Below are positions 1 through 64,000 of a DNA stretch of 64,000 nucleotides, one piece after another. The notes below the pieces were generated by a model. That model had not been told where the DNA came from. It did not search any database and saw nothing but the letters and a program-made list of their open reading frames with translations. Source of the DNA: Fimbriiglobus ruber (lineage in GTDB: Bacteria; Planctomycetota; Planctomycetia; Gemmatales; Gemmataceae); contig NZ_NIDE01000004.1 in assembly GCF_002197845.1 (NCBI RefSeq), positions 1 to 64,000 on the forward strand, read 5' to 3'. A program made the translations under genes and the position numbers. Positions within the stretch are counted from its first letter, which is position 1; each line of letters opens with the position of its first letter.

Positions 1-252
1 GAGATTCCCGATGGCACGTCGAACACCATTTTGATGGTCGAGGCCGCGCAAACCGTCCCGTGGGCTCAGTACAACGAACTCCCGTTCGACCCGAACGGAC
101 CCCTTCCCCCGTTCGGCGCCCCGCAGCGTGATACTTTCTTGGTCGGCATGGCCGACGGGTCCGTTCGGACAGTCAAGAAATCGGTCAGTCCGCAGGTACT
201 CAAAGGTGCGATCACGGCCAACGGCGGCGAGCGACTCCCGCTGGATTGGTAG
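1..252 (+). CDS. DUF1559 domain protein, C-terminal fragment
   Basis: The window opens inside a gene. The frame starting at base 1 reads [11 protein letters not shown] and ends at a TAG at 250-252. The P-D-G-T-S-N-T pattern, the G-M-A-D-G-S-V-R stretch and the terminal residues L-P-L-D-W are the conserved end of planctomycete DUF1559 proteins (SBP_bac_10-like, often exported). The segment is close to the ends of the two downstream paralogues, sharing A-Q-Y-N-E-L-P-F and K-K-S-V-S-P. It is therefore the third member of a tandem family. The N-terminus, and whether it carries DUF4190, lie outside the window. The cellular role of DUF1559 proteins is not established. Confidence 0.9.
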   Translation, partial: EIPDGTSNTILMVEAAQTVPWAQYNELPFDPNGPLPPFGAPQRDTFLVGMADGSVRTVKKSVSPQVLKGAITANGGERLPLDW

Positions 253-285
253 CGCGCGGAGAGCAACTACCCCGCGAGGTCGGCC

Positions 286-1170
286 ATGAATGACGACCGG
301 CACGGCAGCGCGAACGGCTACCGGTCGAACGGCATCGCGACGGCCGCCCTGGTGTTCGGCGTCCTCGCCTTGTGCGGCGGGTTGACCGCGATTCCCGCCA
401 TCATCTGCGGCGTCATCGGGGTTCGCCGCGCCGGCCGCCGGGGTGGAGCCGGGAGAGGGAAGGCCCGCGTCGGATTGGCTCTGGGTGTGATCATGGCGAT
501 CGTCGCCCCGGCCGTACTGGTGCCGGGGATCGACAGGATTCACGACAACGCAACACGGGCACGGTCGGTGAACAACGTCAAACAAATCCTCCTCGGGGCG
601 GCCGCCTACAACGATGAGCATAACAAGTTCCCGACCCCGTACGTTCGCCCGCCCGCGGGTCAATCGGCTCCGGCCGATCCGGCCGGGCGTTTGAGTTGGC
701 GCGTGTCACTCCTGCCGTACATCGAACAAGGAAGTCTTTACAAGCAAATCCGGCTCGACGAAGCCTGGGACGGGCCGGCCAACGGACCACTGACAAACCG
801 ACGGATTCCGACATACCAAGACCCGGCGCGGGCTGGCCCGGAACCGGACAACCAGACGCCGTACCGCGTGTTCGTCGGCGCGGGAGCATTTTTCGACGAG
901 GCCAAGCCGCGGAGATCGTTCGCGAACGTCGTGGACGGCAACGTAATTCTGTTGGTCGAGGCCGCGCAAACGGTCCCGTGGGCCCAGTACAACGAACTCC
1001 CGTTCACCTCCGACGGCCCGCTCCCGCCGCTCGGTGCCCCGCACCGGGACGTGTTTCTGGTCGGCATGATCGACGGGTCGGCCCGCTGGATCAAGAAATC
1101 GGTCAGCCCTGAGATGTTGCGGGCCGCGATCACACCGGACGGCGGCGAACCAATCGCGATCGACTGGTAG
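286..1170 (+). CDS. DUF4190-DUF1559 membrane-anchored protein
   Basis: This 294-residue protein has two parts. Residues about 10-85 form a DUF4190-type segment: two hydrophobic helices (A-A-L-V-F-G-V-L-A-L and a V-I-M-A-I-V-A-P-A-V stretch) flanking a short basic loop rich in R and G. Residues about 100-294 are a DUF1559 domain, with N-N-V-K-Q-I-L-L-G near its start, L-L-P-Y-I-E-Q-G, and the terminal G-M-I-D-G-S-A motif. Most DUF1559 proteins instead begin with a type IV pilin-like F-T-L-I-E-L-L helix, so here a different anchor replaces the pilin-like one. The start ATG at 286 is 33 bases after the previous stop. The gene sits between two paralogues, which indicates tandem duplication. Function is unknown; a surface or periplasmic role is inferred. 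Confidence 0.88.
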   Translation: MNDDRHGSANGYRSNGIATAALVFGVLALCGGLTAIPAIICGVIGVRRAGRRGGAGRGKARVGLALGVIMAIVAPAVLVPGIDRIHDNATRARSVNNVKQILLGAAAYNDEHNKFPTPYVRPPAGQSAPADPAGRLSWRVSLLPYIEQGSLYKQIRLDEAWDGPANGPLTNRRIPTYQDPARAGPEPDNQTPYRVFVGAGAFFDEAKPRRSFANVVDGNVILLVEAAQTVPWAQYNELPFTSDGPLPPLGAPHRDVFLVGMIDGSARWIKKSVSPEMLRAAITPDGGEPIAIDW

Positions 1171-1212
1171 AGCGGCGCGAAAAACTTTCAGTCCCCGAGC
1201 GAGGACCGGCCC

Positions 1213-2091
1213 ATGCACGACGAAAGAGACGATACCACCTCCGTCAATCCGTCGAACCGGATCGCGACGGCCGCCCTGGTGTTCGGCGTCCTCGGCTTCG
1301 GCGGCGGACTGACGGCGATCCCGGCCGTCGTCTGCGGTGCCATCGGGTTGACCCGCGCCGGCCACCGCAACGGGAGCGGAAAGGGCATGGCTTTCGCCGG
1401 GTTGATCCTTGGTGCCGTCGGAGTCCTTCTCCTCTTACTGCCCTCCGTCATCAAAGTTCATCGCCCCTCTGCGCTGGGTGGGTCAAAGAACAAAATCAAA
1501 CAAATTACGATTGGCCTGCACGCCTACCACGACACGTACGCCGGGTTCCCCGGCCCGTACGTTCTGCCGCCCGCGGGCCAAGCGCCGCCCGCGTCATCCG
1601 GGCGGTTGAGTTGGCGCGTGCCCTTGCTGCCGTATGTCGAGCAACAGAGCCTTTACAACCGGATCAATCTCGCGGAGGCGTGGGACGGACCGACCAATGG
1701 ACCAGTCACCCGTACTCCGGTCCCGACGTACTACGATTCGCGGGGCGCCGACGTGGAACCGACCAACCAGACGCCGTACCGCGTGTTCGTCGGAAGTGGG
1801 GCAATTTTTGAGGAGAACAAACCGGGTAAAAAGTACGCCGACGTGGCCGACGGGACGTCGAACACGATCCTGATGGCTGAGTCCGAGTGTTTTGTTCCCT
1901 GGGCCCAGTACAACGAACTCCCGTTCGACCCCGATGGCCCCCTACCACCACTTGGCGCCCGCCACGGGGACGTGTTTCTGGCGGGGATGGCTGACGGGTC
2001 GGTTCGAGCAGTCAAGAAGTCGATCAGCCCGCAAGTGTTAAAGGCTGCCATCACCGCGAATGGCGGGGAACAATTGCCGCCCGATTGGTGA
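1213..2091 (+). CDS. DUF4190-DUF1559 membrane-anchored protein, tandem paralogue
   Basis: This 292-residue protein repeats the architecture of its upstream neighbour: a DUF4190-like double-helix anchor (residues about 15-90, starting I-A-T-A-A-L-V-F-G-V-L-G-F) followed by a DUF1559 domain to the C-terminus. It keeps [12 protein letters not shown], which the middle copy has lost (it reads V-V-D-G-N-V-I-L-L). This third copy and the truncated first copy therefore look closer to the family consensus. The ATG at 1213 follows the previous stop by 42 bases, so the three genes are probably co-transcribed. The product ends in P-P-D-W, matching the D-W terminus of both others. Function is unknown. Confidence 0.88.
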   Translation: MHDERDDTTSVNPSNRIATAALVFGVLGFGGGLTAIPAVVCGAIGLTRAGHRNGSGKGMAFAGLILGAVGVLLLLLPSVIKVHRPSALGGSKNKIKQITIGLHAYHDTYAGFPGPYVLPPAGQAPPASSGRLSWRVPLLPYVEQQSLYNRINLAEAWDGPTNGPVTRTPVPTYYDSRGADVEPTNQTPYRVFVGSGAIFEENKPGKKYADVADGTSNTILMAESECFVPWAQYNELPFDPDGPLPPLGARHGDVFLAGMADGSVRAVKKSISPQVLKAAITANGGEQLPPDW

Positions 2092-2140
2092 ATGCGCGTG
2101 ACCGCCGTCCGCGGCGCGACTTGAAGAAATACAAATTCAA

Positions 2141-2273
2141 ATTAACCGCAGAGGGCACGAGAGGGCGCTGAGAAAGCAATGAAGGCAAAGACCAGGGTTT
2201 AATCAGAATATGCTTCGTGGCATGCCTTCTGAATCGTTTTCTCTCTGCGCCCTCTCGTGCCCTCTGCGGTTAG
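2141..2273. repeat. Long imperfect inverted repeat (AACCGCAGAGGGCACGAGAG type)
   Basis: The left arm at 2141-2175 and the right arm at 2238-2273 are reverse complements with few mismatches, around a 62-base loop. The core is AACCGCAGAGGGCACGAGAG. Similarity extends outward with a small insertion (AGAAATAC at 2125-2132 and its complement near 2275-2282). The repeat lies between the end of the plus-strand DUF1559 cluster and the end of the minus-strand CotH-like gene. It could act as a bidirectional terminator or be a dispersed palindromic element. There is no coding potential. Confidence 0.75.
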
Positions 2274-2316
2274 TATTTCTGTGGTTTGTTCGTGGCGGAG
2301 GCGGGGTCGCGGCAAC

Positions 2317-4464
2317 TCACCGCACGCTGACATTGACCGGCGAACTCCAGTGCCCGCAGCGGCCGGTCGAGTCTCGCCAGCGGGCGCGGACGCGGTATTC
2401 GCCGGGTTCCTTGAACGCTTCCGGCGGGATGCCGACCTCGCGGCCCGATTTGACTTCCGTCCGCCAACGCTCGTCGAGTTCGTACCAACCCCGTTGACCC
2501 ACACGTCCGACCCGCCATTCCAGCGCCGCCGGCTTGTGACCGGCAGGGGAAATGAAGGCCGACGCCTCGAACTGAAACCGGCCGCTGGTTGGCTGCTGTA
2601 CCGTCGGCGTGGCGGGGATTTTGTCGTCCTTGGCCTCGTGGGCGAGGTAACCCCAGCCGTAGCCGCGCTGGTCGCCGTCGTTCGGGGCGTAGTTCTTCAT
2701 CGGGCGGGAATCGGTGCAGAAATCGACGACGTACCGGCGGAAGCCGGCGAAGTCGTTAGTCGCCAGGGTCCGCGTCCACCGCCCGCCCCAGTGGTCGGCG
2801 GTGCCAGGGTTAACGAAGTACGTTCCCTTTTGGTTCATCCGTGGGTGTTGGTTCCAGAGCGCCGCGTCGAGCCGGGGCCAGTCGACGGCAAACGTCTTCG
2901 GCGTCAGCACGGCCCCGAGATCGGCGGCCAATTGCCCGACCTGGCCACCGCGGTCGCCCGCGTCGGCGGCAAATAGGTCGAGAATCTCCCGCGCACGGTT
3001 GCGGTATTCGAGTGCGATCGCCGGGTGCTTGAGGCAGCCGATCGCCTCGATGTGGCCGGGTTGGTGCTGGCGGGGGACGAACATCATGTCGTTATCCCAG
3101 GGAATCGGAGCCCACCGGCCGTCGGGGCGGCGGTAGTAGCCGTGGTTTCCGTCGGGCCGCAGGTCGACGTTGCCCAGTAGTCGGTTGAGCGCGTGGAAGC
3201 TGTAATACGCCGGCAGGTCGAGGTTTTCTCGCCACCAGGCTTCCTTGGGGTCGGACCGCATCCCGGCCAGGAACTTCTCCCACTCCTTGGTGGCATCGGT
3301 CATGCCGCGGGGGGTGTGCTTGACGCCGCTCTGGATGCTGACGGTCAGGCCGTCCGGCAACGGGCGGTCGGCGAGCAATTTCGGCTTCATCTCGCCGATC
3401 ACGACATAAAGTCCCCACAGATCGCCCTTGTACTGGTTCCCGGCAGACACTTCCTCGGCCCCGTCGACCACGCGCCACTGGACCCATGTAGTCGGCGGGC
3501 TGGGGACACCGGCGAGACGGTAGGCCCGCATCGACAGCACCTCGTCGAGACCCCCGATGCCGCGGTGTACAGGAATGTGCGGGGTGGAGCCGCCGGGGTT
3601 CAAGTTGAGGCTGTCGCACGGGGCGGGAAACGGCACCCCGTCGTGGTCGACGAGCGGGACGTCGTGGCCACGGTTGAGCTTCAGCCCCCACTTGTTCTTG
3701 CCAGACATGTGGGCGCTCGCCTGACCGCGATTGCTGTACTGGATGTGATCGTAGACGACACCGCGGTAGACGAGCGTCCCCTGCTGTTTCTGCTTGTGGG
3801 CGTTGCCGTCCCACTGGCTCCGCGCGACGTCGTCGGCTCGGGCCAGGAGGTGGAAGGTTTGCAGCGTGCCGAGGAACTCCGCGGAGAACGTCTCCGGCGG
3901 GGTCTTGCCGGGATCACGGGCACCGGTCCACGGGGCGGGGCCGGCGTCGCACCACCACGCGAAGTTGGGGCAGGTGTCGTCGGCCGCGGGCGACTGCACC
4001 GTTTTGCCGGTCTTGTCGGTCGCCACGATCCGGTATCGCAGCAGCCAGCGGTGGCGCTGGTACGATGGCGGGACGCGGACGCTGAAAACACTGTCGCCAG
4101 CTTTCTCGTCTCCCTCCAGGCCGTCGTCGCGCATGGGCAACTCGGTCCACGCCTTTTCGTAGTCGGCGTCAGATTTACGAATGTATTTGCCGGGGGCAAC
4201 GGCCTGCAATTTCAGGGTGGCTCGGGTCGTGCCCGCTGCCAACCGGGCGGTGACCAGCACCGGCACATTGGGCTTCGGCTGAACTGGCTCATGGCGGATC
4301 GCTGCCCCTGGATCGACCGGCTTCGTCGGGTTCGCATCTGCGACGAGGGCCATTCCGAAGAGTTTCACGATCGGTGTCAGGTCCCCCAGTCCGGTGGGTA
4401 TCGGCTCCGCGGCCGGGAGCGGTGACACGGCGAGACTCGTAACGATCAAAGCCAAAATTCGCAT
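2317..4464 (-). CDS. CotH kinase family protein, secreted
   Basis: This 715-residue protein starts at ATG 4464 with a signal peptide (M-R-I-L-A-L-I-V-T-S-L-A-V, then P-A-A-E). A longer in-frame start at 4509 would place the signal internally, so 4464 is preferred. The central part resembles the CotH spore-coat kinase fold: K-N-K-W-G-L-K-L-N near residue 250, N-G-N-Q-Y-type and L-Y-V-V-I-G-E motifs, and P-W-D-N-D-M-M-F at about 455-462 for the metal-binding region. The C-terminal 150 residues look like a beta-rich accessory domain (R-V-R-A-R-W-R-D near the end). CotH proteins phosphorylate secreted proteins in Bacillus; in planctomycetes the substrate is unknown. The gene ends facing the DUF1559 cluster. 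Confidence 0.8.
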   Translation of the reverse strand: MRILALIVTSLAVSPLPAAEPIPTGLGDLTPIVKLFGMALVADANPTKPVDPGAAIRHEPVQPKPNVPVLVTARLAAGTTRATLKLQAVAPGKYIRKSDADYEKAWTELPMRDDGLEGDEKAGDSVFSVRVPPSYQRHRWLLRYRIVATDKTGKTVQSPAADDTCPNFAWWCDAGPAPWTGARDPGKTPPETFSAEFLGTLQTFHLLARADDVARSQWDGNAHKQKQQGTLVYRGVVYDHIQYSNRGQASAHMSGKNKWGLKLNRGHDVPLVDHDGVPFPAPCDSLNLNPGGSTPHIPVHRGIGGLDEVLSMRAYRLAGVPSPPTTWVQWRVVDGAEEVSAGNQYKGDLWGLYVVIGEMKPKLLADRPLPDGLTVSIQSGVKHTPRGMTDATKEWEKFLAGMRSDPKEAWWRENLDLPAYYSFHALNRLLGNVDLRPDGNHGYYRRPDGRWAPIPWDNDMMFVPRQHQPGHIEAIGCLKHPAIALEYRNRAREILDLFAADAGDRGGQVGQLAADLGAVLTPKTFAVDWPRLDAALWNQHPRMNQKGTYFVNPGTADHWGGRWTRTLATNDFAGFRRYVVDFCTDSRPMKNYAPNDGDQRGYGWGYLAHEAKDDKIPATPTVQQPTSGRFQFEASAFISPAGHKPAALEWRVGRVGQRGWYELDERWRTEVKSGREVGIPPEAFKEPGEYRVRARWRDSTGRCGHWSSPVNVSVR

Positions 4465-4569
4465 TGCAGAGTTCCATGAAATCGGCGAGCCGGTTGGCAG
4501 TAGTGCCAAGATATCAGCCTAAATCCAGCGCGAGGCGATTTTCCCAGCGGAGTGTGTTCCAGATCGGCG

Positions 4570-5328
4570 TTATGGATTTGGGGGTGAGTTATCGAGTCGT
4601 AGCGATTGGCACGCGGCTGCATAAGTCAGTTCGAGTTCCAAAGGCACTGCCAGGTCTGGCGCGAGCCACAGCGGGACGGTCGGCAACGCGGTGCCGACCG
4701 CGAGGGCGTGTGGCCACACTTCCAGGTGAACCTCTTCTTCCCGAGCGACTGCGCGGTAACTGATCGCCGACAGACCGGACGGAGACGTCCAGTGGAACTC
4801 GGCCGGCCAATGCAACAACCGGCCGAGTTCGGTGTGGAAGTCGGCCGACCGCGTCGTTACGACATCGACGAATACCACCGAGATCCCGCGCTGCAAGTAG
4901 CTTGCGCATTTGACCGCGAACGCACGCCGGGTTTCGGGCCGGTCTTTGTTGGCTTCGCTCACCAACTCGATTGCAGCGACCATCTGCCACTGCCCCTCGC
5001 CGCGAAAAATCTGCACCTCAAATAGGTCCGGGTCGGTGAAGTCGGCTGCCCCGGCGATCGGTGCGGTTGGCGGAGCATAAACATGGGGCGCGACCGCCAC
5101 CCTACCCGCACCGTTTCCCGACTCGAACGAATGAGGCTGTTGCCACCGTAACGCGCTGACATCAACTTCAACCGAGTTTCCCAAGCGAACGAACGAGCGG
5201 GCCACATAGCCCGGCGAGAGAACGCTCGCATTCAATCGCTGGAGGATCGTTGTGATCCACGTACCGTGGACGGACGGCCAATCACAATTCAGCGACTGAG
5301 GGGGGTGAAAATGATCGAGTAACGGCAC
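4570..5328 (-). CDS. DUF4058 family protein
   Basis: This 252-residue protein starts at a GTG at 5328, preceded on its strand by GAGGAGA about six bases upstream. The opening M-P-L-L-D-H-F-H-P-P, then W-P-S-V-H-G-T-W and L-N-A, is characteristic of DUF4058, a family common in cyanobacteria and planctomycetes. Length matches the family (about 250). The middle carries I-E-L-V-S-E-A-N-K-D-R-P, resembling the nuclease-like conserved patch (E-V-x-S-P-x-N-K). That is the basis of a weak suggestion of a PD-(D/E)XK-like fold; no function is known. It lies 106 bases upstream of the CotH-like gene on the same strand and may be co-transcribed with it. Confidence 0.85.
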   Translation of the reverse strand: MPLLDHFHPPQSLNCDWPSVHGTWITTILQRLNASVLSPGYVARSFVRLGNSVEVDVSALRWQQPHSFESGNGAGRVAVAPHVYAPPTAPIAGAADFTDPDLFEVQIFRGEGQWQMVAAIELVSEANKDRPETRRAFAVKCASYLQRGISVVFVDVVTTRSADFHTELGRLLHWPAEFHWTSPSGLSAISYRAVAREEEVHLEVWPHALAVGTALPTVPLWLAPDLAVPLELELTYAAACQSLRLDNSPPNP

Positions 5329-5404
5329 GGCTAATCTCCTCGAATCCGTTCATCATACCGCGCCGAGCAAACCAGACCGAGCGCCGTCGAGCCGTGGCGA
5401 TTTG

Positions 5405-5749
5405 GAGCATTTTTTGCATTTATTGCGCTGAGAGCCTTGTTTTGGGACGGGCGTGTCACCGGCGCTCGGCGCGGGTCTCCGACCCCGCCGTTCGGCCCGA
5501 CCGCAGGTCTCCCCGCTCTCCACTTCTGATACTCGCCTCATGAGGCACCGATTGGATGAGCCCACGCCGTAGGACAGGAGACTTGCGGTCGGGCCGAACG
5601 GCGGGGTCGGAGACCCGCGCCGAGCGCCGGTGGGTGGGGTATTTTTGCATTTATTGCGCTGAAACCCCTGTTTTGGGCCGGGCGGGTTTCCGCGCTGCCG
5701 AGCGGGGCCGGGGCATTTTTTGCATTTATTGCGCTGAAACCCCCGTTTA
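5405..5749. repeat. Three direct copies of a GCATTTATTGCGCTGA repeat
   Basis: The unit GCATTTATTGCGCTGA, followed by an A/G-rich then CCC(C)-GTTT tail, occurs near 5415, 5648 and 5721, all in the same orientation. The first two copies continue with a TTTTGGG-C-CGGGCG tail. Copies 1 and 2 flank the long inverted repeat at 5457-5632, so the block 5405-5749 is a composite repeat island filling most of the intergenic space 5329-5977. Open frames through it are low-complexity and inconsistent between copies, so they are not called as genes. Confidence 0.8.
5457..5632. repeat. 56-bp near-perfect inverted repeat, dispersed family copy 1
   Basis: Arms 5457-5512 and 5577-5632 are reverse complements with a single mismatch over 56 bases, separated by a 64-base loop. 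The core contains GCTCGGCGCGGGTCTCCGAC and CGACCGCAGGTCT. The same core appears again as an inverted pair at 35.8-35.96 kb, so this is a dispersed family and not an isolated palindrome. If transcribed it would form a very stable hairpin. It lies between the divergent DUF4058 gene and the lipoprotein gene. The remaining intergenic bases 5750-5977 hold only the presumed promoter of the latter. Confidence 0.85.
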
Positions 5750-5977
5750 CTTTACCCCCACTCCCGAAACTCCCGGGTGCAGCGAGATCGCCCCGCCTTT
5801 GTATCTCACCCACATTCGCCGTAAGACGTTGGAGCGCAACCTTCTCGGTGATCGGAATGAAGATCGCGTGAGCCCGCGGCCGATGATTTCTTGGCTCAGA
5901 ACTGCCCTCGCCAGGGGTGGGACCGTCCGGGTATTGTGCCCGGCGTGTTCTGTCGTCGGTTCCGCAAGGACGCCTCG

Positions 5978-6919
5978 ATGGATCGACCCTTCTCGGTCCC
6001 GCGCCCCCGCGCCATCCGCCTCGTCCCCCGGCTTTACCGGTGGGGCGTGTTGGGGTCGGCCGCGCTCGTCGGGTGCGAGTCTGTTCGCCCGACAACCGTG
6101 CCCGACGCGGCAGCCGGAAACGGCGCCCGGGCCCAGGTCGCGGCGGCCGCGCCGAAGAAGCCGGGGGGGACGATCCCGCCGCTCCGCGTCTCCAAGTTCG
6201 TCTTTTACGCGGACGTCCCGCTCGCCGCCGAAGACGCCTTGTTCCGCGAGCTGGAAGAACTACCCGATCAACTCCAGCGGGAACTCCACATCCCGGATGG
6301 GAACAACGTCGTCCAGGTGTTCCTGTTCGAAGACCAGGACAAGTACGAAGCGTTCATGCGCGAGCGGTTCCCGTGGCTCCCCGTCCGGCGGGCGTACTTC
6401 ATCGCCGACCAGAAGCGGCCCGGGGCGACCGACGACCTCCAGGTTTACACCTGGATGGGCGAAAACCTCCGCACCGACCTGCGGCACGAACTCACGCACG
6501 CGATGCTGCACGCCGTGTTGAAGGGCGTCCCGCTGTGGCTCGACGAGGGGCTCGCCGGCTTTTTCGAGCAGCCGCCGGGGAACGACGGGGTCAACCCGGA
6601 CCACCTGGAAAAATTGCGGAAGGGTCCGTTCGTCCCCGACCTGGCCCGGCTGGAGAACATCGGGAAAGTGGCCCAGATGGAGAAGCCGGAATACCGGGAA
6701 GCCTGGGCGTGGGTGCATTTCATGCTCCGCGGCGACCCGAAAGCGAAGGCCGCGCTGCTCGAATACCTCGACCAGCTCCGCACCAACCCGAACCCCGGCC
6801 CGCTCCTGCCCCGGCTGGCCCAGGTCACGGCCGACCCGAACAAGACACTCGCCGACTACCTCGCCCGGGTGGAAATCCAGCCCCCGCCCGCCCCGCGGGG
6901 CCGGGCGGCGGACAAATAA
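5978..6919 (+). CDS. DUF1570-like zinc metallopeptidase lipoprotein
   Basis: This 313-residue protein begins at ATG 5978. A basic N-terminus leads into L-G-S-A-A-L-V-G-C, a lipobox with the modified cysteine near residue 28, so it should be an exported lipoprotein. Near residues 170-174 lies H-E-L-T-H, the zinc-binding HExxH of gluzincin-type peptidases. It is followed about 15 residues later by W-L-D-E-G-L-A-G-F-F-E, a good match to the downstream glutamate motif of the peptidase_MA/DUF1570 group. Length and layout fit that family. An in-frame start at 5891 would put the lipobox too far inside. It is not obviously in an operon; the next gene is 274 bases downstream. Substrate unknown. Confidence 0.8.
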   Translation: MDRPFSVPRPRAIRLVPRLYRWGVLGSAALVGCESVRPTTVPDAAAGNGARAQVAAAAPKKPGGTIPPLRVSKFVFYADVPLAAEDALFRELEELPDQLQRELHIPDGNNVVQVFLFEDQDKYEAFMRERFPWLPVRRAYFIADQKRPGATDDLQVYTWMGENLRTDLRHELTHAMLHAVLKGVPLWLDEGLAGFFEQPPGNDGVNPDHLEKLRKGPFVPDLARLENIGKVAQMEKPEYREAWAWVHFMLRGDPKAKAALLEYLDQLRTNPNPGPLLPRLAQVTADPNKTLADYLARVEIQPPPAPRGRAADK

Positions 6920-7193
6920 TCCGCACCGAACCACCGGCAGCTCATGCACGGTACGCACAAAGCCATGTCTTCCCGCCAGCCAGAGAATCATTATTCAGGC
7001 CGGCGGTGAGTTTGGGACGAATTTCGCATCCCGCGGCTACTCCCGTCCCGACAGCCCTCACGCCGTCCGTCGCGTGGGACATAGAATTAACAATATTGTT
7101 GTGAGCCCCGACCGCGACCACCCGGCGCAAGGTGTTGGCCACCGCCACCCGATGTCCCGTCGGCCCGCCCGGACATTCGCGAGCCCGCCCCGG

Positions 7194-7946
7194 ATGAACA
7201 TCCTCGTTACCGCCGGCAACACGCAAGCCCCGATCGATCGGGTGCGTGTGGTCACCAACATCTTCACCGGGAAGACCGGGGCGAACATCGCCCGGACCGC
7301 GTGGGCCCGCGGTCACCGGGTTACCATCCTGACCTCCCACCCCGAAACCCTGACCGACCTGCCGGACCCGGCGAGCGATAGCGACCGCCGCGTGACCGTC
7401 GTCCCGTACCAGACGTTCGACGACCTGGCCGGGTTGATCCAAAAAGAAATCAAGACCGGCGGGTACGACGTCGCGTTCCACTCGGCCGCGGTCAGTGACT
7501 ACCTCTCGGCCGGCGTGTACGCGCCGGAGCCGGGGACGTTCTTCAACGCCCGCACCAAGTACTGGGAGCGGCGGGGAAACGCGCCGGCGATGGCCGAACA
7601 CCGCGGCGGCAAGATCAGCAGCCGCGAGCCGGAACTCTGGTTTCGCATGGTTCGCGCCCCCAAACTAATCGACCGCTTCCGCAACCCGTGGGGCTTCCAG
7701 GGGCTGCTCGTCAAATTTAAACTGGAGGTCGGCCTGTCCGACACGGAACTGGTCGACATCGCGGAGGCGTCGCGGACGACCTCCGGGGCCGACCTGATGG
7801 TCGCGAATACGCTCGAAGGCTCGGCTCACTCGGCATTCATCGGTCCGCTCGACGGGCGGTACGACCGGGTTCCCCGCCGGGAGCTGGCCGACCGGCTGGT
7901 CCTGACCGTCGAACACATGCACCGGGCTCGTGTTCAACATGAGTAA
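7194..7946 (+). CDS. coaB: Phosphopantothenate--cysteine ligase, stand-alone CoaB
   Basis: This 250-residue protein joins cysteine to 4'-phosphopantothenate in coenzyme A synthesis. The start at ATG 7194 gives M-N-I-L-V-T-A-G-N-T-Q-A-P-I-D, the nucleotide-binding opening of CoaB. Next come V-V-T-N-I-F-T-G-K-T-G (compare N-x-S-S-G-K-M-G), then H-S-A-A-V-S-D-Y and L-L-V-K-F-K-L-E. The F-K-L-E form and the absence of a fused decarboxylase recall eukaryotic PPCS and streptococcal CoaB more than the usual bifunctional bacterial CoaBC. A loop insertion is visible around residues 110-150. It overlaps coaC by eight bases (ATGAGTAA), so the two are translationally coupled. Confidence 0.85.
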   Translation: MNILVTAGNTQAPIDRVRVVTNIFTGKTGANIARTAWARGHRVTILTSHPETLTDLPDPASDSDRRVTVVPYQTFDDLAGLIQKEIKTGGYDVAFHSAAVSDYLSAGVYAPEPGTFFNARTKYWERRGNAPAMAEHRGGKISSREPELWFRMVRAPKLIDRFRNPWGFQGLLVKFKLEVGLSDTELVDIAEASRTTSGADLMVANTLEGSAHSAFIGPLDGRYDRVPRRELADRLVLTVEHMHRARVQHE

Positions 7947-8574
7947 CATCCTCCTCGGGGCGACCGGGTCCGTGGCCGCGGTCCGCGTCCCCGCCTTATA
8001 CGCCGCCCTGGCAGCCGCCGGCCACCAGGTCAAGATCGTGGCGACCGACGCGGCCACGTACTTCTTCGACCCGGCTCCGCTCCGAGACGTTCTTACTCTG
8101 GACGCGGACGAGTGGCCCGGGCAGGCCGACGGCGGCCGGTACGCTCGTGGCGACCGGGTCGTCCACATCGACCTCCGCGACTGGGCCGACACGTTCGTGA
8201 TTGCCCCACTGGACGCGAACACCCTGGCCAAGCTGGCCGTCGGTCTGTGCGACAACTGCCTGACATGCGTCTGGCGTGCGTGGGACTACGCGAAGCCGGT
8301 GATCCTCGCCCCGGCGATGAACACGCTGATGTGGCGGCACCCGTTCACCCGCAAGCATCTCCGGGCGGTCGGAGCTGACTTCGGGGCGGCCCACGTCCCG
8401 GGGCACCTGGAAGAGGAACTGCTCGTCCGGCAGATCAACGACCGGGCGAAAGGCTTACGGATCGTCGCCCCGATCGAGAAACAACTCGCGTGCGGCGACG
8501 TGGGCGTCGGTGCGATGGCGGAAGTGGACGAAGTGGTGGCAGCAGTGCGGGCGGCTCTGGCTCCAGTCGGATAG
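7939..8574 (+). CDS. coaC: Phosphopantothenoylcysteine decarboxylase, stand-alone CoaC
   Basis: This 211-residue flavoprotein should decarboxylate phosphopantothenoylcysteine to phosphopantetheine. From ATG 7939 the key positions are visible: H76 in V-V-H-I-D-L (catalytic His), P-L-D-A-N-T at 90-95 (PxSANT motif), P-A-M-N at 125-128, and C185 in L-A-C-G-D-V-G-V-G-A-M-A-E (catalytic Cys lid). The P-L-D-A-N-T-L, C-D-N-x-L-T-C, R-A-W-D-Y and A-P-A-M-N-T-L-M-W runs resemble plant HAL3 and animal PPCDC more than E. coli Dfp. A GTG at 7930 is an alternative start. It is the second gene of a coaB-coaC pair, the reverse of the domain order in fused CoaBC. Confidence 0.88.
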   Translation: MSNILLGATGSVAAVRVPALYAALAAAGHQVKIVATDAATYFFDPAPLRDVLTLDADEWPGQADGGRYARGDRVVHIDLRDWADTFVIAPLDANTLAKLAVGLCDNCLTCVWRAWDYAKPVILAPAMNTLMWRHPFTRKHLRAVGADFGAAHVPGHLEEELLVRQINDRAKGLRIVAPIEKQLACGDVGVGAMAEVDEVVAAVRAALAPVG

Positions 8575-8589
8575 TTCCGCCGGCCTCTT

Positions 8590-9618
8590 TCACTTCACCT
8601 TCGGCACCCGAATCTCATTCACGATCCCGTAGAGTTTCATTACCACCAGCATGTCGATGAGCCGGTCGCGGTACTTTCGGTCGGACACCTCCCCGGTCAG
8701 TTTGATCTCCTCACCGGAAAACTCGGCCCTCACGGCGAACGTCGCCTGCGGGTCGGTCACCACTGCCTTGCGGAACGCCTCGACGTAGTCGCCCACTTTT
8801 GCCGCCTCGTACTTCCCATCCGGGGCGACCTTCTCCAGCAGGGCTTTCATCCGCTCCTGGTAAGCTGGATTGAGAGCGATCGCCGTGTACGACTTCGGAT
8901 CTCGCGGCTTCGCGGCCCGGTCCTTTTCTAGCTTCTCCCGGAGGGCGATCAACGCGGCCTTGTGGGTCGTCCAGTACTTTACAGCCCCCTTCGCGATGGC
9001 TGCCGCTTCCGTCTTCGGGTAATCCGGCTTCATCGAGAGGTCGTCGAACTCTCGGTTGGTCATGTACCCGGACTCGGCGATGGTACCCGGGATCAGTGTC
9101 TCCCGAAGAATGTGGTAGCTGCCCTTGATGAGCGACCGTTTCGGCCCCGGGACGGCTCCCACCAAGGCCTCGTTCACGTCCCGGGCGATGGCTTCGTACA
9201 ACGTGTCGTCGGCCGCGTTGTGCTTGTAGAGGGCGGTGTGGCCGGTCGTGGCGGCCGGGCCGGCGTTGTGGTGAACGGATAGGAAGAAGTGACAGTTGTG
9301 GTGTTCGAAGAAGTCGATGCGGGCGTGGAGTTCGTCGGAATTGCTCGATCCTTCTGGGCTGAGCCGGTGGTCGGCCACCCGGGTTAGATGAACCGTCGCC
9401 CCCTGGGCTTGCAGGAGTGTCGCGAGTTCGAGTCCCACCTTCAGATTCAACGCGCTCTCAGTCGTCTTCGAGGCCACGCCCCGCGTCCCGCCGGTGTAGC
9501 TCTTCGAGTACCCCTGCCCGCCGTGGCCCGGGTCGACCACGATGACCGCCCCTTTGAGGGGCAAGGCGTCCGCGACCGCCGCCATCGGGGTCATCGCCAG
9601 GAGTAAGAACGGGATCAT
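8590..9618 (-). CDS. N-acetylmuramoyl-L-alanine amidase (Amidase_3)
   Basis: This 342-residue exported enzyme cleaves the amide between muramic acid and the peptide stem of peptidoglycan. A signal peptide (M-I-P-F-L-L-L-A-M-T) precedes the Amidase_3 domain at about 25-215. The zinc ligands are visible in V-V-D-P-G-H-G-G, in E-S-A-L about 25 residues later, and in S-V-H-H-N-A. The catalytic-glutamate motif is A-E-S-G-Y-M-T-N. A C-terminal stretch of about 120 residues after K-Y-W is not part of the core domain; it ends in D-R-L-I-D-M-L-V, resembling a small BON/SPOR-like fold, though I cannot assign it. Its presence supports peptidoglycan in this planctomycete. Confidence 0.9.
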   Translation of the reverse strand: MIPFLLLAMTPMAAVADALPLKGAVIVVDPGHGGQGYSKSYTGGTRGVASKTTESALNLKVGLELATLLQAQGATVHLTRVADHRLSPEGSSNSDELHARIDFFEHHNCHFFLSVHHNAGPAATTGHTALYKHNAADDTLYEAIARDVNEALVGAVPGPKRSLIKGSYHILRETLIPGTIAESGYMTNREFDDLSMKPDYPKTEAAAIAKGAVKYWTTHKAALIALREKLEKDRAAKPRDPKSYTAIALNPAYQERMKALLEKVAPDGKYEAAKVGDYVEAFRKAVVTDPQATFAVRAEFSGEEIKLTGEVSDRKYRDRLIDMLVVMKLYGIVNEIRVPKVK

Positions 9619-9938
9619 CGGTCAGGTTCTCGAAAGCGTGAGACGGTGGGATGTTTGGGCGGGAGATCAGGTCCGAGCGTAATCGCGCAGCACAGAAAGA
9701 CGCTGAATCCTACTAAGGGCGAGTGGAGGTCATCATCGGACGGCGGGCGGTTTGTTTCCAGAGGGCTCATGGCAAAAACCTAATGAGCCCGCGGTCCAAC
9801 GGACCGTAGGTTACGCATGTGGGACGACCGCTTCCCAGGTCATCGAGCCGTCCGTTGGCCGCAATGAGAATCGGAGAGGTGGGAATTGAGAGGCACGCCC
9901 GAGAGCAGAGTCCCGGGCGTGTGATGGCGGGGGCGTCG
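9619..9938. other. Intergenic, no gene seen
   Basis: This 320-base gap separates two minus-strand genes. It contains the upstream region of the amidase gene but no convincing Shine-Dalgarno-preceded frame, repeat or hairpin. Nothing further can be supported. Confidence 0.5.
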
Positions 9939-10232
9939 TTAGTACTGTTTCGTAATCGCCGGCGTCGAGCGGACGATTTTTCCTGCCTCGTCCGCGAGGA
10001 CGAAGAAGCTGTTAACGATTCGGGCCGTCACCGCGTCGGCCCCGTTCAGCACGTTCACGCGGTAGTGGCGGCCCCAGAGCGGCAGCACGTTGACCCGGTA
10101 CAAGTCTCCGGGCCGGCCGAGGGAATTAATAACCTGATTGCGGATCAACGAACACGAGTGTTCGGATTGCTCGGTGCGCGGCTTGGTTTCTTCTTCTTCC
10201 GGCAGGGTCGGCGCCTTAGGCGATTTCGACAT
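9939..10232 (-). CDS. Small conserved-looking hypothetical protein
   Basis: This 97-residue protein starts at ATG 10232 behind AAGGAGA, a strong Shine-Dalgarno site. The first 25 residues are acidic and low-complexity (E-E-E-E-T-K). The remainder is a compact beta-rich domain with the pattern Y-R-V-N-V-L twice (residues about 45-50 and 57-62), then F-F-V-L-A-D-E-A-G-K-I-V. It has no signal peptide or membrane helix. The family was not recognised. The good ribosome site and normal codon use argue it is real. It is the last gene before the amidase on the same strand, 121 bases after the cupin gene. Confidence 0.65.
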   Translation of the reverse strand: MSKSPKAPTLPEEEETKPRTEQSEHSCSLIRNQVINSLGRPGDLYRVNVLPLWGRHYRVNVLNGADAVTARIVNSFFVLADEAGKIVRSTPAITKQY

Positions 10233-10353
10233 TCTCGTTCTCCTTCGGATCGAACCTCGTGCGGGCCACGCCGCGCGACCGCACGAACAACAACAATGAA
10301 GATTTCTATTTATTTCAAATTACCGGCCGCCGCCGGTCGTGCCAACCCGAGCC

Positions 10354-10746
10354 TTAACCCGGCTTCGACCACCCCGCCGGTTCGCCCGCCGGGAAATACG
10401 TGTCGTGATCGGGCCAACACCCCGGCGTATGAACGTCGAGCATGTCGAGCCCGGCCGGCCCCGCCCGGAACCCGTGCCGCGTGCCGGGTGGCAGACGGAG
10501 GAAGTCGCCCGGGCTGATATCATAGTCTACGCCGTCCAACACCGCCGCGCCGCCGCCCGCGATCACAAAATAATACTCTTCGGCCACCGCGTGATAGCTC
10601 ACCGAGGTCGTCGCCCCGGGAGCAACGTGGACGCGGTAGACCGTGCCCGCGGCCGCTTGGGCGCGATCGATCAACGCCTCGATCCGGTATGGTCCGAGTT
10701 GTTGCTGGCGGTCGGGGTTGCCGCTCGGGCGGTGAATCAGGTCCAC
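10354..10746 (-). CDS. Cupin domain protein
   Basis: This 130-residue protein starts at a GTG (10746) preceded by GGAGGG. It is a single conserved-barrel cupin: motif 1 is Y-H-A-V-A-E-E-Y-Y-F-V-I-A-G-G-G and motif 2 is P-G-D-F-L-R-L-P-P-G-T-R-H-G-F. The H, E, E and H positions could bind a metal. Cupins of this size range from sugar isomerases to binding proteins, so no substrate is assigned. It lies 19 bases after the Ldh_2 oxidoreductase gene on the same strand, suggesting an operon for a small organic acid or sugar-acid substrate; this is inference. Confidence 0.8.
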   Translation of the reverse strand: MDLIHRPSGNPDRQQQLGPYRIEALIDRAQAAAGTVYRVHVAPGATTSVSYHAVAEEYYFVIAGGGAAVLDGVDYDISPGDFLRLPPGTRHGFRAGPAGLDMLDVHTPGCWPDHDTYFPAGEPAGWSKPG

Positions 10747-10765
10747 GATTCCCTCCGGCCCAACG

Positions 10766-11839
10766 CTATTCCTTTGCTCGGCCCGCCACTATCGCATCAA
10801 CGCGGTCTGCGCCAAGACCGACCGTGTTCGCGGTCTCGACGAGTTGTTTCCAGGTCGTTTCGTCCAGCTCGATGCCCGCTTTCAAACGCCCGGCTTTCGT
10901 CCGCTCGCTGTGTTCACCCGGCATCACGATTTCGCCGTCCGCCTCGACCGTTTCCGAACTCTTCACCCACTCGATGAATCGGGTGATCTCGGTGGCGAAG
11001 TCGGCGTCGGTCCGGAAGAACGCCGGGTCGAGGTAGATCGACAGCATGCCGTTCACGACCCGGCCGGCGTTCGCGGGGTTGCTACACCCGCCGCCGGTCA
11101 GCGCGCCGGCCATCACTTCGGCGATGATGCCGAGGCCGAACCCCTTGTGCCCGCCGACTGGGAGAATTGCGCCGGGTGGGGAAGCATAGAACACGCGGGG
11201 ATCGGTTGTCGGCCGACCGTCTGAATCGATGATGCAGCCCTCGGGGACGTTCTGACCCTTGTTGAGGGCCACCCGAATCTTCCCCTCGGCGATCGTGCAG
11301 GTCGAGATGTCGAAGACGATCGGTATTCCGCCGGCCACGGGCACACCCGCGGCGATCGGGTTGGCGGACAGGCGGCGGTTGATCCCGCCGAACGGGGCGA
11401 CGAGGATGCCGGCCCCGCTGGAGTTCACGAAATGGAACGACACCTTCCCGGCCCGGGCGGCCATCAGCGGCCAGTCGCCGATCCGGCCCAGGTGCCCAGC
11501 GTTCCGCAGGGCCACGACGGCCACGCCTTGCTTTTCACACTTCTCGATCCCGAGCCGCGTCGCCTGTTCGCCGACCGTCTGGCCGAACCCGAACTGGCCG
11601 TCGACCACGGCGATCGCGTCGTTCTCGAAAACGACTTCAAGCGTCCGGTCGGCCACGACTTTGTCTGCCCGGAGCCAGTTCACATAAGCTGGGACACGAA
11701 TGGCGCCGTGCGAGTCGTAGCCGAGGAGATTGGCTTCCACCAAATAAGTGGCGACCCGCCCCGCTTCCGCGGACGAGCAGCCGGCTGCGTGAAAAATGGC
11801 CGCGATCAGTTCCGTTAGCTGGTCGGCCGTGAGGATCAT
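10766..11839 (-). CDS. Ldh family NAD(P)-dependent oxidoreductase (malate/L-lactate/ureidoglycolate type)
   Basis: This 357-residue protein belongs to the Ldh_2 (YlbC/AllD/ComC) family, which oxidises 2-hydroxy acids using NAD(P). Family marks are the N-terminal helical part with E-A-N-L-L-G-Y-D-S-H-G (substrate and catalytic His region, residues about 36-46), G-Q-F-G-F-G-Q, then R-N-A-G-H-L-G-R-I-G, N-S-S-G-A-G-I-L-V-A-P-F-G-G, and G-G-H-K-G-F-G-L near residue 225. Length is typical. The substrate cannot be decided from sequence; the adjacent cupin gene suggests a catabolic pair. The ATG at 11839 has a purine-rich GGAAAG upstream. Confidence 0.88.
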   Translation of the reverse strand: MILTADQLTELIAAIFHAAGCSSAEAGRVATYLVEANLLGYDSHGAIRVPAYVNWLRADKVVADRTLEVVFENDAIAVVDGQFGFGQTVGEQATRLGIEKCEKQGVAVVALRNAGHLGRIGDWPLMAARAGKVSFHFVNSSGAGILVAPFGGINRRLSANPIAAGVPVAGGIPIVFDISTCTIAEGKIRVALNKGQNVPEGCIIDSDGRPTTDPRVFYASPPGAILPVGGHKGFGLGIIAEVMAGALTGGGCSNPANAGRVVNGMLSIYLDPAFFRTDADFATEITRFIEWVKSSETVEADGEIVMPGEHSERTKAGRLKAGIELDETTWKQLVETANTVGLGADRVDAIVAGRAKE

Positions 11840-12076
11840 GAAGGCTTTCCGCGGTTCTCGGGCGTTGTGGGTCGGCCGTTGGTAAAAAGGAGCGGTGCGT
11901 CGGGTCGTGGCTTTCGGTGGCTCATCCGGGTACCGGTATTATCGTGTTTTTCGGCCGGGCCGTCCCACGCTGTTTCAATGAAATTCCTCCGCGCCGGCGC
12001 GGGTTGGCTTGCGGCACGCCGTCGACGCTAGAATCTGGTGTCGCCCACCATCGTCCACACGCCGGGGGAACTCGCG

Positions 12077-12472
12077 ATGAAATGGGTTGTGATCGTCGTC
12101 CGCACGCTTGTTGGGGTTGGCTTGACCATAACCGGGCTCGACGGGTTTCTCCATTTCCTCGGGATGAAGCCGCCACCGGAAACGCCAGAGGCGGCGGTGG
12201 CATTCGGCACGATACTGGCCACCTCGGGATACATGTACGGTGTGAAAGCCTGCGAGCTGCTCGGCGGGATATTGCTGGCGTCCGGGCGGATGGCCCCGCT
12301 CGGGATTACGTTCCTCATGCCGGTCGCCGTGAACATCCTGCTCTTCGAGGTCTGTCTGTCCAAGCAGTTGGGGCCGGGGGTCATTCTGGTCGTACTATTG
12401 CTGTTCCTGATCGTGGCTTATCGCGGGTACTTCGCCCGGGTGTTCACGATGAACGCGAAAATCGGTGGGTAA
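12077..12472 (+). CDS. DoxX-like small integral membrane protein
   Basis: This 131-residue protein has four predicted hydrophobic helices: residues 2-18 (V-V-I-V-V-R-T-L-V-G-V-G-L), 44-55, 61-85 including L-L-G-G-I-L-L-A-S-G-R, and 95-115 (V-I-L-V-V-L-L-L-F-L-I-V-A). The E-L-L-G-G-x-L-L motif in helix 2-3 is typical of DoxX/DoxD-like proteins. The ATG at 12077 has GGGGGAA six bases upstream, so it is preferred to the in-frame GTG at 12038. The gene stands alone between a divergent oxidoreductase operon and a repeat. Role in planctomycetes unknown. Confidence 0.75.
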   Translation: MKWVVIVVRTLVGVGLTITGLDGFLHFLGMKPPPETPEAAVAFGTILATSGYMYGVKACELLGGILLASGRMAPLGITFLMPVAVNILLFEVCLSKQLGPGVILVVLLLFLIVAYRGYFARVFTMNAKIGG

Positions 12473-12676
12473 ATAGCCTCGGCTCATCCGGGGTGAGTGT
12501 ACCCGAAAGATGGTCAGAATGAGGGGCGTGCCGTTTCTAGTTTCTAGAAGGGTAACCACACCTTCTTCCGGAGAACGGCATGTCCCCGACGTTACCCTGC
12601 TTCTACCCCTGATACACGATCTGGGTAGTTGTAACCGGTATCGGCCGCCAATCTCGGCGTGGGTTCACGTTCGCCC

Positions 12677-12830
12677 CCGGTGTCCCCGGGCTCCCGCCCG
12701 GGTCTACGTTAGGCCGCCCCGGAGGGGCGGAAAGACCAAGGGCGAGGGACGAAGTCCCTTCAAATCGTGAGGTTTTCCGCCCCTCCGGGGCGGCCTAACG
12801 TAGACCCGGGCGGGAGCCCGGGGACACCGG
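12677..12830. repeat. Perfect 57-bp inverted repeat with hairpin loop
   Basis: Arms 12677-12733 and 12774-12830 are exact reverse complements over 57 bases, and similarity continues a few bases further with a two-base indel. The loop (12734-12773) contains its own small hairpin, AGGGACGAAGTCCCT. The core includes CTCCCGCCCGGGTCTACGTT and GCCGCCCCGGAGGGGCGG. It occupies the 12473-12900 gap between the DoxX-like gene and the 3' end of a decayed IS630 transposase. No transposase is encoded inside, so it looks like a non-autonomous palindromic element. Nothing else was seen in this gap. Confidence 0.88.
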
Positions 12831-12899
12831 GCGAACGACCGCATCGATCACTAGACACAGCCCGGGATCGGACACAACCACCCGGACTGTGAATGAGGC

Positions 12900-14100
12900 A
12901 GCGGAAGCTGCCAATACAATGCGGAGCCGCACGTTTTAACCACTTCAGCAAATCCTGTCGATTGAACTTCCAGTTAAATGGCTTCGGCGTGCGGTTGCTG
13001 AGTTCCTCGTACAAGCGCAGGCGCACGCGCACCGCCTCCAAGTTCGCGAAATCGTTCGGCGTCAGCACCTTTTCTCTGGAAAATCGAACAATCGATCTCC
13101 ACGTGGTTCAGCCAACTCGCATGAATCGGCGTGTGAACCAGCACGATTCGCGTGTCCCGTTTTTTGCATCCGCACCACCGACGTTCGCCCGTGGTGCGAG
13201 GATCCATTGTCGACGACGAAGAATAATCGCGTGGCATCGACATACGGCGGTTGGACCAGCACCCGATCCACCAAACGCCCGAACGGCTGGATCCCGGTCT
13301 TTCGTTCGCACCGCCCCAGGATCATTCCGCGTCGAACATCCCACGCCGCCAGATACTGCAAGACCCCATTCCGATCGTACTCCGCCTCGATCCGCCGCGG
13401 TTGGTGGGGTTCGGGCGGCATCTCCCCATGCGTCCGGCCGCGAGCCTGAATGCTCGTCTTCTCATCCATACTCAGCACAAAGTCCTTCGGCCCCAGCGGC
13501 TGTCCGTCCCACCGTCCCGCGTACAGGTCCAAAATCGGACCCGCCTTCTCGTCGAACAGCGGATCGCGTGGGAACAGCCAGGATTCGTGCTGCCACGGTT
13601 TGATCGCCGAGTCGTGCGACATCCGCCAGCCCGTGCTGCGACTGATCTTTTGGCTCAACACCGTTTGGCTTCGTCGCACCAAATCGCCGAGCGACTGACG
13701 ACGGAGTGGCTCTTGAGTTTCTGCGATCACCTCACACGCCATGGCCTGGACCATCGCCTGGACGAGCGCGCGATCGAGCGGGGGAAAAAGCGGGCTCGCG
13801 TCTGCGGTCCGGAAGATCCTCGCTGGCGAAGTCGCCCGCGGCCCATCGGCGTCGCCACCGTTGAATTTGTCGCGGAGAGAGGCCAACCACTTGGGCCGCG
13901 GCCTCGTTCGTCAATTCCGATTGCTGGTGAAGGAGCAACACGAGCCGAAAGCGTTGCACGACTTGAGCGGGAAGCGTTCGTCGTCGAACCGCATCGCGAG
14001 CCTCTGGCACAAAATCGTCCGGAAACTTACAAGGTGTGGAGCGTGTAAGAGTTCGCGGCGTTCGGTTTGGACAAGCCTCAACACCGAGCGGGCGCGCACC
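12900..14100 (-). pseudogene. Decayed IS630-family transposase
   Basis: Pieces of one IS630 transposase lie in three frames on the minus strand. The N-terminal helix-turn-helix part (A-A-Q-V-V-G-L-S-P-R-Q-I-Q-R-W) is read at about 14050-13790. The catalytic core follows at about 13790-13185 with V-L-S-M-D-E-K-T (first Asp) and F-F-V-V-D-N-G-S-S-H (second Asp). After a frameshift near 13185 comes H-A-S-W-L-N-H-V-E (the Glu motif), and after another near 13068 the C-terminal tail with F-N-W-K-F-N-R. At least three frameshifts make it non-functional. Boundaries are approximate. It is more decayed than, and different from, the IS630 copy at 20.1 kb. Confidence 0.8.
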
Positions 14101-14377
14101 CCAAGGCCGCGCTCGCCCGGAGTTCTCCTCGCAACCCTCTGATCGATTCAAACGCCCTTTTGCCGAACGACCGACACGTCCCGCGTATCCAGATGCACAA
14201 CCGGAAGATCCGACGAAAATTTCGGGCATTGCCGTGGATCGCTGAGCTGTGATTCCGAGATAATCGGTACAAAATTTCATCCGTGCGCATAGTCCGCGGA
14301 ATGAAATATTGGGTGTACGCTCTGTGTTCTCACGATCTCGGAACGCCCAACACCTTGATTTACCCAGGATTTCGCTC

Positions 14378-17300
14378 ATGGCCCTTCCACGGGTTTCCCG
14401 CACGATGACCCGCCGGCCGTTGCGTGTCGAGAAACTGGAAGACCGGTCGAACCCCTCCGTGACGCCGGCGCCGACCGCGCTGTTGTCCTGGACGGGCGTG
14501 GCCGCGCCGATTCCGGCCGCCGGCGGCGACGTGGTGTTCATCGAGTCCGACGTGCCGAACGCGGCGGCCCTTGCCGCCTCGGCGAGTCCCGGCGCAACCG
14601 TCGTGCTACTCAACGCTAACGGCGACGGGCTCGCGCAGATCCGGGCGTTCCTCGCGGGCCGAACCGCTTCCACCATCGACATCATCGGGCACGGCGCGCC
14701 GGGCGAAGTCGACCTCGGGACGCTGGATTTAACGTCCGCGACCCTGGCCGCCCGCGCCGGCGACCTCGCGGCCATCGGGGCCGCCCTCCAACCGGGCGGG
14801 ACGCTCGCTCTTTACGCCTGCGACGTGGCTGCCGGGGCGACCGGGACCAGTTTCGTGACCGCCCTGAGCGCCGCGACCGGCCGCGGCGTCGCCGCGTCAA
14901 CCGAACTGGTGGGTCCGACCGCTCTCGGCGGGAGCTGGAGCCTGGACACCCGGGTCAACGGGGCCGACCCGGACGGGTTGCCGGTGAACGAATCGCTGGT
15001 GACCGGCACCCTCGGGATCATTACAACGGCTGCCGGGGCGACCAACCCGGAAGGCAAGCTCGCCACCGGCGTGCCCCTGCAAGTTCCGGAAAGCGTGGTC
15101 GTGGATTCCGCCGGCAACGTCTACATCGCCGACACGAACAACCAGCGAATCCGGGAAATCAGCGCGACCACCAAGACCATCACCACGATCGCCGGGACGG
15201 GCGCGTCCGGGCTCCAGAGTACGTACAGCGGGCCGGCCACCGGCGTCCCATTGGATTTCCCGACCGGCCTCGCACTCGATCAATCGGGCAACCTGTACAT
15301 CGCCAACTCGCTGGGCAACAACGTCCTGAAAATCACCCCGACGGCCGGGACGACGACCTGGACCATCTCCGTCGTCGCCGGTGTCGGCGGGGCGGGCTTC
15401 ACCGGCGACGGCGGGCAGGCGACCGCCGCCAACCTGAACGACCCGACCGGCGTGGCGGTCGACGCGGCCGGTGACGTGTACATCCTCGACGCCGGGAACG
15501 AACGCATCCGCGAGGTGAACGCGGCGACCGGAATCATTACCACCGTGGCCGGGAGTGGGACCGCCGGGTACGCCGGGGACGGGGGGCTGGCCACGGCCGC
15601 CAAGATCGCCGCCCCCGTGGTCGGCAAGCCGTCCGAACTGGCCCTCGACGCGGCCGGCGACATCTTTTTCGCGGACACGGGCAACAACCGGATCCGCGAA
15701 GTCAACGCCACGACCCACGTGATTTCGACGGTCGCCGGCAACGGGACGACCAACCTCCCGAACGGGGACAACGGGCAGGCGACGGCGGCCAGCCTCAATC
15801 AGCCGGCCGGGGTCACGGTGGACGGGTCCGGGAACCTGTTCATCTCGGACTCGACGCGCGGGAGCATTCGGAAGGTCACCGCCAAGACCGGAATCATCAC
15901 GACCTACGCCGGCACGGGGACGCCGGGGTACAGCGGGGACGGCGGAAAGGCGACCTCCGCCACCCTGACGAACCCGACGGGCGTCGCGATCGACTCGGCC
16001 GGGAACGTCTACTTCGCGGACACCGGCAACCAGCGGGTCCGCGAAATCACGGCGGCGACCGCGGTCATTACCACCGTCGCGGGGAACGGGACTAAAGGGT
16101 ACACCGACACTGCGGCCGCGCTGACCTTCCCCGTGGCCGCCGTGGCCGATTCCGCCGGCGACCTCTTCGTCGTCGACCAGACCAAAAACGAAGTCCTCGA
16201 GGTGAGCGGCGCGACCGGGATCACGTCGGTCTTCGCCGGGAACGGCAAGGCCGGCTACCTGGGCGACAACGGCCAGGCCACCGCGGCGGAACTGAACGCC
16301 CCCTCGGGGATCGCCCTCGACCCGGCCGGGAACGTGTACATCGCGGACACCAAGAACGGCGCGATCCGCAAGATCAACATCAAGACCGGGGTGATCACCA
16401 CCGTCGCCGGGAACGGGACGAACGCCCCGGGGGGCGTCGGCGACAACGGGCAGGCCACGGCCGCCGAACTGAACTCCCCGGTCGGCCTCGCCATCGATTC
16501 GTTCGGCAACCTGTTCATCGCGGAGACCGCTCGGATCCGGGAAGTGACAACCTCGACCGGCCGGATCACGACGGTCGCCGGCAGTACCGTCCCCACGCTC
16601 GGCTTCACTGGCAACGGTGGCCCGGCCACGGCCGCCACCATCAACCCGTCCGCCGTCTCGGTGGGTTCGACCGGGAGTACGGCCGGGGATCTATTCATAG
16701 CCGACGCGACCGATAATCGTGTTTACGAAGTGGTGCAATCGACCGGGATCATCACGTCCATCGCCGGGACCGGGAAAGCCGGGTACTCGGGCGACGGCGC
16801 GCCGGCTACGGCCGCCCAGCTGAGCGCACCGGCCGGCGTGTACGTCGACACGGCCGGGAACGTGATCATCTCGGACACCGGCAACAACCGCGTCCGGGAG
16901 ATCGCCGCGACGAACGGGGTGATCGTCACGATCGCCGGGACCGGGACAGCCGGGTTCTCGGGCGACGGCGGCCAGGCCGGGGTCGCCATGGTCTCGGCGC
17001 CCAACGGCCTCTCGGAGGACGCGAAGGGGGATCTGTTCATCGCGGACACGGGCAACCAGCGCGTCCGCGAGATCACCACGGCCAACGCCCCGTCCTTCAC
17101 GGCCGACACCCCGCCGGCGGCCGGGGCCGGAACGCCGTACTCCTACCAGTTCGTGGCGACCGGCATCCCCGCCCCGACGTACTCGATCGACACGCCCCCC
17201 GCCTGGGCCACGTTCGACCCGAACACCGGGATTCTGAGCGGCACACCGCCCGCCGGCGGGACGTTTAAATTCAACATCACGGCGACCAACGGCGTGTCGC

Positions 17301-19312
17301 CGAACGCGACGGTCCCCGTTACGCTCGTGGTCCTGCCGGCGCAAGTCATCTCGTTCACGCTAGCCAGCCCGGTCATCTACGGGGTTCCGCCGATCACGCT
17401 GTCCGCCACCGGCGGGGCGTCGGGCAACGCGGTCACGTTCTCGGTCGTGTCCGGCCCGGGGACGATCGCGGGGAACACCCTGACGGTCACGGGGGCCGGG
17501 AACATCGTGGTCGAGGCCGACCAGGGCGGGAACACCTCGTTCGCCCCCGCGAACCCCGTCCGGCAAACGCTGGTCGTCGAGAAGGCGTCCCAAACGATCG
17601 CGTTCTCGCTCTCCAGTCCGGTCGTGTACGGCACGCCGCCGCTCACCCTGTCCGCCGCCGGCGGCGCGTCCACGAGCTCGGTCACGTTCTCGGTCGTGTC
17701 CGGCCCCGGAACGATTTCCGGGAGTACCCTGACGGTCACGGGGGTCGGGAGCATCGTGGTCGAGGCCGACCAGGCCGCGGACCCCAACTACACCGCGGCC
17801 CCGCCCGTCCAGCAAGTTTTGCAAGTCATTCCGGCGGGGCAAACGATCTCGTTCCCCGCGATCGGCCCCCTGACTTACGGGGTCGCCCCCTTCGGGCTCC
17901 AGGCCACGGGCGGGCCCTCGGGCAACCCGGTCACGTTCTCGATCGTGTCCGGCCCCGGGACGATCACGGGGAACGTGCTGAAGGTGACCGGGGCCGGGAA
18001 CATCGTGGTCGAGGCCGACGAGGCCGCCAGCACGCTGTACGCGGCCGCGACCCCCGTCCAGCAGACGATCCAGGTGAACAAGGCCCCGCTCGTCGTGACG
18101 GCCAACAACGTGACCGCCGTGGCCACGAGTAAGATCCCGACGCTGACGTATTCCGTGTCCGGGCTCGTGAACGGCGACGCCGCGTCCGTCGTGTCGGGCG
18201 TCTCGCTCACGACCTCGGCGACGAACAGCAGTCCCCCCGGCACGTACCCGATCCAGATCTCCGGCGGTACGGCCGCGAACTACGCCCTGACCTTGACCGG
18301 CGGCACCCTGATCCTGACGGTCCCGGGGGCGACCCAGATTGGGACGTCGCAGTTCGCCGTCGGGACCGACGCCGGCACCCCCGGGACCGTCACCCTGTAC
18401 AACCCGGACCAGTCGGTCGTCAACACCCTGACCCCGTTCGGCACCGGCTTCACCGGCGGCGTCCGCGTGGCGTCCGCGGACTTCAACGGCGACGGTACCG
18501 CGGACATTGTGGTCGGCACCGGCCCGGGCGTGGTCACCCAGGTCGAGGTGTTGGACGGGAAGACGGGGGCCGTGTTGTTCAGCGTCCAGCCGTTCGAGTC
18601 GTCGTTCACCGGGGGGGTGTTCGTCGCGGTCGGCGATCTGACCGGCAGCGGTTACCCCGACCTCATCATCACCCCCGACGAGGGCGGCGGCCCGCGGGTC
18701 CGGGTGTTCGACGGCAAGTCGTTCGCGCTGGTCGCCGATTTCTTCGGCATTCAGGACACGAGCTTCCGGGGCGGCGCCCAGGCGGCCGTCGGCGACATTA
18801 CCGGGTCCGGGTACGGGGATCTCGTCGTGGCGGCCGGATACGGGGGCGGCCCGCGGGTGGCCGCGTACGACGGCAGGTCGGTGATCGCGGGCAAGCCGAC
18901 GAAGCTGTTCGGCGACTTCTTCGCGTTCGAGTCGAGCGTGCGGAACGGCGTCAACCTGGCGGTCGGCGACGTCAACGGCGACGGGAAGGCGGACATCGTT
19001 GTCGGCGGCGGCGCGGGGAGCAGTCCGCGGGTCGCGATCTTCGACGGCGCGTCCCTGGTGACGAGCCACACGTTGGTCGAGGACGCGGACTTCTTCGCGG
19101 GCGACCCGAACAGTCGGAACGGCATCCGCGTCGCGATCAAGAACCTGGACGGCGATCAGTACGCGGACCTCGTGACCGGGTCCGGGACGAACGACGGCAG
19201 CCACGTCACCCTCTACGACGGCTCGGCCATCGTGGCGAACCCGGGAGCGCCGGTCGCCGCGGGCGCGTTCGACGCGTACCTGGGCTACCTGGGCGGGGTG
19301 TTCGTGGGGTAA
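14378..19312 (+). CDS. Giant secreted DUF4347 / NHL-propeller / MBG / FG-GAP protein
   Basis: This 1644-residue protein starts at ATG 14378 (AGGA eight bases upstream); an in-frame TTG lies at 14309. The N-terminus holds L-R-V-E-K-L-E-D-R-S-N-P-S-V, a planctomycete extracellular-protein motif. Next is a DUF4347 domain (about 45-200, with I-I-G-H-G-A-P-G). Residues about 215-900 contain a dozen or so NHL repeats of the form T-x-A-G-x-G-x-x-G-Y-x-G-D-G-G with N-V-Y-I-A-D-T-G-N. A putative Ig domain (about 902-985), three MBG-like repeats (about 987-1235) and an MBG_2-like segment follow. Residues about 1318-1644 are FG-GAP-type repeats (D-F-N-G-D-G-T-A-D-I). The modules suggest an adhesive or matrix protein. 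The last domain is homologous to the C-terminus of the protein at 41.9 kb. Confidence 0.85.
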   Translation: MALPRVSRTMTRRPLRVEKLEDRSNPSVTPAPTALLSWTGVAAPIPAAGGDVVFIESDVPNAAALAASASPGATVVLLNANGDGLAQIRAFLAGRTASTIDIIGHGAPGEVDLGTLDLTSATLAARAGDLAAIGAALQPGGTLALYACDVAAGATGTSFVTALSAATGRGVAASTELVGPTALGGSWSLDTRVNGADPDGLPVNESLVTGTLGIITTAAGATNPEGKLATGVPLQVPESVVVDSAGNVYIADTNNQRIREISATTKTITTIAGTGASGLQSTYSGPATGVPLDFPTGLALDQSGNLYIANSLGNNVLKITPTAGTTTWTISVVAGVGGAGFTGDGGQATAANLNDPTGVAVDAAGDVYILDAGNERIREVNAATGIITTVAGSGTAGYAGDGGLATAAKIAAPVVGKPSELALDAAGDIFFADTGNNRIREVNATTHVISTVAGNGTTNLPNGDNGQATAASLNQPAGVTVDGSGNLFISDSTRGSIRKVTAKTGIITTYAGTGTPGYSGDGGKATSATLTNPTGVAIDSAGNVYFADTGNQRVREITAATAVITTVAGNGTKGYTDTAAALTFPVAAVADSAGDLFVVDQTKNEVLEVSGATGITSVFAGNGKAGYLGDNGQATAAELNAPSGIALDPAGNVYIADTKNGAIRKINIKTGVITTVAGNGTNAPGGVGDNGQATAAELNSPVGLAIDSFGNLFIAETARIREVTTSTGRITTVAGSTVPTLGFTGNGGPATAATINPSAVSVGSTGSTAGDLFIADATDNRVYEVVQSTGIITSIAGTGKAGYSGDGAPATAAQLSAPAGVYVDTAGNVIISDTGNNRVREIAATNGVIVTIAGTGTAGFSGDGGQAGVAMVSAPNGLSEDAKGDLFIADTGNQRVREITTANAPSFTADTPPAAGAGTPYSYQFVATGIPAPTYSIDTPPAWATFDPNTGILSGTPPAGGTFKFNITATNGVSPNATVPVTLVVLPAQVISFTLASPVIYGVPPITLSATGGASGNAVTFSVVSGPGTIAGNTLTVTGAGNIVVEADQGGNTSFAPANPVRQTLVVEKASQTIAFSLSSPVVYGTPPLTLSAAGGASTSSVTFSVVSGPGTISGSTLTVTGVGSIVVEADQAADPNYTAAPPVQQVLQVIPAGQTISFPAIGPLTYGVAPFGLQATGGPSGNPVTFSIVSGPGTITGNVLKVTGAGNIVVEADEAASTLYAAATPVQQTIQVNKAPLVVTANNVTAVATSKIPTLTYSVSGLVNGDAASVVSGVSLTTSATNSSPPGTYPIQISGGTAANYALTLTGGTLILTVPGATQIGTSQFAVGTDAGTPGTVTLYNPDQSVVNTLTPFGTGFTGGVRVASADFNGDGTADIVVGTGPGVVTQVEVLDGKTGAVLFSVQPFESSFTGGVFVAVGDLTGSGYPDLIITPDEGGGPRVRVFDGKSFALVADFFGIQDTSFRGGAQAAVGDITGSGYGDLVVAAGYGGGPRVAAYDGRSVIAGKPTKLFGDFFAFESSVRNGVNLAVGDVNGDGKADIVVGGGAGSSPRVAIFDGASLVTSHTLVEDADFFAGDPNSRNGIRVAIKNLDGDQYADLVTGSGTNDGSHVTLYDGSAIVANPGAPVAAGAFDAYLGYLGGVFVG

Positions 19313-20103
19313 GGGTCGAAAAGAGGTGTTGTCCTGACCGGCCGACGCCCCTCCAGCTCACAGGTGTTCCGACTGGGACAGTGAACCTATCAAGGCGGTC
19401 GCGGTTTTGAGTCAGCCGCGACGACTTTTGCTTGTCCGCAGCGAACCGCAGAGTTAATCGCTTTCGTGAGACGGTTGGCCGGCGCATTTCATTCAACGGT
19501 GGCGCCTTTGTCTCCTTTTTCCGAAACTGCCGAGGTAGACGGCGGGGTGATCGAATCCCGTGAGACAAAGGCGCCATAGGATCGGTCGAAAGATAAGTTC
19601 CCGAGAATCGGGGCCGGAAAATGTTCACGACCGTCCCTTCGACCTCAGACTAACCACGAGCAGCGGTGGAGGAGTGCCGTGTCCGACCGCCGTCGTGACG
19701 CGGACAGGTCGCCGGCCTTCAAACCTTCAAAACCGAGGCCCGGGGGAATTTCTGCGCTTTTTGCGCCGTGTAGCGTGTTTTCTGACAGTGGACGGACCAG
19801 AACCTCACTGCACGGAAAATGGTCGGCCCCGTGGACCGCGTTTCATCGTCGAGCATCGACTTGCGAACTCGGGCCGGAGGTGGTTTCTGCGCGGTCGTGC
19901 GTTCGGATCGACCGACGGATACGCTCCCGAGAATTGAGGCCGAAGACCGTTCCCGACAGGTCTTCCACTTCCTGAATCGGGTGTGGTCCGTCGAGCGGTT
20001 CTTATTCTCGGACTCGCCTGAAGTGACACAAGTCGGCCTTGAGCAACCAGGCCTGGATAGCGGAGGATAGATCCTTCACCGATCCGTCTGCGGGAGGGCA
20101 AGG
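19313..20103. other. Non-coding stretch with small repeats upstream of IS630
   Basis: No credible gene was found in these 791 bases; the open frames here have atypical composition and no ribosome sites. Two structures are visible. A 15-base exact inverted repeat (TGGCGCCTTTGTCTC at 19500-19514, complement at 19562-19576) has a 47-base loop. A diverged 48-base direct repeat (19579-19626 and 19905-19952) is about 73 percent identical, with the shared core CCCGAGAAT. The region abuts the IS630 copy and may be old insertion debris. Confidence 0.55.
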
Positions 20104-21165
20104 ATGCGTCCCCAATATTCGTTTCCCGAACCCGTGGTCCAAGCGATCGCGGACGCGCGCTATCGGCACCCGGACCCGCGTGTCCAAGAGCGGATGGAGA
20201 TTCTCTGGCTCAAGACCCGGAACGTGACGCACAGTCGGATCGCGGAGTTGGCCAACGTGTCGCGCTCCACGGTGCAGCGGACCCTGCGGATCTATGCGGC
20301 GAAGGGTCTGGATGGGGTCCGATCGTTCGGCTGGAAGGGCCAACCCAGTGCGCTGACACCGCATCACGGGACGATCGAAGACGCGTTTCGCCGGCACCCG
20401 CCGCACACGGCCCACGAGGCGGCGCGGCGGATCGAGGACCTGACGGGCGTCCGACGCAAGGCGTCGCGGGTGCGCCAGTTCTTGAAAGAGGATCTGGGGA
20501 TGAAATGCCTGAAGGTGGCACCCATCCCGGTGCCGCCCAAGAAAACGGTCGACGAACACGCCCGCACGCAGGCGGATTTTTTAAAAGACGGAACTGGAAC
20601 CGAAGTTGGCGGAAGCCCGCGACGGTAAGCGGACGGTGTACTTCGTGGACGCGTCGCACTTCGTCTTGGCGTCGTTCCTGGGGTGGGTGTGGTGCTTCGT
20701 CCGGTTACATGTCCGGGCCGCGTCGGGACGGCAGAGGTACAACGTGCTGGGTGCGCTGAACGCGGTCACGCACGAGCTGGTGACAGAAATCAACACGACG
20801 TACATCACGGCCACCTCGGTGTGTGCGTTGCTCCGCAAGATCGCGGCCCTCGGTGGGTCATTGCCGATCACGCTGGTACTCGACAACGCCCGCTACCAGC
20901 GGTGCGCGCTGGTGGAGCACACGGCCAAGGCACTCGGGATCGAGTTGTTGTTCCTGCCGTCGTATTCGCCGAACCTGAACTTGATCGAGCGACTCTGGAA
21001 GTTCGTGAAGAAGGAGGCGTTGAACAGCCGCCACCATCAGGACTTCAAGAAGTTCCAGGAGGCCATCGACCATTGCTTGGCGGATCTGCCGACGAAACAC
21101 CGAGAGAAACTGGCGACCCTGATGACCCACAAATTCCAGACGTGGGACAATGTGTCACTCCTGGA
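20020..21165 (+). mobile_element. IS630-family insertion sequence
   Basis: The element carries a two-frame transposase (20104-21172). Candidate terminal inverted repeats are AGTGACACA at 20022-20030 and its complement TGTGTCACT at 21151-21159, with weaker flanking similarity and a shared GTC just inside. The right repeat would overlap the last codons of the transposase, so the exact ends are uncertain. No clear TA target duplication could be confirmed. Expected IS630 size is about 1.1-1.2 kb, which fits. Confidence 0.5.
20104..20628 (+). CDS. IS630 transposase, N-terminal frame (orfA)
   Basis: This frame encodes 174 residues; the authentic part ends around residue 162. It carries a helix-turn-helix DNA-binding domain: R-I-A-E-L-A-N-V-S-R-S-T-V-Q-R-T-L at about 40-56, then a second winged-helix-like part with H-T-A-H-E-A-A-R-R-I-E-D-L-T-G-V. 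The frame runs through F-L-K at the slippery stretch TTTTTTAAAAG (20577-20587) and then gives a short unrelated tail before its stop. The matching catalytic domain continues in the +1 frame, so a complete transposase requires frameshifting, or a one-base insertion inactivated it. Confidence 0.85.
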   Translation: MRPQYSFPEPVVQAIADARYRHPDPRVQERMEILWLKTRNVTHSRIAELANVSRSTVQRTLRIYAAKGLDGVRSFGWKGQPSALTPHHGTIEDAFRRHPPHTAHEAARRIEDLTGVRRKASRVRQFLKEDLGMKCLKVAPIPVPPKKTVDEHARTQADFLKDGTGTEVGGSPRR

Positions 21166-21172
21166 CGCGTAA
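20606..21172 (+). CDS. IS630 transposase, catalytic frame (orfB)
   Basis: This frame encodes the DDE domain. It is open from 20585, immediately after a TAA at 20582-20584, so homology to IS630 proteins (K-T-E-L-E-P-K-L-A-E-A-R) starts exactly at the slippery site. Independent initiation could use the TTG at 20606. Catalytic residues are in V-Y-F-V-D-A-S-H-F (first Asp), L-V-L-D-N-A-R-Y-Q (second Asp) and P-N-L-N-L-I-E-R-L-W-K (Glu). The C-terminus F-Q-T-W-D-N-V-S-L-L is intact. The catalytic half therefore looks undamaged and the element could be active if the frame is joined by +1 (or -2) shifting. Confidence 0.88.
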   Translation: MAEARDGKRTVYFVDASHFVLASFLGWVWCFVRLHVRAASGRQRYNVLGALNAVTHELVTEINTTYITATSVCALLRKIAALGGSLPITLVLDNARYQRCALVEHTAKALGIELLFLPSYSPNLNLIERLWKFVKKEALNSRHHQDFKKFQEAIDHCLADLPTKHREKLATLMTHKFQTWDNVSLLDA

Positions 21173-21481
21173 AGTATAATTCTTCCTGGAATGGTACTTC
21201 GCACGCCCCGGTACGGCTAACCTGCCGATCGGCATTTCGCTCCAAAAACGGCCGATCACTGGTAACGAAAATAACGACGGCTATACTGAAGCCAAGATTG
21301 TTGACAATCTTGCTGTTTACCGTTATTAATCACTGCAGTGCCTTTGCCCCAGAGTTCTGTTCTGGCCCGTGTACTTCGTTGCTTCAGGTAGTGCGTTGCG
21401 GGTAGTATGGGGCTCCTCCCTCGGGTTCTCCCGATTCCGCCTCGCTCAAGACGACTTCTTTCACCCGAGCGGACCGAGATC
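21173..21481. other. Intergenic between IS630 and DUF1553 gene
   Basis: This 309-base stretch is lower in GC than its surroundings in its middle (around 21255-21345). It presumably contains the promoter of the downstream cytochrome gene. No gene, repeat or clear hairpin was found. Confidence 0.5.
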
Positions 21482-24400
21482 ATGACCTCACTGTTTCCGG
21501 GTCGGAAATCTCCGGCGGTCTGGCTCATCGCGATTGTCATTCTGGCGAACCCGTTTGGGGTTCGGGCCACCCCGCCATCGCCCGAAGCGGTCGCCTTTTT
21601 CGAGAAGGAAGTTCGTCCGGTTCTCGTCGAGCAATGTCAGAAATGTCACGGCCCGAAAAAGCAGGAATCCGGCTTGCGCCTCGACTCCCGTGCGGCCCTG
21701 CTAAAAGGGGGCGAAGGCGGGCCGGCCGTCGTTCCGGGGCAACCGAGCAAAGGCACTCTGCTCCCGGCCGTTCGCCACACCGGCGAAACGCAGATGCCGC
21801 CGGACAAGAAGTTGTCCGAGCGGCAGATCACCGCTCTGACCAAATGGGTGACGGACGGGGCGGCGTGGCCCGACGACGCGACGACCACCCGGCCGGGTGG
21901 CGCCGCCGCGCTCGACCGCAACCACTGGGCGTTCCGCCCGGTGACGAGTCCGCCAGTGCCGTCCGTCCGTGACGCGGCGTGGCCGCTGACCGACATCGAT
22001 CGGTTCGTGCTGGCGAAGCAAGAAGCGGCCGGGCTCAAGCCGGTCGGCACGGCCGACAAGCGGACGCTCATCCGCCGCGTGACGTTCGACCTGACCGGAT
22101 TGCCGCCGACGCCCGAAGAAATCGCAGCGTTCCTCGCAGACCCGTCGCCGGACGCCTTCTCGAAAGTCGTTGACCAGCTTCTGGCGTCGAAGCATTACGG
22201 CGAGCGGTGGGGCCGCCACTGGCTGGACGTGGCCCGGTACGCGGACACGGCCGGCGACGGTGCCGACTACCCGGTCCGCGAGGCGTACAAGTATCGCGAC
22301 TGGGTCATCGCAGCGTTCAACGCTGATCAGCCTTACGACCAGTTCGTCCGCGAGCAGATTGCCGGCGACATCCTCGCACGCAACGGCCCGCCGGACCGGT
22401 ATGCCGCCCGCGTGACGGCCACCGGGTTTCTGGCCGTCGGCAAGCGTTACGGCTACAGTCCCACGCCGGACTACCAGTACCTCGATTTCGCCGACGCGAT
22501 CGAATCCGTCGGCCGCTCACTGCTCGGCTTGTCGCTCGGCTGCGCCCGCTGCCACGACCACAAATACGAGCCGGTGAGCATGAACGACTATTACGCCCTT
22601 TACGGCATCCTCCAGAGCACCAAGTGGGCGTTCCCCGGTGGCGAGGAACAGAAACGGCCATCGAGTTTCCCGCCACTCGTTCCGCCGGAGGAGGCTGCCC
22701 GCCGGGACAAGGCCCGCGCGGACGAACTGACCCGTCTAGATGCCGACATCCGGCGATTGAAAGCCGAACGGGCGACCCTCGACGGGAAAGCGTTCGCCGG
22801 GGGAATCGACCTTGGATTCGAGGGGCAGACGTTGGGCAAGCCACCGACAGGCGCCTGGCTGTCGGAAGGCCCGAACGTGGTCCACGCCGAAGCCCAGAGC
22901 CCGTACACCCAGGTCCACCCGGCGGGCACGCGCGGCGTTCGCGTCGGGACCGGTCAGCCGAACAACGGCGTGCGCTATGTGTTTGAGAACGGCTTGAGGG
23001 CGACACCCGGCAAGCAGATGCACTTCGCGATCGACTTCCGCACCGTCGCCGCGGCGAACAAGGCGGAGACCAAGGCCGGAGCCTACCGATTCTACCTCGG
23101 CCGCGGCGTGATCGCGTCGCTCGCGCTGGAATGCAGCGTGACGGCGACCGAGTTCGCGGTCCGCAGCGGCACGAAGTGGGAGGTCGTCCGCAAGCTCGAA
23201 CCGGGGACGTGGTACACCCTCCGTCTGACGCTCGACCCGGCGGCGAAGACTTACGCCGGGGTCGTAGGCAAGCCGGGCGACTTGACCGAGTTTCGCGACA
23301 AGGGGCTCGGCCCGACCTGGGACGGCGTGTTGGACACATTCATCTGCGACGCCATCGGGCACGTCGCCGGCCCGGCTCCTCCCCATGACCTGGATAATGT
23401 CGGCCTCCAGGAGACACCGTTCGCCGCTCCCGGTGGCCCGTCGGCCGTTATCCTCGCGCCGCCGGCCGACCTGAAAGAGCGCATCGCAAAACTGGATGTG
23501 GCTCTGAAGACCGCGACGAAGCACCGGGACGAAGTGGCGGCGGCCGAGATTTACGCGGTGGCTTACGGTGTGAGCGAGGGAACGCCGGTCAACGCTCGCA
23601 TCCAGAAGCGGGGCGAGCCGGATAAACTCGGCCCGGAAGTGCCCCGGCGGTTCCTCGAAGTTCTCGGCGGCGACCCGCTCCCACCAGGCTCATCTGGCAG
23701 CGGCCGACTGGCGTTGGCCGACTGGATCGCTCGACCGTCGAACCCGCTCACCGCCCGGGTGATGGTGAACCGCGTCTGGCAGTGGCACTTCGGCCGCGGG
23801 CTCGTGGCCACGCCCAGCGACTTCGGCACCCGCGGCGAGTCGCCGAGCCACCCGGAACTCCTCGACTGGCTGGCCGCCCGCTTCGTCGCGTCCGGGTGGT
23901 CCGTGAAGGCGCTCCACCGGCTGATCCTCCAATCCCGCGTCTACCAACTCGCCGGAACCGACGACCCGGCGGGGCTCCGGTCCGACCCGGGCAATCGGCT
24001 CCTCTGGCGGTTCGCCCGGATGCCGTTGGACGCGGAAGCCGTTCGCGACGCGATGCTCGCCGTGAGCGGGCGACTGAACCGCGACGCCCCGGCCACCCAC
24101 CCGTTTCCCCCGGTCAACACCTGGGGCTACACCATCCACAACCCGTTTCACGCCGTTTACGACTCCGACCACCGGAGCGTATACCTCATGATCCAACGCA
24201 ACCGGCGCCACCCGTTCCTGTCCTTGTTCGACGCCGCCGACCCGAATCTGAGTACGGCCGAACGGATGCCGACGATCACCCCGACGCAGGCGCTTTACCT
24301 GATGAACTCGCCGTTCGTCCACGAGCAGTCGGAGGCGTTCGCCCGCAAGTTACTGGCTTACAACAGCGATGACAGAGGACGAATTCGGCACGCGTTCGAG

Positions 24401-24577
24401 GCGGCTCACGGACGGATACCGGGAGACGGTGAAGTGTCGGACACGGTTGCCTTCCTCAACGCCTACCGGGCCAAGGCGGGCGAGCGCGGACTGAAGCCCG
24501 AGCAGCAATCGGTGACGGCATGGGCGGCGTTGGGGCGGGTGCTGCTGACGAGCAATGCGTTTTTGTACGTGGAGTGA
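21482..24577 (+). CDS. Planctomycete cytochrome c / DUF1549 / DUF1553 protein
   Basis: This 1031-residue exported protein starts at ATG 21482; its signal peptide is W-L-I-A-I-V-I-L-A-N. The PSCyt1 domain follows with a heme site C52-Q-K-C55-H56 and Q-M-P-P-D-K-K (Met-containing loop). DUF1549 (about 150-360) carries R-R-V-T-F-D-L-T-G-L-P-P-T and G-C-A-R-C-H-D-H-K-Y, a second CxxCH. A beta-sandwich-like insert spans about 450-640. DUF1553 (about 750-1010) has M-V-N-R-V-W-Q-W-H-F-G-R-G-L-V and M-P-T-I-T-P-T-Q-A-L. The downstream DUF1501 gene is the usual partner in planctomycetes, where such pairs occur in many copies. Redox partner and substrate are unknown. Confidence 0.92.
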   Translation: MTSLFPGRKSPAVWLIAIVILANPFGVRATPPSPEAVAFFEKEVRPVLVEQCQKCHGPKKQESGLRLDSRAALLKGGEGGPAVVPGQPSKGTLLPAVRHTGETQMPPDKKLSERQITALTKWVTDGAAWPDDATTTRPGGAAALDRNHWAFRPVTSPPVPSVRDAAWPLTDIDRFVLAKQEAAGLKPVGTADKRTLIRRVTFDLTGLPPTPEEIAAFLADPSPDAFSKVVDQLLASKHYGERWGRHWLDVARYADTAGDGADYPVREAYKYRDWVIAAFNADQPYDQFVREQIAGDILARNGPPDRYAARVTATGFLAVGKRYGYSPTPDYQYLDFADAIESVGRSLLGLSLGCARCHDHKYEPVSMNDYYALYGILQSTKWAFPGGEEQKRPSSFPPLVPPEEAARRDKARADELTRLDADIRRLKAERATLDGKAFAGGIDLGFEGQTLGKPPTGAWLSEGPNVVHAEAQSPYTQVHPAGTRGVRVGTGQPNNGVRYVFENGLRATPGKQMHFAIDFRTVAAANKAETKAGAYRFYLGRGVIASLALECSVTATEFAVRSGTKWEVVRKLEPGTWYTLRLTLDPAAKTYAGVVGKPGDLTEFRDKGLGPTWDGVLDTFICDAIGHVAGPAPPHDLDNVGLQETPFAAPGGPSAVILAPPADLKERIAKLDVALKTATKHRDEVAAAEIYAVAYGVSEGTPVNARIQKRGEPDKLGPEVPRRFLEVLGGDPLPPGSSGSGRLALADWIARPSNPLTARVMVNRVWQWHFGRGLVATPSDFGTRGESPSHPELLDWLAARFVASGWSVKALHRLILQSRVYQLAGTDDPAGLRSDPGNRLLWRFARMPLDAEAVRDAMLAVSGRLNRDAPATHPFPPVNTWGYTIHNPFHAVYDSDHRSVYLMIQRNRRHPFLSLFDAADPNLSTAERMPTITPTQALYLMNSPFVHEQSEAFARKLLAYNSDDRGRIRHAFEAAHGRIPGDGEVSDTVAFLNAYRAKAGERGLKPEQQSVTAWAALGRVLLTSNAFLYVE

Positions 24578-24671
24578 TTTACCGGCCTGGTGGATTGGGA
24601 GTGGGAGGATGGTTCGCCCCGGTGTCCCCGGGGGCAGACCGCACCCCAACGCACCTGACAAGAGGCTTCCC

Positions 24672-26078
24672 ATGACCCCCGCTACCCATCCCAGCCGCCG
24701 CCAGTTCCTTCACCGCGCCTCCGGCGGCTTCGGCGCGTTGGCCTTGGCCGGGATGTGGGCCGACGCTCACGCCGCATCCACCCCATCGGGCGATCCCCTC
24801 GCCGCCCGGCCGGGCCATTTCCCGGCCAAGGCGGACCGGGTCATCTTCATCTTCTCCACCGGCGGCGTGTCGCACGTCGACACGTTCGACCACAAGCCGA
24901 AGCTGATCGCCGACCACGGCAAATCGATCACCGCGACCCGCTGGCTGAACAAGCCGGGCCAGTTCGAGCGGTTCCTGATCCGCCCGCGCTGGGAGTTCAA
25001 GCCTTACGGCAAGAGCGGCATTCTCGTCAGTGATCTCTTCCCGCACCTCGGGTCGGTCATCGACGACGTGAGCGTGCTGAACGCCATGCACTGCGAGAGC
25101 GACGGGCACGACAAGGCGACCCTGGCGGCCCACACCGGGTCGGCCCAGTTCGCCCGGCCGAGCGCCGGGTCGTGGGTCAGTTACGGGCTCGGAACGGTCA
25201 ACCGCCAGTTGCCGTCGTTCATGGTGTTGGCCCCGGCCGCCCCTTACGCCGGCGCCCAGACGTGGGGGAGCGACTTCCTCCCCGCCTGCCACCAGGGCAC
25301 ACACGTCGTACCCGGGAAGGAGCCGCTGCCCAACCTCCGGCCCCGGGTGCCGACGGCCGAACTTCAGCAGATGGAACTCGACCTACTCGGCAAGCTGAAC
25401 CGCCACCACCTCGAACAACGGGCGGCCGACCAGGCGCTGGACGCCCGCATCCGGTCGTTCGAGACCGCGTTCGGGATGCAGCGGGAAGCCCCGGAAGCGT
25501 TCGATTTGACGCGGGAGTCGGACGAGACCTTGAAGCTGTACGGCGTCGACCGGACGGCCACCTCCGGCTTCGGCTGGCAGTGTCTGGTCGCTCGTCGGTT
25601 GGCCGAGCGGGGCGTGCGATTCCTGGAATTAATCGACGTGGGATCGAGCAACAACTGGGATTCCCACGGGAACATGGCCGACCACGCGAAGCTCGCCAAG
25701 GCGATCGACCAGCCGATCGCGGGTCTACTCACCGACCTGAAGCGGCGGGGGATGTTGGATCGGACGCTGGTCGTCTGGACGACCGAGTTCGGCCGCACAC
25801 CCTTTCACCAGCAGGCCAACCACGCCGGCCGGGAACACCACAACCTCTGCTTCACCTCCTGGCTGGCCGGCGGCGGCGTCAAGGGCGGGGTGGTCCACGG
25901 CAAGTCCGACGAGTATGGCATCCTGGCCACCGAAGGCCGCGTCCACACGCACGACCTACATGCGACCATCCTTCACCTGCTCGGCATCGACCACGAGAAG
26001 TTGACCTACCGGCACGCCGGCCGCGACTACCGGCTTACCGATGTAGCCGGTGAGGTCGTGAAGGGGATTCTGGTCTGA
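24672..26078 (+). CDS. DUF1501 family protein, Tat-exported
   Basis: This 468-residue protein begins at ATG 24672 with AGAGG upstream. The N-terminus S-R-R-Q-F-L-H-R-A-S-G-G-F-G-A-L is a twin-arginine signal, implying export of a folded, probably metal-bound protein. DUF1501 is related to the sulfatase/alkaline-phosphatase superfamily: F-S-T-G-G-V-S-H-V-D-T-F-D at the start, W-T-T-E-F-G-R-T-P and the H-D-L-H-A-T-I-L-H-L-L-G metal-site region near the end. It lies 94 bases after the DUF1553 gene, the standard pairing, suggesting the two act together at the cell surface. Function of the pair remains unproven. Confidence 0.92.
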   Translation: MTPATHPSRRQFLHRASGGFGALALAGMWADAHAASTPSGDPLAARPGHFPAKADRVIFIFSTGGVSHVDTFDHKPKLIADHGKSITATRWLNKPGQFERFLIRPRWEFKPYGKSGILVSDLFPHLGSVIDDVSVLNAMHCESDGHDKATLAAHTGSAQFARPSAGSWVSYGLGTVNRQLPSFMVLAPAAPYAGAQTWGSDFLPACHQGTHVVPGKEPLPNLRPRVPTAELQQMELDLLGKLNRHHLEQRAADQALDARIRSFETAFGMQREAPEAFDLTRESDETLKLYGVDRTATSGFGWQCLVARRLAERGVRFLELIDVGSSNNWDSHGNMADHAKLAKAIDQPIAGLLTDLKRRGMLDRTLVVWTTEFGRTPFHQQANHAGREHHNLCFTSWLAGGGVKGGVVHGKSDEYGILATEGRVHTHDLHATILHLLGIDHEKLTYRHAGRDYRLTDVAGEVVKGILV

Positions 26079-26123
26079 CAGAGTGAACAAGGTATGATGA
26101 CCTCATGACGCGAGGGCTTAACG

Positions 26124-26378
26124 ATGAATGGGACCGTGAAGAATGGGGTGATCGTGCCGGACGAGTCACTGTCACTGCCGGAGGGGGCGCGGGTTCGGTT
26201 CGAGGTGGAAGAAGTGTTCGAGTATCCACACCCAATGGCCACTTACGACCGTGAGAAGGAACTGACCGTTTTGCGAGAGTCTATCGAAGATCTCAGAGCC
26301 GGTCATGGGAGCGGAGCCCGGGAGTTCCTCAAACAACTCGCGATCGAACGAGGATTGCCGTTGGAACCCGGGGAATGA
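26124..26378 (+). CDS. AF2212-like antitoxin candidate
   Basis: This 84-residue protein starts at ATG 26124 behind GAGGG. The N-terminal half G-V-I-V-P-D-E-S-L-S-L-P-E-G-A-R-V matches the AF2212-like (DUF104) fold seen in antitoxin-like proteins. The C-terminal half is charged and helical (L-R-E-S-I-E-D-L-R-A). It is followed three bases later by a ParE/RelE-like gene, giving the classic antitoxin-toxin order. The fold assignment is from motif resemblance only. Confidence 0.7.
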   Translation: MNGTVKNGVIVPDESLSLPEGARVRFEVEEVFEYPHPMATYDREKELTVLRESIEDLRAGHGSGAREFLKQLAIERGLPLEPGE

Positions 26379-26381
26379 GTA

Positions 26382-26702
26382 ATGTCCTTCACGGTCGTCT
26401 TGCTCCCGCGGGCGAAGGCCGACATCCGGACTATCGGCGAGTGGTTCGGCAAGCCTAATAAATCTGCCGAGGCACGATGGCGGAAACGAATACTTCAAGC
26501 GGTCGATGCACTGACCACCGATCCCGTTCGCTATCCTCTGGCCGAAGACGCCATGGATTTGGGATTAGACCTTCGGGAATTGATTGTCGGTCGACGACGG
26601 GGAATCGCTCACCGCATTCTATTCACCATCGACGACCAGACCGTTCATGTGCTTCGCGTCCGTCACGCTTCCCAGGACCGGCTCTCGGACGACGACCTCT
26701 AA
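26382..26702 (+). CDS. ParE/RelE-family toxin
   Basis: This 106-residue protein has the ParE/RelE layout: L-L-P-R-A-K-A-D-I-R-T-I at the start, a central helix pair (R-W-R-K-R-I-L-Q-A-V-D-A-L), then D-L-R-E-L-I-V-G-R-R-R-G-I-A-H-R-I-L-F and the terminal V-H-V-L-R-V-R-H-A-S-Q-D. The last is the standard R-x-x-H ending of ParE-like toxins. The ATG at 26382 follows the upstream stop by three bases with a G-rich site, indicating translational coupling. Whether the target is gyrase or ribosome-bound mRNA cannot be told. Confidence 0.82.
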   Translation: MSFTVVLLPRAKADIRTIGEWFGKPNKSAEARWRKRILQAVDALTTDPVRYPLAEDAMDLGLDLRELIVGRRRGIAHRILFTIDDQTVHVLRVRHASQDRLSDDDL

Positions 26703-26772
26703 CTTCGGCCGGGATCTCTAACAAGAACAAGTGCCTCGCACGGATCAACTTTCTTTATGGGTCGATTTCGCG

Positions 26773-27669
26773 TTAATGCCGCGGCTGGGGCAACATCACT
26801 ACCACGTGCCGCACGACCCAGGCTCCCATCAACACGAAGAGAGCCGCGAACGTCATGCTGTAGCGATCGCGGAGTAACAGCAGCATAATCAGCGGCAATA
26901 TGACTCCGCCGCCGATCACCAGTAAAGTGTTCTGGCCGCGTTCCGTCGCGGTCAGCTTATGCATCAGCGTCGGCTTGAGTTCCGCCATGAGAAGGCCGAG
27001 CGGGAGCAAGCCGAAGACGAGCAGGACGCCGAGCCCCACGCGCAGTAATGCCTCAGCCTCCCCGTACCCGGCCCACGTCGCGATGATGAGTAACAGCGCT
27101 GTCCCAATAACGACGGCTGAAAGCGTCAGGTAGGCACCGAACCAACGGGCGTCCTTCCAGCCCGGCTGAGAACTCGTGCTGAACAGGACGCCCTTGTAAA
27201 CCGACGACCCGAGCGCGGGCAGAAGCCCGGTCGCGATGACGATCTTCCGCAGCAGGACCACGGTCGCCGTTTCGGGAAGCCAGTCGAGCCAGATCAACAG
27301 GTCGAGCCCCACGATCACCGTGAGCGGTCCCGAGTAAGCGGTCAGGCACCACGTCCCCAGCGACATCGGCGAAGTCGGTTTGAACACCCGCAGCATGTGG
27401 TGGAACCGGAGCGGGTCGCCGAGGTCGAGGACCAGGCAAAGAAGGTCCACCGTGAGGGCCACGAGGGCCACCATGTACGCGATCCGGGCCACGCCGCCGA
27501 ACACGTCGGGCATGGCGAGGTCCGCGACGGCCGCGGCAAGGAATAACCCCGTCGTTACGCCATTGAAAAAAACGTCCCAGACGACGAGGCTGTGCCAGTC
27601 CGGTGGCTTGGTCACGACGCGGTCGACGTACCCGGCCTGGCTCGTTGGCGGGGCGTGGGTGTGAGCCAT
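26773..27669 (-). CDS. NrfD-type membrane quinone-interacting subunit
   Basis: This 298-residue integral membrane protein has about eight to nine hydrophobic helices, for example F-N-G-V-T-T-G-L-F-L-A-A-A-V near residues 35-50 and G-G-V-I-L-P-L-I-M-L-L-L-L near 255. The D-W-H-S-L-V-V-W-D near the start and D-L-G-D-P-L-R-F-H-H-M-L after helix 3 are NrfD/PsrC family features. It starts one base after the FeS-subunit stop, so it is the third gene of the formate dehydrogenase operon. It should anchor the complex and pass electrons to menaquinone, in place of the cytochrome b FdnI found in E. coli FDH-N. Confidence 0.88.
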   Translation of the reverse strand: MAHTHAPPTSQAGYVDRVVTKPPDWHSLVVWDVFFNGVTTGLFLAAAVADLAMPDVFGGVARIAYMVALVALTVDLLCLVLDLGDPLRFHHMLRVFKPTSPMSLGTWCLTAYSGPLTVIVGLDLLIWLDWLPETATVVLLRKIVIATGLLPALGSSVYKGVLFSTSSQPGWKDARWFGAYLTLSAVVIGTALLLIIATWAGYGEAEALLRVGLGVLLVFGLLPLGLLMAELKPTLMHKLTATERGQNTLLVIGGGVILPLIMLLLLRDRYSMTFAALFVLMGAWVVRHVVVMLPQPRH

Positions 27670-27670
27670 G

Positions 27671-28630
27671 TTAGCGTCCCGTCAGAAACAGTGTCAGAAG
27701 CAGGACGACCAGCGCCGCCAAACCGGCGCCGACCGTGCGGACGTAGTCGCCCTTCATATGAATCCAGGGGTTGACCGCGCTCGCCGGGAGGCCGTAAACC
27801 TCCGGCCGGTCGACCAGGAGATAGAAGGAGTTCAGGTCCGAGTACGTCTCGGTCGCGGCCGCCCCATACAAGTGGGCTCTCGTCTCGCCCTTTGCGCGCA
27901 GTGTCTCGACCCGGGCGGCCGCCTTCGCCCGCAACTCGTCCACCGGGCCGAACTGGATTGACGCCGTCGGGCACGCCTTGGCACATGCTGGGACGAGGCC
28001 GTCCTTCTGGCGGTCGTAGCAGAGCGTACACTTGTGCGTGTGGCCGTCGAAGTGGCTGCGGGTGATGACGCCGAACGGGCAGGCCGCAATACAGTACGCG
28101 CAGCCGTTGCAAATGTCCGGCTGGATGTAGACGTTGCCGAACTCGTTGTAGATGATCGCACCAGTCGGACACGCCTGTTGGCACGGGGCCGTCACACAGT
28201 GTTTGCACACGTCGCTCATCATGAGCCAACGGTTGCTCTCTGGCGCGGGCGCTGAGACCACGTCTAACGAGATCTTTCCGTTGGCCGGTGCTGGCGGCGC
28301 GGCCGCAGGCGGGGTGGCGAACTGTTCGATGAATTTGACGTGCCGCCACGACCCGGCTGAGAGTTCGCCGGTGTTGTCGTAGCTGTTGCCGGACCACTGG
28401 AACTCGTCGGCCGGGAGTTGGTTCCACTGCTTGCACGCCACCTCGCACGCCTTGCACCCGATGCAGACCGTCGTGTCCGTGTAGAACCCCATCGCGCGGG
28501 CCGGTGCGGGGCGCTTGCCCCGGCGGAGCGGGTAAATGAGCCGGTGGACGATGTTGCCGATCAGACCTCGCGGCGCGACGGGGGTCTCGGTTTGGGTCAA
28601 GCCGCCGAGTTCTAGTTCCCTAACTGCCAT
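27671..28630 (-). CDS. Formate dehydrogenase iron-sulfur subunit
   Basis: This 319-residue protein carries four [4Fe-4S] ligand sets: C-I-G-C-K-A-C-E-V-A-C near residue 56, C-K-H-C-V-T-A-P-C-Q-Q-A-C-P around 135, C-N-G-C-A-Y-C-I-A-A-C-P, and C-T-L-C-Y-D-R. They are followed by C-A-K-A-C-P-T. The closing helix V-G-A-G-L-A-A-L-V-V-L-L-L-T-L-F-L is a C-terminal membrane anchor, as in FdnH/FdoH. The start ATG at 28630 overlaps the end of the catalytic gene by 11 bases, indicating coupled translation. It relays electrons from the molybdenum (or tungsten) subunit to the NrfD-type subunit. Confidence 0.92.
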   Translation of the reverse strand: MAVRELELGGLTQTETPVAPRGLIGNIVHRLIYPLRRGKRPAPARAMGFYTDTTVCIGCKACEVACKQWNQLPADEFQWSGNSYDNTGELSAGSWRHVKFIEQFATPPAAAPPAPANGKISLDVVSAPAPESNRWLMMSDVCKHCVTAPCQQACPTGAIIYNEFGNVYIQPDICNGCAYCIAACPFGVITRSHFDGHTHKCTLCYDRQKDGLVPACAKACPTASIQFGPVDELRAKAAARVETLRAKGETRAHLYGAAATETYSDLNSFYLLVDRPEVYGLPASAVNPWIHMKGDYVRTVGAGLAALVVLLLTLFLTGR

Positions 28631-31600
28631 GGGCGAATCCCCCTTCGGGTTGCGCGGCGGTCGGCGTGTTCGGGACGGGGCCCTGGATCGGCCACCCGGT
28701 CACCGCTTTGGTCGGAGGGAAGGGGGCGTCGTCGCGGTGGTTGGCGATCACCTGGCAGGCGAACACCTTGCCCTCGTGCATGCTCACGTTCGACTCGGCT
28801 ACCAGGGAAGTCAGGTCGTTGGCGTTCCCACCAACCGTCTCCCCGGCGAAGCTCCAGTGGAACGGCAGGCCGATCTGGTGGATCACCCGGCCGTCGACGA
28901 CCAGCGGCTTGATCCGCCGCGTGACCATCGCGCGGGCTTCGAGGTTGCCGCGCGGGGACGTGACCGTCACCCAGCCGCCGTGCGTCACGCCGCGGTCGGC
29001 CGCCAGTTCGGGACTGAGTTCGATGAACATCTCGGGCTGGAGTTCGTTGAGCCAGCTGTTGAACCGACTCATTGGTCCACTGAGATAGTGTTCCGTCAGC
29101 CGGAAGGTGCAGGCCACAACCGGGTACTCCGGCGACGCGGCTTTTGCCAGGTGGTTGAGCGGGCCGTCGAAGGTGCGGACGGTCGGGGTCTTTCTCTGTC
29201 CGGGATAGAGCAAGTTCCCGACCGGGGATTCGAGCGGCTCGTAGTGCGTGGGGAATGGGCCGTCCTTCAAGCCGGGGGCGAAGAGCCACCCGAGGCCGTC
29301 CGGCTTCATGATGAACGGGGCGTCGCCCGGCAGCGCGGCCATGCCCTTCGCGTCCGGCGGCGGGCGGTAGTCCGGGGCCTTGATCGGATCGAAGTCGGGC
29401 ACGTCCGCCCCGACCCACCGGCCCTTGTCCGCGTCCCACCAGATGTATCGTTTGCGTTCCGACCACGGCTGGCCGGCCGGGTCTGCCGACGCGCGGTTGT
29501 ACATCAATCGGCGGTTCTGCGGCCACGCGAAGCCCCAGTCGGGCTGGACCGGGTTGTCCGTGGTCTTGCGTTGGGCCCCGCGATTAACACCCGGCTCCGG
29601 GTAGACGCCGGCGTAAATCCAACAGCCGGACGCCGTGGTCCCGTCGTCCTTCAGTTCCGAGAACCCACCGACCAGCCGCGGGCGGCCGGACCGCGGGTCG
29701 ATGTCGTTCAGGTGGCAGCCGTTCAACTCTTGCAGAACCTGCTCGACATCGGGCTCACCTTCGATGCGGCTGGTCGTGCCGTCGGGCAGGTGGTGCTTGC
29801 CGTGGTGGTAGTCCCAGGTCAGGTTCAAGAGCGGCTGGTCGCGGTCGGCCGTCGACCCGGCGTAGAGGGCTTTCAGCCGGAGGCCGAGGTTGAAGACGAA
29901 CCAGGCGTCCGACCGGCAGTCGCCCGGCGGGTCCATCGTCTTGCCGTGCCACTGGATGAGCCGCTGGGTGTTAGTCAGCGAGCCGTCCTTCTCCGGGCTG
30001 GCAGCCGCGGGGATGAAGAAGACTTCGGTCTTCACCTCGGACGCCGGCGGTCCGGTCGGATCGCTTTTCCAGAAGACGGCGCTCTCGGTCTCGAACCAGT
30101 CGAGGACGACCAGCCAGTCCAGGTTGCGTAGCCCCGCCCGGTGTAGCCCCGCGTTCGGGCCGCCGCCGCCGGGGTTCTGGCCGAACAGGAAGTACCCTTT
30201 CATCTCCCCGCGGGACATCCGGTCGAACGTCGGGAGTTGCGAGTAGTCGCCGTCGATCCGCGGCAGCCAGTCGAATCGGTAGTCGTTCTCGGCCTTGGCC
30301 GCGTCGCCGTAGTAGGACTTCAGCAGGCTGACGATGAACTTGCGGAAGTTGGCCCAGTAGCCGGTCTTCATGCCCTCGTGATCGACGTAAGAATCGAGGG
30401 TCTTGTGCGACTCCTTACTGGTCGGCTGCGGGAGGTAGCCCGGGAGCATGTCGTACAGCGTCGACACGTCGGTCGAGCCCTGGATGCTGGAGTGGCCACG
30501 CATGGCCATGATCCCGCCGCCGGGTCGCCCGATGTTGCCGAGCAGCAGTTGCAGGATGCCGGCCGCCCGAATGGTCTGGACGCCGGTCGTGTGCTGCGTC
30601 CAGCCGACCGCGTAAACGAGGGACGTCGTCCGCTCGCGGCTCGAGTTTGCACAGAGTAACTCGGCGACGCGAACAATCTCCTCCGGGCTGCACCCGCAGA
30701 CGCGCGAGGCGATCTCCGGCGTGTACCGCTCGAAGTGTCGCCGAAGCAGTTGCATGACGCACCGGGGATTTTGGAGCGTCGGGTCGCGGGGCGGTTGCTC
30801 GTTCGGGGCCGTCGTCATGTCGGACCGCGGCAACTCGTGCGAGGTCGCGCCGCCCATGACGGCCGCGCCGTGTACTCCAGGGCTGGATTTCGAGCCCTCC
30901 GAGCCGGCGTCCGCACCGTCGCGAGCCTGGCCGTTTTGGGCTCCGTTGGCAGAAGCGTTTGCCTTGTCGCTCGGCGAGTGTTCGTATCCCCACTGCCCTT
31001 TCTCGGCGTCGTAAGACCCTTTCACGGGATCGTACCCGCTGAAGAGCCCCGCGAGGTCTTCCGTGTCGCGGAAGCCGTCCTCGATAATCATGGACGCGTT
31101 CGTGTACGCGACCACGTACTCGTGGAACCACTTCTCGTTGGTCAACACGTAGTTGATGAGGGCTCCCAGGAACGCGATATCCGAGCCGGCGCGGATGCCG
31201 ACGTATTTGTCGCACAGGGCCGACGTCCGGGAGAACCGCGGGTCGACGTGGATGAGCGTCGCACCCTTCTCTTTTGCGCGCATGGGCCAGCGGAAGCCGA
31301 CCGGGTGGGCTTCGGCCATGTTCGACCCCATGAACAGGATGCAGTCACTGTTCGCGAGGTCCTGGGTATAAGAGGTGGCCGCACCGCGGCCGAACGAAGC
31401 GCCCAGACCGGGCACTGAGGCGGAGTGTCATATCCGCGCCTGGTTCTCCACGGATACTACGCCCAGGCCGATGGTGAACAGCTTCTTGATCAGGTAGTTC
31501 TCTTCGACATCGAGCGTCGCCCCGCCGAGTGTCCCGATGCTTTTGAGTGAGTTGACCGTCTGCCCGGCCGCGTTCTTTTCGGCGAAGTCGGCGTCCCGGG

Positions 31601-31949
31601 CGTCCTTGATCTTGTTCGCGATTCGCTCCATCGCCCAGTCGAGCGGCTTCGTCTCCCACTTGTCCGAGTACGGCGCCCGGTACATGACGTGCGTGACGCG
31701 GTGTGCGTTGGTCGCGAGTTGGAAGGCGTTCGCCCCCTTGGGGCAGAGCGTCCCTTCGTTGATCGGGCTGCGCGGGTCGCCCTCGATGTCGATCAGCTTG
31801 CCGCCCTTGGTGTAAATCAACTGGCCGCAGCCGACCGCACAATACGGGCAGACGCCCGGCGTCACCGTCGCCCCCCGGAGGCGGGACGCTTTATCGCTGG
31901 TCTGGGGGCTGAACGGTTGCGGCTTGTTGGCCATCGGGAGGCGGAACAT
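28620..31949 (-). CDS. fdnG: Selenocysteine-containing formate dehydrogenase catalytic subunit
   Basis: This 1109-residue molybdopterin enzyme oxidises formate. C34-X2-C37-X3-C41 with C69 (L-C-P-K-G) bind the proximal [4Fe-4S] cluster. At residue 174 there is an in-frame TGA (31430-31428) inside V-E-N-Q-A-R-I-[U]-H-S-A-S-V-P, the exact place of selenocysteine in FDH-N/FDH-O (compare N-Q-A-R-V-U-H). Reading continues in frame with F-G-R-G-A-A-T and N-M-A-E-A-H-P-V-G for another 935 residues. A SECIS-like hairpin follows the TGA. No twin-arginine signal precedes the cluster domain, unlike E. coli FdnG. A 60-residue low-complexity insert lies around residues 325-390. It is first in the operon with the FeS and NrfD genes. 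Confidence 0.92.
31398..31430 (-). promoter_or_regulatory. Bacterial SECIS element after in-frame UGA
   Basis: On the minus strand the UGA (31430-31428) is followed by 11 bases and then AGUGCCCGGUCUGGGCGCU (31416-31398). This folds into a seven-pair stem (AGUGCCC with GGGCGCU, one G-U pair) with the loop GGUCU. The GGUCU loop and 11-base spacing match the E. coli fdhF SECIS, which recruits SelB with Sec-tRNA. This explains readthrough of the UGA as selenocysteine. It lacks the bulged U of the E. coli element, so SelB contact details may differ. Confidence 0.88.
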
Positions 31950-32281
31950 GGTGCTTCTCGGGTTCGAGAACCGCGGCGAGATCGGGATGCCGGCAACGAA
32001 CGATCTATTTTAATGTACTGTATCGGACATGCGCCTTACACCGTTTGCTCGCTTTCTTGACGGCGACAGTACGTCGGGCGATCTCTGCCTTGTAAAGCGC
32101 GTTATACCGAAGTGATGGACGGGCCCGTCACGCTTGTTCTCTGAGGCATTTCAGATCGCGCCGGCGCCCGCCGAACGCTCCCGAAATGTGAGCGGTGTAC
32201 GCCGTCTCCAGGATTTCTTGCGCCGCGGGTGCCCCGAACGGGCATTACCCGGAAACAATCCGAGTAGCCGGAGGAACCGCG
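31950..32281. other. Divergent intergenic region, formate dehydrogenase / sigma factor
   Basis: This 332-base region separates the minus-strand formate dehydrogenase operon from the plus-strand sigma-WD40 gene, so it should contain both promoters. It has no gene or strong repeat. The stretch 32004-32040 is relatively AT-rich, and GGAGG at 32270-32274 serves the sigma-factor gene. No operator was recognised. Confidence 0.5.
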
Positions 32282-35200
32282 ATGTCCCGCCTCGAACTTC
32301 ACTGCGTAACCGCCTTGCTCCGAACCGACGCCGGTGTCAAACCGCCTACCGACGCCGAACTACTCGCCCGCTTCTCCGCCGACCGGGACGAGGGGGCATT
32401 CGCTGAACTGGTCACGCGACACGGCGGGTTGGTCCTCGGGACGGCCCGCCGCCACCTCGGCGACCGACATGCGGCCGAGGACGTGTTCCAGGCCACGTTC
32501 CTGGTCCTCGCCCGCAAGGCCGGCACCGGGCGGTGGGGGCACACGGTCGGCCCGTGGCTGTACGCGACCGCCGCCCGTCTCGCGCGGAAGGCCCGCCGGC
32601 CTTCTCCCTTCGCCGGTCAAGCCGACGTCCCGATGACCGGCCCCGACCCCGCGGTGGCCGCCGCCTGGGGCGAAGTCTGCCGGGCGGTGGACGAGGAACT
32701 CGCCGCACTGCCCGAATCCGTCCGCGGGCCGCTCGTGCTGTGCTACCTCCAGGGCCGCACCCGGGACGAGGCGGCGGCGTTGCTCGGGTGCTCACTGGCC
32801 AAACTGAAACGGCGCCTGGAGCGCGGGCGGAACATCCTCCACGACCGGCTCGCCCGCCGCGGGATCGGCCTCCCGGCCGCAGGCGTCGGCGTGCTGGCCA
32901 CCGATCTCGCGGTCGCGGCGGTCGACGCCCGCGCCACGGCATGCGCCGCGGCGTCCCACGTCGCGGCCGGCCACGCCTCCACCGGGCTGATGGCGCTGCT
33001 CGGCGGCCGCTTCGCCTGGACCAAGGCTGTAGTCGTCGCCGTCGCGCTCGTCGCGTGCGGAGTCGGGCTGGTCGGAGCCGCCGGGTGGGTCGGGAACGAG
33101 ACCCCGGCCGCTCCGATCGAACCGCCAAGTCTCCCGAAAGGGAGCAAGGAGGACGTCCGTACCGATCGGTTCGGAGATCCGCTGCCGGCGGGCGCCCTGC
33201 TCCGCCTGGGGACGAGCCGGCACCGCGCGGCGGGCGCCCACGTAGCGGTGACGCCGGACGGCAAGTCGGTAGTGACCGCCGGCGACGATCTGGTTCTCCG
33301 CGTTTTCGACACGACCACCGGGGAAATACGGGAGACGCGTCGCCTGGACGGCCCGCCAACCTACCACACCGCCCTCTCGGCTGACGGCCGCTATCTGGTG
33401 GGCGCATCGTACCCGGCCCCGGAGAGGGTCGAACTCCGTGTGTGGGACCTGACCACCGGTAAGTTCGTCAGGCAGCTCGCGCTAGACCGGGGCCCGGCCG
33501 ACGCGCTTGCGATCCACGCCGGCACAACGAAGGTGGCCTTCGTTCGCGGCCCGCTCACCTGGCCGCCCTCCATCCAGAAGGCATATGTATGGGATTTCGC
33601 GACCGGTGCCGAACCGGTCAAGGTAAGCGAATTCAAGCCGACGCCACAGCGTTTCGGCGAGTCTCGCACCCTGTTCTCCCCGGACGGGTCGAGGCTGCTC
33701 GTCCGCCAACCCGACGGCCAGTTACTTTGTTGGGACGTTGGGGGCCGGAAAACCCTGTGGGAGAAGTCGCGGCCGTACATCAAGTTCTTTTTCTTCGCCC
33801 CCGACGGCAAGACCGTAGTCACCGAGCGTGAAGGCGTCAACCTATCTGGCTTCCAGCGGTGGTCGGCCGCCGACGGAGCCAGGGTGGACGGGCCGGAGTG
33901 GGACGGCAAGGGGGTCAAGGACACTTACGGATACGCGCCGGTGGCGGAATCCGCGGACGGGAAACTGGTGGCCCTGGTCCACGGGCAGAAACAGATCGTT
34001 TTCTTCGACACGGTCAAAAAGGCCATCGTCCGGGAACTGAATGACCCGCGCCGGGCACCCGGGGAGGCGGCCGTCGGCTACTGGGCCGTCCCGACCAACT
34101 TCGCCTTTACCCCGGACGGGACCGGATTCCTATGGCGGTCGCCGACCCTCCAGCGCTGGGACATCGCGACCGGGAAGGCGACGTGGCCAGCCACGTGGGA
34201 CCAGGGGCACACTGAGGCCGTCATCCGCCTCCTTTTCGCGCCCGACGGTACCGCCCTCGTTTCCATGGCCGACGACGATCGTTGCTACGTGTGGGACCTG
34301 GCGTCGGGCCGCCCCAGGCACCGACTACCGAAGAGGTACGGTAACCTCGCCGCGATCAGCGCGGACAGCCGCACGCTGTTCGCGTCGGACGATTGTTACG
34401 TGCCGCCGAAAGCCTGGGACCTGACCTCCGGGATAGGCGAGCCACTTCTGAAAGGGGACACTCTTTTTCCACAGTACGCCTCGGGTGGAGGTCGGGAGAT
34501 CGCCTTGACTCCGGACGGGAAGCAACTCGTCACCGTGACCGACAATCACATCGGCAAGCAGCGCATCCCAACCGGCCGCTATCTGACGGTGTGGGATCTC
34601 TCCTCCGGGAAACTCGCCCGGGAAGAGAAGATCGGTGAAGGCGGGGACGCGCCCGTCCTCGCCCCGGGGGGACAGTCGTACGCGGTCGTGTCCCGCGCCG
34701 GGCCGACCGCGGGCGTCCGCCTCGTTGCCACGGCGACCGGCAAGGAAATCGGCGGGCTGGTGGATAATGACGTCGCCGAGAACAGCAGTCCGCGGGTGGT
34801 TCTGGAGCCGGTGTTCTCATCAGACGGGCGGTTGCTGGCCACACGGGTGAGCGACGACACCGGCACGAGTCGGTCGGTCGGTGACTATCCGGTGCGGGTG
34901 TGGGACGTCGCGACCACTAGCCTCATTACTGAGTTCCCCGCCGCAGGGGCAGTCCGTTTCGCGTTCTCGCCGGACGCGCGGTCCCTGGTGGTCGCCGGGC
35001 CGGGCGGCTTCCGGGTCTACGAGTTGGCCAGCCGGAAAGAAATACAAGCAGTGTCGGCGACGGGGGTGATACGGGGTCGAAAGCCCGGCCCGTTCGCCAC
35101 CGCACTGGCCGTCGGCCCGGGTGGGCGGACAGTCGCCACGGGGCACGGCGACGGGACGATTTTGGTCTGGGACGCAACGCCGCCGCGGGCCGCGCTCCGC

Positions 35201-35695
35201 GCGGCGGACGTGAACACGGTGTGGGCGGCCCTGGCCGACGCGGATGCGAAGGCGGCCCACACCGCGGTACTCCGACTCGCGGAGGCCCCCGATCTCGCGT
35301 TGCGACTGTTCGAGGATAAGCTCAAGCCGGCCACCCAGGCTCCGGGTGCGACGGACCTGGTGCGACGACTGGACGCGGAGGACGTCAAAGAGCGAGAAGC
35401 GGCCGAAGCGAAACTGCGAGCGTTCGGGAGCCGAGCCGAGCCAGCCCTCTCCGCGGCTATGGCTGGTCAGCCTTCGGCCGAAGTCCGCGCCCGCGCCGGG
35501 CGATTGCTGGCTGCCCTGTCCCTGGCGGTGGCGCCACCCGACGAGGATCTGAGGGACATCCGGGCCGTGGAAGTGCTGGAGGCTATCGGGACACCTGCGG
35601 CCCGGCAGTTCCTGTCCCGGCTCTCGACCGGGGAATCCGGAGTCCGGCTGACCCGGGAGGCGAAGGCGACTTTCACCCGGCTCGGCGGCCGGTAA
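32282..35695 (+). CDS. ECF sigma factor fused to transmembrane helix and WD40 propeller
   Basis: This 1137-residue protein starts at ATG 32282 behind GGAGG. Sigma region 2 is at about residues 25-85 (D-E-G-A-F-A-E-L-V then D-V-F-Q-A-T-F-L-V-L-A-R-K-A) and region 4 at about 145-200 (L-P-E-S-V-R-G-P-L-V-L-C-Y, T-R-D-E-A-A-A-L-L-G-C-S). A single membrane helix follows near 245-268 (A-V-V-V-A-V-A-L-V-A-C-G). Residues about 300-970 contain WD40-like repeats (W-D-L-T-T-G-K, V-W-D-L-A-S-G-R). The C-terminal part has HEAT-like helices (R-R-L-D-A-E-D-V-K-E-R-E-A-A). The topology puts the sigma domain in the cytoplasm and the propeller outside, a one-protein signal sensor. Such C-terminally extended ECFs are known in Gemmata. 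Confidence 0.9.
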   Translation: MSRLELHCVTALLRTDAGVKPPTDAELLARFSADRDEGAFAELVTRHGGLVLGTARRHLGDRHAAEDVFQATFLVLARKAGTGRWGHTVGPWLYATAARLARKARRPSPFAGQADVPMTGPDPAVAAAWGEVCRAVDEELAALPESVRGPLVLCYLQGRTRDEAAALLGCSLAKLKRRLERGRNILHDRLARRGIGLPAAGVGVLATDLAVAAVDARATACAAASHVAAGHASTGLMALLGGRFAWTKAVVVAVALVACGVGLVGAAGWVGNETPAAPIEPPSLPKGSKEDVRTDRFGDPLPAGALLRLGTSRHRAAGAHVAVTPDGKSVVTAGDDLVLRVFDTTTGEIRETRRLDGPPTYHTALSADGRYLVGASYPAPERVELRVWDLTTGKFVRQLALDRGPADALAIHAGTTKVAFVRGPLTWPPSIQKAYVWDFATGAEPVKVSEFKPTPQRFGESRTLFSPDGSRLLVRQPDGQLLCWDVGGRKTLWEKSRPYIKFFFFAPDGKTVVTEREGVNLSGFQRWSAADGARVDGPEWDGKGVKDTYGYAPVAESADGKLVALVHGQKQIVFFDTVKKAIVRELNDPRRAPGEAAVGYWAVPTNFAFTPDGTGFLWRSPTLQRWDIATGKATWPATWDQGHTEAVIRLLFAPDGTALVSMADDDRCYVWDLASGRPRHRLPKRYGNLAAISADSRTLFASDDCYVPPKAWDLTSGIGEPLLKGDTLFPQYASGGGREIALTPDGKQLVTVTDNHIGKQRIPTGRYLTVWDLSSGKLAREEKIGEGGDAPVLAPGGQSYAVVSRAGPTAGVRLVATATGKEIGGLVDNDVAENSSPRVVLEPVFSSDGRLLATRVSDDTGTSRSVGDYPVRVWDVATTSLITEFPAAGAVRFAFSPDARSLVVAGPGGFRVYELASRKEIQAVSATGVIRGRKPGPFATALAVGPGGRTVATGHGDGTILVWDATPPRAALRAADVNTVWAALADADAKAAHTAVLRLAEAPDLALRLFEDKLKPATQAPGATDLVRRLDAEDVKEREAAEAKLRAFGSRAEPALSAAMAGQPSAEVRARAGRLLAALSLAVAPPDEDLRDIRAVEVLEAIGTPAARQFLSRLSTGESGVRLTREAKATFTRLGGR

Positions 35696-35734
35696 GGCCT
35701 GCTGGCGGCAAGCCAGATGAAAGCTATAAGATCG

Positions 35735-36012
35735 TGGCTCATGAGGCGGCCGAGGTGCTTCGGCCCGACCGCAGGTCTTCCGTCCCGGCGCCCCCCACAC
35801 CAGCGCTCGGCGCGGGTCTCCGACCCCGCCGCTCTTCGGACCGCAGGTCTCCCAAGCCAGCCTGGCGCAGGCGGCGGTGTCCGAGGGGGCGAGCGTCGGG
35901 AGACCTGCGGTCGGGCCGAACGGCGGGGTCGGAGACCCGCGCCGAGCGCTGGTGTGGGGGGCGATTGCGACCGGATGGTTATGCCTTCCCACCTCTGCCG
36001 CCTCATGAGCCA
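35735..36012. repeat. Nested inverted repeat, dispersed family copy 2
   Basis: An outer exact 16-base inverted repeat (TGGCTCATGAGGCGGC at 35735-35750, complement at 35997-36012) encloses a longer inner one. The inner arms are about 35791-35853 and 35898-35961, with a few small differences. The inner core is the same GCTCGGCGCGGGTCTCCGAC ... CGACCGCAGGTCT family as at 5457-5632. A partial extra copy of the CGACCGCAGGTC end lies at about 35766-35777. The island follows the sigma-WD40 gene. Open frames across it are translations of the repeat and are not called. Confidence 0.85.
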
Positions 36013-36042
36013 AGATCGTTATCAAAAATGCCGTGATGTGCA

Positions 36043-36113
36043 TCACGGCAGCGCGTGAATCGTGTTGTGAATGGTGCCGGCAATCGCCCGTACCCTTCAC
36101 TCGGTAGCTGATT
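36043..36113 (-). pseudogene. 3'-terminal remnant of a cytochrome/propeller gene
   Basis: This 71-base minus-strand stretch aligns with the last codons of the large gene at 36805-39945. It encodes Y-R-V-K-G, then after a deletion of about eight bases I-A-G-T-I-H-N-T-I-H-A-L-P and a TGA, against Y-R-V-K-G-S-D-G-R-A-I-T-G-T-I-H-N-T-I-H-A-L-P-E in the intact gene. The upstream part is absent. It is therefore the relic of a duplicated or displaced homologue. A 9-base palindrome, GCCGTGATG-TG-CATCACGGC (36030-36049), overlaps its stop. Confidence 0.75.
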
Positions 36114-36210
36114 GCCGTCGGTAACGGAGGCGGCGACTCAACCAGATCCCACCGGTCGCCAGCCCGACCGGCACGAGTGCGCAAGCGACACAGTACTGAT
36201 ACCCCTGATC

Positions 36211-36732
36211 TCACGTCGTTCGGACGAGTTCGATCGGAGCGTCGCCACGGTTCGTCTTCCGTTGTAACTGGTAGTCAATGGTCAGTTCAGGGCTGTGCCA
36301 TTCGGGAACTTCTTCTCGTCCTTCCAAGGGAAATACAACGGCCCCTTTGACCTTCTTTTCTACCACGGCTTCTGCCAGACTCAACGCCGTCGGGTATGCT
36401 CCGACCGCCGATCGGGGAACGATAATAAAACTGGCAAAATTCATCTTGTCGTAGCCGACGGAGGCGATTACCACCGGCCGGTCGGGCGCCAATTCAACCA
36501 ATTCTGCGGTGCTTACAAGACGGCTTCCTTCCCGGCTGGTTTTCTCGTTATTGAAGACCGTCTCGGATCGGAGTACCAGGAACGCGTACTCCGGCCACGG
36601 CCCGTGCGTCGTAATCCGGTGGGATGGGAAAACGGGTCTGAATCCGGGAGTCGCGATGTCTGCCAAAGCAGGCAAACAAACGACGATGGCAACGGCCAGT
36701 GAAAAACCGGCGTGGAGGGAGAAGCGCAACAT
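36211..36732 (-). CDS. Small secreted hypothetical protein
   Basis: This 173-residue protein begins with a signal peptide (F-S-L-A-V-A-I-V-V-C-L-P-A-L-A-D). The mature part starts I-A-T-P-G-F-R-P-V. It contains I-T-T-H-G-P-W-P-E-Y-A-F-L-V-L-R, V-V-I-A-S-V-G-Y-D-K-M and repeated V-E-K-K-V-K-G-A-V-V patterns, but no motif I recognise. It has no obvious Shine-Dalgarno site. It lies 72 bases downstream of the diheme propeller gene on the same strand and immediately before the gene remnant at 36.1 kb, so it may have entered between a gene and its duplicate. Confidence 0.65.
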   Translation of the reverse strand: MLRFSLHAGFSLAVAIVVCLPALADIATPGFRPVFPSHRITTHGPWPEYAFLVLRSETVFNNEKTSREGSRLVSTAELVELAPDRPVVIASVGYDKMNFASFIIVPRSAVGAYPTALSLAEAVVEKKVKGAVVFPLEGREEVPEWHSPELTIDYQLQRKTNRGDAPIELVRTT

Positions 36733-36804
36733 CGTGCCACCCGGTTTGGGCCGAAGTCATATCGTGTAGCGGGTCACAAGAAGAAGATCCGCTACTCTAC
36801 TCAT

Positions 36805-39800
36805 TTATTCCGGCAACGCATGGATTGTGTTGTGAATAGTCCCGGTAATCGCCCGCCCGTCTGAGCCCTTCACCCGGTACTTGATCTCCATGCCCCACGT
36901 CGGGGCGAGGCCGCTGATGTTGAGGCGGACGGTCTTCCCGTCCGGCTGGACGGCCGCTTTCGTCACTGGTAGTGATTTCTCGCCCACATGCTGCGAGCCG
37001 TAATTCTGGCTCCGCTTGAGCCCCCACACCTTGATCGCGTAGTTCGCCGGGTCGGCTGCGGCCGTGGCGTCGAGGGCGTCTGTGAATGTCACCTCGACCC
37101 CACTTGGTACTGCCTTCAAGCCGACCGGCAGGTCCGTTGGCTTCCCGGTGTAGCGGACGCGGTAGAAGCCGCCGGGGACCGTCTGGTTGCCGGCCCAGGC
37201 GAACATGCCGAGCGTGTAAAGCTGGCCGTCGGTCGGGTGGAATCGGCCGCGCATGACGCCGGTCGGAAACAGTGGCAGCGGCAGCGCGCACATGCCGCCC
37301 TGGGCCTGGCCGTTCACGGTCTCGTGCGGCACGACGTAGATCTTCCCTTGGCCGTAGGACAGGTTCAGCAACGACCCGCGGAGCGGCCCCCACTTGTCGC
37401 TCGTCACCCAGAGCAGTTCCGCCGGCGAACGGTCGAAGTCGTTGGTGATCCAGCAGAGCGGCTGTTTCATCGCGGAATCGGAGGTATCGGTCACGTCCGT
37501 GTAACCCCACATGTTGCCGTAGAAGCCGCCCTTGGTGACGAGGTTGATCCGGTTCTTGGGCGTCCAGAAGCCCTCCTGGTCGGTGACGAAAAACGTCCCG
37601 TCCGGGTTCAGGCAGACGCCGTTGGCCGCCCGGAAGCCGGTCGCCAGGATCTCGGTCGATGCGCCGTCCTTGCTCACCTTCAGCAGCGTGCCGTGGTGCG
37701 GGACGAGGGCCGGCAGCGCGTGGCGGCCGCTCTTGGCGTAATAGAAGTTGCCGTCGGCGTCGGTCTGGAGGCCCATCGCGAATTCGTGGAAGTGCTCTGT
37801 CACCTGATGGTCGTTGTTGAAGCATTCGTAGAAGTCGGTTTCGCCATCGCCGTTCAGGTCGTGGAGGCGGACGATCTGGTCGCGGCAGCAGACGTAGATC
37901 GCGCCGTCGCGGAGTTTGAGGCCGAGCGGTTGGAACAGGCCGGACGCGATCCGCTGCCAGGTCAGTCCGCTCGCGGCGTTGTCGAACCCGCTCACGAGCC
38001 AGACGTCGCCGTCCCACGAGCAGACGGCGGCCCGCTTGCCGTCCGGGTAGAAGTCGAACCCGGTGAGCCGGAGCTGCGCGTTCCAGGGATTGTTGATGGG
38101 CAAAGCAATCGTGTCGACGGCGAACGGACCGTCGTTCTTGCCCGCCGCTACGGTCGTCCGCAGGATCTCCGGCCACCGCTTCGGCCCGCCAGCGGTGAGC
38201 GGCCGCAAAGGCCGCGGCGCGGGCGTCGTTTTCGCGAACTCGGAGAGGGCAGTCGCTTCGCCTTTCGCGGTCAGTACCTTCACCCGCGTCGGCGTAGCGA
38301 CTGCCGGAATTCGCAGCAAGATGAAGCCGTCTTGCTTAACGAGCTTGGCCCGGTCGTCGCCGACGACCGCCGCTGACACGCCTTCCGGCGAGATGCGGGC
38401 GAGCATGTCGTGAGACGATTTACCGATCTCCAGGGTCCGGGTGAAAACGACACCTTGCCCGGACGATTCCGCACCCGGCAACTCCAGCACGGGCGCGTCG
38501 CCGACGCTGTACGAGATCAGCGTCTGGTCGCCGAAGTGGTACAGACCGCGGTATTGCGCCCACGCGCGCGGGAGTGGGCCGTAGGGTCGGCCGTCGCGTC
38601 CCTTGGAGCGGGGGTCGGCAAAGCTTCCGGTCTCCGGGTTCGCCCAACCCGGGCCGATCGGGTTCGACACGCGGACATCGCCCACGATCTTCGGGTGGAT
38701 CGCGTGCTGGCCGTTGAAGTGGATGCCCTTCCAGTCTATGAAGCCGGTGCCCGTCCACGCGGCCGCGAGCCGCAGTGTGTCGTGGTCGAAGGCGATCCAC
38801 TGCTTGCCGCGGGAGACGCCGCCCGCACCGGGGTCGAGGCGGACGGCGATGCCTTTGTAGGCGAAGTTCGGCCCCGGCCCGCCGACTTCGTACGTGTTGA
38901 TGAGGCTCGGGCCGTAGTCCATCGTCACCCACGGCTCCACGGTGACGGCCGGCGGCCCGAACGTCGTCCCTTTCGGCAGTCGCGTCAGGTACGCCGCGTC
39001 GATTGTCGCAAACTGCGACGGGTTGTGTGGCTTCAGGTACTTCTCGCGGAGGTAGTGGATCACGTCGTACTTCTGCCGCGGCACCATCCACGTTTGCGGG
39101 GCCATCATGCCGTAACCGCGGGTGAGCGTCTGGTAGAGGCTGTACGGGTCGCTGCCGTTCTTGAACTTGTCGGCCGCGAACTTGAGGGAAGTAGGGAGCG
39201 ACCCGGGCTGGTCCTTGGTCCCGTGGCAGTTCCCGCAGACGCGAGTGTAAATTGCCTCGCCGCGGCGGAACGCCTTGTCGTCCAGCGTGCGGACCAGTCC
39301 GGCGTGGTCGACGTCCTTCTCGTACTCCGCGACCACGGCGACCATCTGTGCCGGTCGGAGTTCCTTCGCGCGGGTCGGTCCCTGTTCCGCGATCTCGATG
39401 AGGTACTTGGCGAGGTCGAGGAACTGTTGCCGGTCGGAGAGCAGGTTCACCAACCCGTCCGGCATCAGCGATTGCGTCCCCACGGCACGCTTCTCAACAT
39501 CTGCTTTCGCGATGACGACCCGTTTGCCACCGGCAGCCGGGTCGATCAGGGTCAGCGAGTCGCCTTTATCGTCTGCCACCAAGCCGGTCAGCGTCCGCCC
39601 GTCGGTCGTGGTGATGGTGACGGGCTCGAACCCCTTCTTCAAAACCTTCGAGGGCAGCAGTACGGACTCGATCAGGTATTCCGCGGTCGCCTCCTTGCCC
39701 GCCCGAGCGATGTCCGGGCCGAGTTGCGTGTCGCCGCCGTCGTGGCACCTGGCACAGGTGAGGAACGGCTGAAAGAAAAGGACGGCTCCGCGGCCGGCAT

Positions 39801-39945
39801 CGCCGCGGTCCCGTGCCTCCTTCGCCAGCGCGGCTAGCGGTTCCCGAGCCAGCTGTTGGTGGAGCGGGGCAGGCGGTTCGGCGGACCGGATTGGGGCGGC
39901 GAGCAACAGGAGCAGGGCGACGGCCGGCGACCAGCGGGCGGGCAT
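36805..39945 (-). CDS. Diheme cytochrome c / beta-propeller oxidoreductase-like protein
   Basis: This 1046-residue exported protein starts at ATG 39945 behind GAGGAAAA; the signal peptide is A-V-A-L-L-L-L-L-A-A-P. Heme site 1 is C64-A-R-C67-H68 in a planctomycete-type cytochrome domain with L-L-P-S-K-V-L-K-K-G-F-E. Heme site 2 is C237-G-N-C240-H241, followed by G-M-M-A-P-Q-T-W as the likely Met ligand. The middle third (about 330-590) resembles the DUF6797-type domain that follows such cytochromes. Residues about 630-930 form a six-bladed propeller of the PVC-type glucose/sorbosone dehydrogenase kind (L-K-L-R-D-G-A-I-Y-V-C-C-R-D-Q-I). A carbohydrate-oxidising role is an inference. Confidence 0.85.
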   Translation of the reverse strand: MPARWSPAVALLLLLAAPIRSAEPPAPLHQQLAREPLAALAKEARDRGDAGRGAVLFFQPFLTCARCHDGGDTQLGPDIARAGKEATAEYLIESVLLPSKVLKKGFEPVTITTTDGRTLTGLVADDKGDSLTLIDPAAGGKRVVIAKADVEKRAVGTQSLMPDGLVNLLSDRQQFLDLAKYLIEIAEQGPTRAKELRPAQMVAVVAEYEKDVDHAGLVRTLDDKAFRRGEAIYTRVCGNCHGTKDQPGSLPTSLKFAADKFKNGSDPYSLYQTLTRGYGMMAPQTWMVPRQKYDVIHYLREKYLKPHNPSQFATIDAAYLTRLPKGTTFGPPAVTVEPWVTMDYGPSLINTYEVGGPGPNFAYKGIAVRLDPGAGGVSRGKQWIAFDHDTLRLAAAWTGTGFIDWKGIHFNGQHAIHPKIVGDVRVSNPIGPGWANPETGSFADPRSKGRDGRPYGPLPRAWAQYRGLYHFGDQTLISYSVGDAPVLELPGAESSGQGVVFTRTLEIGKSSHDMLARISPEGVSAAVVGDDRAKLVKQDGFILLRIPAVATPTRVKVLTAKGEATALSEFAKTTPAPRPLRPLTAGGPKRWPEILRTTVAAGKNDGPFAVDTIALPINNPWNAQLRLTGFDFYPDGKRAAVCSWDGDVWLVSGFDNAASGLTWQRIASGLFQPLGLKLRDGAIYVCCRDQIVRLHDLNGDGETDFYECFNNDHQVTEHFHEFAMGLQTDADGNFYYAKSGRHALPALVPHHGTLLKVSKDGASTEILATGFRAANGVCLNPDGTFFVTDQEGFWTPKNRINLVTKGGFYGNMWGYTDVTDTSDSAMKQPLCWITNDFDRSPAELLWVTSDKWGPLRGSLLNLSYGQGKIYVVPHETVNGQAQGGMCALPLPLFPTGVMRGRFHPTDGQLYTLGMFAWAGNQTVPGGFYRVRYTGKPTDLPVGLKAVPSGVEVTFTDALDATAAADPANYAIKVWGLKRSQNYGSQHVGEKSLPVTKAAVQPDGKTVRLNISGLAPTWGMEIKYRVKGSDGRAITGTIHNTIHALPE

Positions 39946-40362
39946 GGATTTTCCTCGAAAACGACGGCAGGGATTGCAGACCGTTTCTTCTGATTTCTAC
40001 TTTCTTGTGCCGCTTGTCAGCAATTCCCGGTGCATTGGCTTTTCCGGAAACCGTGACGTGCGTTGGCTTTCGTCATCGCACATCGGGTGGCGAGAATTCT
40101 TATCAATCGTCCCCATGTTAACACACTGCCATAGGGAAGTGATCAGTCGGAGAGAACGGCCGCGAAATCATTCGGTGCCTCCTGGCATCGCCGTTCGGGG
40201 TGGGAATTGCTGAGATCGAGCTTATTTGATCAGCACGGATTTGATTTTTCGCAGGAAATCGATGCGTAATTTGTCGACATGTTCCGGCGCCTGCCGAATT
40301 CCCGTTCTACTTTTACCCGTGGACGATCGGATCACACGGTTAGGCCCGTAGAGCGACCACAG
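39946..40362. other. Intergenic upstream of CpaF-like gene
   Basis: This 417-base region lies between divergent genes. It holds no supported gene. An alternative ATG at 40279 for the downstream gene lies inside it but has no ribosome site. The part around 39960-40130 is AT-richer than the surrounding genes and presumably holds the promoters. Confidence 0.5.
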
Positions 40363-41454
40363 ATGACTCCGTCCGCGCCCGGATTTCCTCATACGGCCCA
40401 ATCGATTCAGTCGGCCGCCCGGGCAACGACGCCGGCCGCCGACCTTCGGCGGAAGGCTCACGCGCGTCTCGCCGAACGGATCGACCCCTTTCGCTCTCGT
40501 TTCAAGCCACTATCGCTCGTTCGGCAAGAAGCCAAGCGGGTTCTCGAACAGTTCCTGGACGCCGAACACCCGATCCTGACCCGCGGCGAGCGGGACCGGT
40601 TGATCGAAGAAGTTCTCGGCGAAGCGTTAGGGTTCGGGCCACTTGAAGAACTGTTCCGGGATGAAGCGGTCAAAGAAATCCTGGTTCTCGCCCCGGGCCA
40701 GATCATCATTCGCAAGGGCGACGCCTGGCAGCCCACGAGTGTCCGATTTCGCGACGCCGACCACATGCGCACGGCCCTCGCCAAACTGGTCGAAACCGGC
40801 GAATCGCTCGTCCCCGGGCCGGCCCCGACGGGTGGGTTCGACGTCAAGTTGCAGAACGGCTTCCGGGCACTGGCGGTGACGCCGCCGGGCATCATGGACT
40901 TGCTGCCGATCGCCCTATTCGTTCGCGGCACGGCCGCACCGGCGTCCGGCTTGCCGGCACCGACCAACGGCGGGTCGGGAACTGTCCAGCTCGGTCAAGC
41001 GGCACTGCCCACAGTGGGTATCGATTCGCCGCACGCGGCCGCGGGCACGGACGGCCCGCGATCGGGGTCCGTACCCGCGGCCGCACCAGCGTCCGGCCGG
41101 TATCCGCGGCCGAACCCGTACCCGGTGCCGGGAACCGAAGCCCCCGCCCAGACGCCGACCGGCAAAACCCAGCTTTCGAGCCGGATGGTCCACCCGCTTC
41201 CCCGCGGGACCGGCGAGCCGTCCGCTCCGCCGGCGACCGATTTGTACGCCCGCGACCGTCAGCGGATCACGCAAAAGATCATCTCGAAATTCGCCGCGGC
41301 CGGCCTCTACGACCTGAACCAAATCCCGCTCCCGGAACTGCGGCGCATCATCCAGGCTTCCGTACTCGAATATTGTGCGGGCGACCGGCTGGACATGGAC
41401 GAAAGTACCAAGGACCGGTTGGCCCTGGAAATTCTGGCCGGAATGAACCGGTAG
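40363..41454 (+). CDS. CpaF-like N-terminal domain protein lacking the ATPase domain
   Basis: This 363-residue protein starts at ATG 40363 (ATG 40279 is possible). Residues about 20-110 resemble the N-terminal domain of CpaF/TadA secretion ATPases: helices with L-V-R-Q-E-A-K-R-V-L and E-R-D-R-L-I-E-E-V-L-G-E-A, then the family signature G-F-G-P-L-E-E-L and V-K-E-I-L-V-L-A-P-G. Residues to about 180 follow the pre-Walker part (F-D-V-K-L-Q-N-G-F-R-A-L-A-V-T-P-P). The Walker A and B ATPase domain that should come next is absent. Instead a Pro/Ala/Gly-rich linker (about 185-295) leads to a second CpaF-N-like helical segment (I-T-Q-K-I-I-S-K-F to the end). It may be a regulatory adaptor or a decayed secretion gene. 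Confidence 0.7.
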   Translation: MTPSAPGFPHTAQSIQSAARATTPAADLRRKAHARLAERIDPFRSRFKPLSLVRQEAKRVLEQFLDAEHPILTRGERDRLIEEVLGEALGFGPLEELFRDEAVKEILVLAPGQIIIRKGDAWQPTSVRFRDADHMRTALAKLVETGESLVPGPAPTGGFDVKLQNGFRALAVTPPGIMDLLPIALFVRGTAAPASGLPAPTNGGSGTVQLGQAALPTVGIDSPHAAAGTDGPRSGSVPAAAPASGRYPRPNPYPVPGTEAPAQTPTGKTQLSSRMVHPLPRGTGEPSAPPATDLYARDRQRITQKIISKFAAAGLYDLNQIPLPELRRIIQASVLEYCAGDRLDMDESTKDRLALEILAGMNR

Positions 41455-41913
41455 TGACCGATCTGCTCACTGCATAGGTTTAATAACGTGTCCCCGGCCC
41501 ACCTGATAACACGTGTGCATTCTTGAGATCGACTATTGCTGGCGATAGATATGAGATATGGGGCTCTAATCGTTTTCGCGCGGGACAGGAAAGTCGTAGC
41601 GTCCCCTTATCGGGTAACGATTCTGCAGTCGGAAAACTTTTTCCCAATTCGTGCGCAAGTTAAAGCCGGCGAGTTGTTCCAAGCGTGTATGCCGCAGCGA
41701 TAACTGCTAGAACGCGCGAAACCTATCTAACCTGACCAAATTCCCGACACCATGTCTGGGAATTGTGATTATTTCATCAATTTTTTTATTCCCAGATTTG
41801 AAGTCTGCCGATATACCCATGCCCATCACGCCACATGCGTCGTCCGACGGGAACGAAGGTTCCCAGCGGCCGAGGTGCATGGATGCATTTGCCCACTCGC
41901 GACCGGCGGACAC
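41455..41913. other. Intergenic, upstream of metzincin-like gene
   Basis: This 459-base gap is notably AT-richer than the genes around it, especially 41760-41800. It contains a 9-base inverted repeat (TCTGGGAAT at 41755-41763, complement at 41788-41796, 24-base loop with T7). No gene is called; a frame open from 41752 into the next gene has no ribosome site and lacks a plausible signal. Confidence 0.5.
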
Positions 41914-43911
41914 ATGTCAAAAGCTCGCCCCGCCTCCCACGCGGCCCGGCCGCGCGTGGACGAATTGGAATCGCGCTTCACCCCGTCGGTGACCGTTCAA
42001 TTCGATTACACTTACGACCAGTCCGGCTTTTTCAACGACCCCACCCGCCGCGCCGCCCTCCAACGGGCGGTCGACGAAATCACACCCAACCTCAACGCCT
42101 CGCTCGCGGCCATCGTCCCCTCTCCCGCCGCCGGAAATACCTGGCAGGAAACTTTTTACAGCCCCGGCTCCAACTCCACGATCACCGTCAATAACCCGAC
42201 CGTCAACGCGGACGAGATCGTCATTTACATCGCCTCCGCCCCGATTTCCTCGGGCGGCGACCTGGGCCTCACGACGTCCGGCGGTTACTCGGCGAGCGGC
42301 AGCCAGGACTGGCTGAACGACGTGAAGGGCCGCGGGAACGCCGGCGCCCTCGCCACTCCCCAGACGGCATACACCACGTGGGGGGGGATGATCACGTTCG
42401 ATTCGGCGGTCAACTGGAATTTCAGCACTTCGGCTCCCACAGCCACGCAGTACGATTTCCAAACCGTCGCCGAACACGAGCTGATGCACATCTTCGGGTT
42501 CGGCCTCGGCGAACCGGCGTTCGTGAACAACCTTTCCGGGTGGAACGGGACGAGTGGCTTGTTCACCGGCCCGTCCGTCGTCGCGACCGCCGGCCACCCC
42601 GTCGAAGTCGTTGGCGACGGCGGAGTCCCCGACCACTGGGCGCCGGGGACGGAGTACGACGGCGAAAGCTCGCCCATGGTCCCGTCCCTCCCGGCGGGCA
42701 CCCGCCGAGACATCACGCCGCTCGATCTCGCCGCCCTGAACGACATCGGGTGGGCCGTTTACGTCGACCAATCCCCGGCCGCAGTCGCGGCCGTTCCGAC
42801 GGCAACGACCCAGCAAGTTACCGCAGACGTCACCGAGGCCCCGGCCGCCGTACAGGTTCCCGTTACCCCGCCGCCCGCCGCTGCCGTCCAAACGATTGCA
42901 GCTGCCGTGCCAGCCGCCGCATCATCGACGCCTTCGGCCTCCGGAAACGGGGGCCGCTTCGCTGCCGGGACCAGCAACAGCGCTGTGATGTACAACGCCG
43001 ACGGGTCGGTACTCTTCTCCGTCGTCCCGTTCGAGGCCACGTTCTCCGGCGGCGTCCGTGTGGCGACCACCGACCTGAATGGCGACAACGTCCCGGACCT
43101 GATTGTCGCCAGCGGTCCGGGCCGGGCGCCGGAAGTCAAAGTTTACGACGGGACGACTGGTACATTAATCGCCGACTTTCAGCCGTTTGAAAGCACGTTC
43201 ACCGGCGGCGTCTTCATCGCGACCGGCGACCTCAACGGAGACGGGGTGGCGGACCTGGTCGTTTCACCCGACCAGGGCGGCGGCCCGATCATGGCCGTTT
43301 ACGACGGCGCCGCCTTGGGGCGCGGACAGGTCGCCCAGCTCGCGCGGTTCTGGGGCATCGACGACCCGAATTTCCGCGGCGGGGCCAGGGCAACCATCGG
43401 CGACCTGGACGGCAACGGCGACCCGGCACTCATTGTCAGCGCGGGCGCAGGAGGCGGACCCCGTGTTTCGATCTACGACGGCCGGACGGTCAGTTCCGGA
43501 GACCCGACGAAACTGGCACCCGACTTCTTCGCCTTCGACCCGAGTCTGCGCAACGGCGCGTACGTCACCGCCGGCGATCTGACCGGCGACGGCAGCGACG
43601 ACCTCATCGTGGGAGCAGGGCCGGGTGGCGCGCCGGTCGTGACGGCCTTCAGCGGTCGCGCGTTGCTTCTCGGCCAACAGATCATTATGGCGGACTTCTT
43701 CGTCGGCAACGCCGGCGACCGTGACGGGGTTCACGTGGCCGCGATCGACCTGGATTCCTCCGGCCGCGCGGACATTGTTACCGGCTCCGGCTCGAGTACG
43801 GAACTCGACATTTACACCCCACAAAGCCTGCTCGCGGGCGGCACGCCCTCCGCCACCCGCACGCTTTTCGCCGCCGGGCTCCCGGCCGCCGACGGGGTTT
43901 CTGTGGGATAG
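41914..43911 (+). CDS. Secreted metzincin-like protein with FG-GAP C-terminal module
   Basis: This 665-residue protein starts at ATG 41914 with GGCGGA upstream. Residues 15-25 hold P-R-V-D-E-L-E-S-R-F-T-P-S-V, the planctomycete extracellular motif. Residues about 30-290 form a metalloprotease-like domain with H-E-L-M-H at 188-192 and G195 in H-I-F-G-F-G-L. The position of the third zinc ligand in HExxHxxGxxH is Leu, so zinc binding is unconventional or the domain is inactive. A proline/alanine-rich spacer (about 295-345) precedes FG-GAP-type repeats to the C-terminus (V-A-T-T-D-L-N-G-D-N-V-P-D-L and similar). This last module is homologous to that of the 14.4 kb protein; both end G-V-x-V-G. 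Confidence 0.82.
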   Translation: MSKARPASHAARPRVDELESRFTPSVTVQFDYTYDQSGFFNDPTRRAALQRAVDEITPNLNASLAAIVPSPAAGNTWQETFYSPGSNSTITVNNPTVNADEIVIYIASAPISSGGDLGLTTSGGYSASGSQDWLNDVKGRGNAGALATPQTAYTTWGGMITFDSAVNWNFSTSAPTATQYDFQTVAEHELMHIFGFGLGEPAFVNNLSGWNGTSGLFTGPSVVATAGHPVEVVGDGGVPDHWAPGTEYDGESSPMVPSLPAGTRRDITPLDLAALNDIGWAVYVDQSPAAVAAVPTATTQQVTADVTEAPAAVQVPVTPPPAAAVQTIAAAVPAAASSTPSASGNGGRFAAGTSNSAVMYNADGSVLFSVVPFEATFSGGVRVATTDLNGDNVPDLIVASGPGRAPEVKVYDGTTGTLIADFQPFESTFTGGVFIATGDLNGDGVADLVVSPDQGGGPIMAVYDGAALGRGQVAQLARFWGIDDPNFRGGARATIGDLDGNGDPALIVSAGAGGGPRVSIYDGRTVSSGDPTKLAPDFFAFDPSLRNGAYVTAGDLTGDGSDDLIVGAGPGGAPVVTAFSGRALLLGQQIIMADFFVGNAGDRDGVHVAAIDLDSSGRADIVTGSGSSTELDIYTPQSLLAGGTPSATRTLFAAGLPAADGVSVG

Positions 43912-44128
43912 TCGATCCTTGTTCCTTGTCCGGTAACACCGAACGCACAGCTCTCGCCTACTTGCGCGCATAGTCAGAGTTTTCTTCTTCACAGATTCTT
44001 CATCTAATACACGTCGATACGTCTTGCGTTACTGATTTAATCTCCTGCTCATCGCCTCTCTTGTGGTCGAGCGCGTACTCGCGACCACGGTGGTTTGTTT
44101 TCCTTTTTGCCCGCAACTTGAGGACGTC

Positions 44129-45133
44129 ATGGACAGCCGCACCGGCCGCCCTAAGGGCTTTACGTTGATCGAATTGTTAGTCGTCATTGCGATCATCGCC
44201 ATTCTGATCGGCCTGCTGCTTCCCGCCGTGCAGAAGGTCCGCGAAGCGGCTGCCCGCGCCAAATGCTCGAACAACCTGAAGCAAATCGGCCTGGCGGCCA
44301 TGAACTTTGAAAGTTCCTATGGCCGACTCCCGCCGGGCTACAACGTGGTCATTGGAACAACCAGCGGCCAGCTGTCGCCAACGAATAATGTCGTGACGAA
44401 GGGCCTGGCGCCGAACCCGCCCGATGCGGGCAAATACTACAGCATTATTATCGCGTTGCTGCCTTATATCGAACAAGGCAACGTCTACAACACCATGTCC
44501 AGTCTCTCGGGCGGGTTTACGGCGGTCAACGGGCAGTATTCGTGGTGCGCGACGGCGAACGCCTCGAATCCGGCGCTGGCGCCGGGGTCGCAAAATATTT
44601 CGACTCTTCTGTGCCCCTCTGATCCCATGGCTGCGACTCCCCAGATCTACAATTCCTACACCCTGTCACGAACTTCATACGGTTGTGTGCAAGGGACGCA
44701 GCTGGATTACTATACCTACATTACCTATCCCTTCGACGGCATCTATTATCCGAATAGCAGCACGAAACTCGTGGCGGTCACGGACGGGACGAGTAACACG
44801 ATCGCCTTCGCCGAACGGAACTATACGAATCCTCAAAACGCCACCGCGCAATCCGAGATGAATGGGGTCGGTGGCTGGGCTTGGGTGAGCTACAACTCGT
44901 TGGAAGATTACATGCTTTCCTCGTATGTGTCGATCAACTACACGGGATGTAGTTTCGACAGCTATTGCGACGAACGCATTCCGGCGATTGGTTCCAACCA
45001 CACGGGCGGGGCCAACGTCTCCATGTGCGATGGCTCCGTTCGGTTCCTGACCCAGTCCAGCACGAGCACACTTTCGACGCTGCAAGCGCTGACGACCCGC
45101 GCGGGTGGCGAAGTCGTCTCCATCGATAACTGA
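44129..45133 (+). CDS. DUF1559 protein with pilin-like N-terminus
   Basis: This 334-residue protein starts at ATG 44129 with GAGG about six bases upstream. The N-terminus [16 protein letters not shown] is a type IV pilin / type II pseudopilin methylation motif and helix, cleaved before the Phe by prepilin peptidase. The rest is DUF1559: [32 protein letters not shown] and the terminal [12 protein letters not shown]. It heads an apparent operon with two small lipoprotein genes. Planctomycete genomes hold many such proteins; they may be surface fibre subunits, which is not proven. Confidence 0.93.
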
Positions 45134-45241
45134 TTTCGCGCTTCGCCCGGAAGCGTGGCCCAACATCGCGCGTGCGACGCCGAGACTCTCGGCGCCGCAC
45201 CTTCATAACCGGCAATGTTTTTGTCGACTGGGCACACTCCC

Positions 45242-45703
45242 ATGAGAGCCATCCTCGATTCGCGATTGGTCGTGACCTGCTTCTTGCTTGCTCTGGCCGG
45301 GTGCGCACCGAAACTCCCGCCCATCGTGCCGGTGGAAGGCGTCGTCACCATCAACGGCCAGCCGCTCGCCAACGCCGCGGTCACGTTCATACCGCTCCTC
45401 GATCATTTTGGGATGGAGGCGGTCTCCGTGGCGACGACGGATGCCCAGGGAAAGTTTACTTTAATTTGCAAGCAAAACGAACAACCCGGCGCAGTCGCCG
45501 GGACGCACCTGGTGATGGTCCGCGAATTACCCGTGCCCAAGGAGATGCGGAGAGTGATTCAAGACGGCCGGGTGATCGACGCCTATTACGCGAAATCCGG
45601 GAACCGCCCGATTCCGCCGGACTACAAGTCCACCGCTCATACCCCCTTGAGGGTGGAAATCTCCCGCGCGACCCCCACGGTCACGCTCGAACTCAAACGC
45701 TAA
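45242..45703 (+). CDS. Small lipoprotein, carboxypeptidase-regulatory-like fold
   Basis: This 153-residue protein starts at ATG 45242. Its signal ends in the lipobox L-A-L-A-G-C, so it should be lipid-anchored. The mature domain starts V-E-G-V-V-T-I-N-G-Q-P-L-A-N-A-A-V-T-F, the start of a Big/CarboxypepD_reg-like beta-sandwich, and includes T-T-D-A-Q-G-K-F-T-L. It ends L-E-L-K-R. It follows the DUF1559 gene by about 110 bases and precedes a similar lipoprotein by 20 bases. This order is repeatedly seen beside pilin-like DUF1559 genes in planctomycetes, suggesting a shared surface function. Confidence 0.85.
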   Translation: MRAILDSRLVVTCFLLALAGCAPKLPPIVPVEGVVTINGQPLANAAVTFIPLLDHFGMEAVSVATTDAQGKFTLICKQNEQPGAVAGTHLVMVRELPVPKEMRRVIQDGRVIDAYYAKSGNRPIPPDYKSTAHTPLRVEISRATPTVTLELKR

Positions 45704-45723
45704 TTCCCAGCAGGTTTTTACCC

Positions 45724-46188
45724 ATGCGTCGCATCGCGATTGTCTCCGTGGTTTGGCTCGCCTGCCTGGGTTGCGGCGACTCCCAGTCTGCCAAAGCACC
45801 GAAAATCACGCCGGTCAAGGTGACGGTGAAAATCAACGGGCAACCACTTCCCCAGGCCAAGGTCACGTTCGTGCTGACCAGCGATAAGGTTTCGGGCAGC
45901 GGCACGGCTTCGGGCGTGACTGACGACTCCGGCCAAGCCACCCTGACCATTGATGGGAAATCCGGTGCTTGCGTTGGCGGCAACGCGGTTTCCGTGATGG
46001 AGGGGGAAGCCCCTCCGGCTCCCGGCGCGGAAAAAGGGGATCGCCACAGTCGGGGCGATTCATCCAAGAAGACGGACAATCTCAAGAATCGACCCATTCC
46101 CGTGCAATACGCCAACGCCATTCAATCCGGCGTGAAGGTGGACGTCACGGAAGGCAAATCGGAATACACGATCGAATTGAAGCGCTGA
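45724..46188 (+). CDS. Small lipoprotein, paralogue of preceding gene
   Basis: This 154-residue protein starts at ATG 45724. The signal W-L-A-C-L-G-C gives a lipobox Cys near residue 15. The mature domain repeats the neighbour's pattern, V-K-I-N-G-Q-P-L-P-Q-A-K-V-T-F then V-T-D-D-S-G-Q-A-T-L, and it also ends I-E-L-K-R. A charged Lys/Ser-rich loop (about 105-120) distinguishes it. The two lipoproteins probably arose by tandem duplication and are co-transcribed. Function unknown. Confidence 0.85.
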   Translation: MRRIAIVSVVWLACLGCGDSQSAKAPKITPVKVTVKINGQPLPQAKVTFVLTSDKVSGSGTASGVTDDSGQATLTIDGKSGACVGGNAVSVMEGEAPPAPGAEKGDRHSRGDSSKKTDNLKNRPIPVQYANAIQSGVKVDVTEGKSEYTIELKR

Positions 46189-46222
46189 CTTTGAGTGGTG
46201 TGTCCGAGGATATGTATATCGC

Positions 46223-46963
46223 TCATGTGTGGCCGAGGCACGCATCGACCACCCAGCACCCGCGAACATGCGGCCCGTCGCAGCGGCAGTGGTTCAGAAT
46301 GGCCTCGTTGTCGCAACCCGCGTCTTGGAGCGCGTCGGCCAGGATCGGCATCAGGGAGAAATCGCGGCCGTCATACATCTGCCGCGCGAGGGCGACTACG
46401 GTGGAGGTGAGCCAAGTGAAGTCGAAGATGACGGGGCGGAAAGGGTTGCCGACAATATCACGAAGTAGAGTCATTTGCACTGTAGCTTCGATAGCTACAG
46501 TTGTGGGGACAGGGTGTGGGAGGCTGATCGGCTCAGCGGCTACTTCGCCACGTGGTACAGACCAATACAAGGCACCATGGATTTGATCGCTGTATGCTCG
46601 TTCATCCAGGGCCATAGCTTTGCAGGCAACAATCGCGGCACTTTCTTCGGCCGTCATTTTGTAAAAGCCACGACCCAGGTACTTCGCTGCCCAGTAGGCA
46701 GGTTCATTACCGCATCGTCCTTCGGCGCGCGAAGAAGCGTAACCTGCGTCGGCTACAGCCGGATCTTCAAACTTCCCATCAGGATGGTCCTCGACAGCCG
46801 CGACAAGGTCTTGGTTTCGAGGGTCGGGGAACCGGTCCCAGATGCGGCGACAACATGCACATGCGAACAAACGGTATTTCCGGTCGGTGGCGCGGAAACC
46901 GCTTCGAAGACCCGTCAGCATCGCCTGTGGATCACCCGTCGTTAACCATTCCGTTTCGGTCAT
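46223..46963 (-). CDS. Gemmataceae-type Cys/Trp-motif protein, function unknown
   Basis: This 246-residue protein starts at ATG 46963 behind GGGGAGGA; a longer frame from 47047 lacks a ribosome site. It begins M-T-E-T-E-W-L, then S-G-F-R-A-T-D-R-K-Y-R-L-F-A-C-A-C-C-R-R-I-W. It ends with L-P-I-L-A-D-A-L-Q-D-A-G-C-D and C-D-G-P-H-V-R-G-C-W-V-V-D. I recognise this pattern as a family expanded in Gemmata and relatives but with no assigned function. The C-x-C-C cluster and the terminal H-V-R-G-C are suggestive of metal or redox use. It is cytoplasmic by sequence (no signal or helix). It lies convergent with the lipoprotein operon. Confidence 0.75.
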   Translation of the reverse strand: MTETEWLTTGDPQAMLTGLRSGFRATDRKYRLFACACCRRIWDRFPDPRNQDLVAAVEDHPDGKFEDPAVADAGYASSRAEGRCGNEPAYWAAKYLGRGFYKMTAEESAAIVACKAMALDERAYSDQIHGALYWSVPRGEVAAEPISLPHPVPTTVAIEATVQMTLLRDIVGNPFRPVIFDFTWLTSTVVALARQMYDGRDFSLMPILADALQDAGCDNEAILNHCRCDGPHVRGCWVVDACLGHT

Positions 46964-47064
46964 CGAGCGTCCTCCCCGGTTGAGAATATACCAGGGAATG
47001 TTTAGTGCTACTTGAGTCCAGCTAACGAGCCTGAAAGTTGTCTTCACTCACGGATCAAACCGGC

Positions 47065-48192
47065 TCACGCCATCACCAACTTCCGCCCCGCCCGCCATTT
47101 CGTGCCGGGTTCGCGGATCACTTCGTTGTACAGCGTATCCCGCTCGACGGGCACGCGGCCGGCCTCGGTGATGAACCGCCGCAGTTCGGCGACCGTCAGC
47201 TCTTGCGGTGAATCCGACCCGGCGTCGTGGTAGATCTTTTCGTGGACGACCGTGCCATCGATGTCGTCCGCCCCGTAGCTCTGGGCGACCTGGGCGATCT
47301 TGATCGTGAGCATCACCCAGTACGCCTTCACGTGCGGGAAGTTGTCCAACATCACGCGACTCAGGGCCATCGTCCGCAGGTCGGTCAGGCCGGACGGCTT
47401 GGGGATGTTCGCGATCTTGGTGTTGTCGGGGTGGAACGCAAGCGGGATGAACGTCTGGAAGCCGCCGGTCTCGTCCTGGAGGTCGCGGAGTTTGATGAGG
47501 TGGTCGATGCGGTGTTCGGCCGTCTCGATGTGGCCGTAGAGCATGGTGGCGTTCGACCGCAGGCCAGCCCGGTGCGCTTCCCGGTGGATCTCCAGCCACG
47601 CGCTGGCATCAGCCTTGTGTTCGCAGAGTTGGCCGCGGACGCCCGGGTCGAAGATCTCCGCGCCGCCGCCCGGAAGGCTGCCGAGGCCGACCGACTTCAT
47701 ATCTTCGAGCAGGTCGCGGATCGGTCGCTTGGTAAGCCGTTGGAACCAGTCCCACTCGACCGCCGTCCACGCTTTTAAGTGCAGGTCCGGGTAGGCGTCG
47801 TGGATGATCTTGATGATGTTGCGGTACCACTCGTACGGCTTGAGGTGGTGCAAGCCGCCGACGATGTGGAGTTCGGTCGCCCCTTTTTCGGTCGCGTTCC
47901 GCGCGCGTTCGAGGATCTGCTCGTCGGACATGACGTAGCCCTTGGGCGACTTCAGGTCCGAGCGGAACGCGCAAAAGTTGCAGCGGTAGACGCAGACGTT
48001 CGTCGGGTTCAGGTGCTGGTTGACGTTGTAGTACGTGACGTTGCCGTTCTTCCGCTCGCGGACGACGTTGGCCATTTCGCCGAGCGTGAACAGGTCGGCG
48101 TTGCGGTCGAGGTAAACGCCGTCGTCGAACGAGAGCCGGTCGCCTGCGAAAGCCTTGTCCCGGAGGGCGGCGAGGCGGGGGTCGGTGGTCAT
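47065..48192 (-). CDS. mqnE: Aminofutalosine synthase (MqnE), menaquinone pathway
   Basis: This 375-residue radical-SAM enzyme joins 3-[(1-carboxyvinyl)oxy]benzoate to the SAM-derived adenosyl radical to make aminofutalosine, a step of the futalosine route to menaquinone. The cluster motif is C67-V-Y-R-C71-N-F-C74 (CxxxCxxC). The family run H-I-V-G-G-L-H-H near residue 115, G-G-G-A-E-I-F around 186 and S-N-A-T-M-L-Y-G-H-I-E-T identify MqnE and not MqnC or CofH. It starts at ATG 48192 with AAGGA upstream. No other mqn gene is in the window. It lies downstream of moxR on the same strand, about 180 bases away. Confidence 0.93.
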   Translation of the reverse strand: MTTDPRLAALRDKAFAGDRLSFDDGVYLDRNADLFTLGEMANVVRERKNGNVTYYNVNQHLNPTNVCVYRCNFCAFRSDLKSPKGYVMSDEQILERARNATEKGATELHIVGGLHHLKPYEWYRNIIKIIHDAYPDLHLKAWTAVEWDWFQRLTKRPIRDLLEDMKSVGLGSLPGGGAEIFDPGVRGQLCEHKADASAWLEIHREAHRAGLRSNATMLYGHIETAEHRIDHLIKLRDLQDETGGFQTFIPLAFHPDNTKIANIPKPSGLTDLRTMALSRVMLDNFPHVKAYWVMLTIKIAQVAQSYGADDIDGTVVHEKIYHDAGSDSPQELTVAELRRFITEAGRVPVERDTLYNEVIREPGTKWRAGRKLVMA

Positions 48193-48293
48193 GGCACATG
48201 TCCTTCGGAATCAGCGGGCCGTTGCTTAACCTATCAACCGTACTGGGAGGGCCGAGGTAACTGCGTGGACGTGTTGGGGGGGCGGAGTTCCGA

Positions 48294-48353
48294 TAGTTGG
48301 AGTCCCGGCTTAGCTTGCGTACTCTCGAACCGGCTAAAACGGGACTCCAACTA
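48294..48353 (-). terminator. Candidate hairpin terminator downstream of moxR
   Basis: TAGTTGGAGTCCCG at 48294-48307 and its exact complement at 48340-48353 form a 14-pair stem with a 32-base loop, 19 bases beyond the moxR stop. There is no U-run, so it may be a Rho-dependent or processed end, or another palindromic repeat. It separates moxR from mqnE. Confidence 0.45.
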
Positions 48354-48371
48354 CCAAAATTGGTCGAACGC

Positions 48372-49403
48372 TCAAATCTTCTTCTTGCCCCCGCCCACGT
48401 ACTTCGGCGGTTCCGGTTCGCCGATCACGCGGAGCAGTTCCTCGATGATGTCGTCGCTCGTCTTGCCCTCGGCCTGGGCTTGGAAGTTCGCGCTGATCCG
48501 GTGCCGCATGACGGGGATCGCCGCCTTCTTGATGTCGTCGATGGCGACCGTGAACCGGCCGTCCATCGCCGCGAACGCCTGTCCCGCCCGGACCAGATAC
48601 TGTCCGGCCCGGACGCCCGCGCCGTAGTCGACCATCCGCTTGACGAACTCGGGAGCAGTCGGGTCTTTGGGCCGGGTCGCGCGGACCAGTTTGACCACGT
48701 ACTCGGTCACGAAGTCGCCGACCGGGACGCCGCGGACCAGTTTCTGCAGGTTGACGATCGCCTTCCCGGTGAGCACTTTCGTTAGTTCCGCGGTCTCGTC
48801 CTTCGCCGTCATCCCGATGATTCGCTTCTCCTCGTCGAGGGTCGGATAATCGACCCGGACGTTGAACATGAACCGGTCGAGTTGGGCCTCGGGGAGCGGA
48901 TACGTCCCTTCTTGCTCGATCGGGTTCTGGGTGGCGATGACGAAGAACGGCTCGGGCAACTTGTGCGTGTCCTGGCCGACGGTGACTTCCCGCTCCTGCA
49001 TGGCCTGGAGCAGGGCGGCCTGGGTCTTCGGCGGGGTCCGGTTGATTTCGTCCGCCAGGACCACGTTGGCGAAGATCGGCCCGCGGACGAACCGGAACTC
49101 CCGGCGGCCCTGGTCGTTCTCGTCCAGCACCATCGTGCCGGTGATGTCGGACGGCATCAGGTCGGGCGTGAACTGGACCCGCTTGAACGACACGTCGAGG
49201 ATTTGCGCGATGCTGCTGACCAACAGCGTCTTCGCCAGCCCCGGCACCCCGACGAGCAGGCAGTGCCCGCGGGTGAACACGGCAGCCAGAATTTGTTCAA
49301 TGACGTCGTTTTGGCCGACCACGACCCGGCGGAGTTGCTCCGTCATCTGATTGCGGGCCTGGGCGAACTGCGCGAGGTATTCGGAAATGCGGTCGGCGGA
49401 CAC
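48372..49403 (-). CDS. MoxR-family AAA+ ATPase
   Basis: This 343-residue ATPase is a MoxR-type chaperone. The GTG at 49403 has AGGAGA about seven bases upstream and gives family length; in-frame starts further up lack a ribosome site. Walker A is in G-V-P-G-L-A-K-T, Walker B in V-V-L-A-D-E-I-N-R, sensor 1 in F-F-V-I-A-T-Q-N-P-I-E-Q, and the R-finger region in L-P-E-A-Q-L-D-R-F. MoxR ATPases mature metal or membrane complexes with DUF58 and von Willebrand factor A proteins, usually encoded next door. Neither is here; the adjacent gene is mqnE. Its client cannot be inferred. Confidence 0.92.
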   Translation of the reverse strand: MSADRISEYLAQFAQARNQMTEQLRRVVVGQNDVIEQILAAVFTRGHCLLVGVPGLAKTLLVSSIAQILDVSFKRVQFTPDLMPSDITGTMVLDENDQGRREFRFVRGPIFANVVLADEINRTPPKTQAALLQAMQEREVTVGQDTHKLPEPFFVIATQNPIEQEGTYPLPEAQLDRFMFNVRVDYPTLDEEKRIIGMTAKDETAELTKVLTGKAIVNLQKLVRGVPVGDFVTEYVVKLVRATRPKDPTAPEFVKRMVDYGAGVRAGQYLVRAGQAFAAMDGRFTVAIDDIKKAAIPVMRHRISANFQAQAEGKTSDDIIEELLRVIGEPEPPKYVGGGKKKI

Positions 49404-49589
49404 CGGGGATCTCCTGGGGCGGCACGGGGACGACTGGGCCATTCTAACGGCCCGGGTGCCGTCCGCCCGCGGGAACTTTATTTGGGTAAGTTTGAGACGG
49501 GCGAGTGATGAAAGGCAAATCCTACCGACCGGACACTGTGGACATGCGATTCTGGTCAACTTTGCGACCGCAATGAGAATCTAATACGG

Positions 49590-49645
49590 GCCGTGTCGAC
49601 GTGTCGATATCTTGACATGTCGACACGTCGGCGTATCGACACGGC
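49590..49645. repeat. Nested GTGTCGAC palindrome
   Basis: The stretch 49590-49645 contains GCCGTGTCGA at its left and TCGACACGGC at its right, plus an internal CGTGTCGA ... TCGACACG pair. It lies between moxR and the DUF1559 gene, both on the minus strand, in the 266-base gap 49404-49669. It could end the DUF1559 transcript or be a small palindromic repeat. Confidence 0.55.
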
Positions 49646-49669
49646 TCCGATCGCGTGTTCCAAGTTTCT

Positions 49670-50656
49670 TTACCAATCGGACGAAAGGACCATGCCGTCG
49701 TCGGGGACGATGGCCTGCCACCACGTATTAGGGCTCATGCCCGATGTGCAGTTGCGAACACTGCCGTCACCCAACAGGGCGAGAATCCCGCCGGTGTGCC
49801 CCGTGCTGGCGATCCCCGGCTTGCACCCCCCTGCGCCGAGGAAGGGCATGGGCTGGACCTGGAAGAAACCGGCCGCCCCGTAGACGTTCGCTTGCACGCC
49901 GGATTGGTTCGAGCCGTAAGCGAGGCCGGCGCTCGGGGCCTGATAACCGATGTACGGGCTCGTTTGTGCTTCGAACCGCGACGCCCATTGATTTCCGCCG
50001 TCGTTGCCATTTCCGTCCGGGCTGCAAATGCTAAATTTTTCGGTCCACAAGATGGTGTTGCTCGTTCCGTCCGGGAAAGAGGCCGGAATTCGCTTCCCGC
50101 CTGTGGTGAGCGGAAGACCCTTCGTCGTGTAGTTGCTGGCTGAGATCGCCGGGCCGTGAACGTAAGCCGTCAAGAAATTCCCCGGCGTGTCGTAGGTCGC
50201 CTGGCTGAAAGCCAGGGCGTTCGCGGCGTAACTGCATAACGCCCATCCCCCCGGCGACGTACCAGCTCCGAAACTGGGATCAGACGGACACACGAAAGTC
50301 GAGATGATGTAGGTCCGGTCCGCGTTCCCGGAGTTGTACACGCCGCCGGAAAGTGCCGCGTTGTAGATAGCCGTCTGCTCGATGAACGGCAGCAGCCAAA
50401 ACGTGAGCGGGCCGTAGTTCCCCAGGCTCATATTCGGAAGGGCGCCCTCCGTAGGTGGAAGCGCCTGGTAAGCGTCGTGCAAGGAGTGAACGCCCAGGCC
50501 GATTTGTTTGAGATTGTTCTGACACTTCGCGCGGGCCGCCGCTTCGCGGACTTTTTGGACGGCTGGCAAAAGTAGGCCGATGAGTATGGCGATGATCGCG
50601 ATAACGACCAGTAACTCGATCAACGTAAAACCGACGCGGTAACGAACTCGGCTCAT
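49670..50656 (-). CDS. DUF1559 protein with pilin-like N-terminus
   Basis: This 328-residue protein starts at ATG 50656: [14 protein letters not shown] is the prepilin cleavage site and hydrophobic helix. The DUF1559 body shows [34 protein letters not shown] and the closing L-G-D-G-S-V-R. It closely resembles the protein at 44.1 kb in the N-terminal 60 residues and differs more afterwards. It is transcribed alone between moxR and a DUF1501 gene. Confidence 0.93.
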
Positions 50657-50992
50657 AACGGACCCTCACCAAGCGGAATTGGTTTTGAATGAATCAATTG
50701 TCAAATCGTAGCTACGCCGTTATTCCGAAAAGGAACGGCGTCTCGGCTTCCGATAGTCAATCGGCAGGAAGTCGTTTCGCTTACCTGGTACCTTGAGTTC
50801 TCATGGGCAAAGAGTTTTGCTGTTCAGATGGGAAAACCATGGGCTAAAATGTGAGAAGCAAACTGTGTGCCTATCGGAAAAGGAGGCACCAGTCAAATGA
50901 TGTACGAATTGACAACCATCGAATTAAGATCGCGTATTTTGTTTAGTTGACCTGTTGAGATTTATGGAATTTTCACCTGTTCCGATGGGACG
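50657..50992. other. AT-rich intergenic with a possible micro-ORF
   Basis: This 336-base gap precedes the DUF1559 gene and follows the DUF1501 stop. It is relatively AT-rich. A plus-strand AAGGAGG at 50880-50886 sits ten bases before ATG 50897, opening a 17-codon frame to a TGA at 50948-50950. With nothing else to support it, this is noted but not called as a gene. Confidence 0.4.
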
Positions 50993-52429
50993 TCAAAACA
51001 ACTCGCGCATCGGCTCGCCGGGGCTCGGGAGCAGGTTGTGCGGCCGACCGGTCGCGTCCTGGTAGGTGGAGTCGAGCGGGACGCCGAAGTAACGGTAGAT
51101 CGTGGCGGCCAGATCCCCGGGGCTGACCGGCCGCTCGCGGATCTGCCCGCCTTCCTTGTCCGTGCTGCCGATCACCTGGGCGTGCTTCAACCCGCCGCCG
51201 GCCATCAACATGGACATCACATACGGCCAGTGGTTGCGGCCGTCCGTGCTGCCCTGCGTTCCCACGTTCGGCGTGCGGCCGAACTCGCCCATCGCGATGA
51301 CGAGAACGTCGTCGATCAGCCCGCGCTCGGTCAGATCGGTGACCAGCGTGGTGACGAGGCGGTCGAACAATGGCAGCAGAGGGCCGAGGCCCTTTTTGAT
51401 GCCGCCGTAGGGCGGGATGTTGTCGCCGTGGTTGTCCCAGGTGCCGGACGCGGTGTGGTAACTCAGGTCGAGGGTAACAAACGCGCACCCGGCCTCGACC
51501 AACCGCCGGGCCGCGAGAGCCTGCTGGCACCAGAGGTGTTTGCCGTAAGCGTCCCGAGTCGCCGGCCGCTCTTTTGCCAGGTCGAGGGCGTCGCGGACGC
51601 GACCGCTCGTGAGCATCTCGACGGCCCGCCGGCCGTACTGGTCGAGGGCGGACATCGTACCCGACGAATCGATGTCCGCCCGGATTCGGTCGAACCGCTG
51701 GGTCAGAGACTGGCGCTCGGAGAGCCGGTCGGCGGTCACCCCCGTGGGCAGGTCGAACATGTCGCCGGCCGAGACCTGGCCGGTATCCTTGCCGACCAGA
51801 TCGTAGACCGGCAGTTTGGCCGCGGAACCGGCGGAGAACGGGTCGTACTGCTTGCCGAGGTAACCGCCGAACGCAAGGTGCGTGCGGCTGCGGTAGAAAG
51901 CGGCGTACGGCGGCGCGGCCGGGTGGTTCGGGCCGTGGAACTTGCCGACCAGCGATGCGATCGCCGGGTAGTTTCGTGCCTCCGGATTAGTCCGCGGCTC
52001 TGCGAGCGGGTTCGCGGTCATCATGACCGTGTTCGGCTCGTGGTTGCTGTGCCGGGAGTCGACGGACCGGATCACGGTGAACCGGTCGAGCATCCCGGCC
52101 AGCTTCGGCAGGTGTTCGCAGACGAGGACGCCCGGGAGTTTCGTCTGCGTGACGCCGAACGGCCCGCGGTTCTCGGGCGGGCGGTCCGGTTTGGGGTCGA
52201 AGGTGTCGATCTGGCTCGGCCCGCCTGTCATCCAGAGCAAGATCACGCTCTTCTTGCCCGCCCGCGTCCCGGCCGCGGTCGCCCGATGTTGCAGGAGGGC
52301 GGGCGCGGTCAGTCCGGCGACGCCCGCGAGCCCGGCTTTCAGAACGTTCCGCCGGGTCGGGAGAACCAACCCGTCGCGGCGGTGCGCGTTGAACGACGAA
52401 AAGGCGTGGGCATGCGTATGACCCGACAT
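50993..52429 (-). CDS. DUF1501 family protein, Tat-exported
   Basis: This 478-residue protein starts at ATG 52429. The N-terminus has P-T-R-R-N-V-L-K-A-G-L-A-G-V-A-G-L, a twin-arginine signal. DUF1501 features follow: W-M-T-G-G-P-S-Q-I-D-T-F-D-P-K-P, D-S-R-H-S-N-H-E-P, M-G-E-F-G-R-T-P-N and D-L-A-A-T-I-Y-R-Y-F-G at the end. It belongs to a different subgroup from the 24.7 kb protein (N-H-E-P and F-G-V-P variants), and here no DUF1553 cytochrome gene is adjacent, which is less common. Function unknown. Confidence 0.9.
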   Translation of the reverse strand: MSGHTHAHAFSSFNAHRRDGLVLPTRRNVLKAGLAGVAGLTAPALLQHRATAAGTRAGKKSVILLWMTGGPSQIDTFDPKPDRPPENRGPFGVTQTKLPGVLVCEHLPKLAGMLDRFTVIRSVDSRHSNHEPNTVMMTANPLAEPRTNPEARNYPAIASLVGKFHGPNHPAAPPYAAFYRSRTHLAFGGYLGKQYDPFSAGSAAKLPVYDLVGKDTGQVSAGDMFDLPTGVTADRLSERQSLTQRFDRIRADIDSSGTMSALDQYGRRAVEMLTSGRVRDALDLAKERPATRDAYGKHLWCQQALAARRLVEAGCAFVTLDLSYHTASGTWDNHGDNIPPYGGIKKGLGPLLPLFDRLVTTLVTDLTERGLIDDVLVIAMGEFGRTPNVGTQGSTDGRNHWPYVMSMLMAGGGLKHAQVIGSTDKEGGQIRERPVSPGDLAATIYRYFGVPLDSTYQDATGRPHNLLPSPGEPMRELF

Positions 52430-52595
52430 GACGGACCCCGCGGGTGGGACGGAAGGCGGGAGAGGCGGGCAGGAAAATCCGGCGGGAGAGGGCAGACTGA
52501 AGAGTATACCGGAGGGGATTGGTGTGAGCAACAGTCGGATTTCGGGGCTGAAACGCGAGATATTAGAGAGTCGACACACCGTGTGACGGATAATT

Positions 52596-52653
52596 GATCC
52601 GAGTTCGTTCGGATCACGTCCTCTCATTTTTTTTGAAATTGATGAGAGGACGT
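52596..52653. repeat. Two adjacent palindromes in a divergent promoter region
   Basis: GATCCGA (52596-52602) with TCGGATC (52609-52615) forms a 7-base inverted repeat. Immediately after it, ACGTCCTCTCAT (52616-52627) with ATGAGAGGACGT (52642-52653) forms a perfect 12-base inverted repeat with a T-rich 14-base loop. They lie in the 330-base space between the divergent DUF1501 and zinc-ribbon genes. A role as operator or attenuator is possible; no regulator is identified. Confidence 0.6.
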
Positions 52654-52759
52654 TATTATGTCTCGTCTGCGCCCGTCGTCCGACTTTCCTCTACCCCGCG
52701 TTGCGGACGGGGCGCGTCGTGAGTTAAAATGGGTTAACCACACCCGGCCCAAGAGTTCT

Positions 52760-53821
52760 ATGATCCACGCCGTCCGTTGCCCGAACTGCCAGGACTTGTC
52801 CCGCGTCGGGGCCGAAGCCCTCGGTCGAGTCGTCGCCTGTCCGCACTGTCAGCAGACGTTCGCGGCCGAACCCGACCCGGCGTTCGCGCCCGGGCTATCG
52901 GCCGTCGCGGCGCCCCCGCGCGCTGCCACGAAAAACCCGCCCCGGGCTCGTCGGGTACGGGCACGGGCGGGTGCGATACCAGTGGTAGGCACTGCCTCGG
53001 GGCACAGAGCCGAACCCGTTCCGCATCACGGCCCGCCGGCGGTTTTGATTGCGCTGGTGTTGGTGCCCCTGGGCATCCCGCTCCTCTGGTTGGTGGCCCC
53101 GGCGTTCACGGGGAAGGAACCGGTCTTCTCATTCGCCGCACCGGTCGCCCTCGCGCTCGGGTTGAGCGGGCTCGGGTTGGGCATCGGCTTCGCGCACGGG
53201 TGGACACTCGGGACGCGGGTCCGCGCGGTCATCGCTCTTATCCTGGTCGGATATTTTACCGGGGCGTTCCTGTATTTCATGAAGAAGGAATGGGCCGAGG
53301 CCCTGCGAAAGCACGTCGGCCCGGGGCGGTTGGAATGGAAGGAGACGTTCGAGCCGGAGGACAAAGGGTTTTCGGTCAAGCTGCCCGGGAAGGTCCGCCC
53401 TCGCGACGAGAGCGCGCTGCCGGGGTGGGAATTGAAGACGTACCGCTTCGTGTACGCCGACCAGGGCGGGAAGCACGCCAAGGGGGTGTTCACACTCGCG
53501 TACGACGTGGCTCACGGCACCCCGCCTGCCGACCTCGCCGGGCCGAAACTCGGGGACGACGACTGGTTCGAAAAGGCCAAGGCTGCCGTGGTCGCCGGGT
53601 GCGACGGAGACCTGAAAGGCGTTCGCCCCGTGACCGCCCGCAAGGGCAACCACCCCGGCCGTGAGTACGCAATAGTCCTGGCCGACGGGGCCACGAACCG
53701 GATCGTCCGCGTCTACCGGATCGGCCCGCGCGCCGTCTATTTGGCCGTCGAGGGGGCGTTCGTTCCGGACGACGCCGACTACGTTCGGGCGTTCTTCGAA
53801 TCCTTCGTCGTGTCCGAATAG
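52760..53821 (+). CDS. Zinc-ribbon membrane protein, function unknown
   Basis: This 353-residue protein starts at ATG 52760 with AAGAG upstream. Residues 5-30 form a zinc ribbon, C-P-N-C-Q-D then C-P-H-C-Q-Q-T-F (two CxxC pairs). A low-complexity Arg/Pro linker follows. Three hydrophobic helices lie at about 95-115, 123-145 and 150-172. The last 170 residues form a soluble domain (F-S-V-K-L-P-G-K-V, R-F-V-Y-A-D-Q-G-G-K, A-V-Y-L-A-V-E-G-A-F) likely on the far side of the membrane. The zinc-ribbon-plus-helices layout is frequent in planctomycetes; I do not recognise a function. Confidence 0.75.
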   Translation: MIHAVRCPNCQDLSRVGAEALGRVVACPHCQQTFAAEPDPAFAPGLSAVAAPPRAATKNPPRARRVRARAGAIPVVGTASGHRAEPVPHHGPPAVLIALVLVPLGIPLLWLVAPAFTGKEPVFSFAAPVALALGLSGLGLGIGFAHGWTLGTRVRAVIALILVGYFTGAFLYFMKKEWAEALRKHVGPGRLEWKETFEPEDKGFSVKLPGKVRPRDESALPGWELKTYRFVYADQGGKHAKGVFTLAYDVAHGTPPADLAGPKLGDDDWFEKAKAAVVAGCDGDLKGVRPVTARKGNHPGREYAIVLADGATNRIVRVYRIGPRAVYLAVEGAFVPDDADYVRAFFESFVVSE

Positions 53822-54205
53822 TGACCTTTCGGCGCCAACGGGTAATTAGGACGACAGCTCGCGGGTGCCGGTTTTAACATCGTGAGTTATTGGATTCGGG
53901 TGTGCCGGCACCTGAATACTCACTCGCTGCTCGCAACGATCGTCGGCCCTACCAGTAAAAATCGTTCTCGGTATTAAAACTCTTTCCGTGACGTGAAAGG
54001 TATACTTGGGAGGACAGAAGAATATTTCCGCCGGGGTCTGTGTGCGTTCTATGTTTGCAGCGATCTCGACGGGTAAACCTTACTGCACGGGCCGTTACGG
54101 CCGCTTAACAACGCGCATGCTATTCTTTGTGACTTCGTCTACCGGCCTCCTTGCACCTTCGCCCACAGCGGAGGAGGTTTTCGGTTCGCGCGCTGGGGAC
54201 CGCGG
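53822..54205. other. Intergenic upstream of the polysaccharide locus
   Basis: This 384-base gap precedes the first gene of the glycan locus and presumably holds its promoter. It has an AT-rich part around 53930-54060. A short frame at 54006-54209 has no ribosome site or recognisable product and is not called. Confidence 0.5.
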
Positions 54206-56077
54206 ATGAATGATCACGCACAACCGCACCGGCACATTCTCACGATCGGCCTGGAAGACTATTTCCAGGTGGGCGCGTTCAACCGGTTCGTCCAGAACAA
54301 TCAGTGGTACCGGTTCGAAGCCCGGCTCGCCCAGAACACCGACCGGACCCTCGCCCTCCTGGACGCTGCCGGTGCCCGGGCGACGTTCTTCGTCCTCGGC
54401 TGGGTCGCCCAGGAATTCCCGGACGTGGTCCGTAAGGTGGCCGCCGCCGGGCACGAAGTCGGCATCAAGGGCTACTACCACCGCGGCGTCCGGGGGCTGA
54501 CCCCCGACGAGTTCCGGGCCGATTGTCTGCGGGCGAAAGACGCGGTCGAGACCGCGTGCGGCCGCCGGGTGATCGGGTACCGACTGGCCGACGGGTGGCT
54601 CGGGCCCCGCGATCTTTGGGCTCTCGACGTGTTGGCCGACCTCGGCTTTGAGTACGACTCCAGCATCGCCCCGATCGGGGGCTCGTTCGCGAACGAGCCG
54701 TACCGCCGGTTCCCGCACGAACATATGGGTGAGCATCGCTCGCTCTGGGAAATCCCCATTTCAACGGCCCGGCTACTGGGCGTCCGGGTTCCGGTCGCGG
54801 GCGGGAATTATTTCCGCCAGCTGCCGGCCTGGGTTTCCCGGCGGGCAGCCGCCAAGTGGGATCAAAAGTATTCCGCGCCCCTCGTGGCCTACTTCCACGT
54901 CTGGGAACTCGACCCCGAACAGCCGCGGCTGGCGGTCGGGTCGTTCCTGACGCGTATCCGGCATTACCGGAACCTCAAACAAATGCAGGGCCGGATCGCG
55001 GCCCTGCTCGTCGCGCACCGATTTACCTCGGTGGCCGGGTATCTGGGCCTCGAACAGGCGCTGGAACCGGTCCCCGAGAGAGCGTCGACGGACCTGGCCC
55101 GGACACCCACCCCGGCGTCGGACCGCACCACCCCGACCGTTCCGGCATTAGTCGACGGCCAAATCCCGTCCGCCCAGCCGCGAGGCACCCCGGTCACGGT
55201 CGTCGTTCCTTGTTTTGACGAGGAAGAGATCGTCACGTACACGGCCCGTACGCTCCGGCGGGTCCGGCAGGTTCTCGGCGAAGGGGGGTATGCCGCCCGG
55301 TTCGTTCTCGTCGACGACGGGAGTACCGACCAAACGTGGAACGGGTTGTGGGCGGCGTTTGAAAACGACCCGGGGTTCGACCTCGTCCGGCACGACGTCA
55401 ACCTCGGCGTCGCGGCCGCGATCATGACCGGCCTCAAGCGGGCCGGGACCGAAATCGTCTGCTCGATGGACTGCGATTGTACTTACGACCCGCTCGAACT
55501 GTTGAACATGATCCCCCTGTTGACGCCGGGGGTCGACCTCGTCACCGCGTCGCCGTACCACCCGGCCGGGAAGGTGCGGAACGTCCCCGGCTGGCGGTTG
55601 CTCCTGTCCCGCGGGGCGGCCTGGCTGTACCGGCGGGTACTCCGCCAAAAGTTATACACGTACACGAGTTGCTTCCGCGTTTACCGGCGGAGCAGCGTGG
55701 CCGGCTTCCAGATGACGCACGGCCGGTATCTGGGCGTGGCCGAAATGGTCGGCCGCCTGGACCTCGCCGGCGGCAAGATCGTCGAACACCCAGCCACCCT
55801 GGAAGTCCGAATGATCGGCCGGTCCAAGATGAAGACGTTCCGGACCGTGATCGGGCACCTCGGGCTGCTCGCCAAGATGGCGGCCGCCCGGGCTTTCGGG
55901 TGGTGGGGAAAAGCCCCACGGGATCAGGTCATCAAGTCGGTGATCGACGCGCACCAGGCCGGGAACGCCGTCCTGATCCGGTCCCACAAGACCACCCCGC
56001 CTCCGTTCGATCCCGACGACCCGGACGTCCGCCGATTGATCCTAACGTCGCCCCCCACCCCGTCCGCCACCGAGTGA
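54206..56077 (+). CDS. Degenerate polysaccharide deacetylase fold fused to GT2 glycosyltransferase
   Basis: This 623-residue protein starts at ATG 54206 behind GGGGA. Residues 8-290 align with exosortase-associated polysaccharide deacetylases including their DUF3473 tail (A-G-G-N-Y-F-R-Q-L-P, Y-F-H-V-W-E-L-D-P-E-Q-P-R). The active-site motifs are altered: D-V-E-D is G15-L-E-D18, S-H-G-Y-x-H is I-K88-G-Y-Y-H92, and R-A-P-S-F-S is R126-L-A-D-G-W. Residues about 328-600 are a GT2 domain with V-V-V-P-C-F-D-E-E-E, D-D-G-S near 370 and D422-C-D424. It is the first gene of the glycan locus. The GT2 half looks active; the deacetylase half probably binds glycan without hydrolysing it, or does other chemistry. 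Confidence 0.85.
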   Translation: MNDHAQPHRHILTIGLEDYFQVGAFNRFVQNNQWYRFEARLAQNTDRTLALLDAAGARATFFVLGWVAQEFPDVVRKVAAAGHEVGIKGYYHRGVRGLTPDEFRADCLRAKDAVETACGRRVIGYRLADGWLGPRDLWALDVLADLGFEYDSSIAPIGGSFANEPYRRFPHEHMGEHRSLWEIPISTARLLGVRVPVAGGNYFRQLPAWVSRRAAAKWDQKYSAPLVAYFHVWELDPEQPRLAVGSFLTRIRHYRNLKQMQGRIAALLVAHRFTSVAGYLGLEQALEPVPERASTDLARTPTPASDRTTPTVPALVDGQIPSAQPRGTPVTVVVPCFDEEEIVTYTARTLRRVRQVLGEGGYAARFVLVDDGSTDQTWNGLWAAFENDPGFDLVRHDVNLGVAAAIMTGLKRAGTEIVCSMDCDCTYDPLELLNMIPLLTPGVDLVTASPYHPAGKVRNVPGWRLLLSRGAAWLYRRVLRQKLYTYTSCFRVYRRSSVAGFQMTHGRYLGVAEMVGRLDLAGGKIVEHPATLEVRMIGRSKMKTFRTVIGHLGLLAKMAAARAFGWWGKAPRDQVIKSVIDAHQAGNAVLIRSHKTTPPPFDPDDPDVRRLILTSPPTPSATE

Positions 56078-56136
56078 CACGCCCGCACTCGCATCAACCC
56101 GCCGCCCCCCGCCCGGGTTGACGGAGACTTTGCTGA

Positions 56137-57378
56137 ATGAACATCCCGCTCAAGCCGGTCGCGGCGCTGCCGCTGCCGTCCGACCAGGACGCCACCGGTC
56201 GGACCCTTGGGGACGAGGAGATCGCCCTGATCGCCGAAGCCGTCCGGTCCGGAACGTTGACCGTGACCAAGGGCCGGTTCGGTAAAACGCTCGAAACCGA
56301 TTTCGCGGCACTGGTCGGCGCAAAACACGCCGTCGCGTGCAGCTCGGGGTCGGCGGCCATTCATTGCGCCGTCGCCGCTTTCGACCCGGAGCCGGGCGAC
56401 GAAATCATCACCACGTCGATTACGGATATGGGTGCGCTCACCCCGATCCTGTATCAGGGGGCGATCCCGGTCTTCGCGGACGTGGACCCGCGGACCGGGA
56501 ACGTGACCGCCGAAACGATCGCAGCCCGGATCACCGACAGGACGAAGGCGATCGTCGTCACGCACCTGTTCGGCAACCCGTGCGACATGACGGCGATCAT
56601 GGCCCTGGCGGACGCCAAGAACATCCCGGTGATCGAGGATTGTGCCCAGGCGTTCCTCGCGACGCACGCTGGTAAGCCTGTGGGCACGTTCGGGGCGATC
56701 GGCTGCTTCAGCCTCCAGCAGGGCAAGCATGTCACCACCGGCGAAGGCGGCTTGGTCGTAGCCAACGATCCGGCCCTCGCCCGCCGGGTCTACCTGTTCG
56801 TGAACAAGGCGTGGGGGTACGGGGACGCCAACCCGGACCACTACTTCATCGCCCTCAACTACCGGTTTAGTGAGATCCAGGCGGCCTGTGCGGTCGCACA
56901 GATGGCCAAGCTCCCGAGCGTGGTCGCGTCCCGCGTGGCGACGGCCGCCCGGATGGACGAGTTGCTGGCCGGTACGCCCGGCGTCGAAATTCCGCACCGC
57001 GAACCGAACGACGCGCACACGTATTGGAAGTACTGCCTCCGCGTCGACCCGGCGGTCATCCCCGGCGGGCCGACCGCCCTGGGCAAAGCCCTGAAGGAAG
57101 CGAACATCGCGTCCGCCCCGCGGTACATCCAGAAGCCGGCGTTCCGGTGCGCGGTGTTCCGCGACCAGAAGACGTTCGGCGCGAGCCGGTGGCCGTTCAC
57201 CCTGGCCCGGCCGGAAGCAGTCGACTACTCCGCCGAGCGGTTCCCCGGAACGTTCGACTACCTAGACCGGGTACTCGTTCTCCCGTGGAATGAGAAGTAC
57301 ACGGACGACCACCTGAACTACTTAGGAGCATCGATCTATCAGGCAGCCACCCGGTTGGCCCAAGGGGGTGCCGCGTGA
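56137..57378 (+). CDS. DegT/DnrJ/EryC1/StrS family sugar aminotransferase
   Basis: This 413-residue PLP enzyme adds an amino group to a keto-sugar or keto-cyclitol. Family motifs are G-T-L-T-V-T-K-G, C-S-S-G-S-A-A-I-H-C, V-I-E-D-C-A-Q-A-F (Asp for PLP) and the Schiff-base lysine K197 in S-L-Q-Q-G-K-H-V-T-T-G-E-G-G. The Q-Q-x-K form is closer to scyllo-inosose/amino-cyclitol aminotransferases than to the usual S-F-Y/F-x-x-K sugar enzymes, so the substrate is uncertain. The stop overlaps the next gene's GTG by four bases. With the following dehydrogenase and acetyltransferase it makes a Wbp/Wlb-like three-step set. Confidence 0.9.
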   Translation: MNIPLKPVAALPLPSDQDATGRTLGDEEIALIAEAVRSGTLTVTKGRFGKTLETDFAALVGAKHAVACSSGSAAIHCAVAAFDPEPGDEIITTSITDMGALTPILYQGAIPVFADVDPRTGNVTAETIAARITDRTKAIVVTHLFGNPCDMTAIMALADAKNIPVIEDCAQAFLATHAGKPVGTFGAIGCFSLQQGKHVTTGEGGLVVANDPALARRVYLFVNKAWGYGDANPDHYFIALNYRFSEIQAACAVAQMAKLPSVVASRVATAARMDELLAGTPGVEIPHREPNDAHTYWKYCLRVDPAVIPGGPTALGKALKEANIASAPRYIQKPAFRCAVFRDQKTFGASRWPFTLARPEAVDYSAERFPGTFDYLDRVLVLPWNEKYTDDHLNYLGASIYQAATRLAQGGAA

Positions 57379-58469
57379 GCCCGTCCAAATCATCTACCGC
57401 TCCAATCACCTTCGCCCTGATCGGAGCCGGGGGCATCGCCCAGAGCTACGCGCAAGCCTTCGACGGACATCCGGACGCCCAGTTAACGGCCGTCGCGGAT
57501 GTCCGCCTGGGCGCCGCCCAGGCGATGGCCGAACGGTTTAAGTGCCCGGCGTTCGAGGGCTACAAGGCGCTGCTGGCCGACGGGCCGGCCGTCGACGCCG
57601 TTCTCATTTGCACTCCGCCGGACACGCACGAGGAAATCACGACCGCGTTCGCCCGCCGGGGCGTGCACGTGCTGTGCGAGAAGCCATTCACGATCACCCC
57701 GGCGAGCGCGAAGCGGATGGTGATCGAGGCCAGGCAGGCCGGCGTCCTGCTGACGATGGCGTCGAAGTTCCGGTACGTCGAGGACGTCATTAAGGCCAAG
57801 TCGATCGTGGCCTCGGGCGTCCTCGGGGAAATCGTCCTGTTCGAGAACGCGTTCACGTCCCGGGTCGACATGTCGACCCGGTGGAACGCCGACCCGAAGG
57901 TGAGCGGCGGCGGGGTGTTGATCGACAACGGGACGCACTCGGTCGACCTGATGCGGTACTTCCTCGGGCCGCTGGCCGAGGTCCACTGCGTCGAGGGCAA
58001 GCGGGTCCAGGGGTTGGAAGTAGAAGACACGGTCCGCGTGTTCGTCCACTCGGCCGCCGGGGTCATGGGGAGCGTCGACCTGTCCTGGAGCCTGAACAAG
58101 GAACTCGACTGGTTCCTGAACATCTACGGCTCGCAGGGTACCCTCCAGGTCGGGTGGAAGCAGTCCAAATACCGGCAAGCCGGGCGGGACTGGGTCGTGT
58201 TCGGCAAGGGGTACGACAAGACGCAGGCGTTCCGGTCCCAGATCGGTAACTTCGCCCGCGCGATCCAGGGGACCGAGCCCCTGCTCATCAGCTGGGAGGA
58301 CGCGATCGCGTCCGTGGACGCGATCGCCGCCGCCTACCAGTCGCTCCGGGAATCCCCGTGGACGGGCGTCAAGTCCCGCAGCCCCGCGGATATGACCCGC
58401 ACGCCGGCGCCGGCCGGGGTTGGCATCGACGCTCAAGCATTGGGGAGGGTCCTCGATGCAGGACGTTGA
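57375..58469 (+). CDS. Gfo/Idh/MocA family sugar dehydrogenase
   Basis: This 364-residue protein starts at a GTG overlapping the aminotransferase stop. The Rossmann part begins I-G-A-G-G-I-A-Q-S-Y-A-Q-A-F, then I-C-T-P-P-D-T-H and the C-E-K-P-F-T motif with the catalytic Lys of the family. The C-terminal half is the alpha/beta oxidoreductase domain, with D-N-G-T-H-S-V-D-L-M-R. In WbpB/WlbA such an enzyme oxidises C3 of a UDP-hexuronate to set up transamination; the neighbours fit that order of chemistry, but the gene order here is aminotransferase first. An inositol-type substrate is an alternative. Confidence 0.9.
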   Translation: MSPSKSSTAPITFALIGAGGIAQSYAQAFDGHPDAQLTAVADVRLGAAQAMAERFKCPAFEGYKALLADGPAVDAVLICTPPDTHEEITTAFARRGVHVLCEKPFTITPASAKRMVIEARQAGVLLTMASKFRYVEDVIKAKSIVASGVLGEIVLFENAFTSRVDMSTRWNADPKVSGGGVLIDNGTHSVDLMRYFLGPLAEVHCVEGKRVQGLEVEDTVRVFVHSAAGVMGSVDLSWSLNKELDWFLNIYGSQGTLQVGWKQSKYRQAGRDWVVFGKGYDKTQAFRSQIGNFARAIQGTEPLLISWEDAIASVDAIAAAYQSLRESPWTGVKSRSPADMTRTPAPAGVGIDAQALGRVLDAGR

Positions 58470-59184
58470 CACGCCCCCGCCCGCCAGCCTGGCGCCGTCG
58501 GCCGCCCCTCCTGCCCGGGTTCACCCCACCGCGCTGATCGAGCCCCGCGTCGTCCTCGGGCGGGGGACGAGCGTGTGGGACAACGTCCACATCCGGCACG
58601 ACACGACGGTCGGGGACGAGTGCATCATCGGCGAGAAGACGTACATCGCGTACGGCGTCAAGATCGGGCACCGGTGCAAGATCAACAGCATGGTCTACGT
58701 CTGCACTTCGGTCACGATCGAAGACGGCGTGATGATCTCGGCCGGGACGATCTTCACGAACGACAAGTTCCCCCGCGCCGCGACCCCGGACCTGCGGCAC
58801 CTGAAGCCGTCCGAGCCGGACGACCAAACTCAGGAAACGCTCGTCCGTGAAGGGGCGACGATCGGGGCCGGTTGCACGATCGGCTCCGGCCTGACGATCG
58901 GCCGCTGGGCGATGGTCGGCATGGGGGCGCTCGTGACCAAGTCGGTGCCCGACTACACACTCGCCATCGGCCACCCGGCCGTCCCGGTCGGGGTGGTCTG
59001 CCGGTGTGGTCAGCTACTCCTCCGTTATGCCCCTGGCGAATCGCCCGCGTTCGAGCAACTGAGCTGCGAAGCCTGCGAGCGGCTGTACGAGTTCGAGGCG
59101 GGCGTCGTGACGGAACTTGACCTGCCGGACGTGCCTGCCGTTCCGCCGCTCGGCGTGCCGAAGCGGAAATCGGCGGGGACGTGA
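58456..59184 (+). CDS. Hexapeptide-repeat N-acetyltransferase with C-terminal zinc ribbon
   Basis: This 242-residue protein starts at ATG 58456 behind GGGGAGGG, overlapping the dehydrogenase gene by 14 bases. Residues about 20-175 form a left-handed beta-helix with hexapeptide repeats (V-V-L-G-R-G-T, C-I-I-G-E-K-T, T-I-G-A-G-C-T-I-G-S-G). The order and F-T-N-D-K-F-P-R match WlbB/WbpD-type UDP-amino-sugar N-acetyltransferases. The extra C-terminal part holds C-R-C-G and C-E-A-C, a possible zinc ribbon not usual in the family. It should acetylate the amino group made by the upstream aminotransferase. Confidence 0.88.
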   Translation: MQDVDTPPPASLAPSAAPPARVHPTALIEPRVVLGRGTSVWDNVHIRHDTTVGDECIIGEKTYIAYGVKIGHRCKINSMVYVCTSVTIEDGVMISAGTIFTNDKFPRAATPDLRHLKPSEPDDQTQETLVREGATIGAGCTIGSGLTIGRWAMVGMGALVTKSVPDYTLAIGHPAVPVGVVCRCGQLLLRYAPGESPAFEQLSCEACERLYEFEAGVVTELDLPDVPAVPPLGVPKRKSAGT

Positions 59185-59192
59185 TTTTTCCA

Positions 59193-59320
59193 GGCGAGCG
59201 GGGGACGTTAGTCCCCTGATTCTCGACCCTGAAGAAACGGTTCGACGCACTCTCAACCAATGACTTAACGACGAGTTTGCCCGAAAACGGGAATCAGGGG
59301 ACTGACCTCCCCCGCTCGCC
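59193..59320. repeat. 29-bp inverted repeat within glycan locus
   Basis: Arms 59193-59221 and 59292-59320 match as reverse complements with two mismatches; the core is GGCGAGCGGGGGA and AGTCCCCTGATT. The loop is 70 bases. It fills the gap between the acetyltransferase and the FAD-oxidoreductase gene and ends about 20 bases before the latter's start, so it could attenuate transcription or divide the locus into two units. Confidence 0.75.
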
Positions 59321-59341
59321 TTGCTGGGGAAACACTCTCCC

Positions 59342-60676
59342 GTGGATACTTCTGCCGAACATTGGGGCATCGTCGGCGGGGGCGTTCTCGGCCTCGCGCT
59401 CGCGGACCGGCTCCGCGCGGCGGGCCACCGCGTCACCGTACTTGAGGCCGCCCCCCAGCTTGGCGGGTTGGCCGCCGCGTGGGATTTGGGTGGCATCACC
59501 TGGGACAAGCACTACCACGTCATTTTGCTATCGGACACGAACGTCCAGCGGCTGCTCAAAGACCTGGGTCTCGATTCCGAGTTCGTCGGCGTCGAGACCA
59601 AGACCGGGTTTTATACCGACGGCCGACTTTACTCGATGTCGAACTCGTTGGAGTTCCTGCGGTTCCCACCGCTCGGCCTCGTCAGCAAGTTCCGCCTCGG
59701 CCTGACGATTAGCCACGCATCCCGGTTGAAGGACTGGAAAGCCCTGGAGAAGATCCCGGTCGTTGAGTGGCTGACGAAATGGTCCGGCCGGCGGACGGTG
59801 GAGAAGATCTGGCTGCCGTTACTCCGCGCGAAACTCGGGGATAGTTACAAGATCGCCTCGGCCGCGTTCATCTGGGCGATCATCGCACGGATGTATGCAG
59901 CCCGGCGTTCGGGGCTCAAGAAGGAGATGTTCGGCTACGTCCGCGGTGGGTACGCGCGAATTCTCGACAGGTTCGCCCAGGTACTTGCAGATCGAGGCGT
60001 CGACATCCAGACGAACGCGGCGGTCGCCCGCGTCGAACCGGAGACGGCCGGCACGGTCCGTGTCGATATGGCGGACGGCACCGCCCAACACTTCGACCGC
60101 GTGGTTGTGACAGCGGCCGCGCCGCTCGCGTCCCGGCTCGTTCCCGGGCTGGCGACCGCCGAACACGAGCGGTTGGCCGGCGTGACCTACCAAGGCATCG
60201 TCTGTGCGTCCGTCCTGCTCAAGAACCCGCTCGACCGATTTTACGTCACTAACATCACCGACGATTGGGTGCCGTTCACGGCCGTGATCGAGATGTCCAC
60301 CCTGGTCGACCGGGCCGCGTTCGGAGGCAATTGTCTGGTCTACCTGCCCAAGTACGTCGCCCCGAACGATCCCCTATTCGACGAATCGGACGAATCGATC
60401 CGTGCCCGCTTCCTGACCGCGCTCGCCCGCATGTACCCGCATTTCCGGGAAGACGAGGTGCTGGCGTTCAAGGTGTCGCGTGTGCGGAATGTGTTCGCCG
60501 TCTCGACGCTCGATTACTCCGCCCACGTACCGTCGATCGCGACCAGCCTGCCGGGCGTGTACCTGGTGAACTCGTCGCAAATTGTGAACGGGACGCTGAA
60601 CGTCAACGAGACGTTGCAACTCGCCGACCACGCCGCGGCGACGCTTCTGGCCGACCGCGTTCCCGTGCCGGTCTGA
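59342..60676 (+). CDS. NAD(P)/FAD-dependent amine-oxidase-fold oxidoreductase
   Basis: This 444-residue flavoprotein starts at a GTG (59342); a TTG at 59321 is also possible. The N-terminal dinucleotide fold is W-G-I-V-G-G-G-V-L-G-L-A-L-A, with L-E-A-A-P-Q-L-G-G-L-A-A-A as the amine-oxidase FAD motif. The C-terminal part has P-G-V-Y-L-V-N-S-S-Q, then N-E-T-L-Q-L-A-D. Proteins of this type in glycan loci are annotated as protoporphyrinogen-oxidase-like or UDP-galactopyranose-mutase-like; the substrate is not decided. It is in line with the glycan genes and the next deacetylase gene follows 39 bases later. Confidence 0.82.
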   Translation: MDTSAEHWGIVGGGVLGLALADRLRAAGHRVTVLEAAPQLGGLAAAWDLGGITWDKHYHVILLSDTNVQRLLKDLGLDSEFVGVETKTGFYTDGRLYSMSNSLEFLRFPPLGLVSKFRLGLTISHASRLKDWKALEKIPVVEWLTKWSGRRTVEKIWLPLLRAKLGDSYKIASAAFIWAIIARMYAARRSGLKKEMFGYVRGGYARILDRFAQVLADRGVDIQTNAAVARVEPETAGTVRVDMADGTAQHFDRVVVTAAAPLASRLVPGLATAEHERLAGVTYQGIVCASVLLKNPLDRFYVTNITDDWVPFTAVIEMSTLVDRAAFGGNCLVYLPKYVAPNDPLFDESDESIRARFLTALARMYPHFREDEVLAFKVSRVRNVFAVSTLDYSAHVPSIATSLPGVYLVNSSQIVNGTLNVNETLQLADHAAATLLADRVPVPV

Positions 60677-60715
60677 TTCCCCACGCCTCATTGTGACCCG
60701 CCTCGGACCCGATCC

Positions 60716-61681
60716 ATGCCCCGCCCCCTGTGTAGCCTGTCGCTCGACCTGGACAACCTCTGGTCGTACTTGAAGACGCATGGCGACCCCGGGTGGGACA
60801 CCTACCCGTCGTACCTGGAAACGATCGTCCCGCGCGTCCTCGCGCTGCTGAAAGCGCGGGGGCAGAAGATCACCTGGTTCATCGTCGGCAAGGACGCGGC
60901 GGAGCCCGCGCATCATCCGGTCCTTCGCGAGATCACCCGGCAGGGCCACGAGGTCGGCAACCACTCGTTTCACCACGAGCCCTGGCTGCATCTGTACGCC
61001 GAGCGCCAGATCGAGGACGAACTGTCGCGGACCGAGGACGCGATCGAGGCGGCCACCGGCGCGCGGCCCGAGGGCTTCCGCGGGCCGGGCTTCAGCTTCT
61101 CCCCGACGCTCCTGACCGTCCTCGCCCGCCGCGGCTACCGCTACGACTGCTCGACGTTCCCGACCTTCCTCGGCCCGCTCGCCCGGATGTATTACTTCGC
61201 CACCGCGAAGGGCCTGACGGCGGACGAGAAGGCGCAGCGCAAGCAACTATTCGGCAAACTGAGCGAAGGGTTCCGGCCGCTCGCACCGTACACCTGGAAC
61301 ACTGGCGCGGGACCGTTACTCGAAATCCCGGTCACAACGATTCCGGTGATGAAGACCCCGTTTCACCTGAGTTACATCCTCTTTCTGGCCGGCTTTTCGA
61401 AAGCGGCAGCCCGGGCGTATCTGCGGGTGGCCGTGACGATGTGTAAGGCGACCGGGATCGAGCCTTCCTTCCTTCTCCACCCGCTCGACTTCCTCGGCTG
61501 CGACGACACCGACCGGCTCGCGTTCTTCCCGGCGATGAAGCGGCCGCACGCCGAGAAGCTCGAATTCGTCGTCGAGGTGTTCGACCTGTTGGCCCGTGAG
61601 TTCACCCTCGTACCGATGGGCGACCACGCGACCGCCGCGGCCCGCCGGTTGGCGGCCGTCACCCCAGTTCCGGTCGGGTAG
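60716..61681 (+). CDS. Polysaccharide deacetylase (NodB domain), motifs intact
   Basis: This 321-residue protein has a complete NodB set: S-L-D-L-D-N at residues 9-14 (catalytic and metal Asp), N-H-S-F-H-H (H-x3-H metal pair) and R-G-P-G-F-S-F-S (motif 3). The domain runs about 5-170. A further 150 residues, including F-L-L-H-P-L-D-F-L-G, cover the end of the barrel and a helical tail. It should remove N- or O-acetyl groups from a surface glycan or its lipid-linked precursor. No signal peptide is present, suggesting a cytoplasmic substrate. It is four bases from the next gene and co-transcribed. Confidence 0.88.
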   Translation: MPRPLCSLSLDLDNLWSYLKTHGDPGWDTYPSYLETIVPRVLALLKARGQKITWFIVGKDAAEPAHHPVLREITRQGHEVGNHSFHHEPWLHLYAERQIEDELSRTEDAIEAATGARPEGFRGPGFSFSPTLLTVLARRGYRYDCSTFPTFLGPLARMYYFATAKGLTADEKAQRKQLFGKLSEGFRPLAPYTWNTGAGPLLEIPVTTIPVMKTPFHLSYILFLAGFSKAAARAYLRVAVTMCKATGIEPSFLLHPLDFLGCDDTDRLAFFPAMKRPHAEKLEFVVEVFDLLAREFTLVPMGDHATAAARRLAAVTPVPVG

Positions 61682-61685
61682 CCCA

Positions 61686-63086
61686 ATGCTGTCCACGATT
61701 TTGCGCACCGGTCTGGTCGATTCGACGCTCCTGGCCGCGGTGGTCGGGCTGGCGTGGAACCTCGTTTCCCCGCGCGGCCGGGTGCCGCGGTGGGTAGTCG
61801 CGGGCGGGCTGGTGTTGCTTCTATTGGGCACGTCCGCCCACTTCGGGATTGGCCTCTACCGCGCGTATGCCATCCCCCGGGACGTGATGCAGGACATTGT
61901 GGCCGCCCGGGAGTTTTCGGCCGGTCGGCCGATGCACCCGGCCGACATGTCCGCCCGCATTCGCGAAGCCCTGGACGAGGAAGGCGAGCGGCCGTCTCTG
62001 CTCTTCTGGTCCAAGAGTCTATCAGCCCGCGAACGGGAGCAGTGGGAGCTAATGCGGCACGAGCACTGGGTTCAGGCTCACCCGCCGGGCATGACGCTGT
62101 TCACCGCCCCGTTCGTCCGGCTGTTCGGCGTCCTCGGCACCCAGGTCGCTTTCCTGCTGTTGTCGTTGGTTTGCCTCGGTTACACCCTCCGGGTCATCCA
62201 CCGCGAACTCTGGCCCGACGCCCCCGCGCCGCTGGTTATCGCCGTCGCGATTGCGGTGGTCGGGTGGGATCCTGTCGTCGACGTACTCCGACTCGGTCAA
62301 CCCGGGCTCATTCTGGTCGCGCTCCTGACGGCCGCGTGGGCCAACGTCCGTAAGGGCAGAGAGGGGGTAGGTGGAGCTTTTGTGGCTGTGGCCGTGTCGC
62401 TGAAGTTAATCCCCGCAGTCCTCTTCGTTCCACTGTTGGCACAACACCGGCGGGCGTTCGCGACAGCCCTTTTGGTCCTCGCTCTCGTTGCGGCAACCAT
62501 CGCTGCCATCGTTCCTTGGTCAGACCTCGTCGAATACCGCGTGACGGCTGACGGCGTGGTGGAGGAATACGCCGCGTTCCCGGGCAACATCTCCCTGCTC
62601 GGGGCTTACGCGCGGGTCGCCCGTGCCGTTGGGCAGCCGTTGGGCACCGCGAAACTGGCCTGGGCGGTGACCGGCGGTGCGATCGCACTCGGGCTCTTAT
62701 GGGGCTTGGTTCGGGCCAATCGAAGTGTGGCCGAGACGGACCGTGGGTTCGCCCTGGGGACGGCACTCATGCCGCTCGCCTCCCCGGTGGCCTGGGATCA
62801 CTACCTCGTGTTCCTGATCCTGCCCCTGGCAATCCTCGGCCGCATGGTCTACGTAAATTCGTCGAGCTATCGGGCACGGGTGGCGTTTTGGGCCTTGCTC
62901 GCCGCCCTCGCCATCACGGACCACACGTACATCTGGGCGATCGACACGGTTCGCGAGGCCGGGCTGACGGTCCTGGAACTCGGCCTCGTCGAACCGCTAC
63001 GGGTGTGGCTGATCGCGGCCGTTCTGGGCTGGCTGGCCGTCATCCGGACGCCCGCCGAGTCTTTGCAGTCTGCGGGGTCGGTATGA
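61686..63086 (+). CDS. GT87-like integral-membrane glycosyltransferase
   Basis: This 466-residue protein starts at ATG 61686. It has about ten hydrophobic helices, a periplasmic-loop Asp/Glu motif after helix 2, and the GT87 (DUF2029) signatures G-Q-P-G-L-I-L-V-A-L-L, K-L-I-P-A-V-L-F-V-P-L-L and S-P-V-A-W-D-H-Y-L. Such GT-C enzymes transfer mannose or another sugar from a polyprenyl-phosphate donor outside the membrane. Its stop overlaps the next gene's start as ATGA, so the two are translationally coupled. Donor and acceptor are unknown. Confidence 0.85.
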   Translation: MLSTILRTGLVDSTLLAAVVGLAWNLVSPRGRVPRWVVAGGLVLLLLGTSAHFGIGLYRAYAIPRDVMQDIVAAREFSAGRPMHPADMSARIREALDEEGERPSLLFWSKSLSAREREQWELMRHEHWVQAHPPGMTLFTAPFVRLFGVLGTQVAFLLLSLVCLGYTLRVIHRELWPDAPAPLVIAVAIAVVGWDPVVDVLRLGQPGLILVALLTAAWANVRKGREGVGGAFVAVAVSLKLIPAVLFVPLLAQHRRAFATALLVLALVAATIAAIVPWSDLVEYRVTADGVVEEYAAFPGNISLLGAYARVARAVGQPLGTAKLAWAVTGGAIALGLLWGLVRANRSVAETDRGFALGTALMPLASPVAWDHYLVFLILPLAILGRMVYVNSSSYRARVAFWALLAALAITDHTYIWAIDTVREAGLTVLELGLVEPLRVWLIAAVLGWLAVIRTPAESLQSAGSV

Positions 63087-64000
63087 CATTCCTTCCGCGG
63101 GCTCCGTGGTGGCCGCTCGGCGTCGTCCTGATGGCGGTCCTCGGCGGCCATCTTTACGCTTCACCGGCGGGCGAACCGTTCAAGAATCACGACGAAACCC
63201 GGCACGTCATGACCGGGGTCTTCTTCCACGACCTCGCCTTCGATCTACCGACCGCCGCGAGCGACCCGAAGGGGTACGCGGTGCGGTACTACACCCAATA
63301 CCCGGCACTCGGGTTACTCGCCTGGCCGCCACTCTTTCACATGGTGGAGGGGTTGGCCATGACGCTGCTCGGGACGAGTTACCTGACGGCCCGGGCGGTC
63401 CTGACGCTGTACGTCATCCTGGCCGCCGTTTATGCCTACCGGCTGGCCGCCCGGACCCACGGTCCACGGATCGCCATCGTGAGCCTGGCCGTCCTGATGT
63501 TTTCTCCCGTGGTGTTCGACTACAGCCGGTACGTCTTGCTTGAAGTCCCGACGCTCGCCCTCGTTCTCGGGGCGGTGTTTCACTTCGAGCGCTACCTGAC
63601 GGACCTCCGGGCGCGCGACGCGTGGCTGGCTTGTCTGTTCGCCGCCGCTGCCGCTTTGACACGATTCGACGGGATTCTGCTCCTGCCGTATGTCCTCATC
63701 CGCCTCACCGCGACTTGGAATTTTGCGTTGGTCCTTCGCCGACCGGTTGTCCTGGGCGTGGCCGCCGCTCTCCTGCTGACGGTCCCTTATTACTTGCTAA
63801 CCTGGCGAGAATACGGGACCGGCGTTACAACCGCGGCGGCCGCCGGGACCGCCCCCGATTCGACCGGGTTTCTCGACCCGAATAACTTCTGGCTGTATCC
63901 TGCGTTCGTGTACAAGCAGATGGGGTGGGTGACGGCGGTCACGGCGGGGGTTGGGCTGGTTTATTGCCTGTTCGCACGGCGGGCGGGGTGCGGTCCGTAC
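63083..64000 (+). CDS. Membrane glycosyltransferase (GT39/GT83-like), truncated by window end
   Basis: The gene starts at ATG 63083 in the ATGA overlap and stays open for 306 codons to the last base, so its C-terminus is outside the window. It has multiple hydrophobic helices and, before the second, N-H-D-E-T-R-H, the Asp-Glu pair of GT-C enzymes in the first extracytoplasmic loop. Y-P-A-L-G-L-L-A-W-P-P-L-F-H and Y-S-R-Y-V-L-L-E-V-P-T-L match PMT_2/GT39-83 family proteins (L-x-x-E-x-P-x). It should use a polyprenyl-linked sugar. Together with the GT87-like protein it suggests extracytoplasmic decoration of the glycan. Confidence 0.85.
   Translation, partial: MTFLPRAPWWPLGVVLMAVLGGHLYASPAGEPFKNHDETRHVMTGVFFHDLAFDLPTAASDPKGYAVRYYTQYPALGLLAWPPLFHMVEGLAMTLLGTSYLTARAVLTLYVILAAVYAYRLAARTHGPRIAIVSLAVLMFSPVVFDYSRYVLLEVPTLALVLGAVFHFERYLTDLRARDAWLACLFAAAAALTRFDGILLLPYVLIRLTATWNFALVLRRPVVLGVAAALLLTVPYYLLTWREYGTGVTTAAAAGTAPDSTGFLDPNNFWLYPAFVYKQMGWVTAVTAGVGLVYCLFARRAGCGPY

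What the first reader, a model, noticed from the sequence alone, without database searches (positions are those of the whole stretch)
28620..31949. Formate dehydrogenase catalytic gene with in-frame UGA and SECIS: a selenoprotein easily mis-annotated as two genes
The frame from 31949 reaches TGA at 31430-31428 in N-Q-A-R-I-stop-H-S-A-S-V and continues in the same frame for 935 residues of FDH-N-like sequence. This is the conserved selenocysteine position. Eleven bases downstream a seven-pair stem with a GGUCU loop matches the fdhF SECIS in spacing and loop. A planctomycete with this should encode selA, selB, selC and selD elsewhere.
Basis: partly seen in the sequence, partly recalled or inferred. 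Interest (0 to 1): 0.72.

Follow-up and report, generated by a model that had tools for sequence, protein, structure and literature searches.

The report
Ordinary planctomycete selenocysteine formate dehydrogenase gene
This planctomycete gene very probably reads an internal stop codon as the selenium amino acid selenocysteine to make a formate-oxidising enzyme, a well-known kind of enzyme that simple gene finding splits into two genes.

Summary
The minus-strand frame from 31949 meets TGA at 31430-31428 after 173 codons and stays open for 935 more. Eleven bases on lies a 7-pair hairpin with a GGUCU loop that meets the four published bacterial SECIS criteria. The genome has tRNA-Sec(UCA), selA, selB, selD and fdhD. 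Apart from the window copy and two E. coli controls, 73 of 75 related loci carry TGA at this codon and 2 carry TGC; 9 of the 75 are duplicates. Both TGC copies keep only 3 or 4 of 7 hairpin pairs, and the one TGC genome examined has no selA match and no selB above cut-off. Hairpin codons are the most synonymously constrained stretch of the gene. A SECIS model built without the window finds this site at E 8e-9 in 12.4 Mb; the next is 1.0. It is a selenocysteine formate dehydrogenase in an alpha-beta-NrfD operon: a new member of a known kind. Planctomycete Sec machinery and a Sec fdhA were printed in 2016 (PMC4807772). Unlike true FDH-N it has no Tat leader and an NrfD subunit.

The parts
28620..31949 (-). 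formate dehydrogenase catalytic (alpha) subunit, 1109 residues with Sec at residue 174; Fe4S4 N-terminal domain, molybdopterin domain, dinucleotide-binding C-terminal domain
   Evidence: read-through translation; NF041513 and TIGR01553 over curated cut-offs; Pfam PF04879, PF00384, PF01568
31428..31430 (-). in-frame TGA read as selenocysteine 174 (followed by His175)
   Evidence: same codon TGA in 76 of 78 loci (window and two E. coli controls included), TGC in the other 2; aligns with X of 8cm4
31398..31416 (-). SECIS apical hairpin AGUGCCC-GGUCU-GGGCGCU, 11 bases after the UGA
   Evidence: fold -11.6 kcal/mol; pair counts on 37 other sequences; held-out covariance model hit; lowest codon entropy of the gene
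31428..31949 (-). 173-codon upstream piece that a standard ORF listing reports as a separate ORF
28620..31415 (-). 931-codon downstream piece (GTG start inside the hairpin) that a standard ORF listing reports as a second ORF
27671..28630 (-). beta subunit: 4Fe-4S ferredoxin-like protein with a C-terminal hydrophobic stretch; its start overlaps the alpha stop by 11 bases
   Evidence: TIGR01582 best hit but below its cut-off (151 against 335); PF13247; junction
26773..27669 (-). NrfD-type membrane subunit, ATG one base after the beta stop
   Evidence: PF03916 53.4 bits, cut-off 25.8; junction; neighbour kept in relatives

Best explanation
The gene encodes the catalytic subunit of a molybdenum/tungsten formate dehydrogenase whose active-site residue 174 is selenocysteine. 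Shown here: the codon, hairpin, machinery genes, conservation and operon. Inferred from E. coli: SelA and SelD make Sec-tRNA(UCA); SelB binds the hairpin just after the UGA and delivers that tRNA, so the ribosome inserts Sec instead of ending; FdhD helps mature the cofactor. Inferred: alpha passes formate electrons through the Fe-S beta subunit to an NrfD-type membrane subunit and the quinone pool. Because alpha has no Tat leader, the enzyme probably faces the cytoplasm.
For: Coordinates. Sec machinery in the same genome: tRNA-Sec 70.7 bits, ARAGORN SeC with anticodon tca; selB 331 bits, 363 with its C-terminal part, cut-off 242; selA 557 bits, cut-off 268; selD 362 bits, cut-off 125; fdhD 159 bits, cut-off 141. 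TGA in 76 of 78 loci, window, two E. coli controls and 9 duplicates included. 95.4% of 259 hairpin cells pair, 16 cells with double changes, slid controls 32-52%. Mean codon entropy 0.15 over codons +5 to +11 against 1.06 over 474 conserved columns. Held-out model E 8.2e-9, next 1.0. dN/dS 0.16-0.31 after the UGA in 5 of 5 pairs compared. Of 24 sampled genomes with the TGA gene (the window's own included), 23 have selA (15, 16, 20); the TGC genome G203 has no selA match and no selB above cut-off.
Against: Hairpin stability alone is unremarkable against shuffles. The number of pairs with a double change (2) is reached by 185 of 500 shuffles, and the basal pair fails in 11 of 37 sequences. Two relatives with TGA (L089, L091) do not form this stem, and E. 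coli fdhF does not form it in this register. G131 carries the TGA gene but only a weak, below-cut-off selA match; it is 83% complete. No Rfam family matches the window at gathering score. No expression or protein data.
Confidence: 0.96

Rival explanations
1. The TGA is a nonsense mutation or sequencing error, and the locus is a pseudogene or two split genes.
For: A standard ORF listing reports two ORFs.
Against: The same TGA stands in 73 of 75 related loci, 9 of them duplicates; dN/dS after the TGA is 0.16-0.31 in 5 of 5 pairs; the hairpin codons are held fixed; a full Sec machinery is present.
Confidence: 0.01
2. UGA is read as another residue (for example Trp or Cys) by suppression or near-cognate read-through, not by SelB.
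For: No direct evidence found; two relatives use Cys at this place.
Against: Hairpin with covariation, machinery present, the two Cys homologs have a degenerate hairpin, and G203 with Cys has no selA match and no selB above cut-off.
Confidence: 0.02
3. The complex is a periplasm-facing FDH-N in the E. coli manner, with a leader or partner I failed to recognise.
For: The catalytic subunit passes the TIGR01553 cut-off; more distant relatives L042-L045 and L051 do have a twin-arginine leader.
Against: No RR-x-[FLIVM] anywhere in the open frame upstream of the first Cys motif in the window; the third subunit matches NrfD.
Confidence: 0.15

Closest known systems
NF041513 'formate_DH_Act' / TIGR01553 formate dehydrogenase alpha (here: loci of Actinomycetota and Geobacteraceae)
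   Same: Sec codon at the catalytic place, same family models; the window's read-through protein passes both curated cut-offs; loci in Pseudonocardia, Micromonospora and Geomonas have TGA and matches to the window's beta and NrfD genes after alpha
   Different: only about 50-53% identical over the best segment; the window has a 62-residue low-complexity stretch (compared only within the window's own branch, where 29 other loci have 6-58)
E. coli FDH-N (FdnGHI, 1kqf)
   Same: homologous catalytic subunit (772 bits), UGA codon at the same place
   Different: E. coli FdnG has a twin-arginine leader and, from general knowledge, a cytochrome b556 subunit; I found neither in the window operon
Desulfovibrio vulgaris FdhAB (8cm4, 9qm0; species name recalled)
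   Same: best PDB matches, Sec place aligned
   Different: periplasmic two-subunit enzyme (general knowledge); here an NrfD partner and no leader
Sec fdhA of planctomycete P1 (PMC4807772)
   Same: Sec formate dehydrogenase gene in a planctomycete, Sec genes not clustered with it (section read)
   Different: P1 fdhA sits with nuoEF; this one sits with a beta and an NrfD gene

Membership tests
Selenocysteine formate dehydrogenase alpha subunit (FdhA) | Scores above curated family cut-off | tested here: met
   NF041513 1432.2 bits (cut-off 1400), TIGR01553 1018.4 (814.2); the margin for NF041513 is small
Selenocysteine formate dehydrogenase alpha subunit (FdhA) | In-frame UGA at the catalytic Sec followed by His | tested here: met
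   U174-H175, aligned to X-H of 8cm4
Selenocysteine formate dehydrogenase alpha subunit (FdhA) | Full UHxP motif listed for FdhA in PMC13188914 (passage) | tested here: not met
   the window reads U-H-S-A-S-V-P: U and H are kept, P is not at the fourth place. The listed motif is a description, not a membership rule, and the family models are passed
Selenocysteine formate dehydrogenase alpha subunit (FdhA) | Formate oxidation activity | not testable with these tools
   needs an enzyme assay
Bacterial SECIS (bSECIS) | 3-9 nt loop, 4-16 bp upper stem, G in the first two loop places, 16-37 nt from UGA to loop, MFE at or below -7.5 kcal/mol | tested here: met
   5 nt loop GGUCU, 7 bp, 18 nt, -11.6 kcal/mol against the criteria in the PMC13188914 Fig. 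2 legend
Bacterial SECIS (bSECIS) | Bound by SelB and needed for insertion | not testable with these tools
   needs binding and reporter assays
Sec-decoding trait | tRNA-Sec, SelA, SelB, SelD in the genome | tested here: met
FDH-N in the strict sense (FdnGHI) | Twin-arginine leader on alpha | tested here: not met
   no RR-x-[FLIVM] in the window frame; present in the E. coli FdnG control
FDH-N in the strict sense (FdnGHI) | FDH-beta equivalog and cytochrome b556 gamma subunit | tested here: not met
   TIGR01582 151 bits, cut-off 335; third gene matches NrfD PF03916

The most novel reading that the evidence does not exclude
A distinct branch of selenocysteine formate dehydrogenases, without a Tat leader and anchored by an NrfD subunit, faces the cytoplasm. 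It has spread by horizontal transfer among Planctomycetota, Acidobacteriota and other phyla, where it may couple cytoplasmic formate oxidation (or CO2 reduction) to the quinone pool.
Probability: 0.45. Interest if true: 0.4.

Novelty: new member of a known kind. Interest (0 to 1): 0.2.

Why it matters
It is a clean annotation case: naive ORF finding gives two ORFs and hides an active-site selenocysteine. It adds a Sec enzyme with full machinery in Gemmataceae and a natural control (a Cys form with a degenerate hairpin in a genome with no selA match and no selB above cut-off). It changes no principle: FdhA is described as the most widely distributed bacterial selenoprotein family (PMC13188914, passage).

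Tried and rejected
Rejected: pseudogene or sequencing error (conserved TGA, purifying selection after it). Rejected: chance hairpin; folding z-scores were weak (-1.34 to +0.28 over 5 stretches), so comparative tests were used instead. Rfam gave no match in the window at gathering thresholds. The SECIS model found no second convincing site of this type in the genome (150 of 19126 first-look candidates were scored, and other SECIS types would be missed). No structure prediction was run, because solved homologs settle the fold. A plasmid search with a motif-like peptide matched 14 records and was not used.

Rows dropped before counts: 9 of the 87 loci L022-L108 gave no Sec-codon position (L038, L041, L047, L048, L083, L085, L087, L100, L101). 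The 78 left include the window's own copy (L022) and two E. coli controls. From 42 distinct 33-base TGA sequences, 5 were left out of alignment A1 (L022, L089, L091, L107, L108). The codon entropy test used 30 of 78 loci chosen by me, the window included; 29 are distinct since L049 and L070 are the same DNA, and L026 held an undefined residue. dN/dS was computed for 5 partner loci. The tree used 60 rows. The TGC hairpins were compared in the same register only and not refolded. One class-sample relative (G208) has a TAG inside its match and was not studied. In the class searches of FDH at most 2 candidates per genome were scored in the rows listed, so some copies may be missed.

Literature: PMC4807772, the section on selenoproteins plus passages; PMC1794560, PMC13188914 and PMC8808070, passages only. 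Eight searches were seen as listings only; I saw no title or abstract start that names this gene, and Fimbriiglobus+selenocysteine returned no paper. The library holds open-licence PMC papers only, so this does not show that the gene is absent from print.

Full report
What was checked. The minus-strand frame from ATG 31949 runs 173 codons to TGA 31430-31428 and then stays open for 935 codons to a stop ending at 28620. The next bases are an 11-base spacer, AGUGCCC, GGUCU and GGGCGCU.

What the protein is. Read through, it passes the curated cut-offs of NF041513 and TIGR01553, and carries the Fe4S4, molybdopterin and dinucleotide-binding Pfam domains. Split at the TGA, the first piece passes neither cut-off; the second passes only TIGR01553, by 18 bits. 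The best-scoring solved structures are annotated as selenocysteine-containing formate dehydrogenase alpha subunits; the X of 8cm4 lines up with the TGA and is followed by the same His.

Is the UGA decoded as Sec? The genome (12.36 Mb, 97% complete) holds tRNA-Sec on contig C11 (70.7 bits; ARAGORN SeC, anticodon tca; the next two Rfam hits are tRNA-Ser). It also holds selB on C1, selA on C1, selD on C5 with a Cys-type CxxK site, fdhD on C1 and a 2-selenouridine synthase on C14. None lies next to another: selA and selB are over 500 kb apart on C1.

Related loci. A search of 397 genomes of the class found the gene in 27, the window's own included, and a named genome scan found 55 loci. With two E. 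coli controls, 78 loci cover the Sec codon: 76 TGA and 2 TGC. Leaving out the window and E. coli, that is 73 TGA and 2 TGC of 75; nine pairs between the two sets are the same DNA, so distinct relatives number at most 66. Of 24 class-sample genomes with the TGA form (the window's own included), 23 have selA; the exception, G131, is 83% complete, has selB above cut-off and only a weak selA match. The one class-sample genome with TGC, G203, has no selA match and no selB above cut-off. The genome of the other TGC copy (L099) was not examined.

Is the hairpin under selection? On 37 distinct sequences that exclude the window, 95.4% of 259 cells pair; slid controls give 32-52%; the covariation score is 0.297 against 0.148 shuffled, none of 500 reaching it. 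Double changes occur at 2 of 7 pairs, which is not itself unusual (185 of 500 shuffles), and the basal pair is open in 11 of 37. The two TGC genes keep 3 of 7 and 4 of 7 pairs in this register, and one also lost the GGUCU loop. Two TGA relatives (L089, L091) do not form this stem either. Among 474 conserved codon columns of 30 chosen loci, mean codon entropy is 1.06; over codons +5 to +11 it is 0.15, second lowest of 247 stretches, the lowest being the overlapping one that starts at +4. A covariance model built without the window scores the window site 52.8 bits, E 8.2e-9 for the whole genome; the next site has E 1.0. The hairpin meets the four bSECIS criteria quoted in PMC13188914.

Surroundings. 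The beta gene overlaps the alpha stop by 11 bases and the NrfD gene starts one base after the beta stop, so translation of all three is probably coupled and depends on read-through (inference). In the window's branch of the tree, all 15 loci with at least 3 kb held after alpha match both the beta and the NrfD gene there; L062, with 1451 bases after alpha, matches neither. The alpha frame has no twin-arginine motif before its first Cys motif, whereas FdnG and the more distant L042-L045 and L051 do. The motif flag is crude: it also fires on upstream frame in a few close relatives (L031, L035, L040, L102). Hence the proposed cytoplasm-facing, quinone-linked enzyme; that orientation is inferred, not shown.

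Origin. G271, marked same genus, gave a locus that is the same DNA as a record titled Fimbriiglobus sp., so the window is probably from Fimbriiglobus (Gemmataceae); no call identified the species. In a quick tree of 60 rows the window groups with Gemmataceae rows; the Granulicella and Edaphobacter isolates and one Binataceae MAG (L060) fall among planctomycete rows, while other Binataceae rows stand outside. This suggests horizontal transfer, with the caveats of a quick tree, modest support at some forks and possible MAG mis-binning.

Against what is known. Sec genes in G. obscuriglobus and I. pallida, a Sec fdhA in planctomycete P1 and repeated transfer of fdhA were published in 2016 (PMC4807772). 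FdhA is described as the most widely distributed bacterial selenoprotein family (PMC13188914). The finding is real and correctly read, and ordinary.

Noticed in passing
class sample of 397 genomes: 215 of 397 genomes have selA at E <= 1e-60 but only 27 have a match to this FDH at E <= 1e-100; a second, shorter FdhA-like family with one TGA appears in 21 listed rows (list cut off, few candidates scored per genome). Many Sec-decoding planctomycetes may keep the trait for other selenoproteins.
   Followed up: partly
G000:C14:1312610-1313524: A tRNA 2-selenouridine synthase (TIGR03167, 366 bits) is present here, while PMC4807772 reports none in G. obscuriglobus and I. pallida.
   Followed up: no
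window 26124-26702 (+): A ParE-type toxin gene (PF05016) with a small upstream ORF without a Pfam match, perhaps its antitoxin, lies just beyond the end of the FDH operon on the other strand.
   Followed up: no
window 32195-35695 (+): One ORF joins sigma-70 regions 2 and 4 with a long WD40-like beta-propeller part.
   Followed up: no
G000:C1:84267-86315: A second formate-dehydrogenase-like oxidoreductase without an in-frame stop, below the TIGR01591 cut-off.
   Followed up: no
alpha residues about 323-384 (window about 30800-30980, -): A low-complexity stretch of 62 residues whose length varies from 6 to 62 in 30 loci.
   Followed up: partly
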